A stretch of DNA of 42,320 nt from a virus: IMG/VR virus record IMGVR_UViG_3300022932_000020, positions 1 through 42,320 of that record, one strand, 5' to 3'. A program made the position numbers and the translations under genes. This document shows, one piece after another, positions 1 through 42,320 of the stretch. The notes beneath the pieces were generated by a model that was not told the DNA's origin, searched no databases, and saw nothing but the letters and a program-made list of their open reading frames with translations. How positions within the stretch are numbered: position 1 is the first letter of the stretch; every line of letters begins with the position of its first letter.

Positions 1-291
1 CTCGGTGGGGGTGTCGCTCTGACGGGGGTGGACGACATAGACACGTCCGCGGCCTGGCTTGTCGATCCAGCTGATGTGGCCGGCATCTTTCAGACCCTGC
101 ACGGCGCGCTGCACGGTGCGCTCAGACAGCTTGGTCTTGCCTGTCAGGCCGTTCGCACCGTTGATCCCCGGCCAGCACTGCCGATCGTCGTTTGCCATAA
201 TGGCGAGTACCAGCAGCACGGATTGCTCGGGGGCGGTGGTACCGTCCACGGCCATGGCTGCCCGGCACAGATCGAACCCAGACCGGCTCAT
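1..291 (-). CDS. helix-turn-helix replication protein, 3' end cut by window edge
   Basis: An open frame starts at ATG 291-289 and runs off the left edge after 97 codons, so only the N-terminal part is seen. It reads MSRSGFDLCRAAMAVDG and continues with a winged-helix pattern: residues near WPGINGANGLTGKTKLSERT form the first helices and TVQRAVQGLKDAGHISWID the recognition helix and wing, ending in GRGRVYVVHP. This resembles the HTH_36-type N-terminal domain of phage O-like replication initiators (family knowledge). Its ATG overlaps the stop of the DnaA-like gene (ATGA), so it is the last visible cistron of the minus-strand early operon. Origin binding is inferred from domain type and neighbours; a transcription regulator is the alternative. 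Confidence 0.72.
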   Translation of the reverse strand, partial: MSRSGFDLCRAAMAVDGTTAPEQSVLLVLAIMANDDRQCWPGINGANGLTGKTKLSERTVQRAVQGLKDAGHISWIDKPGRGRVYVVHPRQSDTPTE

Positions 292-557
292 GCCAGGATC
301 TCCGCGCAGAGAGACTGGAAACCAGCGTCCGACACCATCAGGGCATTGGCCCGCGAGACGCCGTGCATGACTGTCTTGTGGTCGCGGCCGAGCAGCGCAC
401 CGATAACCGGGAAGCTGGCACCACCGCGGCGCAGGGCGAGCATCACGGACCACCGGGCACGCACGATATGCGGCAGCCGGCACGGGCTCAGGATGTCCCG
501 CTCCCCGATGCCGGCGGCCTTGGCGACTTGCGCGATGATGGAAGCCGGAACGCTCAT
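288..557 (-). CDS. DnaA domain IV-like DNA-binding protein
   Basis: An 89-residue protein made almost entirely of a domain resembling the C-terminal DNA-binding domain (domain IV) of DnaA. The key match is GALLGRDHKTVMHGV at about residues 56-70, corresponding to the DnaA signature GGRDHTTVxHA, preceded by the basic helix RLPHIVRARWSVMLALRR. There is no AAA+ domain, so it cannot act as a full initiator. It may bind DnaA-box-like sites as a helper, or compete with host DnaA (inference). ATGA overlaps occur at both ends, with RusA upstream and the HTH replication gene downstream, which places it in a replication operon. Confidence 0.8.
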   Translation of the reverse strand: MSVPASIIAQVAKAAGIGERDILSPCRLPHIVRARWSVMLALRRGGASFPVIGALLGRDHKTVMHGVSRANALMVSDAGFQSLCAEILA

Positions 558-886
558 GCCAGCACCACCACGACCTTACCGACGGCCACAGGCTCGGCGA
601 ACTGGTATGATGGTAGGAACCGACTATCGTTGACCTTCAGCGCGTCGGCGATGCCATCGAAGTACGGCTTCATGCGGTTCGGGAAGTTGACCCGATCGCC
701 GCGCCGATTGGGCGGGTAGAACGTCACGATCACGCGGATGTCGCCAGTGGCCGGAACGCCAATCTTCGCTGCTAGGGTGGCGGCCTTGGCCCAGGCGCGA
801 TGCTTCGCGACGATCGGCGCCTTGCGACGCCACCGCCCGTCTTGGTGACCAGAAAGGTCCGACGTGGGCCAAGGCAGCTCGATCAC
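554..886 (-). CDS. rusA: RusA-family Holliday junction resolvase
   Basis: A 110-residue protein starting at GTG 886. The core reads DIRVIVTFYPPNRRGDRVNF, then PNRMKPYFDGIADALKVNDS. The Asp/Asn/Lys/Asp pattern (RGDRVN, MKPYFDGIADAL, ND) matches the metal-binding and catalytic layout of RusA-type crossover junction endodeoxyribonucleases, and about 110-120 residues is normal for the family. Known family role: it cuts four-way DNA junctions during recombination or before packaging. It lies 3 bases after the GapR-like stop and overlaps the DnaA-like start by ATGA, so it is co-transcribed with replication genes. Confidence 0.88.
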   Translation of the reverse strand: MIELPWPTSDLSGHQDGRWRRKAPIVAKHRAWAKAATLAAKIGVPATGDIRVIVTFYPPNRRGDRVNFPNRMKPYFDGIADALKVNDSRFLPSYQFAEPVAVGKVVVVLA

Positions 887-889
887 GAC

Positions 890-1129
890 TTAGGCAATGC
901 CGAGCGCGGCGCGGTAGGTTTCCTGGATCGCATCCTGCTCGTCGCGGGCATGCTTCTCCAGCTTCCGCAGCCGAACCATCGCGCGCATGCCCTTGGGATC
1001 GAAGCCGATGCTCTTGGCCTCGTTGTAGACGTCGCGGATGTCGTCGGTCATCCCCTTCTTCTCTTCCTCAAGCCGCTCGATGCGCTCGATGAACAGGCGG
1101 AGTTGGTCGGCTGCGATGATGTCGGACAT
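890..1129 (-). CDS. gapR-like: GapR-like nucleoid protein (DUF2312)
   Basis: A 79-residue protein with the full DUF2312/GapR pattern: [20 protein letters not shown], then [19 protein letters not shown], then VRLRKLEKH. GapR of Caulobacter is a small coiled-coil protein that encircles overtwisted DNA ahead of replication forks and helps topoisomerases (established). A phage copy next to RusA, a DnaA-like protein and an HTH replication protein suggests a role in phage replication or topology control (inference). The family is essentially alphaproteobacterial, which supports the host assignment. The start is ATG 1129, preceded by an AGGAG-like stretch about 7 bases upstream. Confidence 0.9.
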
Positions 1130-1152
1130 GGTGATCTCCTGGGTGGAATTGG

Positions 1153-1692
1153 TTAGGCGCGGACGCCGGCAGCAGCAGCCCGAATGCGGACCTGCGCCAT
1201 GCTCAGGCTAAGCAGGCCCGGTTCGGGCTGGCGCTTGGGTCCGTGACGCAGGCCGTGCCGGAGCATCGCGCAGAGCAGGCTGTGAGAGCCCTGGCGGGCA
1301 TTGCGCTTCGTGGCGATCTCTTCGGCGGTTGCATGGTCCTGGTGGGCATCGATGTTGGTTCTGCGCAGCTTGGAGTAGCGGCAGGTGATGGCGGTGCGGG
1401 ACCGGCCCGGGTAATCCTCGAGACGCATCTCGCAGGCGCGCTGGCCAAGGCGCATCGCCGCCAGCATGCGCTCGTCCTCCTCCGCGGACCAATTTGGGCC
1501 GAGGTGGAAGCTCGACCCCTTCTTCCGCACGACAGGCTCGTTGGTTACGATGTCGCGCCGGTTGCGGATGGCGCTGATCGAGCGCCCTGGTATCTCGATA
1601 TCTCCGAGCGGAATGCGGTCTGCGATCTGCTGCAACAGCAATGCGTCCTCGTCCGCCGTCCAGAGGATCGCTTGGCGATGAATGGTGGCCAT
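1153..1692 (-). CDS. Myb/SANT-like DNA-binding protein with two repeats
   Basis: A 179-residue protein with two tandem Myb/SANT-like motifs. The first is at about residues 10-46 ([18 protein letters not shown] ... SISAIRNRR), the second at about 68-112 ([18 protein letters not shown] ... [14 protein letters not shown]). Both have the W-x-x-E-D-x-x-L opening and a basic third helix. This fold binds DNA in GcrA-like and phage regulators; the target here is unknown. The C-terminal third is basic and has no recognised domain. The start ATG overlaps the previous stop (TGATG), so it is translationally coupled. A transcription regulator of the phage is the simplest reading. Confidence 0.72.
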
Positions 1693-1946
1693 CAGAACAC
1701 CTCCGGGGTCAGGCCGGCGCGGGCCTGTTCGGCATCAAGCTCGGCGGCCTTGGCGGCGATCTCAGCGGCTTTGTTCGCTGCTTTCGTAGCGGCCGACCGG
1801 CGGCTGTGGTCGGAGCGACGCGCGCGGATCGCCTCGTTCTCCTGACGGGCAGCGATGGCGATGCCCATCCACTTCTTCTCGCCGGCCAGTGCCATGTCGC
1901 GCTGCTCGCGCATGCTGGGGCCGCGGTGGAACAGGTGGCGGATCAC
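1692..1946 (-). CDS. small alanine-rich helical protein
   Basis: An 84-residue unrecognised protein with GTG start at 1946 overlapping the upstream stop (GTGA). The first half is basic and the second half (about residues 50-78) is rich in Ala, Lys and Glu in a pattern suited to a long helix or coiled coil ([20 protein letters not shown]). No catalytic motif is visible. Its position between two regulators in the early-left operon suggests an accessory role, but no function can be assigned. Confidence 0.6.
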
Positions 1947-2422
1947 AGCCCCTTGCCCCGGCTGGAGAATGGGGTGAGGATCTGAATCATCTGATCCGCG
2001 TCATCCTCCAGTTCGCCGCAATCCTGGTGGCAATAGCGACCGTCCACAGCCTTGGCCGCAAACTCGGAAGCACCGGCCATTAGCGTTGCGACGACGGCGG
2101 CAGGGGCGTCGGGCGTCGGGTTAAGATCGCGTCCACCCTGTCCAATCGGACCAAGTAACTTGTTGGTAAACTCCACGCCGATGAACTGGCACAGCAGCAG
2201 CAGGCAGGATCCGCGCGGCCGGCGACGTTCGCCAACATTGGGCGTGATCCACTTGCTGACGGTGCTGGCGGTGATCAGGCGGTTGGTGCCGGTCTCGATA
2301 TCTTCGACCGAGAAGCGCTTGCCGCGCCCGATGAACAGCGTGAGGGCGCGATAGACTGCCTCATCCGCCGCATCGTCCGAAAGCAGGCCATCATCTATCA
2401 CAGACGTTGTGCGATGCGTCAT
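1943..2422 (-). CDS. putative phage regulator with helix-turn-helix
   Basis: A 159-residue protein. A likely helix-turn-helix lies at about residues 36-60, with ITASTVSKWITP as recognition-helix region, followed by a basic stretch GERRRPRG. The size and early-operon position resemble CII-like phage activators, but sequence similarity cannot be confirmed by eye. The C-terminal part carries CHQDCGELEDD, a possible metal site. Start ATG 2422 overlaps the stop of a 48-codon ORF. DNA binding is inferred, and the direction of regulation is unknown. Confidence 0.6.
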   Translation of the reverse strand: MTHRTTSVIDDGLLSDDAADEAVYRALTLFIGRGKRFSVEDIETGTNRLITASTVSKWITPNVGERRRPRGSCLLLLCQFIGVEFTNKLLGPIGQGGRDLNPTPDAPAAVVATLMAGASEFAAKAVDGRYCHQDCGELEDDADQMIQILTPFSSRGKGL

Positions 2423-2565
2423 GCAGAAGCGTCCTTATGAGCAGGGTGAACATCAAGATCGAAGACAGCCACCGGAACGACCTCGTGAAAGCCGAGGGTG
2501 AGGTCGCGGTCGGTGAACAGCACGCGCGGCTCAGTGGCGACGCGGATGGGCGGGGGTGTGGGCAT
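2419..2565 (-). CDS. 48-residue conserved-position small protein
   Basis: A 48-residue ORF (starts MPTPPPIRVATEPRVLFTD, ends DVHPAHKDASA) fits exactly between the Cro-like gene and the HTH regulator. Its ATG overlaps the upstream stop (TGATG) and its TGA overlaps the downstream ATG (ATGA). This double coupling is the main evidence that it is translated. No domain is recognised. Confidence 0.55.
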   Translation of the reverse strand: MPTPPPIRVATEPRVLFTDRDLTLGFHEVVPVAVFDLDVHPAHKDASA

Positions 2566-2774
2566 CAGGCTGCCCTTGCGCTGGCGCGGATCGCCGCGGC
2601 GGTCGCGAGCTCGTCCAGCGTAGCAACTCCGGCGTCAGCCAGCGGCCGCCAGTACGGCCCGGGGATGCTGTCGCGCTGCCTCCACGATCGGATTGTATGG
2701 ATGGACTGGGTGGTGACCACCTCTACGATCCGTGCTTCGCCGGCGGTGCTGATGATTTCGGCATGAGTTCGCAT
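2565..2774 (-). CDS. Cro-like helix-turn-helix regulator
   Basis: A 69-residue protein from ATG 2774 (MRTHAEIISTAGEARIVEVV). The stretch VVTTQSIHTIRSWRQRDSIP followed by GPYW matches the recognition helix and turn of Cro/YdaS-type phage regulators (SxHTxRSWRQRxxIPxxYW). A GTG at 2822 would extend the frame, but that would place both operator palindromes inside the gene, so 2774 is preferred. It is the first gene of the leftward operon and is divergent from the XRE repressor, the expected Cro position. It likely competes with the repressor at the shared TGCNTTNTGCA sites (inference). Confidence 0.75.
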   Translation of the reverse strand: MRTHAEIISTAGEARIVEVVTTQSIHTIRSWRQRDSIPGPYWRPLADAGVATLDELATAAAIRASARAA

Positions 2775-2784
2775 CACCGTTCTA

Positions 2785-2795
2785 TGCATTATGCA
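2785..2795. promoter_or_regulatory. operator site 1 (TGCATTATGCA)
   Basis: An 11-bp palindrome (5-bp arms and one central base) just upstream of the Cro-like start, in the divergent region with the repressor. It is one of four sites matching TGCNTTNTGCA that bracket the repressor gene. Binding by the repressor or Cro is inferred. Confidence 0.6.
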
Positions 2796-2810
2796 CTGAA
2801 CGAAGGCAAG

Positions 2811-2821
2811 TGCCTTTTGCA
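2811..2821. promoter_or_regulatory. operator site 2 (TGCCTTTTGCA)
   Basis: The second copy of the 11-bp motif, 26 bp from site 1 centre to centre, about 2.5 helical turns, and 25 bases before the repressor ATG. It lies where a leftward early promoter and a repressor-maintenance promoter would overlap. Confidence 0.55.
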
Positions 2822-2846
2822 CAAAGAGCGGGCGTATCAGCGCGCC

Positions 2847-3335
2847 ATGACGACACCGAACGAACGGTTAAGGCAGGCTCGCCTTCGCCACTTCAGAAGC
2901 GCAACCGACGCGGCCAACGCCATGAGCGTACCAGTTGGTACATACGCCGGGCATGAGAACGGCCACCGCGGCTTTCCAGCCAGTCGTGCGCCTGTCTACG
3001 CGCGGCGCTTCGGGGTGACGGCCGAATGGCTTCTATACGGCAAGGGCGCGGGGCCGATCGAGGACGCGCCAGCCGAGACCAGTCTACTCCTGCCGGTCAG
3101 TCTGCCTAGTGCAGAAGCCCTGACACGAATGTTTGAGACCATGCTGGAGCCGGATGTGCCGGCTGAGCAGCGGGACGCGCTAGCGCAAACGCTTGCTCGG
3201 CGTCTTCCGAGCGGGCTTGCGCGAGCCGCACTCTCTCCGCCCGTAGCTGTGAGGGGTTCAGAAAGTGCTCCCGGCGGAGACGCTCAAGATCCCGCCAAGC
3301 GTCGTCTGCCTCGCCAGCCAGAACAGCGCACCTGA
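2847..3335 (+). CDS. XRE-family phage repressor (CI-like), no peptidase domain
   Basis: A 162-residue protein with ATG at 2847. Residues 1-65 form an XRE-type HTH domain (NERLRQARLRHF, SATDAANAM, YAGHENGHRGF), followed by YARRFGVTAEWLLYGKG, a common ending of this repressor type. The remaining 95 residues are Ala/Pro/Arg-rich with a helical stretch around VPAEQRDALAQTLARRLP. No S24/LexA Ser-Lys autocleavage domain is seen, so induction by RecA-driven self-cleavage is unlikely unless another factor is involved. Divergent from the Cro-like gene and flanked by four operator-like sites, it is the best candidate for the lysogeny repressor. Confidence 0.8.
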   Translation: MTTPNERLRQARLRHFRSATDAANAMSVPVGTYAGHENGHRGFPASRAPVYARRFGVTAEWLLYGKGAGPIEDAPAETSLLLPVSLPSAEALTRMFETMLEPDVPAEQRDALAQTLARRLPSGLARAALSPPVAVRGSESAPGGDAQDPAKRRLPRQPEQRT

Positions 3336-3515
3336 TATCGCAACTCGTGCAGCCAATCGCGCAGCCTGGCGACGCACGAAACACCGGCCTTCCCACCCCG
3401 TCGACTCCCTCGTCTGTTCTGGTTCTGTTCTCATAACACCAATCCGCGGGGACGGGTTAAAAAGATATTTCCCCTAAGCCAGAATAATTAGCAAGCGCGA
3501 TTTATGCATTTCCAA

Positions 3516-3526
3516 TGCGTTTTGCA
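3516..3526. promoter_or_regulatory. operator site 3 (TGCGTTTTGCA)
   Basis: The third copy of TGCNTTNTGCA, 64-74 bases upstream of the first rightward gene start. Its 26-bp spacing to site 4 repeats the spacing of sites 1 and 2. Confidence 0.55.
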
Positions 3527-3541
3527 CTTGCGCGCAGTCTA

Positions 3542-3552
3542 TGCATTGTGCA
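3542..3552. promoter_or_regulatory. operator site 4 (TGCATTGTGCA)
   Basis: The fourth copy of the motif, within a longer palindrome TATGCATTGTGCATA (3540-3554). It would overlap the -10 region of the rightward promoter, so bound repressor should block early transcription (inference). Confidence 0.6.
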
Positions 3553-3589
3553 TAGTTCTCCCCGTAGCCAATCGGCGGAGAGAACGACC

Positions 3590-3868
3590 GTGCAGAGAAT
3601 ACAGAACCTCGCGATTGCAGCCCTTGCCCTTAGCGGCATCGCAGCCAGTGCCACCGGGCAGCCGATCGTAATCGAGGAAGGCGTGGACGCCCGCCCGGCC
3701 AAGCGCACCCGCCAGCGCGGTGCGGCCGGCAAGTCCTACAAGGTCACTGGCTCGATCGCACTCGGCAACCGGCATGGCGGTCCACACCTGAATAAGCGCG
3801 AGATCGCCCGTCGCCAGCGCGTCGCCACCCGCCTCGAAGCCGCTCTGGCCGAGCAGGTGCCGGCATGA
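3590..3868 (+). CDS. first early-right gene, unknown function
   Basis: A 92-residue protein from GTG 3590, chosen because GGAG lies about 9 bases upstream and the longer frame from 3515 would include operator sites 3 and 4. The N-terminus (VQRIQNLAIAALALSGIAAS) is hydrophobic and could be a signal or membrane segment. The C-terminal half is basic (NKREIARRQRVATRLEAAL). No family is recognised. ATGA overlap with the next gene indicates an operon. Confidence 0.6.
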   Translation: MQRIQNLAIAALALSGIAASATGQPIVIEEGVDARPAKRTRQRGAAGKSYKVTGSIALGNRHGGPHLNKREIARRQRVATRLEAALAEQVPA

Positions 3869-4182
3869 GCGAGCGCCTTGCACCGTATCAACTCACTCAA
3901 GAGGAAGCCATTGAGTTTGCCGAGCGCAAGCGGTGGGAGCCTTTGTCGCCGGCTGAACGCGCCCTTCTGCAGCTCCGCCAAACGCGGCTCTGCATGCCGT
4001 TCACGCTTGTCCACGAAGGCATGGAAGCTTTGCTCGGCCGCGGCGTCTGGACGCATGAGTTCGCTGATTCCGACAGCCTCTGGGAAGAGTATCAGTCCGG
4101 CAAGACGATCTCTTTCGCTGACGTGCTGGCCAAGCTGCCGGACGCGTCCCGTGCGATTGTCGTGGGCGTGGTGCCGGCATGA
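3865..4182 (+). CDS. hypothetical early protein
   Basis: A 105-residue soluble, mildly acidic protein (MSERLAPYQLTQEEAIEFAE...). It contains a helical LSPAERALLQLRQTRLCMPF region and no recognised motif. ATGA overlaps on both sides show tight coupling in the early-right operon. Function unknown. Confidence 0.65.
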   Translation: MSERLAPYQLTQEEAIEFAERKRWEPLSPAERALLQLRQTRLCMPFTLVHEGMEALLGRGVWTHEFADSDSLWEEYQSGKTISFADVLAKLPDASRAIVVGVVPA

Positions 4183-4289
4183 CCCTTACCCGCACCCTCG
4201 CCGAAGCTATCGCCCCCGCCCGCGCGACCCTCGCCATCTGCGAGCGCCAAGGCTGGCCGTTTGCCGCTCCGAAGCAGGAGGAGAAGTGA
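4179..4289 (+). CDS. 36-residue early peptide
   Basis: A short ORF, MTLTRTLAEAIAPARATLAI ... PKQEEK, fits exactly between two coupled genes: its ATG overlaps the previous stop and its TGA overlaps the next ATG (TGATG). The AGGAGGAG at its end is the likely ribosome site of the next gene. Similar CERxGW-type small proteins are common in phage early operons; function unknown. Confidence 0.5.
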   Translation: MTLTRTLAEAIAPARATLAICERQGWPFAAPKQEEK

Positions 4290-4495
4290 TGGGCGCTGAT
4301 CAGATGCGCCGCGACGGCATCAGCCGCCTTCACGCTTGGGGCAAGGCGTTCAAGTCGGGTTGCGCGACCTATCAGATCGCCAAGCCCCGTCCTCTGTGTG
4401 GCGATCCAGCTTGCCCCAAGCGGGCCACCTACAACACGCCGGACGGGCCAAGGTGCTTCACGCACGCCCGCGCCACCAACCCGGAGGCACAGTGA
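4289..4495 (+). CDS. small putative zinc-binding protein
   Basis: A 68-residue protein starting at ATG 4289 after AGGAGGAG. The C-terminal half has LCGDPACPKRA, then GPRCFTHAR, a Cys-x4-Cys plus Cys-x2-His arrangement that could bind zinc. No family is recognised. It is coupled to the next gene by TGATG. Confidence 0.6.
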   Translation: MGADQMRRDGISRLHAWGKAFKSGCATYQIAKPRPLCGDPACPKRATYNTPDGPRCFTHARATNPEAQ

Positions 4496-4839
4496 TGCTC
4501 CAGATCAATACCTGGCTCCCGCACGATCGTAGCGAGACCGCTCCCATCCCCGCCGACCTGCCCGTCATCGTGCGCTGCTCGGCCGGCAAGCTTCACGCGC
4601 GCTACTCGGACATGGTCCATTGGCAGCACGTCGCCGAGTACCTGATCGAGGAAACGCCCGAGAGCGCGGCGGCTGATCTGGCGACGAAGTTCGGCGTGGC
4701 CACGGCTGATGTGTCGGCTGCTTGGAACGCCGTTCTCGATGCCGCCCCAGACTTCACCAGCGACCGCTACGTGCAAGCCATGGCCCGGTTCACCAGCCTT
4801 TGCGGGCGTGGTGCTGATGCGGATCGGATGGCGGCATGA
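4495..4839 (+). CDS. hypothetical early protein
   Basis: A 114-residue protein from ATG 4495, with GGAGG 8 bases upstream. The N-terminal half is predicted beta-rich (ADLPVIVRCSAGKLHARYSD) and the second half helical (ESAAADLATKFGVATADVSA). No motif is recognised. It ends in an ATGA overlap with the following gene. Confidence 0.65.
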   Translation: MLQINTWLPHDRSETAPIPADLPVIVRCSAGKLHARYSDMVHWQHVAEYLIEETPESAAADLATKFGVATADVSAAWNAVLDAAPDFTSDRYVQAMARFTSLCGRGADADRMAA

Positions 4840-5210
4840 GCCCCTACGTCACCATCTGGCGCGCCGACAGCCCGCTGGCGCGCTGCGTCAATTGCGGTTC
4901 GCAGCAGCAATATCATGGTCGCCACGGCTCCTCCTGCACTGGCTTCCGCGCGGAGACGATCGATGACATCGAGCCCGCCGACCTGCGCATGACGGACGCA
5001 TATCGGGCACTTGGCAAGGCTCTGGAGCGCCGCGACGAGTGCTGGCGCGAAGCAGAGGAGCGCTTCAATTGCGGCGAGGATACCGCCCTATTTGATGCGG
5101 CATCGGTCAAGCATGACGACCGCGCGACCCAGCTTCGCGATCATCTGATCTCGCAGCTCGAGGCCGCTTCCGGGCTGACGCTCGAGCAGTTGCGGGAGGT
5201 GCTGTCGTGA
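4836..5210 (+). CDS. hypothetical protein with N-terminal Cys motif
   Basis: A 124-residue protein. The N-terminus has CVNCGSQQQYHGRHGSSC (about residues 17-34), which could bind zinc. The remainder is helical with many charged residues (AYRALGKALERRDECWREAE). The C-terminal helix ends LTLEQLREVLS. Function unknown. It overlaps the next gene by GTGA. Confidence 0.65.
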   Translation: MSPYVTIWRADSPLARCVNCGSQQQYHGRHGSSCTGFRAETIDDIEPADLRMTDAYRALGKALERRDECWREAEERFNCGEDTALFDAASVKHDDRATQLRDHLISQLEAASGLTLEQLREVLS

Positions 5211-5419
5211 CCGACCAGTCTTGGATCGAATGGACGGGCGGCGAATGCCCGGTGTCGGTGGAAACCGAGGTCGAAATCAAGCTGCGATGCGGTGACACCA
5301 ACGGGTGTCAGCCGGCAGGATTATGGGCAAGCGGGTTTTGCGACTGGTGGAAGCACGAGCCGTCGATCGGCGCCGGCCACCGCAACGACATCATCGCCTA
5401 CCGGGTCGTCCAGTCGTGA
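5207..5419 (+). CDS. small conserved-looking phage protein
   Basis: A 70-residue protein from GTG 5207. It reads SWIEWTGGECPVSVETEVEI, then DWWKHEPSIGAGHRNDIIAY, then RVV. The WxxWxGGxxPV...DIIAYRVV pattern recurs in many phage-encoded small proteins of unknown role (from memory; not checked). It is coupled by TGATG to the next ORF. Confidence 0.65.
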   Translation: MTDQSWIEWTGGECPVSVETEVEIKLRCGDTNGCQPAGLWASGFCDWWKHEPSIGAGHRNDIIAYRVVQS

Positions 5420-5544
5420 TGCCCCGCCCCTTCCCAAACGAAACCCCTGCCGAACGTGGCGAGGCCAACCGCTGGATGACCGGCTGGGTGCTGCTCGCGA
5501 TCGTGGTGGTGGTGGTGCTGCTCGCCAATGCTGGAGGTCTGTGA
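5419..5544 (+). CDS. 41-residue single-pass membrane peptide
   Basis: A short ORF whose ATG overlaps the previous stop and whose TGA overlaps the next ATG. It has a soluble N-terminus and one strongly hydrophobic segment (WVLLAIVVVVVLLANAGGL, about residues 23-41). It is likely an inner-membrane peptide; role unknown. Confidence 0.55.
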   Translation: MPRPFPNETPAERGEANRWMTGWVLLAIVVVVVLLANAGGL

Positions 5545-5717
5545 TGTTCAACAAGATCGAGGCCATCATTCTGGTCTTTAACATCGTGATTTGGACGCTG
5601 TTGGCGGCATTGCGCGGATTTGAGGCAATGCCGACGTGGCTCGCGCTTTTCGCTGGCTTCGGATCCATCTGGGTCGGCTGCATGACGGTCGCCAGCCTGC
5701 TGCGTGACCGGCTATGA
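5544..5717 (+). CDS. 57-residue two-pass membrane protein
   Basis: Starts MFNKIEAIILVFNIVIWTLL. There are two hydrophobic segments, at about residues 7-22 and 31-51 (WLALFAGFGSIWVGCMTVAS). It is translationally coupled on both sides. No family is recognised. It sits among three consecutive small membrane-type genes in the early operon. Confidence 0.6.
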   Translation: MFNKIEAIILVFNIVIWTLLAALRGFEAMPTWLALFAGFGSIWVGCMTVASLLRDRL

Positions 5718-5905
5718 CCCACCTCGACCAACACACCCTCTACGCCGAGCAGCTGCAAGACGACGACGCGGTGATCGACCCGCTGACGGGCTGGCAGGAG
5801 CTTTGCCGGTGCGTGGGGCTGATCGTGGGGGACGCGATGTGCCGCGCTGCGCCGGGGATGTACATCATCGGGGCAGCCGGTGCGCTGTTCTGGTGGCTGG
5901 CATGA
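5714..5905 (+). CDS. small protein with C-terminal membrane segment
   Basis: A 63-residue protein, acidic at the N-terminus (AEQLQDDDAVIDPLTGWQEL) with a hydrophobic C-terminal tail (MYIIGAAGALFWWLA). It is the third of three adjacent small membrane-type genes. ATGA overlaps flank it. Function unknown. Confidence 0.6.
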   Translation: MTHLDQHTLYAEQLQDDDAVIDPLTGWQELCRCVGLIVGDAMCRAAPGMYIIGAAGALFWWLA

Positions 5906-6675
5906 CCGACACGATCGATCGCCTCGCCCCTGTGCTGGCGTCCGCTGGGATCGGGCACAACAGCGGCGCCGCGCCGGATCCGTTTGTCGCGCACTTGATG
6001 AGCATCAACGACGCATACGACGATGCCAAGCTGTGGCTCGACGGCGAGAAGGTGCAGACGCAGGAGCAGGCCGACGCGCTCGGCAAGCTCTACACCATGC
6101 TGGACGAGGCGCAGAAGGCCGCGGACGAACAGCGCGTCATCCTCAAGCGGCCGCACGACCAAGCCGCCGCCGCAGTGCAGGCGCAGTGGAAGCCGCTGGT
6201 CGATAAGGCGGACAAGGCGCGTAAGGGCGTCAAGCTCGCCGTACAGCGCTGGAACGACCACCTGGCCGAGATCCAGCGTATCGAAGCCGAGCGCGTCCGC
6301 GAGGAGGCACGCAAGCTGGCAGCCGAGGCGCAGGCCGCACACGAGGCCGCGATCCGTGCCAACAATCTGGAAGCACTGGAGCAAGCCGAGCAGCAGCTTG
6401 GGAACGCCGACACGCTGGCCGACATGGCGCGGCGGGCTGAGCAGGCCAAGGCGGTGACCAAAACCGGTGGTGCGCGCGGGATAGGCAAGGTGCCGACCCG
6501 GTGGGTGGGGCGGTTGGCGGACGAACCGACTGCCGCTCAGCAGCTCGCGCGTCATTACTGGCAGACCAAGAACGCCGAGGTCGTCGAGCTCTACCTTGCG
6601 CTCGCCCTCAAGGACATTGCCGTTGGAGCGCGCACCATCCCCGGCATGATTATCGCACAGGAGAAGGCGCTTTGA
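5902..6675 (+). CDS. coiled-coil protein upstream of Erf
   Basis: A 257-residue protein from ATG 5902. The N-terminus carries IGHNSGAAPDPF, a 'GHNS' motif common in alphaproteobacterial phage proteins. Residues about 35-185 form long charged helices (EEARKLAAEAQAAHEAAIRA), and the C-terminal 60 residues return to a compact globular pattern. No enzyme motif is visible. The stop overlaps the Erf start. By position it may assist single-strand annealing recombination (inference from synteny only). Confidence 0.75.
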   Translation: MTDTIDRLAPVLASAGIGHNSGAAPDPFVAHLMSINDAYDDAKLWLDGEKVQTQEQADALGKLYTMLDEAQKAADEQRVILKRPHDQAAAAVQAQWKPLVDKADKARKGVKLAVQRWNDHLAEIQRIEAERVREEARKLAAEAQAAHEAAIRANNLEALEQAEQQLGNADTLADMARRAEQAKAVTKTGGARGIGKVPTRWVGRLADEPTAAQQLARHYWQTKNAEVVELYLALALKDIAVGARTIPGMIIAQEKAL

Positions 6676-7424
6676 ACGCTCACACCGACATCACCGCTGC
6701 GCCGCCGATGGTGTACGCCGCTATCGCGGCCGTCACCCTGGCCATGTCCAAGGAAGGCATCAGCAAAGACCGTCGCAATCAGCAGCAGGGTTATAACTTC
6801 CGCGGCATCGACGAGGTATACAATGCCCTGTCGCCGATGCTCGCGCAGCACAAGCTCTGCATCCTACCCCGGATGATCAGTCGCGCTCAACAGGAACGCA
6901 CGACCGCAAAGGGTGGAGCGATCTTCTACACCACGGTTGAGGCCGAGTTCGATTTCGTCTCGGCAGAGGACGGTTCAATCCACGTCGTTCGCACCTTTGG
7001 CGAGGCGATGGACAGCGCCGACAAGTCGACCAACAAGGCCATGAGCGCGGCCTACAAATACGCGGCCATGCAGACCTTCTGCATTCCGACCGAAGGCGAC
7101 AACGACGCCGACGCAACCACCCACGAAATCCAGCCGCGGCAGTCGCGGCAGGAGACCCCCGCGCCCGATAACAATGGAGAGGGCGCGGGGGATAACCTTG
7201 AGCCGGCGGATGGATGGGGCGCTTGGACGCTTAGCCTGATCGACGAGATCAGTTCTGTCAGCACGACCGCCAAGCTCGACGTCATCAAGAATGATGCGCT
7301 CTGCAAGCGGCGGATCAACGCCGTGAAGACCATCGACGGCGCTATGTACGCCGCGATTGGCAAAGCTTTCACCGATCGCCGCGCCGCACTGGCACCGTCC
7401 GGCGGCGACAACGCGACATTGTAA
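6672..7424 (+). CDS. erf: ERF-family single-strand annealing protein
   Basis: A 250-residue protein with TTG start at 6672, overlapping the previous TGA; AGGAGA lies upstream. ERF core: GYNFRGIDEVYNALSPMLAQ near residue 41, and STNKAMSAAYKYAAMQTFCI near residue 120. ERF proteins bind single-stranded DNA and anneal complementary strands in phage recombination and circularisation (established). The C-terminal region after about residue 145 is linker-like, then helical. It is followed by SSB, an HNH nuclease and NinB, a coherent recombination set. The longer frame from 6501 overlaps the coiled-coil gene and is not used. Confidence 0.92.
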   Translation: MNAHTDITAAPPMVYAAIAAVTLAMSKEGISKDRRNQQQGYNFRGIDEVYNALSPMLAQHKLCILPRMISRAQQERTTAKGGAIFYTTVEAEFDFVSAEDGSIHVVRTFGEAMDSADKSTNKAMSAAYKYAAMQTFCIPTEGDNDADATTHEIQPRQSRQETPAPDNNGEGAGDNLEPADGWGAWTLSLIDEISSVSTTAKLDVIKNDALCKRRINAVKTIDGAMYAAIGKAFTDRRAALAPSGGDNATL

Positions 7425-7452
7425 TCCTCAATAGTTTCGCAGGAGCATAATC

Positions 7453-7902
7453 ATGGCCGGTTCGGTCAACAAAGTCATACTCGTCGGCAATCTCGGGCGC
7501 GATCCCGAGAGCCGCAGCTTCCAGAATGGCGGCAAGGTCGTGAACCTGCGCATCGCCACGTCGGAGACGTGGAAGGACCGTGCCACCGGTGAGCGCAAGG
7601 AAAAGACCGAGTGGCATTCGGTGGCGATCTTCAACGAGAACCTCGCCAAGACGGCCGAGCAGTATCTGCGCAAGGGTAGCAAGGTCTACATCGAGGGCGC
7701 TCTGCAAACCCGCAAATGGCAGGACGCCGGGAGCGCGGACAAGTTCGCCACTGAGATCGTGGTGCAGAACTTCAACGGCACCCTCGTCATGCTCGACGGC
7801 CCGACCACCGGGCAGGCAGCTGGCGGCGGCGAGCAGCAGCGTGGAGGCTTCACCCGCTCCGCCGCGCAGGACGATGAGCTCGACTCGGACATCCCGTTCT
7901 GA
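7453..7902 (+). CDS. ssb: single-stranded DNA-binding protein
   Basis: A 149-residue protein with a typical SSB OB fold: [20 protein letters not shown] at the N-terminus, then [20 protein letters not shown] and [17 protein letters not shown]. The tail is Gly/Gln-rich and ends in the acidic tip [10 protein letters not shown], which in SSBs recruits partner proteins. AGGAG precedes the ATG by 7 bases. It likely protects phage single strands and works with Erf. The stop TGA overlaps the next ATG. Confidence 0.97.
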
Positions 7903-8237
7903 TGCTCGCCCGCAAGTCCCCCATGAAGGTCAGCCGCCGCAAGGCGCCGACCGCTGCCGAGCGCAGGCACATTGCCCGCATCGCGGCGCATGGGTGCCTT
8001 GTGTGCGGGGATCCGGCGACGGTCCACCACGTCACCAGCGACGGGTTCAAGCGCATCACGCGCACCCATGAGCGGATCGCGCCGCTCTGCCCGCCGCATC
8101 ACATGTACCAGTTCGGCCCGCGCGAAAGCGTTGAGGCGCTGGGGCACGCCGGCTTCCGCGAGGTGCACGGGATCGATCTGCTCGAATGGGCTGATCGGGC
8201 GTGGCTGGATAGCTGCGGCACGACGGAGGTATTCTGA
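7902..8237 (+). CDS. HNH/Ref-like nuclease (DUF968-type zinc protein)
   Basis: A 111-residue protein. CLVCGDPATVHHV (Cys32, Cys35, His42, His43) and PLCPPHHMYQFG (Cys63, His66, His67) reproduce the Cys/His layout of the DUF968 and Ref HNH-type nucleases, followed by HGIDLLEWADRAW. Phage P1 Ref is a RecA-dependent nuclease of this superfamily (established). Here it lies between SSB and NinB, supporting a recombination role. A second possible start is ATG 7923 (MKVSRRK). It is coupled to NinB by TGATG. Confidence 0.8.
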   Translation: MLARKSPMKVSRRKAPTAAERRHIARIAAHGCLVCGDPATVHHVTSDGFKRITRTHERIAPLCPPHHMYQFGPRESVEALGHAGFREVHGIDLLEWADRAWLDSCGTTEVF

Positions 8238-8629
8238 TGAACGGACAGACCATCATTCTCGCCACGCCGCGGCAGCGCGAGATGGCCCATGCCCTGATCG
8301 AGCGCGCACCGCCCGGCGCGGTGCTGAACATCCGCGAGGCAACCCGCAGCGACGACCAGAACGCCAAGATGTGGGCCATGCTGTCGGACGTCGCCCGCGC
8401 TCGCCCGCAAGGCCGGGTGCTGCCGACCGAGATCTGGAAGGCGCTGTTCATGGCAGCCTGTGGCCAGACGCCGCGGTTCGAGCCCAGCCTGGACGGGCAA
8501 GGCGTCGTGCCGACCGGCTACAAATCATCCCGCCTGACGAAGGTGGAGTTTAGCGACCTGATCGAGTGCATCGCCGCGTTCGGCGCGGAGCATGGCGTGG
8601 TCTGGTCGGACGAAAGGAAGGCAGCATGA
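8237..8629 (+). CDS. ninB: NinB-like recombination protein
   Basis: A 130-residue protein with NinB-family features: PPGAVLNIREATRSDDQNAK, MWAMLSDVA, WKALFMAACG and SSRLTKVEFSDLIECIAAFG. Lambda NinB binds single-stranded DNA and takes part in recombination with Beta/RecA mediators (established). Neighbours Erf, SSB and the HNH protein agree with this. It ends in an ATGA overlap with a 33-residue ORF. Confidence 0.9.
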   Translation: MNGQTIILATPRQREMAHALIERAPPGAVLNIREATRSDDQNAKMWAMLSDVARARPQGRVLPTEIWKALFMAACGQTPRFEPSLDGQGVVPTGYKSSRLTKVEFSDLIECIAAFGAEHGVVWSDERKAA

Positions 8630-8727
8630 CCCAGCACAATCCGCATTCCCTCCCCGGTCGGTGTGTCAGCCATGCCGGCGGTGTAGCGGGGGTGGGTGAG
8701 CCGGTGTTTGAAGGGGGGTGGGCGTGA
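8626..8727 (+). CDS. 33-residue linking ORF
   Basis: A short ORF (MTQHNPHSLPGRCVSHAGG ... EGGWA) that exactly bridges NinB and the phosphatase through ATGA and TGATG overlaps. It has low complexity and no motif. It may be translated simply to keep ribosomes coupled; a functional product is uncertain. Confidence 0.4.
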   Translation: MTQHNPHSLPGRCVSHAGGVAGVGEPVFEGGWA

Positions 8728-9359
8728 TGCGCACCTTCGTCTGTGGCGATATCCACGGCATGTTCGACGAGCTGATGGCGGCGCTCGATGCGGTCGGCTT
8801 CGACAAGTCCGCTGATCGCCTGATCGCGCTCGGCGATATGGTGGATCGTGGCCCGAAAAGTCTGGAGGTGCTGCGGCTGCTTGATGAACCATGGTTCGAC
8901 AGCATCATGGGTAACCACGAGGAGATGATGCTTCTCGCCGCTAACCCGCGCAACCGGGAGGCGCAGGGCCACCACCTGATGAATGGCGGCGGCTGGTTCT
9001 CGTTGCTTGATCAGACGGAGCGGGATTGGTGCGCCGATACGGTGCGCAGCCTGCCGCTGGCGCTGACTGTGGTGACGCCGACGGGCCGCACGATCGGCCT
9101 AGTTCATGCCGACTTTCCTGGCACCCGGTGGCATGAGTTCGCCAGCCAGCTTAGCCAGCGTGCTGTGCGCGAATATGCGCTCTGGTCGCGCGAGCGAGTG
9201 CAGGAGGCGAAGCACCACGACATCGCGCCCGCCATTGGCGTGGATCACGTCTATTTCGGTCATACGCCTATGAAGACGCCGCTGCGCAGTCAGAACATGT
9301 CGTGGATCGACACGGGATGCTTCGCGACCGGCAATCTCACGGTGGAGGAGTTGGTATGA
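8727..9359 (+). CDS. ninI-like: NinI-like metallophosphoesterase (PPP-family phosphatase)
   Basis: A 210-residue protein from ATG 8727. PPP-family metal motifs are all present: GDIHG (7-11), GDMVDRG (36-42), GNHE (62-65), plus GLVHADFPG and YFGHTPM further on. This matches lambda protein phosphatase (NinI) in size and motif order; the family hydrolyses phosphoproteins or small phosphate esters using two metal ions. The position after NinB mirrors the lambda nin region. It overlaps the next gene by ATGA. Confidence 0.92.
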   Translation: MRTFVCGDIHGMFDELMAALDAVGFDKSADRLIALGDMVDRGPKSLEVLRLLDEPWFDSIMGNHEEMMLLAANPRNREAQGHHLMNGGGWFSLLDQTERDWCADTVRSLPLALTVVTPTGRTIGLVHADFPGTRWHEFASQLSQRAVREYALWSRERVQEAKHHDIAPAIGVDHVYFGHTPMKTPLRSQNMSWIDTGCFATGNLTVEELV

Positions 9360-9535
9360 CGCACCCCCTCCAACCCGCCCGCGACGCCTGCGCAGCCCGC
9401 CTTCGCGCGAGCGCCACCGGTCAGCCCGACGAGGCGCGAATACTGGCTGAGGCGGACATGGTGAGGGACGGCGAGCGCGATGCGAGCTGGGGGATGAAGG
9501 CGGCGCGCAAGACGATGGAGGAGACGCAGGCATGA
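9356..9535 (+). CDS. small helical early protein
   Basis: A 59-residue protein (MTHPLQPARDACAARLRASA ... EEARKTMEETQA-type helix). It is mostly charged helix with no recognised family. ATGA overlaps place it firmly in the operon between the phosphatase and the methylase. Function unknown. Confidence 0.6.
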   Translation: MTHPLQPARDACAARLRASATGQPDEARILAEADMVRDGERDASWGMKAARKTMEETQA

Positions 9536-10188
9536 GCCAGAACCGCTCCACCGCCGTCATGCAGCGGCGCGTCGAGGCGCACGATTCGCTCGACGATTTC
9601 CCGACGCCGCCGTGGGCAACCCGCGCGCTGTGCGAGTTCATCGACGCGCAGGGAATCGACCTCTCCGGCATGATCTGCCGAGAGCCTGCAGCGAACCGGG
9701 GCCACATGGTCCTGCCGCTCGCCGAGGCATTCAGCCACGTCGAGGCCGCTGACGTGTTCGACTACGGCGCCGGCTTCCCGCAGCTGGATTACCTGTTCGG
9801 GCCGCTGCCGGAATCGGTCGACTGGACGATCACCAACCCGCCCTTCCGCCTTGCCGAGCAGTTCATCGAGCGCGCCTGCCAGACAAGCCGGGTCGGCGTT
9901 GCCGTGATCGTGCGCGCCGCGTTCCTCGAATCGGTGGGCCGGTATGCGGATTTGTTCTCGCGTAACCCGCCCAGCTTCGTGCTGCAGTTCAGCGAGCGCG
10001 TCGTCATGCACAAGGGCCGGTTGGCGCCAGAGGGATCGACCGCGACCGCCTATGCGTGGCTGGTCTGGATCGACGGCGAGGATGACACCCGCCTCCGCTG
10101 GATCCCGCCGTGTCGTAAGCGGCTGGAGCGTGCCGGCGATTATCCGCCCGCCCCTGCCAGCCTCTCCAGCAAGGATGAGACGATATGA
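9532..10188 (+). CDS. DNA adenine N6-methyltransferase-like protein
   Basis: A 218-residue protein. EPAANRGHM (residues 51-59) fits motif I (AdoMet binding, ExxxGxG-like) and TNPPFRLAEQF (101-111, with NPPF) is the catalytic motif IV of amino-methyltransferases acting on adenine. A beta strand AAFLESVGRYADLF follows as in phage Dam-like enzymes. The N-terminal DDFPTPPWATRALCEF is typical of phage DNA methylases of this group. No restriction nuclease partner is next to it, so self-protection or regulation is likelier than a full R-M system (inference). Confidence 0.85.
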   Translation: MSQNRSTAVMQRRVEAHDSLDDFPTPPWATRALCEFIDAQGIDLSGMICREPAANRGHMVLPLAEAFSHVEAADVFDYGAGFPQLDYLFGPLPESVDWTITNPPFRLAEQFIERACQTSRVGVAVIVRAAFLESVGRYADLFSRNPPSFVLQFSERVVMHKGRLAPEGSTATAYAWLVWIDGEDDTRLRWIPPCRKRLERAGDYPPAPASLSSKDETI

Positions 10189-10595
10189 GCGAGAGTTTCC
10201 AGAGCCGCGTACAGCCATGGTTGATGGCTTGCTTCGGCGCGATGATTGCTGGCGACCGAGAGGAGCGGAACCACCGCTTTCTTGAGGAGGCGTTAGAGCT
10301 GGTGCAGGCGTGTGGATGCACAGCCAGCGAGGCGCACCAGCTGGTAGATTACGTCTACGGCCGGCCTGTCGGCGAGCTGCATCAAGAGGTCGGCGGTGTC
10401 ATGGTGACGCTGGCCGCGCTGTGCCTCGCCAACGATGCCGACATGCACGCCGCGGGCTGGGTTGAACTGGAGCGCATCTGGACGAAGGTGGAGGCGATCC
10501 GGGCCAAGCAAGCGTCGAAGCCGAAGCACTCACCCCTGCCCGGTCCGTCCGCCCCGCATCTGTCGAGCAAGAGCGAGGTGCGGGACGATGGGTGA
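10185..10595 (+). CDS. MazG-like nucleotide pyrophosphohydrolase
   Basis: A 136-residue protein. RFLEEALELVQACG (E34, E35, E38) and ELHQEVGGVMVTLAALC match the two helices of MazG-like NTP pyrophosphohydrolases. In canonical MazG the second motif is ExxD; here it reads EVGG, with Gly where Asp is usual, a variant recalled in phage homologues, so activity is not assured. A likely role is altering nucleotide pools or alarmone levels during infection (inference). It overlaps the next gene by 8 bases. Confidence 0.78.
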   Translation: MSESFQSRVQPWLMACFGAMIAGDREERNHRFLEEALELVQACGCTASEAHQLVDYVYGRPVGELHQEVGGVMVTLAALCLANDADMHAAGWVELERIWTKVEAIRAKQASKPKHSPLPGPSAPHLSSKSEVRDDG

Positions 10596-11049
10596 GGTAG
10601 CCATCTCCGACACGGACGCGCTCGGATGGTTGTACGATCGATCGGCTACGCTCGCTGATCGGGCTGCTATGGCCATGAACCTTGGCGATGCGGCCGCAGC
10701 GTCCACCATCCTCGTAAAAGCCAACACGGTTTTGCAGGCGGTCCAGATCCTAGAAAAGGAACTGTCCGCGTCGCGCCCCGCCGATCGGGTGCTCGCGAAG
10801 GTGGAGGTCCGCCCGGTCAAGTCCGCGCCCGCCAAGGTCTCAGCCGTCAAGCCGCGCCCCGCGCTGGCGTTGGTGCCTGAACAGCCCGCCCGCGATCGGC
10901 GGCGATGGTGCGAACAGTGCGACGCGAGCATCATGCTTTCGGCGGCGGCAACTTGTCGATCGGGCTACTGCAAGCTGCGATCGGAGGCCCAAGCTGCGCT
11001 GTCGCCCTCCCCGCCAGAAACCGCACGTACGGAGGTGAGCGAGCCATGA
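10588..11049 (+). CDS. hypothetical protein with C-terminal zinc-finger-like motif
   Basis: A 153-residue protein from ATG 10588. The N-terminal third is helical (LADRAAMAMNLGDAAAASTI), the middle is Pro/Ala/Lys-rich linker, and the C-terminal part has WCEQCDASI and CRSGYCKLR, four cysteines suited to a zinc ribbon. It could be a nucleic-acid-binding regulator. Gene overlaps at both ends indicate coupling. Confidence 0.65.
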   Translation: MGEVAISDTDALGWLYDRSATLADRAAMAMNLGDAAAASTILVKANTVLQAVQILEKELSASRPADRVLAKVEVRPVKSAPAKVSAVKPRPALALVPEQPARDRRRWCEQCDASIMLSAAATCRSGYCKLRSEAQAALSPSPPETARTEVSEP

Positions 11050-11237
11050 GCGCACGGCCAACATACACGCCCGCGCATCGCCTGCCCGCTTGGCTGTCAT
11101 CCGAGGACGTGAAGGCAGCGATCGCCCGCGTCGTGGAAGCGCGTGGCGAGGATGCCAAGGCGGTAGCGTGGGATCTGCTGCAGGAGATCAACCTGATGGT
11201 GGATGCGCCGCAGCATCGGGAGGCGACCGATGGCTGA
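11046..11237 (+). CDS. small helical protein before xis
   Basis: A 63-residue protein (MSARPTYTPAHRLPAWLSSE ... REATDG). Two charged helices are likely, with no recognised motif. It overlaps the preceding gene (ATGA) and the excisionase-like gene (8 bases). Its place directly before xis suggests possible involvement in the lysogeny decision, but nothing in the sequence proves it. Confidence 0.6.
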   Translation: MSARPTYTPAHRLPAWLSSEDVKAAIARVVEARGEDAKAVAWDLLQEINLMVDAPQHREATDG

Positions 11238-11541
11238 GGCCGAGCGCGTCAAAATCGCGGAGGCTTGCCAGATCACGGGGCTGTGCGAGCGCACCCTGCA
11301 GTGCATGTCGGCGCGCGGTGAGATATGGGGCGCGGCCAAGCTCGGTCGGCGCTGGACCTATGACAGATTGAGGCTTCGCGCATGGTTGCTCGCAAAGGAA
11401 AACGACGTGTCGAGCCGGACAGGCTCTACGAGCGCAACGGGATTTTCTACGCGCGTGTCACCGTCGAGGGGCGAGAGTATCGCCAATCCCTTAAGACGGG
11501 CGATCGAGAGGAAGCTGAACGCCGCATCGAGCCGTGGCTAG
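11230..11541 (+). CDS. xis-like: excisionase-like helix-turn-helix protein
   Basis: A 103-residue protein from ATG 11230. Residues 1-55 are a MerR-like/HTH_17 winged helix (IAEACQITGLCERTLQCMSA, then LGRRWTYDRLRLRAWLLAKE), the usual fold of small phage excisionases. The reading frame continues 160 bases into the integrase gene in another frame, adding a Ser/Arg-rich tail. Xis bends attachment-site DNA and steers Int towards excision (established for the family). Position directly before int supports the call. Confidence 0.75.
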   Translation: MAEAERVKIAEACQITGLCERTLQCMSARGEIWGAAKLGRRWTYDRLRLRAWLLAKENDVSSRTGSTSATGFSTRVSPSRGESIANPLRRAIERKLNAASSRG

Positions 11542-12440
11542 CCAACCTCTCCCCGTACAAGGGCACGACCCGGCACACCTTCCTGGAAGCAGCCGCGCTG
11601 TGGATGGACGCCGGCGAGTGGAAGCCCAAGACGCTGCGCGGGTACGTGAAGCTGCTCGGCACGCTGGAGACGCACTTCGGCACCATGTTCTGGGATCAGA
11701 TCGACAAGGCGGCGCTGCAAGCCTTCGCGGAGAAGCAGCGCCAGCCCACCGCCACGAAGCCGGCGGCCGGGACCGCGACGATCAACCGCTATCTGTCCGT
11801 CATCTCCGGGATCGCAGACCATGTCCGCGAGTTGCCTGGCTGGCCGGAGGTGAACCCGGTCAAGCTGCTGCCGAAGAAGCCTCGGCGCGAGAAGCGGCAG
11901 GGCTACGTGCGCCCGCCCGTCGAAGATATCGAAGCCTACTTCGCACGGATGCAGGGCACGTTCGGCGACCTGTGTCGGTTCGCGCTGCTGACCGGTGCCC
12001 GCATGGACGAGATCGCGACGCTGAAGCACTCGGACGCGCGCGGCGGCAAGGCGCAGCTATGGGAAACCAAGAGCAAGTTCCGCGTCATCTCGCTGTCCGC
12101 CGAGGCGCAGGCGATCGTGGAGCGTCAGCCGGTCAAGGATCGGCAGCCATACCTCTTCAACACGAAGCTCGGCACGCCCTACAAGCGGGTCTCGGAGATG
12201 TGGCGCGAAGTAGTGAAGCGCGCACAAATCATGGCACAGCGCGAGGGGCGGATCCTGACCCGGATGCGCTTCCACGATCTCCGGCACGAATATGCCATCC
12301 GCTACCTGGAACAGGGCGGCTCGCTCTACACGTTGCAGTTGCTGCTCGGTCACGGATCGATCAAGCAGACCGAGTGGTATGTGCGCTATCTCACCCCAGA
12401 GAAGGCGACATCTGCGAAAATCGGGGCGGCACAAATCTAG
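11382..12440 (+). CDS. int: tyrosine-type site-specific integrase
   Basis: A 352-residue tyrosine recombinase. Residues 1-50 are an arm-binding-like N-terminus (YERNGIFYARVTVEGREYRQ), 65-160 the SAM-like core-binding domain, and 180-352 the catalytic domain. Catalytic residues are visible: Arg207 (TGARMDE), Lys near 230-232, His298-x-x-Arg301 (HDLRHEY), His324 (LLGHGS) and nucleophile Tyr333 (TEWYVRY). It integrates phage DNA at attB. It is followed within 62 bases by half of a tRNA-Ser gene, the expected attP position for a tRNA-targeting phage. Its start is inside xis. Confidence 0.96.
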   Translation: MVARKGKRRVEPDRLYERNGIFYARVTVEGREYRQSLKTGDREEAERRIEPWLANLSPYKGTTRHTFLEAAALWMDAGEWKPKTLRGYVKLLGTLETHFGTMFWDQIDKAALQAFAEKQRQPTATKPAAGTATINRYLSVISGIADHVRELPGWPEVNPVKLLPKKPRREKRQGYVRPPVEDIEAYFARMQGTFGDLCRFALLTGARMDEIATLKHSDARGGKAQLWETKSKFRVISLSAEAQAIVERQPVKDRQPYLFNTKLGTPYKRVSEMWREVVKRAQIMAQREGRILTRMRFHDLRHEYAIRYLEQGGSLYTLQLLLGHGSIKQTEWYVRYLTPEKATSAKIGAAQI

Positions 12441-12502
12441 GCACACTTGCAGCGGTTTTCGGGGTGTGTCATAGTCGAGAAATGGCGGAATGCCTTGCGT
12501 TT

Positions 12503-12546
12503 GGACAGGTGGCCGAGTGGTTTAAGGCAGCGGTCTTGAAAACCGC
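12503..12546 (+). other. attP: attP core: 5' half of tRNA-Ser(UGA)
   Basis: The 44 bases match the 5' half of a bacterial tRNA-Ser: acceptor strand GGACAGG, D arm GGCCGAGTGGTTTAAGGC and anticodon arm GCGGTCTTGAAAACCGC with anticodon TGA. After position 546 the sequence departs: no T-arm TTCGAAT and no 3' acceptor strand. It is therefore not a working tRNA gene but the piece expected in a phage attachment site. On integration the phage would supply the 5' half of the host tRNA (inference). The rest of the 12441-12718 gap contains only the possible arm repeats. Confidence 0.8.
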
Positions 12547-12584
12547 TTACCGTGAACATCGGTTAGCCCCGCAAACCCCAGGTT

Positions 12585-12618
12585 TTCCGCGAAATCGTTG
12601 ATCTTCCGCGAGTCGTTG
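12585..12618 (+). repeat. direct repeats beside attP, possible Int arm sites
   Basis: Two near-identical units: TTCCGCGAAATCGTTG (12585-12600) and TTCCGCGAGTCGTTG (12604-12618), the second one base shorter, spaced 19 bases start to start. They lie about 40 bases from the tRNA-Ser half, where integrase arm-type sites are commonly found. Function is inferred from position. Confidence 0.45.
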
Positions 12619-12718
12619 CATCCGCAGCGGGCGCGTTCTGGATCTGTTCGCGAAGAACACCACGGCGCATAGGTCGGCACAAACGCCCAACCCCGCGCCG
12701 GCCATCTGGGAGGCAGGC

Positions 12719-13159
12719 ATGAACCTTCATCCGATCACCGTGAAAGCCGCAGCGGCTTACGTCGCCGAGCACCACCGCCACCTGCCGCGCGTGCAAGGCG
12801 GACTGTTCGCGGTCTCCGCTCAAGCCGACGGCGCGACGATCGGCGTGGCTATCGCCGGCAATCCAGCTCGCGTCTGGCAGGGCACCGGCCGGGTCGTGAT
12901 CTCGCGCGTCGCCACCCAAGGCGCAGAGAACGCCTGCTCAATTCTCTACGGTGCGATCTGCCGGGCGGCCAAGGCGCTCGGCTACCGTGAGGCGTGGACC
13001 TACACCCTGGCGGAGGAGCCCGGCACGTCGCTGCGAGCTGCGGGCTTTCAGGACATGGGCCTGACCCGCGCCGAAGAATGGACCCGGCCATCTCGGAGCC
13101 GCCTGCCCGCCGCCCGTGCAGATGCCAAACGACGCTGGATGAGGAGCTTGTCAGCATGA
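12719..13159 (+). CDS. XF1762-family GNAT-like protein
   Basis: A 146-residue protein after GGGAGG. The pattern PITVKAAAAYVAEHHRHLP, GVAIAGNPARVW, VATQGAENACSILYGAICRA and TLAEEPGTSLRAAGF matches the phage XF1762 family, which has a GNAT acetyltransferase-like fold. The substrate of this family is not established. It is the first gene after attP, so in an integrated prophage it would sit at the left end. ATGA overlap with the next gene. Confidence 0.85.
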   Translation: MNLHPITVKAAAAYVAEHHRHLPRVQGGLFAVSAQADGATIGVAIAGNPARVWQGTGRVVISRVATQGAENACSILYGAICRAAKALGYREAWTYTLAEEPGTSLRAAGFQDMGLTRAEEWTRPSRSRLPAARADAKRRWMRSLSA

Positions 13160-13332
13160 AAGGTGATCTGCGCTGTGTCGAAGGACGCCTGTTCCGCCAC
13201 GATCCGCAAATGGACGACCCTGAACTGGAAACAGACGTAGGCCAGTGCCCTGATTGCTCCGGCGATAGCTGCGGAGAAGACGGCGAGCCGGTCTCGAAAG
13301 CAGGTCGCTCTAGCCGCTGGCTCTCGGCATGA
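13156..13332 (+). CDS. small Cys-rich protein
   Basis: A 58-residue acidic protein with CPDCSGDSCGED near residue 31, three cysteines in a zinc-knuckle-like arrangement, plus Cys7. ATGA overlaps on both sides. No family is recognised. Confidence 0.6.
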   Translation: MKGDLRCVEGRLFRHDPQMDDPELETDVGQCPDCSGDSCGEDGEPVSKAGRSSRWLSA

Positions 13333-13649
13333 CCGCGCCCGACGCACCCCAGCGGGTGGAGCTTAGGGAGGAGGTGGCGCTTGCCATAGCGGTCGCCATG
13401 GAGCCTGGAGTCGCCACTCCTTGCAATGACGACTATTCCGCTACTGACATTGCGATCGCCATCACCGTGGAACGATGCGCGCAGGTGGCGGATGCGCAGC
13501 GCGATCGGTTCGTGGCGCTTTTCGCAAAGCGGTTTGCGGAAGACGGCATAGTTAAGAGTGGCGACCTGCTCGCCTTCGGAGACATGGCCGCAGAAGCAAT
13601 CGCCACCGCCATCCGCCAACTCGCACCCCAGCCCGAGGCACGGTCGTGA
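13329..13649 (+). CDS. hypothetical accessory protein
   Basis: A 106-residue mostly helical protein (LREEVALAIAVAMEPG, VERCAQVADAQRDRFVALFA). No motif is recognised. The pattern of an early helix and a '-RCAQVADAQ-' helix is common in small phage proteins of unknown role. It is coupled to the next gene by GTGA. Confidence 0.62.
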   Translation: MTAPDAPQRVELREEVALAIAVAMEPGVATPCNDDYSATDIAIAITVERCAQVADAQRDRFVALFAKRFAEDGIVKSGDLLAFGDMAAEAIATAIRQLAPQPEARS

Positions 13650-13909
13650 GCGCGGGTGAGCTGATGGCGCTGGCGGGGCGGCTAACCGATGCACGCAAAG
13701 CGATGGTGATGGCGCTGCCCGCCGACGGCGATTGGGGCCGAGTGCCAAGCCGCAGCGTCGCCAAGCGCGCGTGGTGGAGCATGATCCCCGGTATCATTGA
13801 CCACAAGCATTGCCCGGAAGACGCGAACGAGTGGGCGCTAACTCCTTACGGTCAGCAACTCCGCGCCGCTCTCGCACAGGCATCCTCCGATGCAGCGGAG
13901 AAACTCTGA
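13646..13909 (+). CDS. hypothetical winged-helix-like protein, paralogue A
   Basis: An 87-residue protein from GTG 13646. It contains an 'A...M..LP' helix, a basic VPSRSVAKRAWWSM helix, and ALTPYGQQLRAALAQA at the C-terminus. It shares the ALTPxGxxxRxxL ending and overall plan with the 14091-14327 protein, suggesting related winged-helix-like modules. No function can be given. Confidence 0.62.
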   Translation: MSAGELMALAGRLTDARKAMVMALPADGDWGRVPSRSVAKRAWWSMIPGIIDHKHCPEDANEWALTPYGQQLRAALAQASSDAAEKL

Positions 13910-14094
13910 TGCGCTACGTATTTGAGGCTGGAGCGCCAAAGCGCCGGGTGATGCACGTCCAGCAGCACGATCGGCTTGGCGAGCCTCTGTTCGTTGCGAT
14001 CTGCGGCGCGGATCTGCCCTTCAACCGATCGATCAACGCGCCGTTCGCTCTTGGCCGGCGGGTCTGCAAGCACTGCCTGCGGAGGTTGTCATGA
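13909..14094 (+). CDS. small putative zinc-binding protein
   Basis: A 61-residue protein from ATG 13909 (TGATG coupling). MHVQQHD, AICGAD and RRVCKHCLRRL provide His and three Cys residues likely to bind zinc. This HxxxxxD...CGA...CKxC layout is frequent in small phage and actinobacterial proteins of unknown role. Confidence 0.62.
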   Translation: MRYVFEAGAPKRRVMHVQQHDRLGEPLFVAICGADLPFNRSINAPFALGRRVCKHCLRRLS

Positions 14095-14327
14095 CTGGCC
14101 CCACCCCCGACGCTGCGGAGATGGCTGCGAAGCTGACGAAGGCGCAACGGGATGCTGTCAGCGCCGGTGGGCCGTTCGCTACATCCATTCCCTCGCTAAC
14201 AAGCGCCGCGACGCGCTGCGCCCTGCAAAGGCGTGGGCTGGTGGTTGATCGCATGTACGCCACCGCTCTCACCCCGCTCGGCCTCGCCATCCGCCAGCTA
14301 CTCCAAAAGGATCAAGATGATGTCTGA
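14091..14327 (+). CDS. hypothetical winged-helix-like protein, paralogue B
   Basis: A 78-residue protein. KLTKAQRDAVSAG, SAATRCALQRRGLVVDRMYA and TALTPLGLAIRQLL outline a three-helix plus wing plan: helix, recognition-like helix, then 'LTPLG' and a final helix. It resembles the 13646-13909 product in its second half. A DNA-binding role is possible but unproven. Confidence 0.62.
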   Translation: MTGPTPDAAEMAAKLTKAQRDAVSAGGPFATSIPSLTSAATRCALQRRGLVVDRMYATALTPLGLAIRQLLQKDQDDV

Positions 14328-14895
14328 CACCCCCGAGATTGCGGATCTGGCGGCGTGTCCGCATTGCGAAGCGCCGGGCTACTTCGTCTGGAACCGCACA
14401 CAAAGCCGAGGTTCGGTAAAGTGCACCCGCCCTAGCTGTGGAGCGACAGGCGGCGCATTCGAACGACGGCAGGACGCCATCGCCGCATGGAACACCCGCC
14501 CAACACCCCCCAAGGTTGCCGGCGATGCGGAGGAGATCGCGGCCGAGTTGGACCGCCACGCCCTATCGACGCGCAGACGTGGCGCGGGGGAGTTCCACGC
14601 TAAGCTGTTGGACCGCGCCGCCGCCCACATCCGCGCCACCGCCAGCCTCGCAGTCGAGATCGAGGCGCTGCGGGAACAGTGGGGCAAGAGCACTACTGCT
14701 GCCGATGTGCTGTTCGGTGCCATGAACCGTCGCGCCCTCGCCGCCGAACGCAAGCTGGAAGCGGCGGAGGCGGTGATCCAAAGCTGTGTTGATCGACTGG
14801 AGACTGAGTACGGGCATCAAGGACTAACCGAAGAAGCCCGCACCTTCCTCGCTGCAATGAATACGGGGGCTGACGATGCCGAATCACGCGCTTAG
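14317..14895 (+). CDS. Lar-like restriction-alleviation zinc protein
   Basis: A 192-residue protein (ATG 14317 or 14320). Residues 12-55 carry LAACPHCEAPGYFVW, then VKCTRPSCGATGG and DAIAAWNTRP: two Cys pairs and the AIxAWN ending are the signature of the Lar family, whose Rac prophage member alleviates host type I restriction (established). The remaining 130 residues are helical or coiled-coil, longer than minimal Lar proteins, and of unknown purpose. It may protect incoming phage DNA (inference). It overlaps both neighbours. Confidence 0.75.
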   Translation: MMSDTPEIADLAACPHCEAPGYFVWNRTQSRGSVKCTRPSCGATGGAFERRQDAIAAWNTRPTPPKVAGDAEEIAAELDRHALSTRRRGAGEFHAKLLDRAAAHIRATASLAVEIEALREQWGKSTTAADVLFGAMNRRALAAERKLEAAEAVIQSCVDRLETEYGHQGLTEEARTFLAAMNTGADDAESRA

Positions 14896-15058
14896 CCGGA
14901 CTAGCCCGAAGGGTGGTCCGTTCATTGGAACATGCTTCAAGTGCGGCGAAACAAATCTGCCAATCACCGCTGTCGGTAAGCCGTGCAGCAATCTTGCAAA
15001 TTTCACAGCTGACGAAGCTCTGATGATCGCGATTAATGGAGGAAAGAACCATGACTGA
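14876..15058 (+). CDS. small zinc-finger-like phage protein
   Basis: A 60-residue protein overlapping the Lar-like gene by 20 bases. GPFIGTCFKCGETNLPITAV with a later PCSN suggests a small zinc site; the C-terminal ADEALMIAINGG is helical. Similar GxCxxCGxxxLP proteins occur in many phage accessory regions, with unknown function. Confidence 0.6.
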   Translation: MPNHALSRTSPKGGPFIGTCFKCGETNLPITAVGKPCSNLANFTADEALMIAINGGKNHD

Positions 15059-15302
15059 TATCGAGCAAGAAGTTAGCGAAGCCATTGCGGCAGATCCAAA
15101 CTATCCCCTCGGAGAAACGGACGCGATGAAGTGGGCGGTAGCATGGCGGCACATCCGCGACCGTAACGGCATCGACGCCAATGCCTCTCAGGCGACAGGC
15201 GATATCGACGGTTGGATGGTCGGATGGTTCGCCAACTGCATGGCATCCGCACACCCCAAAATGCTGATGCAGCGAAAGGGAACCGACCATGCCCATTCCT
15301 GA
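15051..15302 (+). CDS. hypothetical accessory protein
   Basis: An 83-residue protein from ATG 15051, chosen over ATG 15036 because GGAGGAAAG lies just upstream of 15051 and inside the longer version. It is acidic, with two helices and a WMVGWFANCMASA stretch. No family is recognised. It overlaps the previous gene by 8 bases and the next by 14. Confidence 0.6.
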   Translation: MTDIEQEVSEAIAADPNYPLGETDAMKWAVAWRHIRDRNGIDANASQATGDIDGWMVGWFANCMASAHPKMLMQRKGTDHAHS

Positions 15303-15639
15303 CACGCGCGCGGTGGTGACGGTCACGCAGGAGGATCGGGATGCGGCGGATGCGCTAGACGATGCGCTCGGCTTTCTGACTGCAAATGAGCGGCCGATTG
15401 TGGAGCAATCCCTTGCAGCCCACCGCATCGCCGCCGAGGCCCGAGTTTCAGCGCGGGAGGAGGTGCTGCGAGTTCAGGGACAGGCGGAAGGCTTCGCAGC
15501 AGCGGTAGCGCAGCTACGGAACATGTCAGCGACCAAACCGCCCGCTAGCCTATCCCATGCCGCCAGCATTTTAGCCGACAGTTTGGATAACAGCCGGAAG
15601 CCGGGGCAGTCCCTCCACACCGATGGAGACGGATCGTGA
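15289..15639 (+). CDS. hypothetical helical accessory protein
   Basis: A 116-residue, mostly alpha-helical protein (DRDAADALDDALGFLTANER, AREEVLRVQGQAEGFAAAVA). The last 30 residues are polar and probably disordered. No motif is recognised. It is coupled to the next gene by GTGA. Confidence 0.62.
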   Translation: MPIPDTRAVVTVTQEDRDAADALDDALGFLTANERPIVEQSLAAHRIAAEARVSAREEVLRVQGQAEGFAAAVAQLRNMSATKPPASLSHAASILADSLDNSRKPGQSLHTDGDGS

Positions 15640-15920
15640 GCGAGAGAGACGGGATTGAGCGGGCGGCGCAGGAGTGCGATGCCTACGCGCGTGGCCCTTA
15701 TGCACAAAAAGTGCACGGAGAGAACATGGCCCGATTGATCCGCGCCCTTCCGCCCGCCGAACCGGATGAGCCGACGGCGGAGATGGTGGAGGCGGCAATG
15801 TGGAAGTGGTGGCACAACGAACGTAAGCCGGTGGACAAGGAAGCCGCCGCCTTCCACGCTGGTTATCGCGCCGCCCTCCGCGCCGCTCGCCCTGCCGGTG
15901 GCCGGGAAGGGGGTGCGTGA
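15636..15920 (+). CDS. hypothetical accessory protein
   Basis: A 94-residue protein from GTG 15636. The second half, EPTAEMVEAAMWKWWHNERK then FHAGYRAALRAA, is a pattern seen in small phage proteins of unknown role. No catalytic motif. Its stop overlaps the start of the membrane protein that follows. Confidence 0.6.
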   Translation: MSERDGIERAAQECDAYARGPYAQKVHGENMARLIRALPPAEPDEPTAEMVEAAMWKWWHNERKPVDKEAAAFHAGYRAALRAARPAGGREGGA

Positions 15921-16105
15921 TGAAAAGGCATGTTCTGGCATTGCTGATCGGCGCGGCGATCATAGCGGCCTTTGTCGGCTTGGTCGTGGCGATCGTCATC
16001 TCGCCGATCTACGTTGCCATGATAGCTGGAGGCATCACGATCGCAGTAGGCTGCTACTGCCTTGGCCGGGCTGCTATCATGGGCACGCGATGGGACCGCC
16101 CATGA
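15920..16105 (+). CDS. small two-pass membrane protein
   Basis: A 61-residue protein: MKRH, then two hydrophobic segments at about residues 5-27 (VLALLIGAAIIAAFVGLVVA) and 30-50 (YVAMIAGGITIAVGCYCLG), ending in a basic tail. It is likely in the inner membrane; role unknown. It ends in an ATGA overlap with a very short broken ORF. Confidence 0.62.
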   Translation: MKRHVLALLIGAAIIAAFVGLVVAIVISPIYVAMIAGGITIAVGCYCLGRAAIMGTRWDRP

Positions 16106-16149
16106 CCCCTCTGACCGACGCCCAGGTCGAGGCGGGGCTGGCGGCATGA
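16102..16149 (+). pseudogene. 15-codon stub of a truncated small gene
   Basis: An ATG overlapping the previous stop opens only MTPLTDAQVEAGLAA before TGA. The 'LTDAQVEAG' opening is typical of longer small phage proteins, so this looks like the surviving N-terminus of a gene cut off by deletion. This is the point where the continuous chain of overlapping genes ends. Confidence 0.4.
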
Positions 16150-16474
16150 GGTTGACTGAGCCGTCATGCCAGCGGCGCTGATGGCGTTGTTCCCCATCGT
16201 CATCGCCTCTTTGTTCTCGGAGGGCGAGATCCCCGTGGGCGGCTGCTGCGGGCCGGGTTCGACACCGGCTCCCTATCTCCCCATCGTCAGCTTTCAGCGG
16301 GCCGACGAGCAGGCCGCCAACCCCTGCTTCTCCGCGCTTACTGGAGGCGCGGCGGTTTTGTGACGGTGGGCCTTCTTTGCAATGGCACGTCCATCCGTGC
16401 CGCCGCAGCCAGATCCTTATGCCAGAATCGCGCGAATCCGTCTAGCGTAATGGCCCGTGAGAGGACGAAACAGC
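16150..16474 (+). other. stretch without a convincing gene before the HEPN-like gene
   Basis: A 65-codon plus-strand frame at 16166-16363 (MPAALMALFPIVIASL...) has no clear ribosome site and unusual Cys/Pro content, so it is probably a remnant. A perfect 6-bp inverted repeat, GGCACG-TCCATC-CGTGCC (16384-16401), lies upstream of the HEPN-like gene and could be an operator. No terminator-like T run is visible. Confidence 0.35.
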
Positions 16475-16972
16475 ATGGCCGATCTTGACGCCAACTCGGC
16501 CTTCGCTGCCGGCAAGAGCTACGTGCGCGCCTGCACCTTACTGTTCGAGGCTGCCGAGCGGAGTGAGGAGGATCGCGGCTGGACGACACTACCGTCTAAC
16601 CTGCTCGGTGCGTTCGCCGTCGAGCTGCTGCTGAAGGCTGCTCTGCTCGATGCGGGCATGACGGCGAGTAAGGTGCGGGGCATCAACCACGATCTGCGGA
16701 AGCTGCACGCGCGGGTGGCGGAAACGGTCCCGTTCAATATTCCGGAACTCGCCTCCGTGGTTGAGGCGTTCGCCGAGGATCATAAGGCGGGTCGCTACCG
16801 CTATCCAACAACTGGTCTGGGAATGACCTTCGCAAATTGGTCGCGAATGCTCCCAGTTCTTCAAACATTATGCACCGTCATGGACACGCGGATCGCGCGG
16901 TCGATGCTTCTCCGGAGCCTCAACATAACGCCGCTGGCCTCCCTAGGGTCGCTCCCGCCCGACCCCGCCTAG
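16475..16972 (+). CDS. HEPN-like protein, possible defence moron
   Basis: A 165-residue protein from ATG 16475, with GAGAGGA about 9 bases upstream. YVRACTLLFEAAERSEED, then LLGAFAVELLLKAALLDAG, then GINHDLRKLHARV is the helical plan of HEPN-type proteins (ELxLKAxL ... GHDLxxL). HEPN proteins include RNases of toxin and phage-defence systems, but the catalytic Rx4-6H motif is not evident here, so activity is uncertain. It stands apart from the overlapped operon, has its own upstream region, and converges on the lysis genes. It could be a lysogenic-conversion or exclusion gene (inference). Confidence 0.55.
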   Translation: MADLDANSAFAAGKSYVRACTLLFEAAERSEEDRGWTTLPSNLLGAFAVELLLKAALLDAGMTASKVRGINHDLRKLHARVAETVPFNIPELASVVEAFAEDHKAGRYRYPTTGLGMTFANWSRMLPVLQTLCTVMDTRIARSMLLRSLNITPLASLGSLPPDPA

Positions 16973-17143
16973 TCCCCATACACCCCCGGCACCGGCTGCC
17001 GCTCGGGCGTAGGACGCAGCGCCTTGTTCAGGCCGGCGATTCGCGCCGTCTGCTATGTCCCCGACCAGCGGCGGGTGCAGGCGGAACGCGAGCAGCACGA
17101 GCCGCCACGCGAACGCCTCGCGCACGATGGTGGAGAGCTTCAT
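16943..17143 (-). CDS. last gene of late operon, unknown function
   Basis: A 66-residue protein from ATG 17143, coupled to the o-spanin stop by ATGA. The N-terminal half (MKLSTIVREAFAWRLVLLAF) is amphipathic or weakly hydrophobic; the second half is Ala/Gly/Arg-rich. It overlaps the end of the convergent HEPN-like gene by 30 bases. No family is recognised. Confidence 0.5.
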   Translation of the reverse strand: MKLSTIVREAFAWRLVLLAFRLHPPLVGDIADGANRRPEQGAASYARAAAGAGGVWGLGGVGRERP

Positions 17144-17430
17144 GGCTTGGCTCCTGCCCGTGCCCGTTCCGCCTCGATCAGCGCCAGAAGCTGCAGCCGA
17201 AGCGCGCCGGCCGCGGCATAGAGATCGATCGCGCCCATCAAGCACTGCCCGCCCGACACAGCCCCATCAGCGCCCCGCGGGAACGCCGGTAGCAGCGGCG
17301 GCGGCACCATCAGGCTCGCCGGCAGCGACACCGTTGGCGGCATTGCGCGCGGCGTCGAGCAGCCCGACAGAACCATCGCCAGCAGGCAGGCAGACGTTCG
17401 TGTTGCGATAGACGATCGGGCCGGCGACAT
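17140..17430 (-). CDS. Rz1: o-spanin (Rz1-like lipoprotein) embedded in the i-spanin gene
   Basis: A 96-residue protein from ATG 17430, starting inside the i-spanin gene in another frame. The signal peptide has a basic start and the lipobox CLLAMVLSGC, with Cys24 as the lipidation site. The mature part is Pro-rich at first (PPTVSLPASLMVPPPLLPAF), as in Rz1-type spanins. With the i-spanin it would bridge inner and outer membranes and fuse them in the last step of lysis (established for the family). This is a typical nested Rz/Rz1 arrangement. Confidence 0.82.
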   Translation of the reverse strand: MSPARSSIATRTSACLLAMVLSGCSTPRAMPPTVSLPASLMVPPPLLPAFPRGADGAVSGGQCLMGAIDLYAAAGALRLQLLALIEAERARAGAKP

Positions 17431-17656
17431 GGCGGATCTCCGTGAAGGTGGTGGTTTGGGTCTGCACGTCCTCGGCCGCCTTCGTGGCGACGGCGTCGAA
17501 CGCGGTCTGGATCTTGGCGCGCGCGGCCTCGATACGGGCGGCGGACGCGGCTTCTCGGCTGACGTGGCGGGCATGCTCGATCTGGCTGCCCGCGTAGGTG
17601 CCGGCGATCAGGGACAGCGCCGCCGCGCCCGCGAGGATGTACGGGGCGGCGATCAT
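17267..17656 (-). CDS. Rz: i-spanin (Rz-like)
   Basis: A 129-residue protein. There is one N-terminal membrane segment (YILAGAAALSLIAGTYAG, about residues 6-23), then a periplasmic alpha-helical part (HARHVSREAASAARIEAARA) suited to a coiled coil, then a Gly/Ala tail. This is the type II membrane topology of inner-membrane spanins. Rz1 is nested in its distal half. It overlaps the small membrane gene upstream by ATGA. Confidence 0.8.
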   Translation of the reverse strand: MIAAPYILAGAAALSLIAGTYAGSQIEHARHVSREAASAARIEAARAKIQTAFDAVATKAAEDVQTQTTTFTEIRHVAGPIVYRNTNVCLPAGDGSVGLLDAARNAANGVAAGEPDGAAAAATGVPAGR

Positions 17657-17883
17657 GGCTTGGCGTCCGTCGTCGGCACAGGATCGCTGGCCGGGTTGTC
17701 GATCGTGACGTTCCGCACGGACGGGATGCGTAGCACGCCGATCAGCCCGCCGGTGATCGTGCCCATGCCGAATGCCTCGTTGACCGTGACCTCGTGGCCG
17801 GCGGCGAACAGGGCAGCGCCGAACACGAAGGCCAGCGTGCCGAGCGTCGCCAAGTAGGCGATCAGTTGCTCGCGCGCGGTCAT
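17653..17883 (-). CDS. small membrane protein, possible holin or antiholin
   Basis: A 76-residue protein with two hydrophobic stretches, about residues 8-30 (AYLATLGTLAFVFGAALFAAG) and 37-53 (AFGMGTITGGLIGVLRI). It lies between endolysin and spanins with ATGA overlaps, the usual place for a holin-class protein. Another holin-like gene is at 18881-19210, so which one forms the lethal hole is open. Confidence 0.62.
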   Translation of the reverse strand: MTAREQLIAYLATLGTLAFVFGAALFAAGHEVTVNEAFGMGTITGGLIGVLRIPSVRNVTIDNPASDPVPTTDAKP

Positions 17884-18380
17884 GCCTCGTTGCTCGATGC
17901 AGCAGCGGCCGACGTCATCTGCACCGCCTTGGTCGTGACGGGCACGCTCACCGGCCAGCGCGAGGCGACCATTCGGTTCTTCGCGATCGGTGCGATGCTC
18001 ACCTTGTCGCCCTGGTTGCCGCCCAGCACGTAGAACCGCGTGTCATCCTCGCCGATGTAGAAGCCGACATGCCCGCCACCCTCGCGCGCGAACACCAGCA
18101 CGCAGCCGAGGCGCGGCGCGATCGGCAACCCCCACGTCGCCCAGGCTTTCGCGCGCACGGCGATCGGCGCAGCGGGCAGCCCCGCCTCGGCCATGCAGAT
18201 CGCCACGAACGTGCCGCACCACGGCGTCGCGTCGTCGTTCACGATCGTGCCCAGCACCTTCGTGCCGAGCCGCTTGATCCAGCCCATGATGGTCGGGCTG
18301 TTCGCCTTGCCAGGTGCTTCGCGCGTGCCGAGTTTCGCCCGCGCAGCACGAAGCCACGCCGGCTCGATAGCCGTCGTCAT
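17880..18380 (-). CDS. endolysin, TIGR02594/CHAP-like peptidoglycan amidase
   Basis: A 166-residue protein. Cys55 in TPWCGTFVA, His104 in GGGHVGFYIG and a following LGGNQGDKVS (Asn122) give the catalytic triad layout of the TIGR02594 NlpC/P60-CHAP group used by phages for cell-wall cleavage. An N-terminal helix (AWLRAARAKLGTREAPGKAN) is typical. There is no signal peptide, so it needs a holin for release. It is coupled to the small membrane protein downstream. Confidence 0.85.
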   Translation of the reverse strand: MTTAIEPAWLRAARAKLGTREAPGKANSPTIMGWIKRLGTKVLGTIVNDDATPWCGTFVAICMAEAGLPAAPIAVRAKAWATWGLPIAPRLGCVLVFAREGGGHVGFYIGEDDTRFYVLGGNQGDKVSIAPIAKNRMVASRWPVSVPVTTKAVQMTSAAAASSNEA

Positions 18381-18435
18381 GGTGGTTCTCCGATGTGAGG
18401 TGTGGTAGGATATTACGTTGATCTAGGAGGGTGAA

Positions 18436-18657
18436 TTGCCAGCTGACCCCGCCCTGATGAGTGTCGCCCGGAAGTTCCCGATCCCCGACGGTGATCTCGA
18501 AAAGTTCGGTGCGCCGTTCAATTTCGAGCAGCACGCGCTGGAGCAGTTCGTGGCTGCGAAAGTCGTGGCCGGAGAGGCGCACCGTCGAACTATCGCCTCG
18601 TTGGTTGACGAATATCAGCGGTGGCGCTTGGCGCTGCTCGTTCCGGTCGATCGCTAG
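18436..18657 (+). CDS. plus-strand gene inside the lysis module, possible moron
   Basis: A 73-residue protein with TTG start at 18436, preceded by TAGGAGGGTG, a strong ribosome site. It reads ARKFPIPDGDLEKFGAPFNF, then EQHALEQFVAAKVVAGEAHR and LVDEYQRWRLALLVP. It is soluble and helical, with no recognised family. TAGGATATT at about 18405 could be a -10 region. Opposite orientation to all surrounding late genes suggests independent expression from the prophage. The following 18658-18880 stretch has no convincing gene. Confidence 0.55.
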   Translation: MPADPALMSVARKFPIPDGDLEKFGAPFNFEQHALEQFVAAKVVAGEAHRRTIASLVDEYQRWRLALLVPVDR

Positions 18658-18880
18658 TCACCACCCCACGCTACGTCTGCGCGGGCGGGGGGATTACGGC
18701 GTATCGAACTTGTAAGCGCGGCTTAAGAGTTGCCCGATTCCCTACCGCCGCTGGATCTACTATGCGGGGCGGGCTGCGGCAGGAGGCGAGGCGCTGTACC
18801 TGTTCCGGCGCCACCGACGCTAAGCCCTCTCCTCCTCCGGCCACATAGGCGCTGGCTCGTCCCACGGGTTCGGGAGAGGG

Positions 18881-19210
18881 TCAGGGGGCATCGGACTTGC
18901 CGGTGCTGTCGAGAAACTGCGTGGCCACCTTGCGCATGCCGGCGATGATGAGCTTGAAACTGCCGAAGCCCAGCCACCCGGCGGTGATGCCCGCGCCAAG
19001 CTGTGCCCAGACCGGCCAGTTATGGTCAGCTGCCAGCGCGCCGCCGAGACCACCAAATGCCGGAAGCATCGATAGCTCGACCAGCACCTGCCGCCAGCCG
19101 ATGATGCCGCCCCGCTCCAGCTTCTGCCCAAGGCGGGCGATCTGCCCGGCTGCTACTGCGAAGATGATGAGCAGGTAAACGTGCGCCCCTGGGGGGAGGC
19201 GATGAGGCAT
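18881..19210 (-). CDS. holin-family membrane protein (holin superfamily III/LydA-like)
   Basis: A 109-residue protein from ATG 19210 (TGATG coupling). Three hydrophobic segments: HVYLLIIFAVAAGQIA (about 10-25), LSMLPAFGGLGGALA (about 45-60) and LGAGITAGWLGFGSFKLII (about 70-90). Size, three membrane spans and a charged C-terminus (KVATQFLDSTGKSDAP) fit LydA-type holins. It lies upstream of the endolysin cluster in the late operon. It likely forms the inner-membrane lesion. Confidence 0.7.
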   Translation of the reverse strand: MPHRLPPGAHVYLLIIFAVAAGQIARLGQKLERGGIIGWRQVLVELSMLPAFGGLGGALAADHNWPVWAQLGAGITAGWLGFGSFKLIIAGMRKVATQFLDSTGKSDAP

Positions 19211-19692
19211 CACAACGCCGTCACTATCCCGACGCCGAGGCCGGTCAGAAGGAACCCCGTGCTGATCCACGTCGATTGCATGCGCCGCTTCGATAGCGCC
19301 GCCAGCACCATCGCCATGCCGGTGCATACCAGTAAGGCGGACGCGGCATCGCCACCGCGATCGAACGCATCGAGCTTCTCCGGGTGGCTGCTGACCAGCT
19401 GCGCGACGTCGCCGATGCTACCGAGGGACAATCCGCCGCCCATCATGGCCATTCCCCCTGTGAGCAGCGCGACGCTCCACGGCGATGTAACGGCCGCAAA
19501 GAACTCGATGTGAAGCGTGTCCATGGCCTGCTGCCACATGCGCTGGCATGAGCGCTTGTCGCGCGCGCGGCACGTCAACAGGTGCCATCGGGCGCAAGCC
19601 ACCGGCCATAGCTCCCTGATGCCAGCCGCGGCGAACCGCAGCGACGACAGGAAAATCACCCAGACCGCGGTCACGCCCGTGATGTGGATCAT
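19210..19692 (-). CDS. multi-pass membrane protein paired with the holin
   Basis: A 160-residue protein from ATG 19692; GTG 19707, three bases after the upstream stop, is an alternative start and neither has a clear ribosome site. About four hydrophobic segments: AVWVIFLSSLRFAAAG, WSVALLTGGMAMMGGG, ASALLVCTGMAMVLAAL and STGFLLTGLGVGIVTAL. A Cys/Arg-rich loop separates spans one and two. No family is recognised. It is coupled to the holin-like gene and may modulate lysis (inference). Confidence 0.62.
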   Translation of the reverse strand: MIHITGVTAVWVIFLSSLRFAAAGIRELWPVACARWHLLTCRARDKRSCQRMWQQAMDTLHIEFFAAVTSPWSVALLTGGMAMMGGGLSLGSIGDVAQLVSSHPEKLDAFDRGGDAASALLVCTGMAMVLAALSKRRMQSTWISTGFLLTGLGVGIVTAL

Positions 19693-19709
19693 CTGCGGGT
19701 AGGTCACCG

Positions 19710-20009
19710 TCAGGCAACCGGGGGAACTTCGCGCGCCTCGGGCGGCACCTGCTGGCTGACGAGGTCCATCTGCCGGGGCAGGCTTTCCACCGCCATATAG
19801 ACCCGCGTGTAGGTCACCAGCGCGGGGGCGATCTCCAGCAGCTTGGCGTGCACCTCCTGCCATGCCGGGCTGGCGGTGAGATCGAGAAGCGGCTTGAAGC
19901 GCGTAACGCACTCCTCGGCGGCCACTCGCGCGCGCTCGGTACGGATCTCGTCGGCGCGGGCGAGGATGGCGGCTTCGTCGTCGTTCGGGATCGTCTTGGC
20001 AGTCGTCAT
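19710..20009 (-). CDS. hypothetical late protein
   Basis: A 99-residue soluble helical protein (DDEAAILARADEIRTERARV, SPAWQEVHAKLLEIAPALVT). AGGAGAAG precedes ATG 20009. Position between tail-tip and lysis genes suggests a tail-fibre or lysis accessory role; no motif is recognised. Confidence 0.65.
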   Translation of the reverse strand: MTTAKTIPNDDEAAILARADEIRTERARVAAEECVTRFKPLLDLTASPAWQEVHAKLLEIAPALVTYTRVYMAVESLPRQMDLVSQQVPPEAREVPPVA

Positions 20010-20020
20010 GGTGCTTCTCC

Positions 20021-20611
20021 TCAGGCTTTCCAGTTGATCGCAGCGAATGCGGCGCGCTTGGCGGCGGCGGTGCTGGCGGTGCGGATCGCGCGCTTGCCGA
20101 CCTGCGCGATGGCCGCATACTTGGCTGCGGGCGTGCGGGACGCCGTTGCCCCGGCCTCGAACCGGGCAATCACCACTGCCAGCGTGTCCTTGGTCTGGTC
20201 GACCTCTGCCATCGCCCAGGGGAACCGCTTGCGCTGATCGATCGTGCTGAGCGCGGCGAGGATGCTGCCGAGGGTGTTCCGGTAGTCGCGGACCTCGCCG
20301 GCCTTCTCGGCATATTCGGTCTTCTTCGCGCCGCCGGACGTCATGACTGTCATCATGAGCGCCTCCCGCTTGTCATCGACCTGATCGAGCAACGATGCCT
20401 CCAACTGGCCCAGCGTAAGCGCCGGTGTGAGGATGCGAGCGGGGGCCGGGGAACCATCCTTGGCCAGCGCCACCGAATAGCTGGCGGCGGGAAGCGGAAC
20501 CGGGATCCACTCGTAGCCTGCTGCCGATGGCGGAAGCTGCGAGGCGGACACAACCTCAGCCCACGGCCCGACGTCGTTGGTCTGCTTGTTGAACTGGACG
20601 AAGCCGAGCAT
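20021..20611 (-). CDS. tail-fibre-associated or chaperone-like protein
   Basis: A 196-residue protein just downstream of the tail-tip gene. The N-terminal 60 residues are beta-rich (WAEVVSASQLPPSAAGYEWI). The middle is a helix typical of tail-fibre assembly proteins (LEASLLDQVDDKREALMMTV) and the C-terminus is basic and Ala-rich. Similar architecture is found in DUF4376-like proteins at the end of tail modules; the match is by eye and uncertain. Confidence 0.6.
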   Translation of the reverse strand: MLGFVQFNKQTNDVGPWAEVVSASQLPPSAAGYEWIPVPLPAASYSVALAKDGSPAPARILTPALTLGQLEASLLDQVDDKREALMMTVMTSGGAKKTEYAEKAGEVRDYRNTLGSILAALSTIDQRKRFPWAMAEVDQTKDTLAVVIARFEAGATASRTPAAKYAAIAQVGKRAIRTASTAAAKRAAFAAINWKA

Positions 20612-20619
20612 GCCGCCTC

Positions 20620-23600
20620 CTACTTGAAGAACGAGGCTTCGACGGCGACCGAGACGCTGTTGACGTTCACGGTGCCCAGCCCGTCGCTGGTGCCCCCCAG
20701 AATGCGATACGCGAACTCGATCGTCCCCATGGTCGCGGGGCTGAACTTGCGGTCAGTCATGCTGAAGGTCTGCGGCGAGGTGCCGATCGTGTTGGCGTAG
20801 ATCGTCGCCCCGGTGTCGATCCAACCGCCGCCGTCGATGCGATAGTAGACCAGCATCTGGATCACCGAGCCGGCAGTGGTTCCCGCGTGCGATGCGACGA
20901 AAGAGGACGAAAGCCGGATGACGTGGGCGCTCGTTACAGGGTTGGAACCAGTCGGGTTGATGATGCCCGTATCGACGCTCTGCGCGGTGTAGGTGGTCCC
21001 CGCCCCCGTCCCGAGCCGCCAGTTGAGCGAGCCCGGCACGATCGCCGCAAGGTCCACGCCGGCGTTGGTCATGAAAGCAGCGGCGCGCACCGTGCCGCTG
21101 GCGATCACGTCACCATCCAGCACGATCGTGTCAGCCGTCAGCCGGATCCGCGAATAACCCTCGGTGGCGACCACCTCGAACTTCGCCTCGCTGGTGCCGG
21201 CAATTGCGGTCAGGCGGATGTAGGCCTGCAGCTTGCCGTTCAGTTCGGCCAGCGTGCCCGCCTGGATCGTCACCGATGCCGACAGCGCGAGGTCCGTCGC
21301 GTCGTCGCTGAACACGGATGCCGGCCCGTCGCGCCGCTCGAGCTGGATCCGCCGGAACGCGATGCGCTGCACGCCCGTCACGTCCCGCGCGATCAGCCGC
21401 ACCTGGAGCGACTGCGTGCCGTTGGGCGGGGTGAAGCTGAACTCGCGCCGCGTGGTGTTCGAGAAATCGCCGCTGGTCTGAATCGCGCTCTGCGGGAATG
21501 CCAGCGCGCCACCGGTGGCGTTCGGGCCGTTGTAGCAGCCCACCTCCACCTTGCAGTGCCCGCTCGCTGCGAAAAAGCTGCTGTCGAAGCTGACCGTGAT
21601 CGGGCCGCCGTTGAGATACGCGATCGGCGGAAAGGTGACGATCGTCTCGCCATTGTTGGCGATGCCGAGGAGCCGGCCCCAGTTGACGTCGTCGTACACC
21701 GCGATCGGCGCGCTGTAGCCGAGCCCGGTCAGACCATTGCGCAAGCCGCCGTTGACCAGCAGGTTCGGGTTGGCGTTGATGACCGATCGCAGCGTCTGGT
21801 TGAGTGTCGTGACGCTGCTCTGCGCATTGCTAGCCGCGGTCAGCGCGGTCGTGATGTTGCCCTCGTTCGTGCCGAAGCGGGCGTTGACGGCGACCTGGTA
21901 GGTGGACAGCGCCGCGTTTAGACCGACGATCGCATCCGAGTTGGTGATGACGCCCGCCGCCGCGCCGCCGGCCACGCCTTCGACCGCATCGAACCGTGCG
22001 ACAACCGCCGAATTGAAGCTGGCCTGCGATCCGGTGAACGTCGCCAAGGTGTCGGCGGTCGTGATGTAGCCGGCATAGGCGCTGTTCGCGACGCCCTCGG
22101 TGGCGGCAACCCGGCTTTCCACCCCTACAAATCGGCTCGCCTGCGATGCGAAATCGTTGATCCGAGCCGTGTCCACCTCGCGGATCGAAGCATCGACCGA
22201 GTTGGCCGTCGCCTCGTCGCTCCACAGCGATGCCGGCAGCCCGCCGCGCTCCAGCTTGACCTTGCGGAATGCCGCGACGGTGATCCCCGCAACACCATCG
22301 GTGATGAGCTGCAGGCGCAACGACTGGTAGCCGGCGGGGGTGGTGAAGCTGAACGCCTGCCGCGTCGTGTCGGAGAAGTCGAAAGTGGCCTGGCGAGGCG
22401 TGCTGTAGACCGCCGGGAAGTATCCGGTGCCAGTGCCGTCTGGCCCGGTCCAATAGGATACAGCGACATAGGACTGGCCGGCGGTGGCAATCAGCACGGA
22501 ATCGAAGCTGGCCGTGTAGGTGACGCCAGCCGCGATGTTCAGCGGCGGCATGACCATGCTGGCAGCGCCGTTCTGCTGATGCTGCAGGTAGGTGCCCCAT
22601 AGGCCATTGTTCTGGATGACGGCGGCCGACGCGGGCAGGTTGATCAGCCCCGTCAGCCCCTGCCCGAAGCCGCCGTTCTTCTGAAGGTTCGGCCGGATCT
22701 TGAGCAGCGTGACCGTTTCGGTGACCTGCGCCTGTGTAAGCGCCAGCGCCGACGATGCCGCCAGCAAGTCCGCCCGCGTGCTGGCCAGGTCGTCTTGGAC
22801 TATGCCCAAGCTCGAGTAGATGTCGCTCGGGTCGAACTCCCCGCCCATCGGCATGTAGAGCGAGCCGTCGGAGTTGAAGACGTTGTCGAACATCGTGGCG
22901 CCGAGGGTGGCGTTGTCTTCGGGCTTCGTCAGGTTCGGGTCGCGCACGTCGTCCCACACGGCAGTCACGCCGGGGATCAGGAGCTGCGAGGGGTCGATGA
23001 CCTGCAGGCTGGGCGTCGGCGGCGGGTTCGCGGTGCGGCCGAGCGCGAAGTCGTGCTTGGCGGGCGTCTCGCTCTTGAGCGTCAGCGTGACGACACCGCT
23101 GGACGGATCGAGCGAACGGTTGAGGATCAGCGCGGTCTGGCCGACCATGTTGAGCTCGGGAATGTCGATCGTCAGGCAGTCGCCGGGCTTGTAGCCGACC
23201 CACCGAGGCTTGAGCGGCAGCGTGATCGGGCCGAACTCGCGCGCATTGACGATGTCGTATGCCGCGAGCTGCGCAGCGGTCGCGGCGTCCTGCACCAGCG
23301 GATATTCGATCTCCTTCGTGCGCTGCCCGCCATCCTCGGTGGCATAGGCGTCCACCTTGACCAGCTTGGCCGGCACCATCTCCCAGCCATGCGCCTCGCT
23401 GCGGTAGCGCGGCACCACGGCGTTGATCCGATCGCGACGGGACTGGGTGGCGGCCACGGATGCATCGCCGACCAGATCGGAGGAGCGGATCGTGTCGAGG
23501 CTGACGCGCGGGGCGTTGATCGTGCAGGAGATGCGCGCGCCCTGCCGGACGGGCTCGCCGCCGCCGGCCTGGAGCATGGCCTTGAGCGCCGACCACTTTT

Positions 23601-24519
23601 CGTCCGTCGAATAAACGACGCCGCCCATCTTCCAGCCGTTGGCCAGCGCGATGTTGCAGGCCTCGACATAAGCCGCCACGTCGATGCCATCGAGCGGTGC
23701 GCCGACGCCAATCACCCGCTTGCCGTTCTGGTGCCGGCCGATCAGCCAGGTCAGCCCATGCAGGAAAGCGTTGTCGGTGACGCTCCACGTGCTTTCGTCA
23801 TCGATGCGCTGCGGACCGCTGCCGCCGGGATAGTTGTCGTCCAGATGCGGATGGTAGCACTTGACGCCGAACACCACCGCCGATGGCTCGGGCACACCGG
23901 CCGCGAACTTTTTCCCTTTTTCGTCGAACTTGAGCGTCCACGCATAGGCAGCATAGCCCGACAGCTTTGAGGAGCCTTCCCAGCCATCTACCGCGCCGAC
24001 CGGGGAAGCCAGCGCGCTCGCCTCGGGCGTCTGCCCTAGCTGGGTGCGCAGCCACATCCATCCGGCATAGTCGCCCTGCGCGGCCCCGCCGGGCGTGAAG
24101 CTGGTCGTCACGCCATCGACCTTGAATGCCTCGATCCCGTAGATCGGGCCGGCCGCGGACAGCACCGCGAAGAAGGTCTGGTACAGGTTGTTCGTGCCGT
24201 GGGTCTGCCGGTGGACGATAAAGCCCGAGACGGACGTGCGGCCCATGACGTATGGGAGCGCGGCATTCTTGTCGGCCGTGAAGCGGGCCTGATCGCCGTT
24301 GGTCGAACTCTTCGGCTTCTTGGCGAGCAGGCCGGATGCCAGAGCAAGGCCGGACGAGATCGTGCCAATCGTCGCCGCAGAGATACCGAACGCCGTTGCG
24401 CCAGCGATCCCAGCCGACAGCGAAGTTCCTGCGGCTATCGCGCCGACCGCGCCTACGCCGGTCGCGACTAGCGCAACCGCGCCGACAACCAGAGCGGCTG
24501 TTCGGAGAGTTTTGCTCAA
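20620..24519 (-). CDS. tail tip / host-specificity protein (J-like)
   Basis: A 1299-residue protein, TTG start at 24519 with AGGAGG 5 bases upstream. Residues 1-65 are Gly/Ala-rich and hydrophobic, as in many J-like tail proteins; about 75-500 form the tail-tip core; 595-607 is a coiled coil. About 609-774 and 917-1077 are two related beta domains, separated by heptad-like repeats (NSAYAGYITTADTLATFTGS), and 1100-1299 is the distal receptor-side end. J-type proteins cap the tail and determine host recognition (established). The domain pair is probably carbohydrate-binding (inference). Confidence 0.85.
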   Translation of the reverse strand: MSKTLRTAALVVGAVALVATGVGAVGAIAAGTSLSAGIAGATAFGISAATIGTISSGLALASGLLAKKPKSSTNGDQARFTADKNAALPYVMGRTSVSGFIVHRQTHGTNNLYQTFFAVLSAAGPIYGIEAFKVDGVTTSFTPGGAAQGDYAGWMWLRTQLGQTPEASALASPVGAVDGWEGSSKLSGYAAYAWTLKFDEKGKKFAAGVPEPSAVVFGVKCYHPHLDDNYPGGSGPQRIDDESTWSVTDNAFLHGLTWLIGRHQNGKRVIGVGAPLDGIDVAAYVEACNIALANGWKMGGVVYSTDEKWSALKAMLQAGGGEPVRQGARISCTINAPRVSLDTIRSSDLVGDASVAATQSRRDRINAVVPRYRSEAHGWEMVPAKLVKVDAYATEDGGQRTKEIEYPLVQDAATAAQLAAYDIVNAREFGPITLPLKPRWVGYKPGDCLTIDIPELNMVGQTALILNRSLDPSSGVVTLTLKSETPAKHDFALGRTANPPPTPSLQVIDPSQLLIPGVTAVWDDVRDPNLTKPEDNATLGATMFDNVFNSDGSLYMPMGGEFDPSDIYSSLGIVQDDLASTRADLLAASSALALTQAQVTETVTLLKIRPNLQKNGGFGQGLTGLINLPASAAVIQNNGLWGTYLQHQQNGAASMVMPPLNIAAGVTYTASFDSVLIATAGQSYVAVSYWTGPDGTGTGYFPAVYSTPRQATFDFSDTTRQAFSFTTPAGYQSLRLQLITDGVAGITVAAFRKVKLERGGLPASLWSDEATANSVDASIREVDTARINDFASQASRFVGVESRVAATEGVANSAYAGYITTADTLATFTGSQASFNSAVVARFDAVEGVAGGAAAGVITNSDAIVGLNAALSTYQVAVNARFGTNEGNITTALTAASNAQSSVTTLNQTLRSVINANPNLLVNGGLRNGLTGLGYSAPIAVYDDVNWGRLLGIANNGETIVTFPPIAYLNGGPITVSFDSSFFAASGHCKVEVGCYNGPNATGGALAFPQSAIQTSGDFSNTTRREFSFTPPNGTQSLQVRLIARDVTGVQRIAFRRIQLERRDGPASVFSDDATDLALSASVTIQAGTLAELNGKLQAYIRLTAIAGTSEAKFEVVATEGYSRIRLTADTIVLDGDVIASGTVRAAAFMTNAGVDLAAIVPGSLNWRLGTGAGTTYTAQSVDTGIINPTGSNPVTSAHVIRLSSSFVASHAGTTAGSVIQMLVYYRIDGGGWIDTGATIYANTIGTSPQTFSMTDRKFSPATMGTIEFAYRILGGTSDGLGTVNVNSVSVAVEASFFK
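21289..21771 (-). repeat. tail-tip internal domain copy B
   Basis: Encodes residues about 917-1077 of the tail-tip protein. It shares with copy A the order NPNL..NGG, GLTGL, a central SFDS strand, FSFT followed by QSLQVRL, and RRIQLER..GPAS.FSDDAT. The similarity is at protein level (roughly one third identical by eye), indicating an old duplication. Confidence 0.6.
22198..22695 (-). repeat. tail-tip internal domain copy A
   Basis: Encodes residues about 609-774: RPNLQKNGG, GLTGLINL, ASFDSVLIATAGQ, FSFTTPAGYQSLRLQL and KVKLERGGLPASLWSDEAT. The layout resembles carbohydrate-binding beta-sandwich modules. It is related to copy B, 140 residues further on. Confidence 0.6.
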
Positions 24520-24565
24520 TGAACCCTCCTGGGGCTATGACCGGCGCGGGTTCGGAGTCGCGGCG

Positions 24566-24847
24566 ATGTTCAGATGGGTGATGATGGCAGCAGCCGGCGT
24601 GGCACTGGGGTCAGCGGCGCCGGCCGCAGACGGCACCTTCAAGACGAAGGTAAACGGCAGCACCTACCGCGTGTCTGTCAGCAACGGCTATTTCGAGGTG
24701 GCGAAGAAGTCGATCTTCGTGGTGGGATCAGTGAAGCTGCGAGACGAGATGCGCGCCGCGGTGGCCGGGGCAACCGGGTGCACCGCGCGCGACGACATGA
24801 TGGTGGGCAACATCCTACAAGGAAAACTGGAGTGCTCCGCCCAGTGA
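24566..24847 (+). CDS. secreted plus-strand protein, moron candidate
   Basis: A 93-residue protein from ATG 24566, with GGAG about 9 bases upstream. It begins with a signal peptide: MFRWVMMAAAGVALGSAAPA, likely cleaved near AxA. The mature part is a small domain (TFKTKVNGSTYRVSVSNGYF, RDEMRAAVAGATGCTARDDM, ending KLECSAQ) with two cysteines. It runs opposite to the flanking tail genes and overlaps a second plus-strand gene. Periplasmic location and a superinfection or lysogeny role are inferences; no family is recognised. Confidence 0.65.
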   Translation: MFRWVMMAAAGVALGSAAPAADGTFKTKVNGSTYRVSVSNGYFEVAKKSIFVVGSVKLRDEMRAAVAGATGCTARDDMMVGNILQGKLECSAQ

Positions 24848-25020
24848 AGCAGTGCCCCCGATGCGCAGAGCCAATCCAGGCTGAGGCTCGACGCTGCCCG
24901 CACTGCGGAAAGGTTCTACACCGCGGCCCAACACCGGCGGCAGCTGGCTGCTTAATTATCGTAGCGCTGGTCGTGGCGCTATTCTGGAGCTTAGGCAGTC
25001 CACAGCACTGGGCAGGCTAG
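24844..25020 (+). CDS. zinc-ribbon plus membrane-anchor protein, moron candidate
   Basis: A 58-residue protein from GTG 24844, overlapping the previous stop (GTGA). A double-Cys zinc ribbon, CPRCAEPIQAEARRCPHCGK, is followed by one membrane segment (AAAGCLIIVALVVALFWSLG). Zinc-ribbon/TM small proteins occur widely, with unknown or regulatory roles. The stop at 25020 overlaps the convergent tail gene end by 4 bases. Confidence 0.65.
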   Translation: MKQCPRCAEPIQAEARRCPHCGKVLHRGPTPAAAGCLIIVALVVALFWSLGSPQHWAG

Positions 25021-25442
25021 ACCGGCTGCACCCGCCACGCCGCCACGAACTGCACTGGCTGCAACACCACCGCGCCGTCGGCGTCCTCGTGATAGCCGAC
25101 GACGCGGCCGTTCCCCATCGCCACGGTCAACGCGCCCAGGTCGGTGTCTCCCGGCAGCATCAGCACATCGCCGGCGACAGCGGCGGCGGGCGCGATGCGC
25201 TCGAACCCGAAATCGTCCAACGCTTGCTCCAGCGTGTCGAAACCCAGCTTGCCCATCTCGCGCCGAGCCGATCGCGCCGAAGCATAGGAGCCCGATGGCG
25301 GCAGCTTCACGCGGTGGCCGAGCTTGCGGAGATGATAGGCGACCATACGTGCGCAATCGTTCCGCCCCAACCGCAGCGGCACATCCTTGAAGCGATCTAG
25401 CGTGGCCTGCGCAGCGGCCACCTTGTGCTGGAACGGCGTCAC
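25017..25442 (-). CDS. tail-tip peptidase-like protein (DUF6950, NlpC/P60-like)
   Basis: A 141-residue protein from GTG 25442, overlapping the upstream stop (GTGA). GRNDCARMVAYHLRKLGH (Cys30) corresponds to the Cys helix of NlpC/P60-like phage tail proteins; AGDVLMLPGD and GRVVGYHEDAD follow. It occupies the lambda K position just before the J-like gene and probably helps the tail tip cross peptidoglycan (inference). The canonical His is less certain. Confidence 0.75.
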   Translation of the reverse strand: MTPFQHKVAAAQATLDRFKDVPLRLGRNDCARMVAYHLRKLGHRVKLPPSGSYASARSARREMGKLGFDTLEQALDDFGFERIAPAAAVAGDVLMLPGDTDLGALTVAMGNGRVVGYHEDADGAVVLQPVQFVAAWRVQPV

Positions 25443-26053
25443 TGGAAGATGCCCCGCAGCCCGGTCTTCACCGTGCCGGACGGGTTGGCCACGCCCCAAT
25501 AGATCGTCTGTTCGATCCCCGTGATGTTGGCGAACCCGGTCTCGCCAGGCCAGATCGACTGATGATAGCTATCGGACAAACGCGCGCCCTCGTCGTTATC
25601 GAAGAAGCGTTCGAACGAGGAGACGCACTCCAGAGCCAGCGCGCGGCGCCGCTGGCCGACCGTCAGTACCGGTACGTCAATCTCGCCGTCGAACAGCAGG
25701 TAGTCGCCGATGCTGATGCCCGTCAGCCGGTCCACCGCGCCGACCCGGACCCGCACCCGCGAGCCCTGGAACGTCGGCGAGGAAAGCTGGCCTGCCGATG
25801 CTTCTGAAGCGGGCAGCAGATTGATCGAGAGCGCGGGGCTTTCGTCGCCCAACCCGTCAGTCAGCTCGTCGATCGACTCCAGCACGCCATAGATCGTGTC
25901 TTCGCCGAAGAACGCCTGCCCATCCACCTGCAGCACGCCCGAACCGTCGAGCAGCCGCAGATCGTAGCCGGGCAGATTGATCTCGACCGAGCCGAAGATC
26001 AGCGCGCGGTCACCGGACAGCGCCGTATCGAGCGCCGGGGTCAGGGCCGTCAT
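25439..26053 (-). CDS. tail-tip/baseplate hub protein (DUF2163-like)
   Basis: A 204-residue beta-rich protein: ALDTALSGDRALIFGSVEIN near the start, SRVRVRVGAVDRLTGISIGD in the middle, and ALECVSSFERFFDNDEGARL then SYHQSIWPGETGF at the end. The 'SxxYQxxxWPGxxGF' ending and position between tape measure and J-like protein match proteins of the lambda L/DUF2163 tail-tip group. The family assignment is tentative. Confidence 0.65.
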   Translation of the reverse strand: MTALTPALDTALSGDRALIFGSVEINLPGYDLRLLDGSGVLQVDGQAFFGEDTIYGVLESIDELTDGLGDESPALSINLLPASEASAGQLSSPTFQGSRVRVRVGAVDRLTGISIGDYLLFDGEIDVPVLTVGQRRRALALECVSSFERFFDNDEGARLSDSYHQSIWPGETGFANITGIEQTIYWGVANPSGTVKTGLRGIFQ

Positions 26054-26640
26054 GCGCGTTCGGTCACGGTAAATTGCAACCCAACGGTGTGCGCCGCCTC
26101 AATCGTCCAGCTGAACTCATCACCGGATAGCCAACCCTCCAGAATCGGGGCGGCAAGGTTGACGACATCGCCGGCGGATAGCTGCGAGCGGAGCAGCGGC
26201 GTGATCGCGACCGTCGCGCTGCCCGAGCCGTTCGCCGTGACCTGCGCATCGGCGGAATAGAGGTAGCTGCGCCCGTTGTGCGTGACGGACAGCCACTGGC
26301 CTTCGCGGATGACATAGCCCGATGTTAGGCCCGTCAGCGGGATGCTGCTGCCGGCCGCGACGTTGGCGGCGACCTGCGGAGTACCGGGGTCGCCTATCAG
26401 CAGGCCGGGCTGCGGAAACGCGACGCGTCCTCCCTGCTGCTTCGCCCGTTTGAGGCGTGATGTCCAAAGCCGGCCCTCCGGCTCTACTACCTTGGGCGGG
26501 GCGTTGGCTGCGATCGCGTGACGGCTGCCGAGCCGGTCAAGACGTATAGTTACGCCTCCCAGCACACCAGCAAGCTCCCCGCCCCAGTCCATGAGGCTGG
26601 GCGAGGCGGACTGGATCTCCAGCGCGGTCAGATCGATCAT
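26050..26640 (-). CDS. distal tail-type structural protein
   Basis: A 196-residue beta-rich protein directly after the tape measure (overlap ATGA). TALEIQSASPSLMDWGGELA and GGVTIRLDRLGSRHAIAAN begin it; the C-terminal half has GSGSATVAITPLLRSQLSAG and AHTVGLQFTVTERA. Position corresponds to the lambda M/distal tail protein. Exact family not recognised. Confidence 0.65.
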   Translation of the reverse strand: MIDLTALEIQSASPSLMDWGGELAGVLGGVTIRLDRLGSRHAIAANAPPKVVEPEGRLWTSRLKRAKQQGGRVAFPQPGLLIGDPGTPQVAANVAAGSSIPLTGLTSGYVIREGQWLSVTHNGRSYLYSADAQVTANGSGSATVAITPLLRSQLSAGDVVNLAAPILEGWLSGDEFSWTIEAAHTVGLQFTVTERA

Positions 26641-28544
26641 AGCCGCGTCTTCGCGCGGCGCGCGGCGCGGCTCTCAACCTGGCCGACCGCGCCGAGCTGC
26701 GAAGCCTGCCCGATCGCGTTCATCTGATTGACCAAATCCTGCGTCAGCACCGCGCCCTCCAGATGGAAGTGGTTCGTCCCACCTCGGACGTTGTCGTTGT
26801 TCGGCTCAATCTTCAGCATCTCGCCGCGTCCGACCATCGCAGTGGGCATGCCGTTGATGCTCAGCAGGTTGCGGTCGACACCACCGAAGCCACCGATCGT
26901 CCCGCCGCGGGCGAACTTGGCAATCGGGGCGGTGCCGGACAGCGTCGCTGAATTGGCGACGATCGAAGCGTTGCTCCCCCCGCCGAACAAGCTGGTCAGG
27001 CTGCCCAAGCCACCGAATATCGATTTGCTGGTTGCGCCAAGTATCGCGCTCAAACCCCCGCCCTGCCCGCCGTTGTTGGTCAGCAGTCTCGACAGGATCT
27101 CGGAAACGGCGCGCTTGCCCATATCCTTCCACTGATCCCAGAAACTGCCGCCGGCGCCGTTCATCTCGCTTTCGAACAAATCCGCCAAGCCGCGCACCCG
27201 ATCCTGGCCTTCGTCGTAGAGCCGCGCCTGCTCGCGTCGCATGTCTTCCCAACCAGCGAGCTTCACGTCAGTCCGCGTGTCAATCGCATCGCGGATCGAG
27301 GAAAGCCCGTCACTTTCGTAAGCGTCGGCGGTCAGATCGCGGAGCGCATCGCCCATGTTGCGGATCGAAATGTCGGCAGCCTTAGCAGCCTCATCGACCT
27401 CATCGATTTCGGCCTTTGCCGCTTTATGGGAGCCGCTCTTCTTCCCACCGCCGCCGCCGACAATCCGGTTCAGGCCCGAAGCCTGTCGCCCACTGGCGAC
27501 CCCGCCCAGCGCCCCACGCACATCGAGCGGGTTGCTCTGTGCATCGAACAGGCTTCCTGCGCCCTTGCCGGTGCGCACCATGGCTTTGGGGTTTAGGATG
27601 CCATTGATCTCGGTGCGGAGATCGGACGCTTCTTGGAGGGCGTCGCGCTTGTCAGTTTCCGAAATGAACAGGCCAGGCAGACCACGCAGGCGGCTTTCCG
27701 CGTTGTTCGCCTTCTGCTCTAAGACGAATACTCGCCAGGCCTTCGCGGCCTGGCCAGCCTTGTCAATCAGCCAGACAAGCGCATCGCCGAGCTGGAGAAT
27801 GGCCCCGGCGTTATCAGCGACAACACCAGCGATCTTGGCTTCAAGAACCTGCTTTACAGCAGAAAGCTTGTCCGCTGCATCGTCCGCCCGCTGGATCAGG
27901 TCGGGCGATAGCACCACGCCTGCCTTTTCGGCAGCCGCGGCAAGTTCGTTAATTGCCTTGCTGCCACCCGACAGGAGCGTGTCGAGCTTCTGTCCGGTCT
28001 TGCCGAAAAGCTCGACCTCTATGCGTGCGCGAGTGGCTGGATCCTTGATTTGAGCAAGCGCGTCCGCAAGCTGCGGCAGAATGTCGCTCGTCGCGCGGAT
28101 ATTGCCGCCTGCGTCGCGAACGTTGATGCCGAGATCGTTGAAGGTGGTCGCCTGCTTCTTGGCGCCATCCGCGGCCTGGCCGATCGACAGGCTGAGCTTG
28201 GACAGTCCTTTGTCCATCTCTTCCTGCGAGACGCCAACCTGCGAGGCCGCGTAACGGTAGACTTGGAGATCCTTGGTCGTCACCGAAAGCTGCTGCGCGA
28301 CCTCACCAAGCGACGACGCGTAATCAAGCGCGTTCTTGCCTGCGGCTACGATGGCGCCGGCGCTCAGGGTGATCCCGAAAAGTCCGAGGGCGTTGTTCGC
28401 GGAGAGTAGCCCGCCGCGCAGATTCTTGCCGATCGTGTCGCCAAGCTGGCGGGCGCGCTTCTCGGCGGATGTGGCGCCGCGCTCGAACGTCGCGGTGTCC
28501 AGCCCCAGCGCGACGCGCAAGGAGCCAATGATGGATGCTGCCAT
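26637..28544 (-). CDS. tail tape-measure protein
   Basis: A 635-residue protein from ATG 28544. The start SIIGSLRVALGLDTATFERG is typical of tape-measure proteins (xxGxLRVxLGLDTAxFxxG). Long helical regions follow, one hydrophobic area near residues 45-70 (LGLFGITLSAGAIVAAGKN), and a Gly-rich distal part. It sets tail length and is ejected into the host (established for the family). At roughly 0.15 nm per residue, a tail near 95 nm would be expected. The frame upstream of 28544 is not used. Confidence 0.9.
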   Translation of the reverse strand: MAASIIGSLRVALGLDTATFERGATSAEKRARQLGDTIGKNLRGGLLSANNALGLFGITLSAGAIVAAGKNALDYASSLGEVAQQLSVTTKDLQVYRYAASQVGVSQEEMDKGLSKLSLSIGQAADGAKKQATTFNDLGINVRDAGGNIRATSDILPQLADALAQIKDPATRARIEVELFGKTGQKLDTLLSGGSKAINELAAAAEKAGVVLSPDLIQRADDAADKLSAVKQVLEAKIAGVVADNAGAILQLGDALVWLIDKAGQAAKAWRVFVLEQKANNAESRLRGLPGLFISETDKRDALQEASDLRTEINGILNPKAMVRTGKGAGSLFDAQSNPLDVRGALGGVASGRQASGLNRIVGGGGGKKSGSHKAAKAEIDEVDEAAKAADISIRNMGDALRDLTADAYESDGLSSIRDAIDTRTDVKLAGWEDMRREQARLYDEGQDRVRGLADLFESEMNGAGGSFWDQWKDMGKRAVSEILSRLLTNNGGQGGGLSAILGATSKSIFGGLGSLTSLFGGGSNASIVANSATLSGTAPIAKFARGGTIGGFGGVDRNLLSINGMPTAMVGRGEMLKIEPNNDNVRGGTNHFHLEGAVLTQDLVNQMNAIGQASQLGAVGQVESRAARRAKTRL

Positions 28545-28552
28545 GCTGCCCC

Positions 28553-29056
28553 CTACTTCTGTGTCTTGGCGAGCTTCTTTGCCAGCCGTGCGGCGGTCTT
28601 TTCGATTTCGGCACCAAGCTCTGCAGCGATGATGTCGAGCGCTCGAAACTTGAGCGCATCCCATGCCGGACGGATGAACGGATGCGCGGCGATCTGCGAA
28701 GTGCCACCCTCGATCAGCCGGCTGATCGGATCGCGCGTGCCTACGTAGACCTCTGTCTCGCTCTTGCCGGCCTTGCGCGCCTGCCGGGCCTGCGAGCGAG
28801 TGAGCCGCGTGCCGATCTGCACCAACGCTTCGGCTGTACCCGGCCGCCGGATGCGCTTGGCATCGCCTCGGCCGTAGGTGACGACCTTTTCCGGATCGCT
28901 CCGCACTGGCGCGGCTTGCTCGGCCATTTCCTGGATGGGCGTGCCAGCCTTGATCAGCACGCGCCGAGCGGTGGCTTTGCCGGTAGCTTTCGGCAGTTCA
29001 GCGAGCGCCGCACCGAGCTCTTTGAAGCCCGTCAGCTTGATGACCTCTTTCGGCAT
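28553..29056 (-). CDS. HK97 gp10-like protein
   Basis: A 167-residue protein from ATG 29056 (TGATG overlap with the chaperone). LTGFKELGAALAELPKATGK at the N-terminus and AHPFIRPAWDALKFRALDII at the C-terminus are the two conserved ends of HK97-gp10-type tail-completion proteins. It is unusual here in lying after the tail chaperones, directly before the tape measure, instead of among the connector genes. Confidence 0.85.
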   Translation of the reverse strand: MPKEVIKLTGFKELGAALAELPKATGKATARRVLIKAGTPIQEMAEQAAPVRSDPEKVVTYGRGDAKRIRRPGTAEALVQIGTRLTRSQARQARKAGKSETEVYVGTRDPISRLIEGGTSQIAAHPFIRPAWDALKFRALDIIAAELGAEIEKTAARLAKKLAKTQK

Positions 29057-29367
29057 CAGTGCTTCGTTGCCTCCGCCCATGCTCGCATCGCCGTCAGCAT
29101 GTCACCCGGCGCCTGGGGCGCGGGCGCTCGCTCAGCAGAAATCATCAGTTTGTCCGGCGATTTCGGAAACGTCTTCATCAGCGGCAGTGCTGCAATGTGC
29201 CACGCCAGCATCATTGCCTCGTTGTGGCGCTGCTCAGCGGCGGCGACACGACCTTCCATAATGGCGACGAATGTGCGCGGGGTCTGCCGCCAGAACGCAT
29301 CAGGGTCGAAGCCTTCCGCGCTCCACCGGCTCAGCCAGCCGAGCCAGTCCCAGTCGTCGCCTCGGGA
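29056..29367 (-). CDS. tail chaperone T part, made by -1 frameshift from the G part
   Basis: The -1 frame from the slippery site to the stop at 29058-29056 reads SRGDDWDWLGWLSRWSAEGF, DPDAFWRQTPRTFVAIMEGR and AEQRHNEAMMLAWHIAAL. The conserved-looking GFxPDxFWxxTPR block lies upstream of the only internal ATG (29259), so starting there would discard it. The complete protein should be the fusion from 29693. G-T fusion chaperones guide tail-tube assembly around the tape measure (established in lambda). The distal part is Pro/Ala-rich, then helical. Confidence 0.8.
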   Translation of the reverse strand, partial: SRGDDWDWLGWLSRWSAEGFDPDAFWRQTPRTFVAIMEGRVAAAEQRHNEAMMLAWHIAALPLMKTFPKSPDKLMISAERAPAPQAPGDMLTAMRAWAEATKH

Positions 29368-29693
29368 GGGTTTGCGTCGGCTGCCGTGCCCTTATGCGCC
29401 GGCAATGCCGCAATAAGCGCTTTCCGCATCGCTGCCGACGCGACCGCCGCTCCAGCCTCTACGATTATCTCGGCCGCGCGGAGCGGCACCAGATCAGGGT
29501 GGTCGCGCTTCAGACCTGCCCAGATTATCGCGCGCAGCGCCTTCCAGTTGCCGCTGTCCAGCTTCGCCAACAGAACAGGCATGTCGAACTCGGACAACTC
29601 TTCGGCTTTGATGAGAGCCTCAATATCGAGCGAGAGAGTGTATTCGGTATCGCCGGCCTTAAAGGTGGCCTCACCCCGGAATGGGTTTGCCAT
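29331..29693 (-). CDS. tail assembly chaperone G-like protein
   Basis: A 120-residue protein from ATG 29693, coupled to the tail-tube stop by TGATG. ANPFRGEATFKAGDTEYTLS, then LDIEALIKAEELSEFDMPVL matches the GTA/phage tail chaperone type found between tail tube and tape measure. It ends shortly after a slippery heptamer; a fraction of ribosomes should read on into the T part. The unshifted product has a disordered Ala/Pro/Gly tail. Confidence 0.8.
   Translation of the reverse strand: MANPFRGEATFKAGDTEYTLSLDIEALIKAEELSEFDMPVLLAKLDSGNWKALRAIIWAGLKRDHPDLVPLRAAEIIVEAGAAVASAAMRKALIAALPAHKGTAADANPPEATTGTGSAG
29367..29373 (-). promoter_or_regulatory. programmed -1 ribosomal frameshift site AAACCCT
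   Basis: Read on the minus strand as A AAC CCT in the G frame, a full X-XXY-YYZ heptamer. Slipping one base back re-pairs AAC on AAA and CCT on CCC. It lies 34 bases before the G-frame stop (29333-29331) and leads directly into the T frame. Similar sites serve the tail chaperones of lambda and many siphoviruses; the efficiency here is unknown. Confidence 0.7.
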
Positions 29694-30124
29694 CACGGAG
29701 CAACCGCGGATTCGGTGATCTCGCCGACCCACTTCACCGTCAGCGTGCCCGTGCGCTTGTCCATCATCGGGTTCGTGCGCTTGAAGTCGCGCACCAGCAC
29801 CTTGCCGACGAACTGACGCTTGCCGGCGCCGACCGGGATGACGATCTTGAAGTCGCAGGTCTTGTTCTTGGCGCTCAGGCACAGCGTCTCGGTGGCGCTG
29901 CCGGGGATCCAGTTCATCTCGAGATCCGCCTCCTCGCCGTCCGCCAGCGGCTCGGCGATGTAATCCTTGAAGCCCACCGTCTTCATGTGGCTGGCATCGA
30001 TCAGCCCGGTGGTGCCGTTCGGGACGGGAATGTTCGTCACCTCGCCCAGCATGGTCAGGGTGCCGGTGGTTCCGGGCTTGAGCCAGAACTCGCTGCCAAT
30101 GCCCGTTTCGACTTCGGTCGTCAT
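29693..30124 (-). CDS. major tail tube protein
   Basis: A 143-residue beta-rich protein: VETGIGSEFWLKPGTTGTLT, GEVTNIPVPNGTTGLIDASH, EADLEMNWIPGSATETL and KVLVRDFKRTNPMMDKRTGT. Layout and position between tail-completion and chaperone genes fit the siphovirus tail tube family (lambda V N-domain-like). It polymerises around the tape measure to form the tail tube. AGGAGG lies upstream of ATG 30124. Confidence 0.85.
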   Translation of the reverse strand: MTTEVETGIGSEFWLKPGTTGTLTMLGEVTNIPVPNGTTGLIDASHMKTVGFKDYIAEPLADGEEADLEMNWIPGSATETLCLSAKNKTCDFKIVIPVGAGKRQFVGKVLVRDFKRTNPMMDKRTGTLTVKWVGEITESAVAP

Positions 30125-30134
30125 TATGCCCTCC

Positions 30135-30545
30135 TCAGGCTGGTGCGTTCCAGATGATGAAATCCATGCTCACTCGGTAGACCTTGCTCGGCCCACCAGG
30201 CTGCTTAGCCGGCATATCCTCAGGCGGCAGATCGGCCGCGCTTTCGAGGAATGCCGCGCTGAACACCGTGTCGCCCCGCGTGCCCGGCATCTCGACCGCA
30301 GCGATCAGCGCGCGGGAGACCTGCTTGGCGGAAAGGTACGACGCGCCCCAGCAGTCAGCCTGCACGCGCGGCCCGTTCAGCCCGGTTGCGCCGGCGTAGG
30401 TGTAGGTGCGGCCCGGCGAGATAACCTGCAGGGTGATGCTAGGCAGCGCGTCCGTCTGCGGGCGATCCAGCCAGTAGATGCGCGCGCCGACCAGCGCCTC
30501 CAGCCCATCATCGGCGAGCAGCTTGGCGACGAGATCCTCTTCCAT
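30135..30545 (-). CDS. tail completion protein (DUF3168)
   Basis: A 136-residue protein. The opening LVAKLLADDGLEALVGARIY and ALPSITLQVISPGRTYTYAG, followed by RVQADCWGASYLSAKQVSRA, are characteristic of DUF3168, a family at the head-tail interface or tail terminator of HK97-like phages. It is coupled by overlap to the head-closure gene upstream. Confidence 0.85.
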   Translation of the reverse strand: MEEDLVAKLLADDGLEALVGARIYWLDRPQTDALPSITLQVISPGRTYTYAGATGLNGPRVQADCWGASYLSAKQVSRALIAAVEMPGTRGDTVFSAAFLESAADLPPEDMPAKQPGGPSKVYRVSMDFIIWNAPA

Positions 30546-30889
30546 CAGGCGGCACGGATCGCGGTGATGTCGATCGCCGTGTTCGGCCGCTCATCCGCCG
30601 CCGGCACGATCGAGGTGATATCCCAGTCCGCTTCCAGATACCGGATGCGGTCGGTGATCGTCAGGGTGCGCGTCAGGCTATCGAGCAGCACCCGGAAGGT
30701 AGCCGGCGCCGAGCCGCTCTGCTGTGCCGCGTCGCGCCGCTCCTGCCCCGTCCCGAACGATGCACACGCCCAACGCTTGCCCAGCTCGGGCCACGTCTGC
30801 ACGTCGGCGTTCATGGCGTCCTTGGTGATCTCGGCGCGGTGAAAGGCGATGCGTCGATTGCGCGCGCCGGGGGAGGAGGAAAGCGCCAT
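30545..30889 (-). CDS. head-tail joining / head closure protein
   Basis: A 114-residue protein. GARNRRIAFHRAEITKDAMN, GKRWACASFGTGQERRDAAQ and RYLEADWDITSIVP follow the Phage_H_T_join (HK97 gp7-like/SPP1 gp16-like) plan of an antiparallel beta barrel. It seals the head after packaging and binds the tail. It is coupled on both sides. Confidence 0.82.
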   Translation of the reverse strand: MALSSSPGARNRRIAFHRAEITKDAMNADVQTWPELGKRWACASFGTGQERRDAAQQSGSAPATFRVLLDSLTRTLTITDRIRYLEADWDITSIVPAADERPNTAIDITAIRAA

Positions 30890-31425
30890 CAGCCAATCAC
30901 CGGCAGCCGGTGGCGATCGTAAATGCTGGCCAGCCGCGAAGCCTCGTCCGCGGTCGGCGCGCGGCGGTCATACTCGATGCCGATCAGCAGCAAGATCGCC
31001 GCCTTGAGCATGAACGGCACATCCGCCAGCGTCGCATAGCCCGCCGTCATGGTGATCGTGGTGGACGTGCCGGGCAGTGTGGAAGGCCGCCCGATCGCCG
31101 CCAGCCGCGCCGGCCGCACGTTCAGGTCCGCGATCCAGTCGCTCGGCGGCATGGTCTGCGGAGCATAGGCCGCGTCGAGATAATCGATCGCGTCGATGCT
31201 ATCGATTGGCCATGCGTAGAGCGCCAGCCAAGGGCCAAAGCCCTGCCGCGCCTCGGTGATCTGCCGGCGCGTCAGAATCAAGCCGGTCGCCAGCTCCACC
31301 TCCTCGCGCGCGGCGACGATCAGGTTGGCGATCAGGTCGTTCTCGGTGTCGTCGTCCACGCGCAGGTGCAGCTTGGCGTCGGCCAGGGTGACGGGTTCGT
31401 CCTCGAGACTCACAGGCTCGGCCAT
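30889..31425 (-). CDS. head-tail connector (HK97 gp6-like)
   Basis: A 178-residue protein beginning EPVSLEDEPVTLADAKLHLR then VDDDTENDLIANLIVAAREE, the standard gp6/YqbG connector opening. The C-terminus (FMLKAAILLLIGIEYDRRAP) is a helix. It forms a ring beneath the portal. It is the first gene of the connector-tail block after the acyltransferase interruption, with a GAGGAGACGAG sequence upstream. Confidence 0.85.
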   Translation of the reverse strand: MAEPVSLEDEPVTLADAKLHLRVDDDTENDLIANLIVAAREEVELATGLILTRRQITEARQGFGPWLALYAWPIDSIDAIDYLDAAYAPQTMPPSDWIADLNVRPARLAAIGRPSTLPGTSTTITMTAGYATLADVPFMLKAAILLLIGIEYDRRAPTADEASRLASIYDRHRLPVIG

Positions 31426-31466
31426 GCTCGTCTCCTCAACCGATTGTTAACCAGAGCGAGCCACAA

Positions 31467-31536
31467 GGGCGGCGAGACGAGAGTAGCGGGGGTGTTCCGT
31501 AACGAAGCCGCTCTCGTCTCAGCCTACAGGCCGCCC
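31467..31536. repeat. long inverted repeat interrupted by 9 bases
   Basis: Left arm GGGCGGCGAGACGAGAG (31467-31483). The right arm is CTCTCGTCTC (31511-31520), then AGCCTACAG, then GCCGCCC (31530-31536). Without the 9-base AGCCTACAG the arms would be a perfect 17-bp inverted repeat. The 9 bases are part of the direct repeat found at both ends of the acyltransferase segment. It could form a hairpin in RNA of either strand; no T run follows. Confidence 0.65.
31516..31529 (+). repeat. 14-bp direct repeat, left copy (moron boundary)
   Basis: GTCTCAGCCTACAG, identical to 32821-32834. The two copies enclose the plus-strand acyltransferase, with 1,305 bp between their starts. They look like the junctions of an inserted segment. 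Confidence 0.65.
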
Positions 31537-31570
31537 CTCTCAGCGATGTGTCCCACGATTGTGCCGAAGC

Positions 31571-31619
31571 GGCGCTAACGTGGCCTCTCGGCCCTTGCGG
31601 GCTCACATAAGTTAGCGCC
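31571..31619 (+). promoter_or_regulatory. 9-bp inverted repeat in acyltransferase leader
   Basis: GGCGCTAAC (31571-31579) and GTTAGCGCC (31611-31619) are perfect inverted copies with a 31-base loop that itself contains GCCC-TTGC-GGGC (31591-31602). It lies 36 bases before the acyltransferase ATG. It could be an operator or a leader RNA structure; CATAAT just before the ATG may be a -10 box or coincidence. Confidence 0.45.
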
Positions 31620-31655
31620 AGCAACATTCGAGCAACACGGCGGGGTCGGCATAAT

Positions 31656-32816
31656 ATGAAGATGGTCACGGTCGCGCGCGATCTGGGTGAACACCCCGAT
31701 CAGCCAGCAGTGCGCATTCGAAGCCTAGATGGATTGCGCGGCGTCGCCGCCGTGGTCGTGGTCTTCTACCATCTGTGCTTGCTGTTCCCGCTCGGGTGGG
31801 CGGCCTACCTTAAAGAACCCAGCTCGCCACTATTCAACGTCCTGCTCCGCAGTCCCGGCAGCATCCTGACCGCCGGACGTCCTGCCGTGTACGTCTTCTT
31901 CGTGCTGAGTGGGTTCGTTCTCGCATACAGCTTCGTCGGGACTGATGGGCAGCGCTACCGGCCCTATCTCATTAAGCGGATCTGCCGGATCTGGCTTCCG
32001 TTCACAGCAGCGATCCTTGGCAGCGCCTTGCTCTACCTGCTGTTCGATGGAGGCCACGTTCCCACCGCGAGCAGCTGGTTCAACGATCTGTCCTGGAACC
32101 CACCTCTAAGCGTGAGCAAGGTCGTTGAACACCTTGCGATGACCGGCGGCGCCGAGGATCTCGACAATGTCATGTGGAGCCTCGTTCACGAGATGAGGAT
32201 CTCGATCGTGTTCCCGCTTCTCGTGGCGGCCTATCTGCGCTTTCCCAAGTTCACCATCCTGAGCGGCCTGGCACTTTCGGTTATCTGCATCGTCGCCAAG
32301 GCCCGCATCGACAGCCCTGTCGGAGACTCGATCCTGGAGACCGGCCGTTATTCCTACCTGTTCGTTCTCGGCATCGGCCTGTCTCAAGAGCGCGCCAGGA
32401 TCTCGGCAGCTGTGTCGCGGCTGCCCGCCGCTGTCGTAGCGATGGCGTGGATCGCCGTGTGCCTTCTTCTGACCAGCCGCATGATGCTTCCGAACAATGG
32501 CGGCAAGTTGCTCTGGCTGTTTGGCGAGTTCCCGGTCGGCCTCGGCGCTGCGCTCGCCGTTGCGCTGGTGCTCCGCCGCGGCGGGACCGAACGTCTGTTC
32601 GCAAATCGGATGACGCTTTGGCTCGGCGGCGTCTCGTACAGCCTATACCTGGTTCACGTGCCTATCATCCTGCTGGTCGGCAGCGTCGCCGGGGCCATCT
32701 ACCCAGCACTGGTTCCTGTCTGCTTTGCACTGGCAATCGCCGCGGCGTGGCTCTTTCACAAGCTGGTCGAGAAGAAGGCGCAGGATGTCGGTCGTAGGCT
32801 CGTCGCTCGGGCGTGA
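31656..32816 (+). CDS. acyltransferase-3 family membrane protein (O-antigen acetylase type)
   Basis: A 386-residue protein. The motif IRSLDGLRGVAAVVVVFYHL (about residues 21-40, with His39) is the N-terminal signature of the acyltransferase-3 family; the FVLSGFVLAYSF segment and about ten membrane spans follow, ending in a basic tail. Members transfer acetyl groups to surface polysaccharides; phage-encoded ones cause serotype conversion and block superinfection (established for several phages). It runs opposite to the surrounding late genes and is bounded by direct repeats, so it is a moron expressed in the lysogen (inference). Confidence 0.88.
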   Translation: MKMVTVARDLGEHPDQPAVRIRSLDGLRGVAAVVVVFYHLCLLFPLGWAAYLKEPSSPLFNVLLRSPGSILTAGRPAVYVFFVLSGFVLAYSFVGTDGQRYRPYLIKRICRIWLPFTAAILGSALLYLLFDGGHVPTASSWFNDLSWNPPLSVSKVVEHLAMTGGAEDLDNVMWSLVHEMRISIVFPLLVAAYLRFPKFTILSGLALSVICIVAKARIDSPVGDSILETGRYSYLFVLGIGLSQERARISAAVSRLPAAVVAMAWIAVCLLLTSRMMLPNNGGKLLWLFGEFPVGLGAALAVALVLRRGGTERLFANRMTLWLGGVSYSLYLVHVPIILLVGSVAGAIYPALVPVCFALAIAAAWLFHKLVEKKAQDVGRRLVARA

Positions 32817-32820
32817 TGCC

Positions 32821-32834
32821 GTCTCAGCCTACAG
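32821..32834 (+). repeat. 14-bp direct repeat, right copy (moron boundary)
   Basis: The second copy of GTCTCAGCCTACAG. It covers the stop codon of the minus-strand gene that follows (CTG TAG on that strand), so the natural end of that gene was probably the recombination point. Confidence 0.65.
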
Positions 32835-33158
32835 CTTGCGCCCTGCCAGCTTCCCGCCAATCGCAATGGACGTGGCGGACCCGACGGGCTTGATCATCGC
32901 CGGCAGCACCGCCGCCAGATCATCCGCAGCCGCGTAATAAAACTTGCCGGCCTGCTCGCCGACGAGGCGCAGTCGGGTGACCGGGCGCCCCTTGGCGTTC
33001 AGGTATCGCTTGCCGTTGAACCGGTCGCTAGTATCGGCCCGCAAGCTGGTCAGCGGCTTGTCCAGGACGATCAAAGGGATATACTCGGTTTCAGCTGTGG
33101 TGATACGCGGAAGCGTTTGGATCGCCCAAAGCCGCTGACAGGGGCCTCCGAGGTGCAT
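32829..33158 (-). CDS. hypothetical protein, possibly frameshifted at its start
   Basis: A 109-residue protein from ATG 33158. ITTAETEYIPLIVLDKPLTS and GRPVTRLRLVGEQAGKFYYA suggest a mixed alpha/beta virion or accessory protein. A second frame opens at ATG 33193, coupled to the previous stop (TGATG), and reads MADLPDTFSPV before leaving this frame by one base. A single-base change near 33159 would join the two. No family is recognised. It lies between the beta-helix gene and the connector block. Confidence 0.55.
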   Translation of the reverse strand: MHLGGPCQRLWAIQTLPRITTAETEYIPLIVLDKPLTSLRADTSDRFNGKRYLNAKGRPVTRLRLVGEQAGKFYYAAADDLAAVLPAMIKPVGSATSIAIGGKLAGRKL

Positions 33159-33192
33159 GACACCGGGCTGAAAGTATCGGGCAGGTCAGCCA

Positions 33193-34281
33193 TCACAGCA
33201 GCACCCCGCCCGCACCAGTCGGCGGTGCGCTAGGGTAGAACGCCCGAAGCCCGCCGGTTGGCGTATAGTAACCGCCCGCAAGGCAGTTGACCGTCATGTC
33301 GCCCCACTTCCACTTGAAGCCGGTCCGGTCGCTGATCTCGTAGGGCTGGTGCAGATTGACGACCGTCGGCCCGGTTTCGGAACGGAAGATCGCCTGCCCG
33401 GTGTCGGCGCGCGTGTCGATTTCCCCTTCACCTTCGCCGATCGTCGTAAGGACAACGGCGCCCTTCGCGATGATCTTGCCGAGGTTGGAAGTCGTGACCG
33501 GCCGCGTCGGGCTGTCGCCGCCATCGTACCAGAAGTCCTGATTGGTCGGGGACTCACTGACCAGCGTCCCGCCCCTCGCCTCCGTGTCGTTGATCCAGAG
33601 GCGGAAGTTGCGGTGACTTCCCCCGGCCGTGCATACACCAAGAAAGGTCGCGCCGCTCTTGCTGTCCCATCCGGCATCGACGTTCCGCCGCGCGGTGCAG
33701 GTGTCATAAATGACTTCGTAATTGCCGCCTTCGTCGGAGAAGCCCTCGCCCTGGCCGTATGGCTTGCCGTCCGCCATAATGCCCGCGAAGTCATTCATTT
33801 CGCAGTTGCGGATCTTGATGCGATGGCATTGCCCGTCTAGCGCAATGCCCTGCCCGAATGGCTCTCCGGCCGCGCCTAGACCGCTGCCGGTCACATTCTC
33901 GATCAGGCCGTCATACACGCTCCACCATCGCGCGACCGCACGCTCGACTTGCGTGAATGTGCTGTCGCGCAAGGTCGCGCCGTAGGTTTCCTGCCCCTGC
34001 ACCGTCTCCCAGCCACGCACGATGTTATGTGCGGTGATGCCGGAAACGGTGATGTTCGACTTGTCGGGCTGATCCGACTTCTGGCGCAGGACCGTCTTGT
34101 AGTTGGTGAGCGTAAGGTTCGCGAGGACCGCGTTGTTGTCGGTCACCGTGAACGCCTGGTTGCCCGCTGGCGATGATGCGATGCCGGGGCTTCCGTTGAA
34201 CGGCCCCCGATCGCCTGTGTAGCTGTCCATGGCGGTCTGCTCCCCGTCGAGCGTGCCCTGCGTGTATTCTGGTGCGCCCAC
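33193..34281 (-). CDS. right-handed beta-helix protein (pectate-lyase-like fold)
   Basis: A 362-residue protein, GTG start at 34281, three bases after the upstream stop. It has repeated short beta turns with stacked Asn/Asp and hydrophobic residues: VLANLTLTNYKTVL, SNITVSGITAHNIV, GATLRDSTFTQVER, HRIKIRNCEMNDFA, YEVIYDTCTARRNV. This is the parallel beta-helix plan used by tailspikes and polysaccharide-degrading enzymes. The region lacks an N-terminal virion-binding domain, so it may depend on the adjacent 677-residue protein. Glycan binding or cleavage is inferred. Confidence 0.75.
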   Translation of the reverse strand: MGAPEYTQGTLDGEQTAMDSYTGDRGPFNGSPGIASSPAGNQAFTVTDNNAVLANLTLTNYKTVLRQKSDQPDKSNITVSGITAHNIVRGWETVQGQETYGATLRDSTFTQVERAVARWWSVYDGLIENVTGSGLGAAGEPFGQGIALDGQCHRIKIRNCEMNDFAGIMADGKPYGQGEGFSDEGGNYEVIYDTCTARRNVDAGWDSKSGATFLGVCTAGGSHRNFRLWINDTEARGGTLVSESPTNQDFWYDGGDSPTRPVTTSNLGKIIAKGAVVLTTIGEGEGEIDTRADTGQAIFRSETGPTVVNLHQPYEISDRTGFKWKWGDMTVNCLAGGYYTPTGGLRAFYPSAPPTGAGGVLL

Positions 34282-34283
34282 CG

Positions 34284-36317
34284 CTAAGGGAGGGTGATGC
34301 CCTGCTTGGTGGATGCGGAGGCGACCATCTGAGCTTCAAAGGCCTGCACCTCGGCCAAGGTCAGCGCGGTCCCCGACTTGACGAAGGCGTTCGCCACGTC
34401 GCCGTTGAAGAAGTCGATATTGCCCGACGTATTGCGCGAGCCGATGCGCACGTCCGCCGTCGTGACAGGGGAAACGCCGTTCGGCAGCGCGCCGCACGCG
34501 ATCGGCGTGGCCACTTCGACACCGTTGAGGCGAAGGTGGACGTTGGTGCCGTCGTGCCATGCCACAGCGCGGTTCCACGAGCCTGCCGCGACCGTCGCGG
34601 TGGACGCGATCGTAGCTGCCGGCGTGCCGCTGGTCAGGCTGGTGTAGAAGTAGGCGACCAGATTGCCCGTCGAATTGAGCATGAGACGCCAGAACCAGAC
34701 CTTGGTGGCGTTGCCCTTCATGCGCGAGACGAGAGTGGCTTCGCCGCTTGACGGCAGCGCAGTCGCACGGAAGCTGACGCCTGCTGCAATGCTCGGCCCG
34801 TCGAGACGGCGGCTGTCGCGGATCGTCAGCCACTGATCTGTGCCGTTGAACCGGATGAAGTTGGACGCGCCGGACGCCACCCGCGTAGGATCGTTGTCGG
34901 TGTTGCCCAGCGAACTGCCGAGGATCGCCAGGAAGCCTGCGTAGTTCGGATCGCGGAACAGTCCGCCGGTCGTTTCGGCAAGCTCGATGAAGCCACCACG
35001 GAAGTCAGCCGGGAGCGGCTTCGTAATGTCCGCGAGTGCCGCATCCAGAAGGTTCTGGTAGGCGGTGTTACCTGCCGTCCGGGTCAGCAACTCGTCCTTG
35101 CCACTGGCGTTTGCCGCGAAAGTCGAAACCCCGGTTGTCGGATCGATCGTTACGTCACCAAGGGCGCTTGATGTGTTCGCAGCCTTCGCACCGGGATAGC
35201 GGGAGATATAGCCCGACGACGGATCGTAAGCGGCGCGTCGATCATCGGTAAGCACGTTCTCGATGCCATAGACCTCATAAGCCTTGGCCACCGGATCGAT
35301 AAGCGGGTTGGTAAAGCGCGGCGGCATGATCTGAATCGGATTGGCGAACTCGTAGCCCTGCCAAATGCGACGCCACGGCTGTTGCTTGAGAGCGATCATG
35401 GCGGGTTTGCTGATCGCGACGTTAAACTCCTGAACGGCCGCGTCGAAGCGCCCGCCCATCTGATACCAATCCTTGATCTTGGCGTCGGATAGCTGCTGCC
35501 CGGTAAGCGGAGAGATGCCGTCTGCAGGCGACGCCAGAAACTCGAACCAGTCGACCGGACTGCCGACGCAATCGATCGATACTGATGCGTCCGGCGCGGC
35601 AGCGAGTAGCGTCCGCCAGCCGATCGAAGTGCCCGGATAGTTGGTGCGACTTTTTGCTTTTACGGCTGTGCTGCCAAACTGATCGCGCAACGCAAGAGAG
35701 TAGCCGCTCGCTGAGCCGCTTTCGACCGTGCCAATATCTGTGGAAAGGCCGCCCTCCGCAGGTGTCTTGTAGGTGTAAACTGGCACCCCGGTAACGCCGT
35801 AGGTCGCAAGCATAGCCTCGACGCCGGGAGCGCCGTAGGTTGATCGGGAGGACACCATCACGCCGATTAGGTTGATGTTTCCGGCGAGGTGCTGCGCGAT
35901 CTGGAAAGCAAGTGCGGGCACGTCGTCAACGTCGAACGCCCAGTCGGTCGAGTGGATGACGCGCTGGGCCGTCGAGACAGCAGCCCCCACCGTCCCGAGC
36001 GCGCCGCTCTTGGGCGAACCCGTCGCCCCCGCCAGCGTCTCGGTCACGGTGATCGACCCCGCCGTGGTGGGGGTGCCGTTGATGGTGCGCGTGGTGCCGC
36101 TGCCGGAGACGGTCAGGCCCGCTGCACCAGCGCCGCTCAGCGCAACCGTGCTGCCGGCAGCGGTGCCCACGATGATGACGCCCGATGCGGCAGTGCCGAC
36201 GGTCAGGGTGCCGGATAGGGCGAGGGTGGCGAGGATGGGGGTGGAACCACCGCCGCCGAGGCCAACGACCACCGCCACAGTCCGATTGAGCCGGGTCCGG
36301 AGAGCGGATCGCGCCAT
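34284..36317 (-). CDS. nucleoside-hydrolase-like plus LamG fusion in the head module
   Basis: A 677-residue protein from ATG 36317, with GAGG 5 bases upstream. Residues about 28-105 are Gly/Thr/Ser-rich, Ig-like beta (TLALSGTLTVGTAASG). About 117-430 resemble inosine-uridine nucleoside hydrolases: RVIHSTDWAFDVDDVPALAF carries the DxxxDxDD calcium-site-like cluster, then NINLIGVMVSSRSTYGAPGV. About 480-650 look like a LamG/concanavalin-like domain (FNGTDQWLTI, GSWNRAVAWHDGTNVHLRLN). It lies between capsid and connector genes, beside a beta-helix gene. A surface decoration or receptor role is likely; enzyme activity is unproven. Confidence 0.72.
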   Translation of the reverse strand: MARSALRTRLNRTVAVVVGLGGGGSTPILATLALSGTLTVGTAASGVIIVGTAAGSTVALSGAGAAGLTVSGSGTTRTINGTPTTAGSITVTETLAGATGSPKSGALGTVGAAVSTAQRVIHSTDWAFDVDDVPALAFQIAQHLAGNINLIGVMVSSRSTYGAPGVEAMLATYGVTGVPVYTYKTPAEGGLSTDIGTVESGSASGYSLALRDQFGSTAVKAKSRTNYPGTSIGWRTLLAAAPDASVSIDCVGSPVDWFEFLASPADGISPLTGQQLSDAKIKDWYQMGGRFDAAVQEFNVAISKPAMIALKQQPWRRIWQGYEFANPIQIMPPRFTNPLIDPVAKAYEVYGIENVLTDDRRAAYDPSSGYISRYPGAKAANTSSALGDVTIDPTTGVSTFAANASGKDELLTRTAGNTAYQNLLDAALADITKPLPADFRGGFIELAETTGGLFRDPNYAGFLAILGSSLGNTDNDPTRVASGASNFIRFNGTDQWLTIRDSRRLDGPSIAAGVSFRATALPSSGEATLVSRMKGNATKVWFWRLMLNSTGNLVAYFYTSLTSGTPAATIASTATVAAGSWNRAVAWHDGTNVHLRLNGVEVATPIACGALPNGVSPVTTADVRIGSRNTSGNIDFFNGDVANAFVKSGTALTLAEVQAFEAQMVASASTKQGITLP

Positions 36318-36386
36318 GGTCACCTCACGTCTGAAATAGAGAGGGCCGCCCCATCAGGAGCGGCCCAGGTGCTCGAGAGAGCGGGA

Positions 36387-36725
36387 TCAGCCCTTGAGGT
36401 TGGCCTCGACGGCTTCCTGCATGGTCTGGTGCGGATCGTTGAAGTCGATCCGGTTGGCGATCTTCGGCTGACCCTTGCGCGGCTCGTTATCCACCGCCGG
36501 GTGCGACGTATCGATGCGCTCCACGATGGTCGGCTCGATCATGGCGCCGGATGCCGCGACTTCCGTCGCAGGCGTCAGCGTATCGACCTCCAGCAGGGTC
36601 GTGTCGGCAACGCCGGGCGTATCGGACAGCTTCACGTCGCTGGTGCCGACGGACGTGCCGGGCTGATCAAGAGGCGCATCGGCGGAATTGGCGGCGACGG
36701 TCGCCGTGGTCTTCTTGGCAGTCAT
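36387..36725 (-). CDS. small protein after major capsid, unknown
   Basis: A 112-residue acidic, probably disordered protein rich in Thr, Ala, Asp and Val (DVKLSDTPGVADTTLLEVDT), with a more ordered end (IANRIDFNDPHQTMQEAVEA). Position directly downstream of the capsid gene is where head decoration or head-tail accessory proteins often lie. No family is recognised. Confidence 0.6.
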   Translation of the reverse strand: MTAKKTTATVAANSADAPLDQPGTSVGTSDVKLSDTPGVADTTLLEVDTLTPATEVAASGAMIEPTIVERIDTSHPAVDNEPRKGQPKIANRIDFNDPHQTMQEAVEANLKG

Positions 36726-36777
36726 GGGGGTGTCTCCCGAAAGGGTTGCGGCCGAGCCGAAGCCCGGCCGACTAGGT

Positions 36778-38043
36778 TCAGGCCGCGACCTTCAGGGCGC
36801 GCATGGGCTCCGGGTTCTTCACGCCACCGCCGGTCCGCTTCGTGGTATAAAAGTGGACGAACGGCTTGTTGGTGAAGGGATCGCGCAGCACGCGGATGCC
36901 GATGCGATCGACGATCTGGTACGTGGCATCCATGTCGCCATAGAGGGCCGCGACGTTACCTGCCGCGACCACCGGCATGCCGGGCATGTCCGCGATCGGC
37001 ACGCCAGCAATGGTGGAGGGCTGGCCAGCTTCGAACGAAGGCTGCCAGATGTAGTTGTTGCCCGCATCCTTCAGCTTCCGGAGCGCGCCGACGCTGCTGC
37101 GGTTGATGAACAGCCGCGCGTTCGCCTCGAACTCGGCGGGGAGATCGTAGACGAGGCTCAGGATGCCATCGGCTGTCAGCGCCGTGGCCGCCCCCGAGTT
37201 GACCACCGGGATTGCGCCCCAGGGGTGCTTGGCAGCGTTCGCCGCACCGGTGACATAGGTCAGCACGCCGAACGGCTTGTTGACGCCATCGCCAGAGAGG
37301 TGGGCGATGCCCTCTTGCTTGGCGAACTCGGTATTCACCTCGTCCGCAAGCCATGCCTCGATGTCCACCTCGGCGTCGTCGATCAGACCCTGCGATGCCG
37401 CCGGGTTCGCGTAGAGCTCACCCAGGCCGAAATCGAGGACAGTCAGGCCGGGCGTGGTGGTCGCCGGGCGAGCGGCGGTCTCACCGACCCAGCCGGAGCC
37501 GACGACACGATCGGAGAACACCTTCTTGAAGCCAGCGCCGCTGATCGAGATCACCGACGCATAGTTGCGCATCATCGACACCTGCTTGAGGCGCTTCGTG
37601 ATGGTGCGATCCCATTCGACCGGGGCGAGATAGCCGCCTTCGCCGTCCGTCTTCGTGGCGGCCGCGCGGATCTCTTCCAGCTTGGCGCTGATGTCGCCGC
37701 GCTTGAAGTAGGCCTTGAACTGCCCCGAATACTCCGGGTCGCGCGGCTGATCGCCGCCGCCACCATTGAGCTTGTAGGCGGCGATCTGGACCGCCTGTTC
37801 GTCGATCGATGCCTGCAACGCGGTGATCGCGTCGTTCATGCGGTCCGTCTTCTCGGCCGTCACCACATCCGTCTTGCCGGCCTTGATGTCGGCGAGCTCC
37901 TGGTTGTGGTGTGCCTTGAAGCCTTCCCAGGCAGTGGCGAGTGCTTCGATGGTCGGCGGGGACTTAGGCTGGGCTTCGGCGCGCACGGCGATGAGGCCCC
38001 GACCCGGCGCGGCGATGCCGCGCAGGTTGGTCAACATGGTCAT
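36778..38043 (-). CDS. major capsid protein (HK97 fold)
   Basis: A 421-residue protein from ATG 38043, AAGGAA upstream. An N-terminal helical delta-domain-like region (about residues 25-95, PPTIEALATAWEGFKAHHNQ) is followed by the HK97-fold core: GYLAPVEWDRTITKRLKQVS, GSGWVGETAARPATTTP, INRSSVGALRKLKDAGNNYI, and RVLRDPFTNKPFVHFYTTKR at the end. The N-terminal part is probably removed by the adjacent protease during maturation (known in HK97). Confidence 0.95.
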   Translation of the reverse strand: MTMLTNLRGIAAPGRGLIAVRAEAQPKSPPTIEALATAWEGFKAHHNQELADIKAGKTDVVTAEKTDRMNDAITALQASIDEQAVQIAAYKLNGGGGDQPRDPEYSGQFKAYFKRGDISAKLEEIRAAATKTDGEGGYLAPVEWDRTITKRLKQVSMMRNYASVISISGAGFKKVFSDRVVGSGWVGETAARPATTTPGLTVLDFGLGELYANPAASQGLIDDAEVDIEAWLADEVNTEFAKQEGIAHLSGDGVNKPFGVLTYVTGAANAAKHPWGAIPVVNSGAATALTADGILSLVYDLPAEFEANARLFINRSSVGALRKLKDAGNNYIWQPSFEAGQPSTIAGVPIADMPGMPVVAAGNVAALYGDMDATYQIVDRIGIRVLRDPFTNKPFVHFYTTKRTGGGVKNPEPMRALKVAA

Positions 38044-38053
38044 GTCTGTTCCT

Positions 38054-38923
38054 TCAGACGGTGAGGGCAAGCAGGGCGCGGCTCATTGCCGCGTCCGGTT
38101 CATCGCCAGCGCGAAGCGTGGCAGGGTCGGCAGCGTTATGCGTGCCGGGGTTCATCGCTCGGAACAGGTCACGGCGCTCGGATCGCGACATGCCGTTCTT
38201 GGCGAGAAATTGATCGAGCGAAGCCTTGTCGCTCGGGTGATCGGGTGCTTCCGCATAGACCGGCATCTGGGCTTCACGGTCGAGCAGCAGGTCGGCCAGG
38301 CCGGCGTCGATCGCCTGCTGGCCGCGGAAATAGACATCCTTGCCGGCGATCATCGCTTCGAACTCGTCGATCGGACGGCCGGAGCGCGCGGCGTAGGTCT
38401 CGCACATGCCGGCATCGATATGCTCAAGCGTCTGGTAGGCTTCCTTCATCTCCGACTTGGTGCCGAAGAACAGGCCGCGGGCTTCGTGGATCATGATCTC
38501 GGCGTTCGTCGCAACCGCAATCGTGTCACCGGCCATCGCAATCACCGAAGCGGCGGAAGCAGCGATGCCCAGCACCTGGACCTCAACGTCGGCATCGTGC
38601 CGGCGAAGCAGATTGTACATCGCGACGCCGTCAAAGACGTTTCCGCCGGGCGAGTTGATCTCGACGATGATCGGCTTGCCGGCGACGGAGCGCAACGCGC
38701 CCGCAATCTTCGGCACGGTCACACCGCCGCCCATGCCATCGTCGCCGATATAGTCGAAGATCGAGATGGTCGGGCGCGCACTGGCAAGCGCGGTTACGTC
38801 GAAGTGTTTGAACTCGGGCGACAGCGCACGCGCCTCGAACTTCCAGTCTGCACCGGAGCCAGCATTGCCGATCTCCGGCGGTCGCTGGCTTGCGTAGACG
38901 CTAAGCAGGTTGCGGTGGCGCAT
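38054..38923 (-). CDS. ClpP-like head maturation protease
   Basis: A 289-residue protein from ATG 38923, overlapping the portal gene end by 23 bases. VEINSPGGNVFDGVAMYNLL (SPGG 91-94), GIAASAASVIAMAG (Ser123 the likely nucleophile) and AEIMIHEARG (His146) are ClpP-type serine-protease motifs. The distal RPIDEFEAMIAGKDVYFRGQ, then AIDAGLAD, completes the family pattern. It cleaves scaffold or delta domains of the capsid before packaging. Confidence 0.92.
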   Translation of the reverse strand: MRHRNLLSVYASQRPPEIGNAGSGADWKFEARALSPEFKHFDVTALASARPTISIFDYIGDDGMGGGVTVPKIAGALRSVAGKPIIVEINSPGGNVFDGVAMYNLLRRHDADVEVQVLGIAASAASVIAMAGDTIAVATNAEIMIHEARGLFFGTKSEMKEAYQTLEHIDAGMCETYAARSGRPIDEFEAMIAGKDVYFRGQQAIDAGLADLLLDREAQMPVYAEAPDHPSDKASLDQFLAKNGMSRSERRDLFRAMNPGTHNAADPATLRAGDEPDAAMSRALLALTV

Positions 38924-40184
38924 TCTGCGATCCTTCCATTGCCGCGGCCGAGCCTTTCGACAGCCCACCGCCGTCGGCGTGCTGCGACAGGTCCAAGAAC
39001 CCCCGGGCTTCGTTCTGTTCCATGATTTGCGGGGCGCCGCCCGTGCCGACCAACTTTGAAAGAAAGTTGGCCTGCGCTTCCATCGAACCGCGGAGTAGCG
39101 CCCGCTCGTTGAACTTTGGGAAAAGCCGATCCTTGCGTTCCTGGTCGGTCAAGAGCGTCATGGAAATCGCTTCCTCCCAAGCCTTGAACCACGGGGCCAG
39201 TCCGTACTGTACGAAGAAAATACCCAACTGCTCGATGCCAGTGCCCCAGCTGGTGTCGTCCACCATGAGAAAGGGGCGCGGCACTCCGAAGATGCGCGCG
39301 ACTTCCTCGATTTGGTGCTGTCGGGTTTCCAGGTTCTGAGCATCTTTCGAGCTCGTCGACATGGGTTGGTACTTCAACCCTTCTTCCAGGATCAGACTTT
39401 TGCCTGCATTCTCTGAACCGGAGAACCGCTCCTCAATGCTGGCGCGAAGATGCGCAATGGCCGTATCGGTCAGTTTGCCCTCAGTTTGCAGGGCACCGCC
39501 CACCATCATGCCGTTGCGGAAAACGCGGGCTGCGGCCTCCTGAGCACGAAGCGACAAGCCCAAGACGTCCGCAGCGTAATCGGTAAGCGCCAGCCCTTTG
39601 ATGCCATCCTCCGATGGCCCCATAATGTGCAGCATATCTTCCGGTTGCACGGTGCGTTCACCGCCCGACTTATCCCGGACCTTGTAGATCACGGACCAGT
39701 CGTCGCGCTGCTCTGGGGTGACCCGATCCGGGGCGATCGGGTGAAGCGCCAGCACCCGCCCGCGGGCGCGGACAACGTAAGCGTAGGCATTCCCGTCCGT
39801 CAGCACGCGGTGCTGCATCAGCCTGCGGAACACGAAAGCGGACTGAGACTTGCTCGCTTTCGCCGAAAGTACGTCGAACAGCGGATGATCCCGCGCCTTC
39901 TCGGTCTTCCCGCCGTCGCTCGCTTGGAGCAGGTGGAGCGGCAGCATGCCGATCGAGTTCGAGATCAGAAAGACACAGCGCGCGACAGCCGAATTGCGCA
40001 ACACAGTACGCCGGTTGACTACGGCACCCGAGGCGTTCTCACTGCCTCCAAGCACCGCCAGGGCAAGGCTGTCGGCCAAGTCGACCGATGTATAGGCTTG
40101 CACGGAATGTGCAGGTGCTTGGGCTTCCGGCTGACGCCCGCCCGCCCCGTCCATCCAGCCGATGAGGCGGTCGAACAGTGTCAT
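38901..40184 (-). CDS. HK97-family portal protein
   Basis: A 427-residue protein. VARCVFLISNSIGMLPLHLL, HPLFDVLSAKASKSQSAFVF, QHRVLTDGNAYAYVVRARGR and YQPMSTSSKDAQNLETRQHQ with IEEVARIFGVPRPFL are the conserved blocks of HK97-type portals, in the right order. It forms the dodecameric channel for DNA packaging. The last 40 residues overlap the protease start. Confidence 0.95.
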   Translation of the reverse strand: MTLFDRLIGWMDGAGGRQPEAQAPAHSVQAYTSVDLADSLALAVLGGSENASGAVVNRRTVLRNSAVARCVFLISNSIGMLPLHLLQASDGGKTEKARDHPLFDVLSAKASKSQSAFVFRRLMQHRVLTDGNAYAYVVRARGRVLALHPIAPDRVTPEQRDDWSVIYKVRDKSGGERTVQPEDMLHIMGPSEDGIKGLALTDYAADVLGLSLRAQEAAARVFRNGMMVGGALQTEGKLTDTAIAHLRASIEERFSGSENAGKSLILEEGLKYQPMSTSSKDAQNLETRQHQIEEVARIFGVPRPFLMVDDTSWGTGIEQLGIFFVQYGLAPWFKAWEEAISMTLLTDQERKDRLFPKFNERALLRGSMEAQANFLSKLVGTGGAPQIMEQNEARGFLDLSQHADGGGLSKGSAAAMEGSQNAPPQPA

Positions 40185-40194
40185 TCCGCCCCTT

Positions 40195-41856
40195 TCAAAT
40201 CATCAACACGCCGCGGGTCTCGTACACAGAGCTTGGCTCGGATTCCTCCATGCTCAGCCCCTCCGCCATCAGCGCCGCGGTGATACCGTCGATCTTCAGG
40301 TGATCCTGGCCGTGCGGTTTGCGCGGGTAAATGTTGCCGCGGCCGTCTTCCTTGGCGGTGACGTTGGACGCCATCCAGTCGAACATCGGGTTGCCCGGAT
40401 GCACGCGCGTCTTGGCGACGATCGCCGCTTCCATCTCACGCATCGGCGGAGAAAGTGTCTTCGTCTGCATCGGATATTCGATCATCGGCGCGCCCTCCGC
40501 CTGCATTTGCTGGGCGAGGTGGTGCGCCTGGAACGGATCGAAGCCGACAGCCTGAACGTCCAGCTGCCGCATCAGCTTGCGGAGGTCTTCTGCGATGAAC
40601 TCGAAATCGGTGGCGTCGCCGGGCGTCAGTGTCAGGTGGCCGGCTGCATGCCAGCCGCCATATGCCGCGGCGTTCTTAGACCGGGCTTCGTGCACCACCG
40701 CTTCGGGCAGGTAGAACCGCGGCCAGTAGGCGAACCGACCATCGGGCATCCGGATCTTCGCGACCATCGCGGCCACGTCGATCTTGGTCGCCAGATCCAA
40801 CCCGATCCACGCCTCACACCCGGCGAGGTTGTCCAGATCGACATCGCCCTTGCAGGCCTGCCAGTCCGCCATGCCCAACCATGCGTCACGCGACGACACC
40901 CAGACGTTCAGGTGCTTTGTCAGGTTGATGCCCTGCTTGGCGGGCCGGCTCATCGTCTCCTCGAACCGCGCGAGCAGGAAGTCCTCGCCAACCGATATGC
41001 CCAGGTTCGGGTTGGCCTTGCGCCACACCGAGAAGTCCCGGAAGTCGTCTGCCTTGTCGATCGTGTAAATGATAGCGAACAGCCGGTCGTCGCCGATATG
41101 CCCTTCCAGCACGTCTTCGGCGAACCGTTGCAGGTCGTAGCAGGGGCCGCCGAGGTTATCGCCGGCGGTCGTGATGACCAACGCCAGCGGCTGCTCGCGG
41201 GCGCCCATGCCCGTCACCATCGTGTCGAACTGATCCGGCGTGTCGTGCTCGTGATATTCGTCAATGATCGCGCAGTGCGGCGAGCTGCCGTCTCCGGGCT
41301 TGCCGATCACCGGCTGGAAGCGCGACCCGTCCACCGTGAAGATCGACTTAGCCGCAACCGTCGCATCAAATTGGCCAAGGAAGTCATCCGCCTGCTGGGC
41401 CATCAGCTTCGCCGGCCGGAACACCTCCAGAGCCTGGCTCTCCGTCGTGGCGCCGCAGTAAACCTCCGCGCCGGGTTCCCCGTCCATGACCAGCATGTAC
41501 AGCCCGATGACCGCGGCCAGCACCGACTTGCCCTGCTTGCGGGGCAGCATGATGTAGGCCTGCCGGAAGCGGCGCTTGCCCTGCCCGTCCACGAACCCGA
41601 ACAGGCACGCCAGGATGAACACCTGCCAGTCCTGAAGCACGATCAGGTCACGGGTCCGTGCCCAGCGCCCTTTCACGTGCGGCATCATCTCGGCGAACCC
41701 GCAGACCCGTTCAACCCGCGCCGGCTCGTACAGCCAGTCGATACGATCCAGGTCCGCCAGAAACCGCGTGCAGGCCAGCTGAACCAGCCGGCACACCACA
41801 ATCTTGCCCGCGGCTACGCCCTCAGCATATGCTCGGGCGCGATCGGCGAAGCTCAC
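40195..41856 (-). CDS. terL: terminase large subunit
   Basis: A 553-residue protein, GTG start at 41856 overlapping the small-subunit stop (GTGA). The Walker A-like MLPRKQGKS (103-111) and Walker B HCAIIDEYHEH (194-204) mark the packaging ATPase. IGLDLATKIDVAAMV (Asp354) and DVQAVGFDPFQAHHLAQQM mark the RNase H-like nuclease that cuts concatemers. Sequence style is HK97/Terminase_1. It pumps DNA into the prohead through the portal. Confidence 0.96.
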   Translation of the reverse strand: MSFADRARAYAEGVAAGKIVVCRLVQLACTRFLADLDRIDWLYEPARVERVCGFAEMMPHVKGRWARTRDLIVLQDWQVFILACLFGFVDGQGKRRFRQAYIMLPRKQGKSVLAAVIGLYMLVMDGEPGAEVYCGATTESQALEVFRPAKLMAQQADDFLGQFDATVAAKSIFTVDGSRFQPVIGKPGDGSSPHCAIIDEYHEHDTPDQFDTMVTGMGAREQPLALVITTAGDNLGGPCYDLQRFAEDVLEGHIGDDRLFAIIYTIDKADDFRDFSVWRKANPNLGISVGEDFLLARFEETMSRPAKQGINLTKHLNVWVSSRDAWLGMADWQACKGDVDLDNLAGCEAWIGLDLATKIDVAAMVAKIRMPDGRFAYWPRFYLPEAVVHEARSKNAAAYGGWHAAGHLTLTPGDATDFEFIAEDLRKLMRQLDVQAVGFDPFQAHHLAQQMQAEGAPMIEYPMQTKTLSPPMREMEAAIVAKTRVHPGNPMFDWMASNVTAKEDGRGNIYPRKPHGQDHLKIDGITAALMAEGLSMEESEPSSVYETRGVLMI

Positions 41857-42257
41857 CCGGCAGCCTTAAGTGCCGCGAACCCCTTCTTCGCCTCGGCCGG
41901 CTTGCCCTGCGACACCTTGGAACGGGAGGCTGGCGTCATGCCGAACTCTCCGAGATAGGCCTGCAGGCGGGCATAGTCTGCGGCCACGGCTCGACCCGAG
42001 CGCATCACCTGCACCAGCCGCACAAGAGCCTCGAAAGCGGTGGCGTCCACCTGCGTCGAGACCCGGGCATGAAGCTGGCCGCGAAGCTCGTTCCACAGGT
42101 CGGCGTGGGCTTTGTCGAGATGCTCCGGAGCATCGGCATCGCGAAGGTCGGAGCCGTCAACCGTGGGCTCGGCCTGACGATCGCGCATGCGCTGAGGGTC
42201 GTGTTGGGCCGATCCGCTGATCAGGTGGAGCTCGGTCGGCTTCCGGGGTCTCCCCAT
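41853..42257 (-). CDS. terS: terminase small subunit (P27-like)
   Basis: A 134-residue protein from ATG 42257; the frame opens earlier, but the MGRPRKPTELHLISGSAQHD start is the standard one for P27-family small terminases. The C-terminal helices (VRLVQVMRSGRAVAADYARL, LGEFGMTPASRSKV) match that family. It recognises the packaging site and loads the large subunit. Between it and the right edge lies only a terminator. Confidence 0.9.
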   Translation of the reverse strand: MGRPRKPTELHLISGSAQHDPQRMRDRQAEPTVDGSDLRDADAPEHLDKAHADLWNELRGQLHARVSTQVDATAFEALVRLVQVMRSGRAVAADYARLQAYLGEFGMTPASRSKVSQGKPAEAKKGFAALKAAG

Positions 42258-42286
42258 ACTGGTGGCCTCATCGAGTTTTGCGGAAA

Positions 42287-42318
42287 TAAGAAAAAGCCTT
42301 GGGCGTCGGTCCTGAGGC
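42287..42318 (-). terminator. Rho-independent terminator pointing leftwards at the right edge
   Basis: On the minus strand: GCCTCAGG, loop ACCGACG, CCCAAGGC, then TTTTTCTTATT. The 8-bp stem has two G-U pairs. It would end a transcript coming from beyond the right edge before terS, separating that operon from the late genes. No gene or promoter is visible between it and terS (42258-42286). Confidence 0.65.
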
Positions 42319-42320
42319 AC

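Follow-up and report, generated by a model that had tools for sequence, protein, structure and literature searches.

A probable lambda-type programmed -1 frameshift in the tail assembly chaperone genes of a tailed phage, and its counterparts among relatives

The tail module and its reading frames

The window, by which we mean the entire stretch of DNA analysed, covers an IMG/VR virus record of 42320 bases from end to end, and its terminase, portal and HK97-type capsid genes mark it as a tailed phage. The tail module lies on the minus strand in the order connector, head completion, tail completion, major tail protein, G, T, HK97-gp10-like gene and tape measure. The features referred to below are the following:

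29693..30124, minus strand: major tail protein gene, upstream of G (phrog_158, 5.6e-14)
29331..29693, minus strand: G, a tail assembly chaperone of 120 aa (ATG 29693, TGA 29333-29331)
29367..29373, minus strand: slippery heptamer A_AAC_CCT, in the X_XXY_YYZ phase of G with both frames open
29056..29391, minus strand: T frame, -1 relative to G, open from 29391 (TAA 29394-29392) to TGA 29058-29056
29344..29352, minus strand: WDW in the T frame, before the G stop, so that this DNA is doubly coding
29314..29364, minus strand: possible downstream RNA structure (51 nt, -22 kcal/mol, z -1.91, 7 of 200 shuffles as stable)
29331..29334, minus strand: CTGA at the G stop, with near-cognate CTG 29334 in the T frame, upstream of the GFDPDAFWRQTPR block
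29275..29313, minus strand: GFDPDAFWRQTPR, the most conserved block of T (GFDPDAFW), upstream of the first T-frame ATG
28553..29056, minus strand: HK97-gp10-like gene (TIGR01725, 5.7e-09, over the cut-off; phrog_5, 1.7e-12)
26637..28664, minus strand: tape measure protein gene, ORF as listed (phrog_8462, 7e-35)

The major tail protein gene scores slightly under the cut-off of PF16461; its stop is overlapped by the start of G as TGATG, and the T stop is overlapped in the same form, TGATG, by the ATG of the HK97-gp10-like gene at 29056. The first 40 codons of the listed tape measure ORF, from ATG 28664 (28545-28664, minus strand), lie for the most part over the HK97-gp10-like gene, which is read in a different frame, and the true tape measure start is probably the ATG of MAASIIGSL rather than ATG 28664. 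The HK97-gp10-like gene itself lies between T and the tape measure in the window and upstream of the major tail protein in locus L019, while its order in locus L030 is seemingly that of the window. Within the structural region, on the opposite strand (31656-32816, plus), there is an acyltransferase gene (PF01757, 4.3e-35), which is a candidate lysogenic-conversion gene.

The G protein scores over the curated cut-off for PF11836 Phage_TAC_11 (GTA gp10; 2.1e-08, 34.6 bits vs 27.8) and matches phrog_2115, a tail protein family, at 1.8e-13. Its AlphaFold model (pLDDT 86.9) is weakly consistent with solved tail assembly chaperone folds, the best VIA rows including the HK97 chaperone 2ob9 (a weak match at Z 4.9, 4.4 A over 85 residues) and p2 ORF12 3d8l (Z 3.4, tied with an unrelated row at Z 3.3), and Foldseek with this model returned no match at E <= 0.001. 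TAL effector repeats, returned when the G alignment was searched as a profile against solved structures, were rejected as a repeat artefact, as 0 stretches passed alone. The T frame matches phrog_19318 (5.4e-15), and its scores against TIGR02216 (GTA rcc01693; 2.3e-04, 21.3 vs 56.1) and PF09550 Phage_TAC_6 (0.013, 16.4 vs 23.4) both fall below the curated cut-offs and suggest distant resemblance only. The T model is predicted to be helical (pLDDT 84.7); the profile search of solved structures with T gave no match, and Foldseek of T in BFVD gave nothing significant (best E 0.12).

The initial annotation had proposed that a heptamer A AAC CCT in the G frame at 29373-29367 lets ribosomes pass into a -1 frame open to 29056, and both the phase of the heptamer and the open frame, which extends over 29391-29056, were confirmed. 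Thirty-three bases separate the heptamer from the G stop codon. Coding after the slip would comprise 29367-29056, that is 103 aa plus the stop, and the predicted GT fusion has 212 aa with the junction ADANP-SRGDD. Before 29259 the T frame holds no ATG, GTG or TTG, and the GFDPDAFWRQTPR block is thus without an ordinary start; the annotation had correctly placed the block upstream of ATG 29259, yet this ATG is the first of seven in the T frame and not the only internal one. The ATG, GTG or TTG that overlaps the G stop in a stand-alone T of the gene transfer agent (GTA) type is represented in the window by CTG.

Sampling of relatives

A lone heptamer in such an overlap is poor evidence and proves little, and relatives were therefore collected with the T-frame protein. 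Family searches used this protein only, and alignment rows began at or near the slip site. They yielded 14 virus contigs and 3 genome contigs, and 3 of 7 phage records were used. Prophages with phrog_19318 were found in 2 of 385 genomes of the class of genome G002 and in 17 of 397 of its family, further prophages in 22 of 390 genomes of the family of genome G001 and in 3 of 14 of one genus, and the GTA-type model TIGR02216 in 11 of 96 genomes; this genome sampling covers alphaproteobacterial groups reached from a few starting loci. The nearest relative over T, with about 51% protein identity, is a fragment (L007). Searches for closer relatives with the G protein matched 10 stretches in virus contigs, none of them confirmed, and nothing in phage records, and the search with the major tail protein likewise gave none.

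Altogether 78 places including the window were examined, of which 72 had both the FW anchor and G, 5 lacked the FW anchor and 1 had no detectable G. The T frame is -1 relative to G in 69 of the 72 loci; of the other three, two have T in the frame of G and one has it in +1. Setting aside 12 of the 69 as GTA-like left 57 phage-type loci in 46 clusters at about 85% DNA identity. Sites were counted in a stretch 20-40 residues before FW with both frames open (758 codon positions). The range of 20-40 aa, the choice of NNNCCCT as a motif and the make-up of the GTA-like set were fixed only after the loci had been viewed, and they were checked with counts in the wrong phases and with two loci found through the HK97-gp10-like gene.

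Slip sites in the phage-type clusters

An in-phase XXXYYYZ heptamer occurs in 31 of the 46 clusters, a count that includes the doubtful CCCCCCG (L019) and TTTCCCG (L060), which are poor or atypical candidates, vs 3 and 2 clusters in the wrong phases. More specific motifs are confined to the one phase: GGGAAAN is found in phase in 17 clusters and NNNCCCT in 26, and both are absent from the other two phases (0 and 0). In the bodies of G genes, XXXYYYZ occurs 8 times per 4344 codons and C_CCT likewise 8 times, from which about 1.4 would be expected in the site stretch. The commonest sites are GGGAAAC (10), GCGCCCT (7), AAACCCT (6), GGGAAAG (6), GGACCCT (4) and GGGCCCT (3). AAACCCT itself stands in the matching role in L001, L002, L007, L027 and L073, and also in L090, one of the two held-out loci reached through the HK97-gp10-like gene; there it lies 61 nt before the G stop, and the other, L091, has GGGAAAG 25 nt before it, with T in -1 in both. 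Conservation across the family puts the window heptamer far above chance, and what the initial annotation had put forward as a check, conservation of heptamer and -1 frame in homologous tail modules, is borne out by these counts and by the 69 of 72 loci with T in -1. The reading in which the T frame survives as a mere remnant, or is used only from ATG 29259 onwards, with the heptamer there by chance, can point to the ease with which a single heptamer arises in a short overlap and to a second in-phase AAACCCA at 29688-29682, where the T frame is soon closed, but it is most improbable given the conserved block and frame and the phase bias of the sites.

XXXYYYZ is absent in 15 of the 46 clusters. 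The initial annotation had named loss of the heptamer in close relatives keeping T as evidence against frameshifting, yet all 15 retain a slip-like site: 13 carry NNC_CCT in equal phase and place, and the remaining two (L020, L070) have C_CCC before the G stop. On the tree of T, at least 12 changes are counted between GGGAAA/AAAAAA-type and CCCT-type sites, although the tree is poor, with 3 of 44 branches well supported, and the count omits 'none', CCCCCCG, TTTCCCG and the fusion. Distant relatives very probably keep frameshifting while swapping the exact slip sequence. In close pairs from elsewhere in the family, site bases are identical at 74 of 84 positions (88%) vs 802 of 1080 in the flanks (74%), a modest difference based on 12 of 13 pairs (L070/L081 was omitted because the rule identifies no site in it; two pairs misaligned at the site, L021/L084 and L005/L011, were kept in the totals).

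Signals around the site are less distinct. The initial annotation had suggested RNA structure prediction downstream, and the outcome is weak: the 51 nt fold has a z of -1.91, but folding of 83 nt downstream of the heptamer gives -0.20. Over 44 clusters the mean downstream z is -0.69 vs -0.20 in a control window, and a conserved RNA structure downstream of the site, sought in the window and these 44 clusters, was not established. Shine-Dalgarno-like 4-mers upstream of the site occur in 15 of 44 clusters (0 to 12 in controls), an enrichment that is suggestive only, and the 24 bases before the window heptamer contain none.

Frameshifting and its alternatives

From these comparisons we consider it highly likely that G and T are joined by a programmed -1 ribosomal frameshift of the lambda G/GT type. 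Most ribosomes would translate G as far as the stop codon at 29333-29331 and release the 120-aa chaperone, while a minority, with tRNA-Asn and tRNA-Pro on AAC CCT, would slip one base back onto AAA CCC and resume in the -1 frame from TCC, yielding the 212-aa fusion ADANP-SRGDDWDW.... By analogy with lambda, G would coat the tape measure protein and T would recruit major tail protein subunits. We infer the slippage itself, its frequency and the role of the fusion.

One variant compatible with frameshifting holds that tRNA-Pro alone slips, from CCT to CCC, so that the working element is C_CCT and not the whole AAACCCT. A tRNA-Pro with anticodon GGG would exchange a G-U for a G-C pair on moving from CCU to CCC, by the codon rules. 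Single-tRNA slippage is proposed at the non-XXX sites because the Arg, Asp or Ser tRNAs at the codon before would pair poorly in the new frame, and it draws on the 13 of 15 clusters with NNC_CCT at the matching place and phase, on the strict phase of NNNCCCT (26 of 46, other phases 0) and on variation among near relatives in the base before CGCCCT (GCGCCCT/CCGCCCT in L063/L064 and L068/L069). For the window this variant is nevertheless rather unlikely, as its full XXXYYYZ makes tandem slippage possible, and the non-XXX sites favour few preceding codons (CGC, GAC, TCC), so the preceding codon may matter.

The frame relation alone does not decide between frameshifting and coupled initiation, because a start-stop overlap of the ATGA type also puts T in -1. 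Termination and reinitiation, as in gene transfer agents, would produce a separate T protein from CTG 29334 at the G stop (CTGA). The window CTG lies in the T frame and in the right place, CTG is found at the G stop in 13 of the 46 phage-type clusters, and GTA-like relatives have ATG, GTG or TTG there in 11 of 14 loci. The other 33 clusters, however, have another codon at this position (CTA 12, GTA 11, ATA 5, TTA 4, ATG 1), the single ATG (L028) being the sole common start, and the neighbouring operon junctions use TGATG with a real ATG. Tryptophans of the T frame that precede the G stop are conserved (FW-19 in 22 of 34 clusters, FW-17 in 22 of 32), and in 7 of the 46 clusters G ends only at FW or past it, where reinitiation after the stop would be unable to make the GFDPDAFWRQTPR block. 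With the GTA-like loci set aside beforehand, ATG, GTG or TTG is found in the T frame 17-45 aa before FW in 0 of 46 clusters, and in 26 of 46 the open T frame has none at all ahead of FW. Reinitiation at the window CTG is accordingly very improbable. The initial annotation had stated that the conserved part of T can only be made by frameshifting; the relatives support frameshifting as the route, while the near-cognate CTG upstream of the block qualifies the word 'only'. The separate T start that it had held to speak against frameshifting is met in 0 of 46 phage-type clusters, but does exist in those 11 of 14 more distant GTA-like loci.

Other arrangements among relatives

The GTA-like set comprises 20 loci, 14 with a located G, was assembled by hand once the loci had been inspected and does not include R. 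capsulatus itself. Most of these loci start T at an ATG, GTG or TTG overlapping the G stop and are without a slip site, the reverse of the window, and T seems to be made by coupled initiation rather than frameshifting in the gene transfer agent relatives. In four of them (L050, L055, L077, L078), T starts at an ATG overlapping the G stop as ATGA. The prophage-like locus L030 has G and T fused in one frame (1123-1818, plus strand, 231 codons) and a second, free G-like gene (2123-2575, plus strand, E 1.8e-17) before the tape measure gene, with what by eye resembles an HK97-gp10-like gene between the two. A fusion together with a free G is the arrangement expected if tails need both G and GT, and the frameshift has possibly been replaced here by gene duplication; the fusion may also be an assembly or sequencing slip. 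In the deposited phages Kronos (L019:2115-2848) and Rivra (L020:2172-2842), T is annotated on its own as a hypothetical protein, and the start listed for it omits part of the open T frame upstream.

Comparison with known systems

The lambda G/GT tail assembly chaperones were reportedly treated by Xu, Hendrix and Duda in 2004. The window resembles lambda in having a small chaperone gene with an overlapping second ORF, T in -1, between the major tail protein and the tape measure, an in-phase slippery heptamer shortly before the G stop with both frames open, and no independent T start, CTG 29334 staying as a near-cognate codon. The lambda heptamer is GGGAAAG. The window differs in having AAACCCT, in the HK97-gp10-type gene that intervenes between T and the tape measure, and in proteins of the PF11836/phrog_19318 kind, and its frameshift is a predicted one. 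As described in PMC5009743, gpG forms a coat on the tape measure protein and gpGT uses its T domain to bind the major tail protein; the paper also describes frameshifting between G and T as widely conserved. This type of frameshift is already known as a mechanism, to which the window adds another predicted case. For an HK97-like cluster, PMC3711429 gives 6% and 7% as measured for two tail chaperone genes.

Among alphaproteobacterial phages, the Caulobacter phages phiCbK and Colossus have chaperones preceding the tape measure with predicted sites AAAAAAC and GGGAAAC, as described in PMC3556154; compared by this description, they share with the window a predicted -1 frameshift at the matching place in the tail module and differ in their heptamers. 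In RcGTA the tail chaperones are g10 and g10.5 (PMC11409702); PF11836 is common to the window G and g10, and the window T resembles the rcc01693 family (TIGR02216) below the cut-off. The PRFect paper (PMC10885494), whose motifs were trained on SEA-PHAGES genomes, states that most annotated overlaps have no XXXYYYZ and proposes further backward motifs, including 'twoonefour'. The window falls into its 'threethree' (XXXYYYZ) class, and its eight backward motifs, judged by their names, contain no bare NNC_CCT such as GGACCCT or CCGCCCT. Among the matches listed by searches of the open-access PMC literature there was no paper on AAACCCT, GGGCCCT or NNC_CCT tail sites.

Implications

A broader proposal, which we regard as evenly balanced between true and false, is that in the tail chaperones of phages and prophages whose hosts are of Caulobacter or Sphingomonas type NNC_CCU without XXX is itself a -1 slippery site acting through tRNA-Pro, and that it has repeatedly replaced GGGAAA-type sites at one fixed place. 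The AAACCCT of the window would then be a version that also satisfies XXXYYYZ, the GTA relatives would have swapped the frameshift for start-stop coupling, and in one prophage an in-frame fusion, together with a second, free G, would have taken the place of the frameshift.

The locus provides a checked reference point from which the missing T half of the tail chaperone can be annotated in deposited phages such as Kronos and Rivra, where it is split or called hypothetical. Its relatives form a natural comparison set in which the two proteins are apparently linked through tandem slippage at Lys or Asn codons, through Pro-codon sites lacking XXX, or through an in-frame fusion with a second G, or are kept separate with a coupled start. 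With this set two questions become testable: whether C_CCU read by tRNA-Pro is enough by itself for a programmed -1 shift, and whether tails require the covalent GT for their assembly or only the presence of both parts.

What the first reader, a model, noticed from the sequence alone, without database searches (positions are those of the whole stretch)
34284..36317. Nucleoside-hydrolase-like domain fused to a LamG-like domain in a virion gene cluster
The 677-residue product combines an Ig-like N-terminus, a region with a nucleoside-hydrolase-type aspartate cluster (HSTDWAFDVDDVPAL) and a concanavalin/LamG-like C-terminus. It sits between the major capsid and connector genes, where enzymes of nucleoside metabolism are not expected. 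It may be a repurposed fold for head fibre or decoration, or an active ribohydrolase carried on the virion.
Basis: partly seen in the sequence, partly recalled or inferred. Interest (0 to 1): 0.72.

Follow-up and report, generated by a model that had tools for sequence, protein, structure and literature searches.

The report
Phage fibre carrying nucleoside-hydrolase fold
A tailed phage carries, next to its capsid gene, a protein that joins a nucleoside-hydrolase-type sugar-site domain to a lectin-like domain; the same domain recurs in fibre-like proteins of unrelated phages, so it is probably a previously undescribed module for gripping or cutting sugars on the bacterial surface.

Summary
Confirmed, and broader than reported. 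The ORF is real (minus strand, 36317..34284, 677 aa from ATG). Residues ~117-438 model with pLDDT mostly about 90 and match only nucleoside hydrolases (NH) and NH-fold XopQ in the PDB (best E 1.5e-11). Residues 493-660 are LamG/ConA-like (Pfam 2e-10). The Ig-like N-terminus is only weakly supported. The gene lies between capsid and connector genes. A Rhizobium phage-like plasmid encodes the same NH+LamG fusion (E 7e-25) beside its tail-fibre genes. A pattern scan plus HMM found eight further IMG/VR contigs with this NH module, at least seven in large multidomain proteins beside capsid, adaptor, sheath or tail-tip genes; eight of nine phage modules tested form one supported clade. The nearest phage (capsid 76% identical) has, at the same locus, a related N-terminus but a BNR/sialidase-like domain in place of NH: an exchangeable sugar-acting cassette. 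Most likely: a virion (head- or neck-fibre) protein using a Ca2+/furanose site plus a lectin domain to bind, possibly cleave, host-surface glycans. Catalysis and virion incorporation are not shown; the window copy has lost the first Asp of the DxD motif. No described phage fibre with this fold was found.

The parts
34284..36317 (-). NH-LamG fibre-like protein, 677 aa (stop included)
   Evidence: homologous start in L151
36219..36317 (-). N-terminal anchor-like segment MARSALRTRLNRTVAVVVGLGGGG.., shared with the exchanged protein of phage L151
   Evidence: 40% over 83 aa, E 1e-5 as a single comparison; role as anchor is inference
35988..36218 (-). possible Ig-like module (residues ~36-112)
   Evidence: low-confidence strands; 42% identity to a module in L001; no Pfam hit
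35010..35975 (-). nucleoside-hydrolase-fold domain, residues 117-438
35922..35951 (-). metal/ribose motif S125-T-D127-W-A-F-D131-V-D133-D134 (family consensus DTDxxxDxDD)
35421..35429 (-). E299-F-N301, aligned with the conserved E-F-N of RihC (ribose contacts)
35223..35225 (-). D367, aligned with the distal Ca2+ Asp of nucleoside hydrolases
34344..34847 (-). LamG/ConA-like jelly-roll, residues 493-660
   Evidence: Pfam PF13385 2.1e-10
33193..34230 (-). adjacent beta-helix-like protein (345 aa from ATG with GGGGAG upstream), possible partner
   Evidence: Pfam Beta_helix only 0.19
32829..33158 (-). 109-aa protein of unknown function in the same interval
36387..36725 (-). 112-aa protein directly after the capsid gene, 75% identical to its counterpart in L151
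36778..38070 (-). major capsid protein (context)
   Evidence: PF05065 3e-69, phrog_10
30889..31425 (-). head-tail connector (context)
   Evidence: PF05135 9.2e-10, phrog_442

Best explanation
The protein is a virion surface protein, most likely a head or neck fibre/decoration, built from an N-terminal attachment segment, a nucleoside-hydrolase-fold domain and a LamG-like lectin domain. SHOWN by computation: the NH fold, the LamG domain, the location between capsid and connector genes, recurrence of the NH module in other phages' multidomain structural-region proteins, and exchange of the central domain in the nearest phage. INFERRED: the NH domain holds Ca2+ with D127, D134 and D367 and grips the hydroxyls of a furanose (ribose-like) residue on the host's surface polysaccharide, helped by the LamG domain, so that the particle is held at the cell surface before tail attachment. 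In relatives with complete motifs the domain may also hydrolyse the glycosidic bond; in the window copy, with Ser at the first Asp, binding is somewhat more likely than catalysis.
For: NH fold: AF2 pLDDT mostly about 90 over 117-438; significant PDB matches are nucleoside hydrolases and XopQ only, E 1.5e-11 to 9.5e-6, TM by target up to 0.76. LamG: Pfam 2e-10; C-terminal model (pTM 0.70) matches sialidase lectin domains, CBM40 and a cyanophage tailspike among others. Same NH+LamG fusion in a Rhizobium phage-like plasmid, after a J-like central fibre and tail-protein-like genes and before an endolysin. NH module in other phages: between capsid and head-tail adaptor in G007 (phrog_283 ... NH ... 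phrog_637), after the capsid and before a head structural gene in G004 (phrog_1328 ... NH ... phrog_2941), between neck/head genes and tail sheath in G003, after a GTA-like tail-tip protein and fused to DUF2793 in G008, beside a BppU_N protein in G006. Eight of nine phage modules form a clade (95/87), the five LamG-linked ones a subclade (94/82). Domain swap: L151 (capsid 76% identical) has a related N-terminus but BNR/sialidase-like repeats at the same position; Bcep176 and L152 have no insert there. E299, N301 and D367 are kept in 9/9, 8/9 and 8/9 phage modules although the search pattern did not select for them. Precedent: the NH-like domain of Sde_0182, with carbohydrate-binding domains, keeps Ca2+, is inactive on nucleosides and is proposed as a furanose-interacting module (PMC8910321); decoration proteins and head fibres bind carbohydrates (PMC7602432).
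Against: No proteomic or structural proof that the protein is in the particle. The N-terminal anchor match is short (E 1e-5) and the Ig-like domain is not confirmed. The first motif Asp is Ser and the 'DP' Asp is Ser in the window copy. No substrate is known. In three relatives the gene is at the tail tip rather than the head, so 'head fibre' is less certain than 'virion fibre'. Conservation of the DTDxxxDxDD motif among the other viral modules is partly circular, because the scan selected for it.
Confidence: 0.66

Rival explanations
1. Virion-borne furanosidase/depolymerase: the NH domain is catalytically active and cleaves a ribofuranosyl (or similar) linkage in capsule or O-antigen, as tailspike depolymerases do with other folds.
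For: Ca2+ Asp residues (D127, D134, D367), E299 and N301 are kept; the sister phage has a BNR/sialidase-like domain at the same locus, and a beta-helix-like protein lies next door, the style of fold used by many depolymerases.
Against: S125 and S305 replace conserved Asp residues; known NH-fold proteins fused to other domains (XopQ, Sde_0182) are inactive on nucleosides (PMC8910321); NH enzymes cut N-ribosides, and O-glycosidic activity of this fold is not documented in what I read.
Confidence: 0.25
2. Intracellular metabolic gene (moron): a nucleoside hydrolase that recycles host nucleosides during infection or lysogeny.
For: Free-standing NH genes listed among nucleotide-metabolism genes exist in phages Seuss (PMC4591317) and TCUP2199 (PMC9228384); a moron-like acyltransferase lies nearby on the other strand.
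Against: Fused to a lectin-like domain and to an N-terminal segment shared with a different virion-region protein; relatives of the module are in fibre-like proteins beside structural genes; the gene is in line with the head genes.
Confidence: 0.05
3. Pure structural repurposing: the NH domain is only a scaffold or spacer, with no ligand.
For: Loss of two motif Asp in the window copy; the module in G008 (L149) has lost both the N168 and D242 equivalents.
Against: The distal Asp, Glu and Asn are kept in 8-9 of 9 phage modules that are otherwise only 21-33% identical to the window's.
Confidence: 0.15
4. Injected effector acting on NAD+/ADP-ribose in the cytoplasm (XopQ-like), for example against NAD-based defence.
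For: Motif spacing TDxxxDxDD is the same as in XopQ; XopQ binds ADP-ribose (PMC8910321).
Against: A lectin-like C-terminus and the fibre-like architecture of relatives do not suit an injected protein; no PADLOC hit.
Confidence: 0.03

Closest known systems
Rhizobium rhizoryzae phage-like plasmid protein WP_165137779.1 (annotated 'nucleoside hydrolase', NZ_CP049252.1)
   Same: Same order NH then LamG; matches residues 116-644 at 29%, E 7e-25; in a virion fibre region
   Different: Keeps the full DTD motif, lacks the long N-terminus, lies at the tail-tip end next to the endolysin
Inosine-uridine nucleoside hydrolases (PF01156; Crithidia IU-NH 1mas/2mas, E. coli RihC)
   Same: Fold, distal Ca2+ Asp, E-F-N motif
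   Different: Two extra residues in the fingerprint loop, first Asp is Ser, fused domains; the family profile does not hit the window protein
Saccharophagus Sde_0182 NH-like protein (PMC8910321, citing Hehemann 2011)
   Same: NH-like domain joined to carbohydrate-binding domains, proposed furanose-interacting module
   Different: Cellular; not found among sequence matches here; no phage context
XopQ/HopQ1 type III effectors
   Same: NH fold, same TDxxxDxDD spacing; precedent for a non-nucleosidase use
   Different: Secreted bacterial effector; no lectin domain
Phage decoration proteins and head fibres (T4 Hoc, T5 pb10, phi29 gp8.5; PMC7602432)
   Same: Capsid-surface proteins that bind carbohydrates and aid host attachment; works like
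   Different: No NH-type enzyme-fold domain described there; virion presence of ours untested

Membership tests
Nucleoside hydrolase superfamily (IU_nuc_hydro fold) | NH fold | tested here: met
   Foldseek vs PDB, E 1.5e-11, TM by target to 0.76
Nucleoside hydrolase superfamily (IU_nuc_hydro fold) | PF01156 profile score above curated cut-off | tested here: not met
   No hit for the window protein; met by its homologue P0002, 71 bits vs 34.2, and by L092
Nucleoside hydrolase superfamily (IU_nuc_hydro fold) | DxDxxxDD fingerprint | tested here: inconclusive
   Window has STDWAFDVDD: first Asp lost, two residues inserted; D127, D133, D134 aligned. Not the exact fingerprint
Nucleoside hydrolase superfamily (IU_nuc_hydro fold) | Distal Ca2+-binding Asp ~230 residues downstream | tested here: met
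   D367 aligned with the RihC HD Asp
Nucleoside hydrolase superfamily (IU_nuc_hydro fold) | Hydrolysis of nucleosides; dimer/tetramer | not testable with these tools
   Needs protein; hence filed as NH-fold domain, not as a nucleoside hydrolase enzyme
LamG/concanavalin A-like domain | PF13385 above cut-off and jelly-roll fold | tested here: met
   41.4 vs 27.6 bits; fold matches to lectin domains
Phage head fibre/decoration protein | Gene in head-to-connector interval | tested here: met
   same interval in G004 and G007
Phage head fibre/decoration protein | Conserved N-terminal attachment region with variable distal domains | tested here: inconclusive
   Shared N-terminus with different distal domain in L151 only
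Phage head fibre/decoration protein | Present on the capsid surface | not testable with these tools
   Needs virion proteomics or cryo-EM
Tailspike depolymerase | Glycan-cleaving activity | not testable with these tools
   No assay; retained pocket residues only
XopQ/HopQ1 effectors | Type III-secreted effector with N-terminal extension | not tested
   Only motif spacing and fold compared

The most novel reading that the evidence does not exclude
The NH fold forms its own clade of phage fibre modules that act as Ca2+-dependent furanosidases on ribofuranose-type residues of bacterial surface polysaccharides: a depolymerase class with a catalytic fold not described in phage virions, exchanged with sialidase-like cassettes on a common capsid-side anchor.
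Probability: 0.25. Interest if true: 0.8.

Novelty: new variant of a known kind. Interest (0 to 1): 0.62.

Why it matters
Phage fibres decide which bacteria are infected, and the folds they use to read or cut surface sugars are mostly beta-helices, jelly-rolls and propellers. An enzyme fold known for nucleoside salvage, recurring in fibre-like proteins of head and tail regions across unrelated phages, would add a furanose-specific recognition or cutting tool and explain 'nucleoside hydrolase' annotations in virion genes. It also makes a clear test possible: whether NH-fold modules act on furanose glycans, as proposed but unproven for the cellular Sde_0182 protein.

Tried and rejected
tblastn against 50,697 phage genomes with the window protein, its Rhizobium homologue and three other phage NH modules: no match, so no cultured relative in that collection. 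Peptide-pattern searches found almost nothing in viral contigs or, from the single sequence, in genomes; only the degenerate DNA pattern followed by an HMM filter worked, and most of its 101 contigs were chance matches. N-terminal anchor pattern: only L151's contig again. Beta-helix neighbour: no phage relatives, only unannotated Microvirga and Persicobacter plasmid stretches. The terminase profile found nothing in the relatives' contigs; it was the wrong family and not informative. Structure library of viral proteins: only giant-virus NHs for this domain. Rejected: anti-phage defence role (no PADLOC hit); plain metabolic gene (fusion and context). Active-site geometry in the model could not be measured (coordinates not available).

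Full report
Observation. The finding's coordinates describe a minus-strand ORF: the plus strand there is full of stops, while the minus strand reads 679 codons from a GTG at 36323 or 677 from an ATG at 36317. Numbers below count from the GTG. Codon-position GC is 0.59/0.56/0.78 and an open frame this long has p about 2e-8 at this composition. The gene lies between the major capsid gene (36778-38070, PF05065 3e-69) and the head-tail connector (30889-31425, PF05135 9e-10). The rest of the block carries portal-region, protease, tail terminator, major tail, tape-measure and tail-tip genes in the usual order of a long-tailed phage.

Domains. Pfam finds LamG at 493-660 (2.1e-10) and nothing in the middle. 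The middle was identified by three routes: tblastn to a Rhizobium plasmid protein (E 7e-25 over 116-644) that itself scores PF01156 at 1.5e-19 and LamG at 5e-13; a weaker match to a cellular Parabacteroides nucleoside hydrolase (E 4e-8); and an AlphaFold model made with 32 sequences, mostly around pLDDT 90 over 117-438, which matches only nucleoside hydrolases and XopQ in the PDB (39 chains at E<=0.001). The C-terminal part folded separately with five sequences (pTM 0.70, mean pLDDT 63) gives a ConA-like jelly-roll whose matches are generic sugar-binding lectin domains, among them sialidase lectin domains, CBM40 and a cyanophage tailspike. The N-terminal Ig-like claim rests on a low-confidence model and a short match and stays unproven.

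Active site. Aligned with E. coli RihC, 22 cellular relatives and the other phage modules, the window protein keeps D127, D133, D134, E299, N301 and D367, equivalent to the second motif Asp, the DD pair, the E-F-N pair and the distal Ca2+ Asp. It alone has Ser at the first motif Asp (S125), and it has Ser at the 'DP' Asp (S305), a position also changed in three other phage modules. The loop has two extra residues (DTDxxxDxDD), the spacing also seen in XopQ, which keeps its Ca2+ site (PMC8910321). The N-terminal motif of the other viral modules was part of the search pattern, so its conservation there is not independent evidence; E299 (9/9), N301 (8/9) and D367 (8/9) were not selected for. One module (L149) has lost both N301 and D367 and may be binding-only or degenerate.

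Relatives. The Rhizobium rhizoryzae element is a 41-kb plasmid with ParAB, integrase and repressor-like genes, also present in IMG/VR as a viral contig. There the NH-LamG gene follows a J-like fibre gene and tail-protein-like genes and precedes an endolysin. A degenerate DNA pattern for DTDxxxDxDDxxA in 2.9 million viral contigs gave 101 contigs; an HMM of the NH region kept nine strong ones, one being the Rhizobium contig. Most of these encode large proteins: NH+LamG (L109), Ig-like/LamG+NH of 1439 aa (L123), LamG+NH (L092), DUF2793+NH (L149), long fibres ending in NH (L120, L050) and a 674-aa protein (L144). L059 is shorter and its architecture is unclear. Positions: capsid - NH - head-tail adaptor in G007; capsid - NH - head structural gene in G004; neck/head genes - NH - tail sheath in G003; downstream of the capsid gene in L050; after a GTA-like tail-tip gene in G008; beside BppU_N in G006; near the terminase in G005.

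Origin. In the maximum-likelihood tree, eight of the nine phage modules form one clade (95/87) apart from 22 cellular relatives, nearly all stand-alone proteins of roughly 320-380 aa from Planctomycetota, Verrucomicrobiota, Bacteroidota and others. The five LamG-linked modules group together (94/82). L149 falls outside on a long branch, so one or two entries into phages are possible.

Domain exchange. The nearest phage found (L151, capsid 76% identical) has a counterpart of the 112-aa ORF (75% identical), then a 947-aa protein whose N-terminus resembles that of the window protein (MAISRLRARLNRTVAVVIGGG vs MARSALRTRLNRTVAVVVGLGG; E 1e-5). Its body has BNR (sialidase-type) repeats (PF15892 7e-4, below the curated cut-off) and no NH or LamG hit. 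More distant relatives, Burkholderia phage Bcep176 and L152, go almost directly from capsid to connector. This is the pattern of an optional receptor-facing gene with exchangeable sugar-acting domains; the neighbouring beta-helix-like ORF and the acyltransferase fit the same picture but are not tested.

Mechanism. Shown: folds, fusion, context, recurrence, exchange. Inferred: attachment to the particle through the N-terminus, Ca2+-dependent furanose binding by the NH pocket, support by the LamG domain, and adhesion to surface polysaccharide. Cleavage is possible, most of all in relatives with the intact DTD. The review of N-ribohydrolases describes NH-fold proteins fused to other domains as inactive on nucleosides and, for Sde_0182, as a furanose-interacting module (PMC8910321); the review of decoration proteins describes capsid-surface proteins that bind carbohydrates (PMC7602432). 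I therefore file it as an NH-fold domain in a fibre-like protein, not as a nucleoside hydrolase enzyme.

Novelty. No phage record in the 50,697-genome collection matched, the viral structure library held only giant-virus NHs for this domain, and the papers searched mention phage NHs only among nucleotide-metabolism genes (PMC4591317, PMC9228384). The absence claim is limited to these collections and this open-access library.

Noticed in passing
window 31656-32816 +: O-acetyltransferase (PF01757 4e-35; phrog_3333) on the opposite strand inside the head-to-connector interval: a likely lysogenic-conversion gene that would alter the host surface polysaccharide.
   Followed up: no
window 33193-34230 -: Beta-helix-like protein next to the NH-LamG gene; nearest matches are unannotated stretches on Microvirga plasmids, no phage relatives found.
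   Followed up: partly
L151:10689-13529 +: Counterpart at the same locus in the nearest phage: related N-terminus, BNR/sialidase-like repeats instead of NH.
   Followed up: partly
L160:6802-9510 - (G008): DUF2793-NH tail protein in which the NH module has lost the distal Ca2+ Asp (Gly) and the ribose-contact Asn (Asp): possibly a degenerate or binding-only version.
   Followed up: partly
window 24574-25020 +: Small plus-strand ORF with a zinc-ribbon-like CPRCAEPIQAEARRCPHCGK stretch between the tail-tip fibre gene and the upstream tail gene, against the direction of the block.
   Followed up: no
L003 (NZ_CP049252.1): R. rhizoryzae 'plasmid unnamed5' looks like a phage-plasmid (ParAB, integrase, endolysin, tail-fibre genes) and carries the closest relative; possible laboratory material.
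   Followed up: partly
L158 (G006) 6158-7153 -: Integrase-like gene (phrog_1) inside the structural block, just upstream of the BppU_N and NH fibre genes.
   Followed up: no
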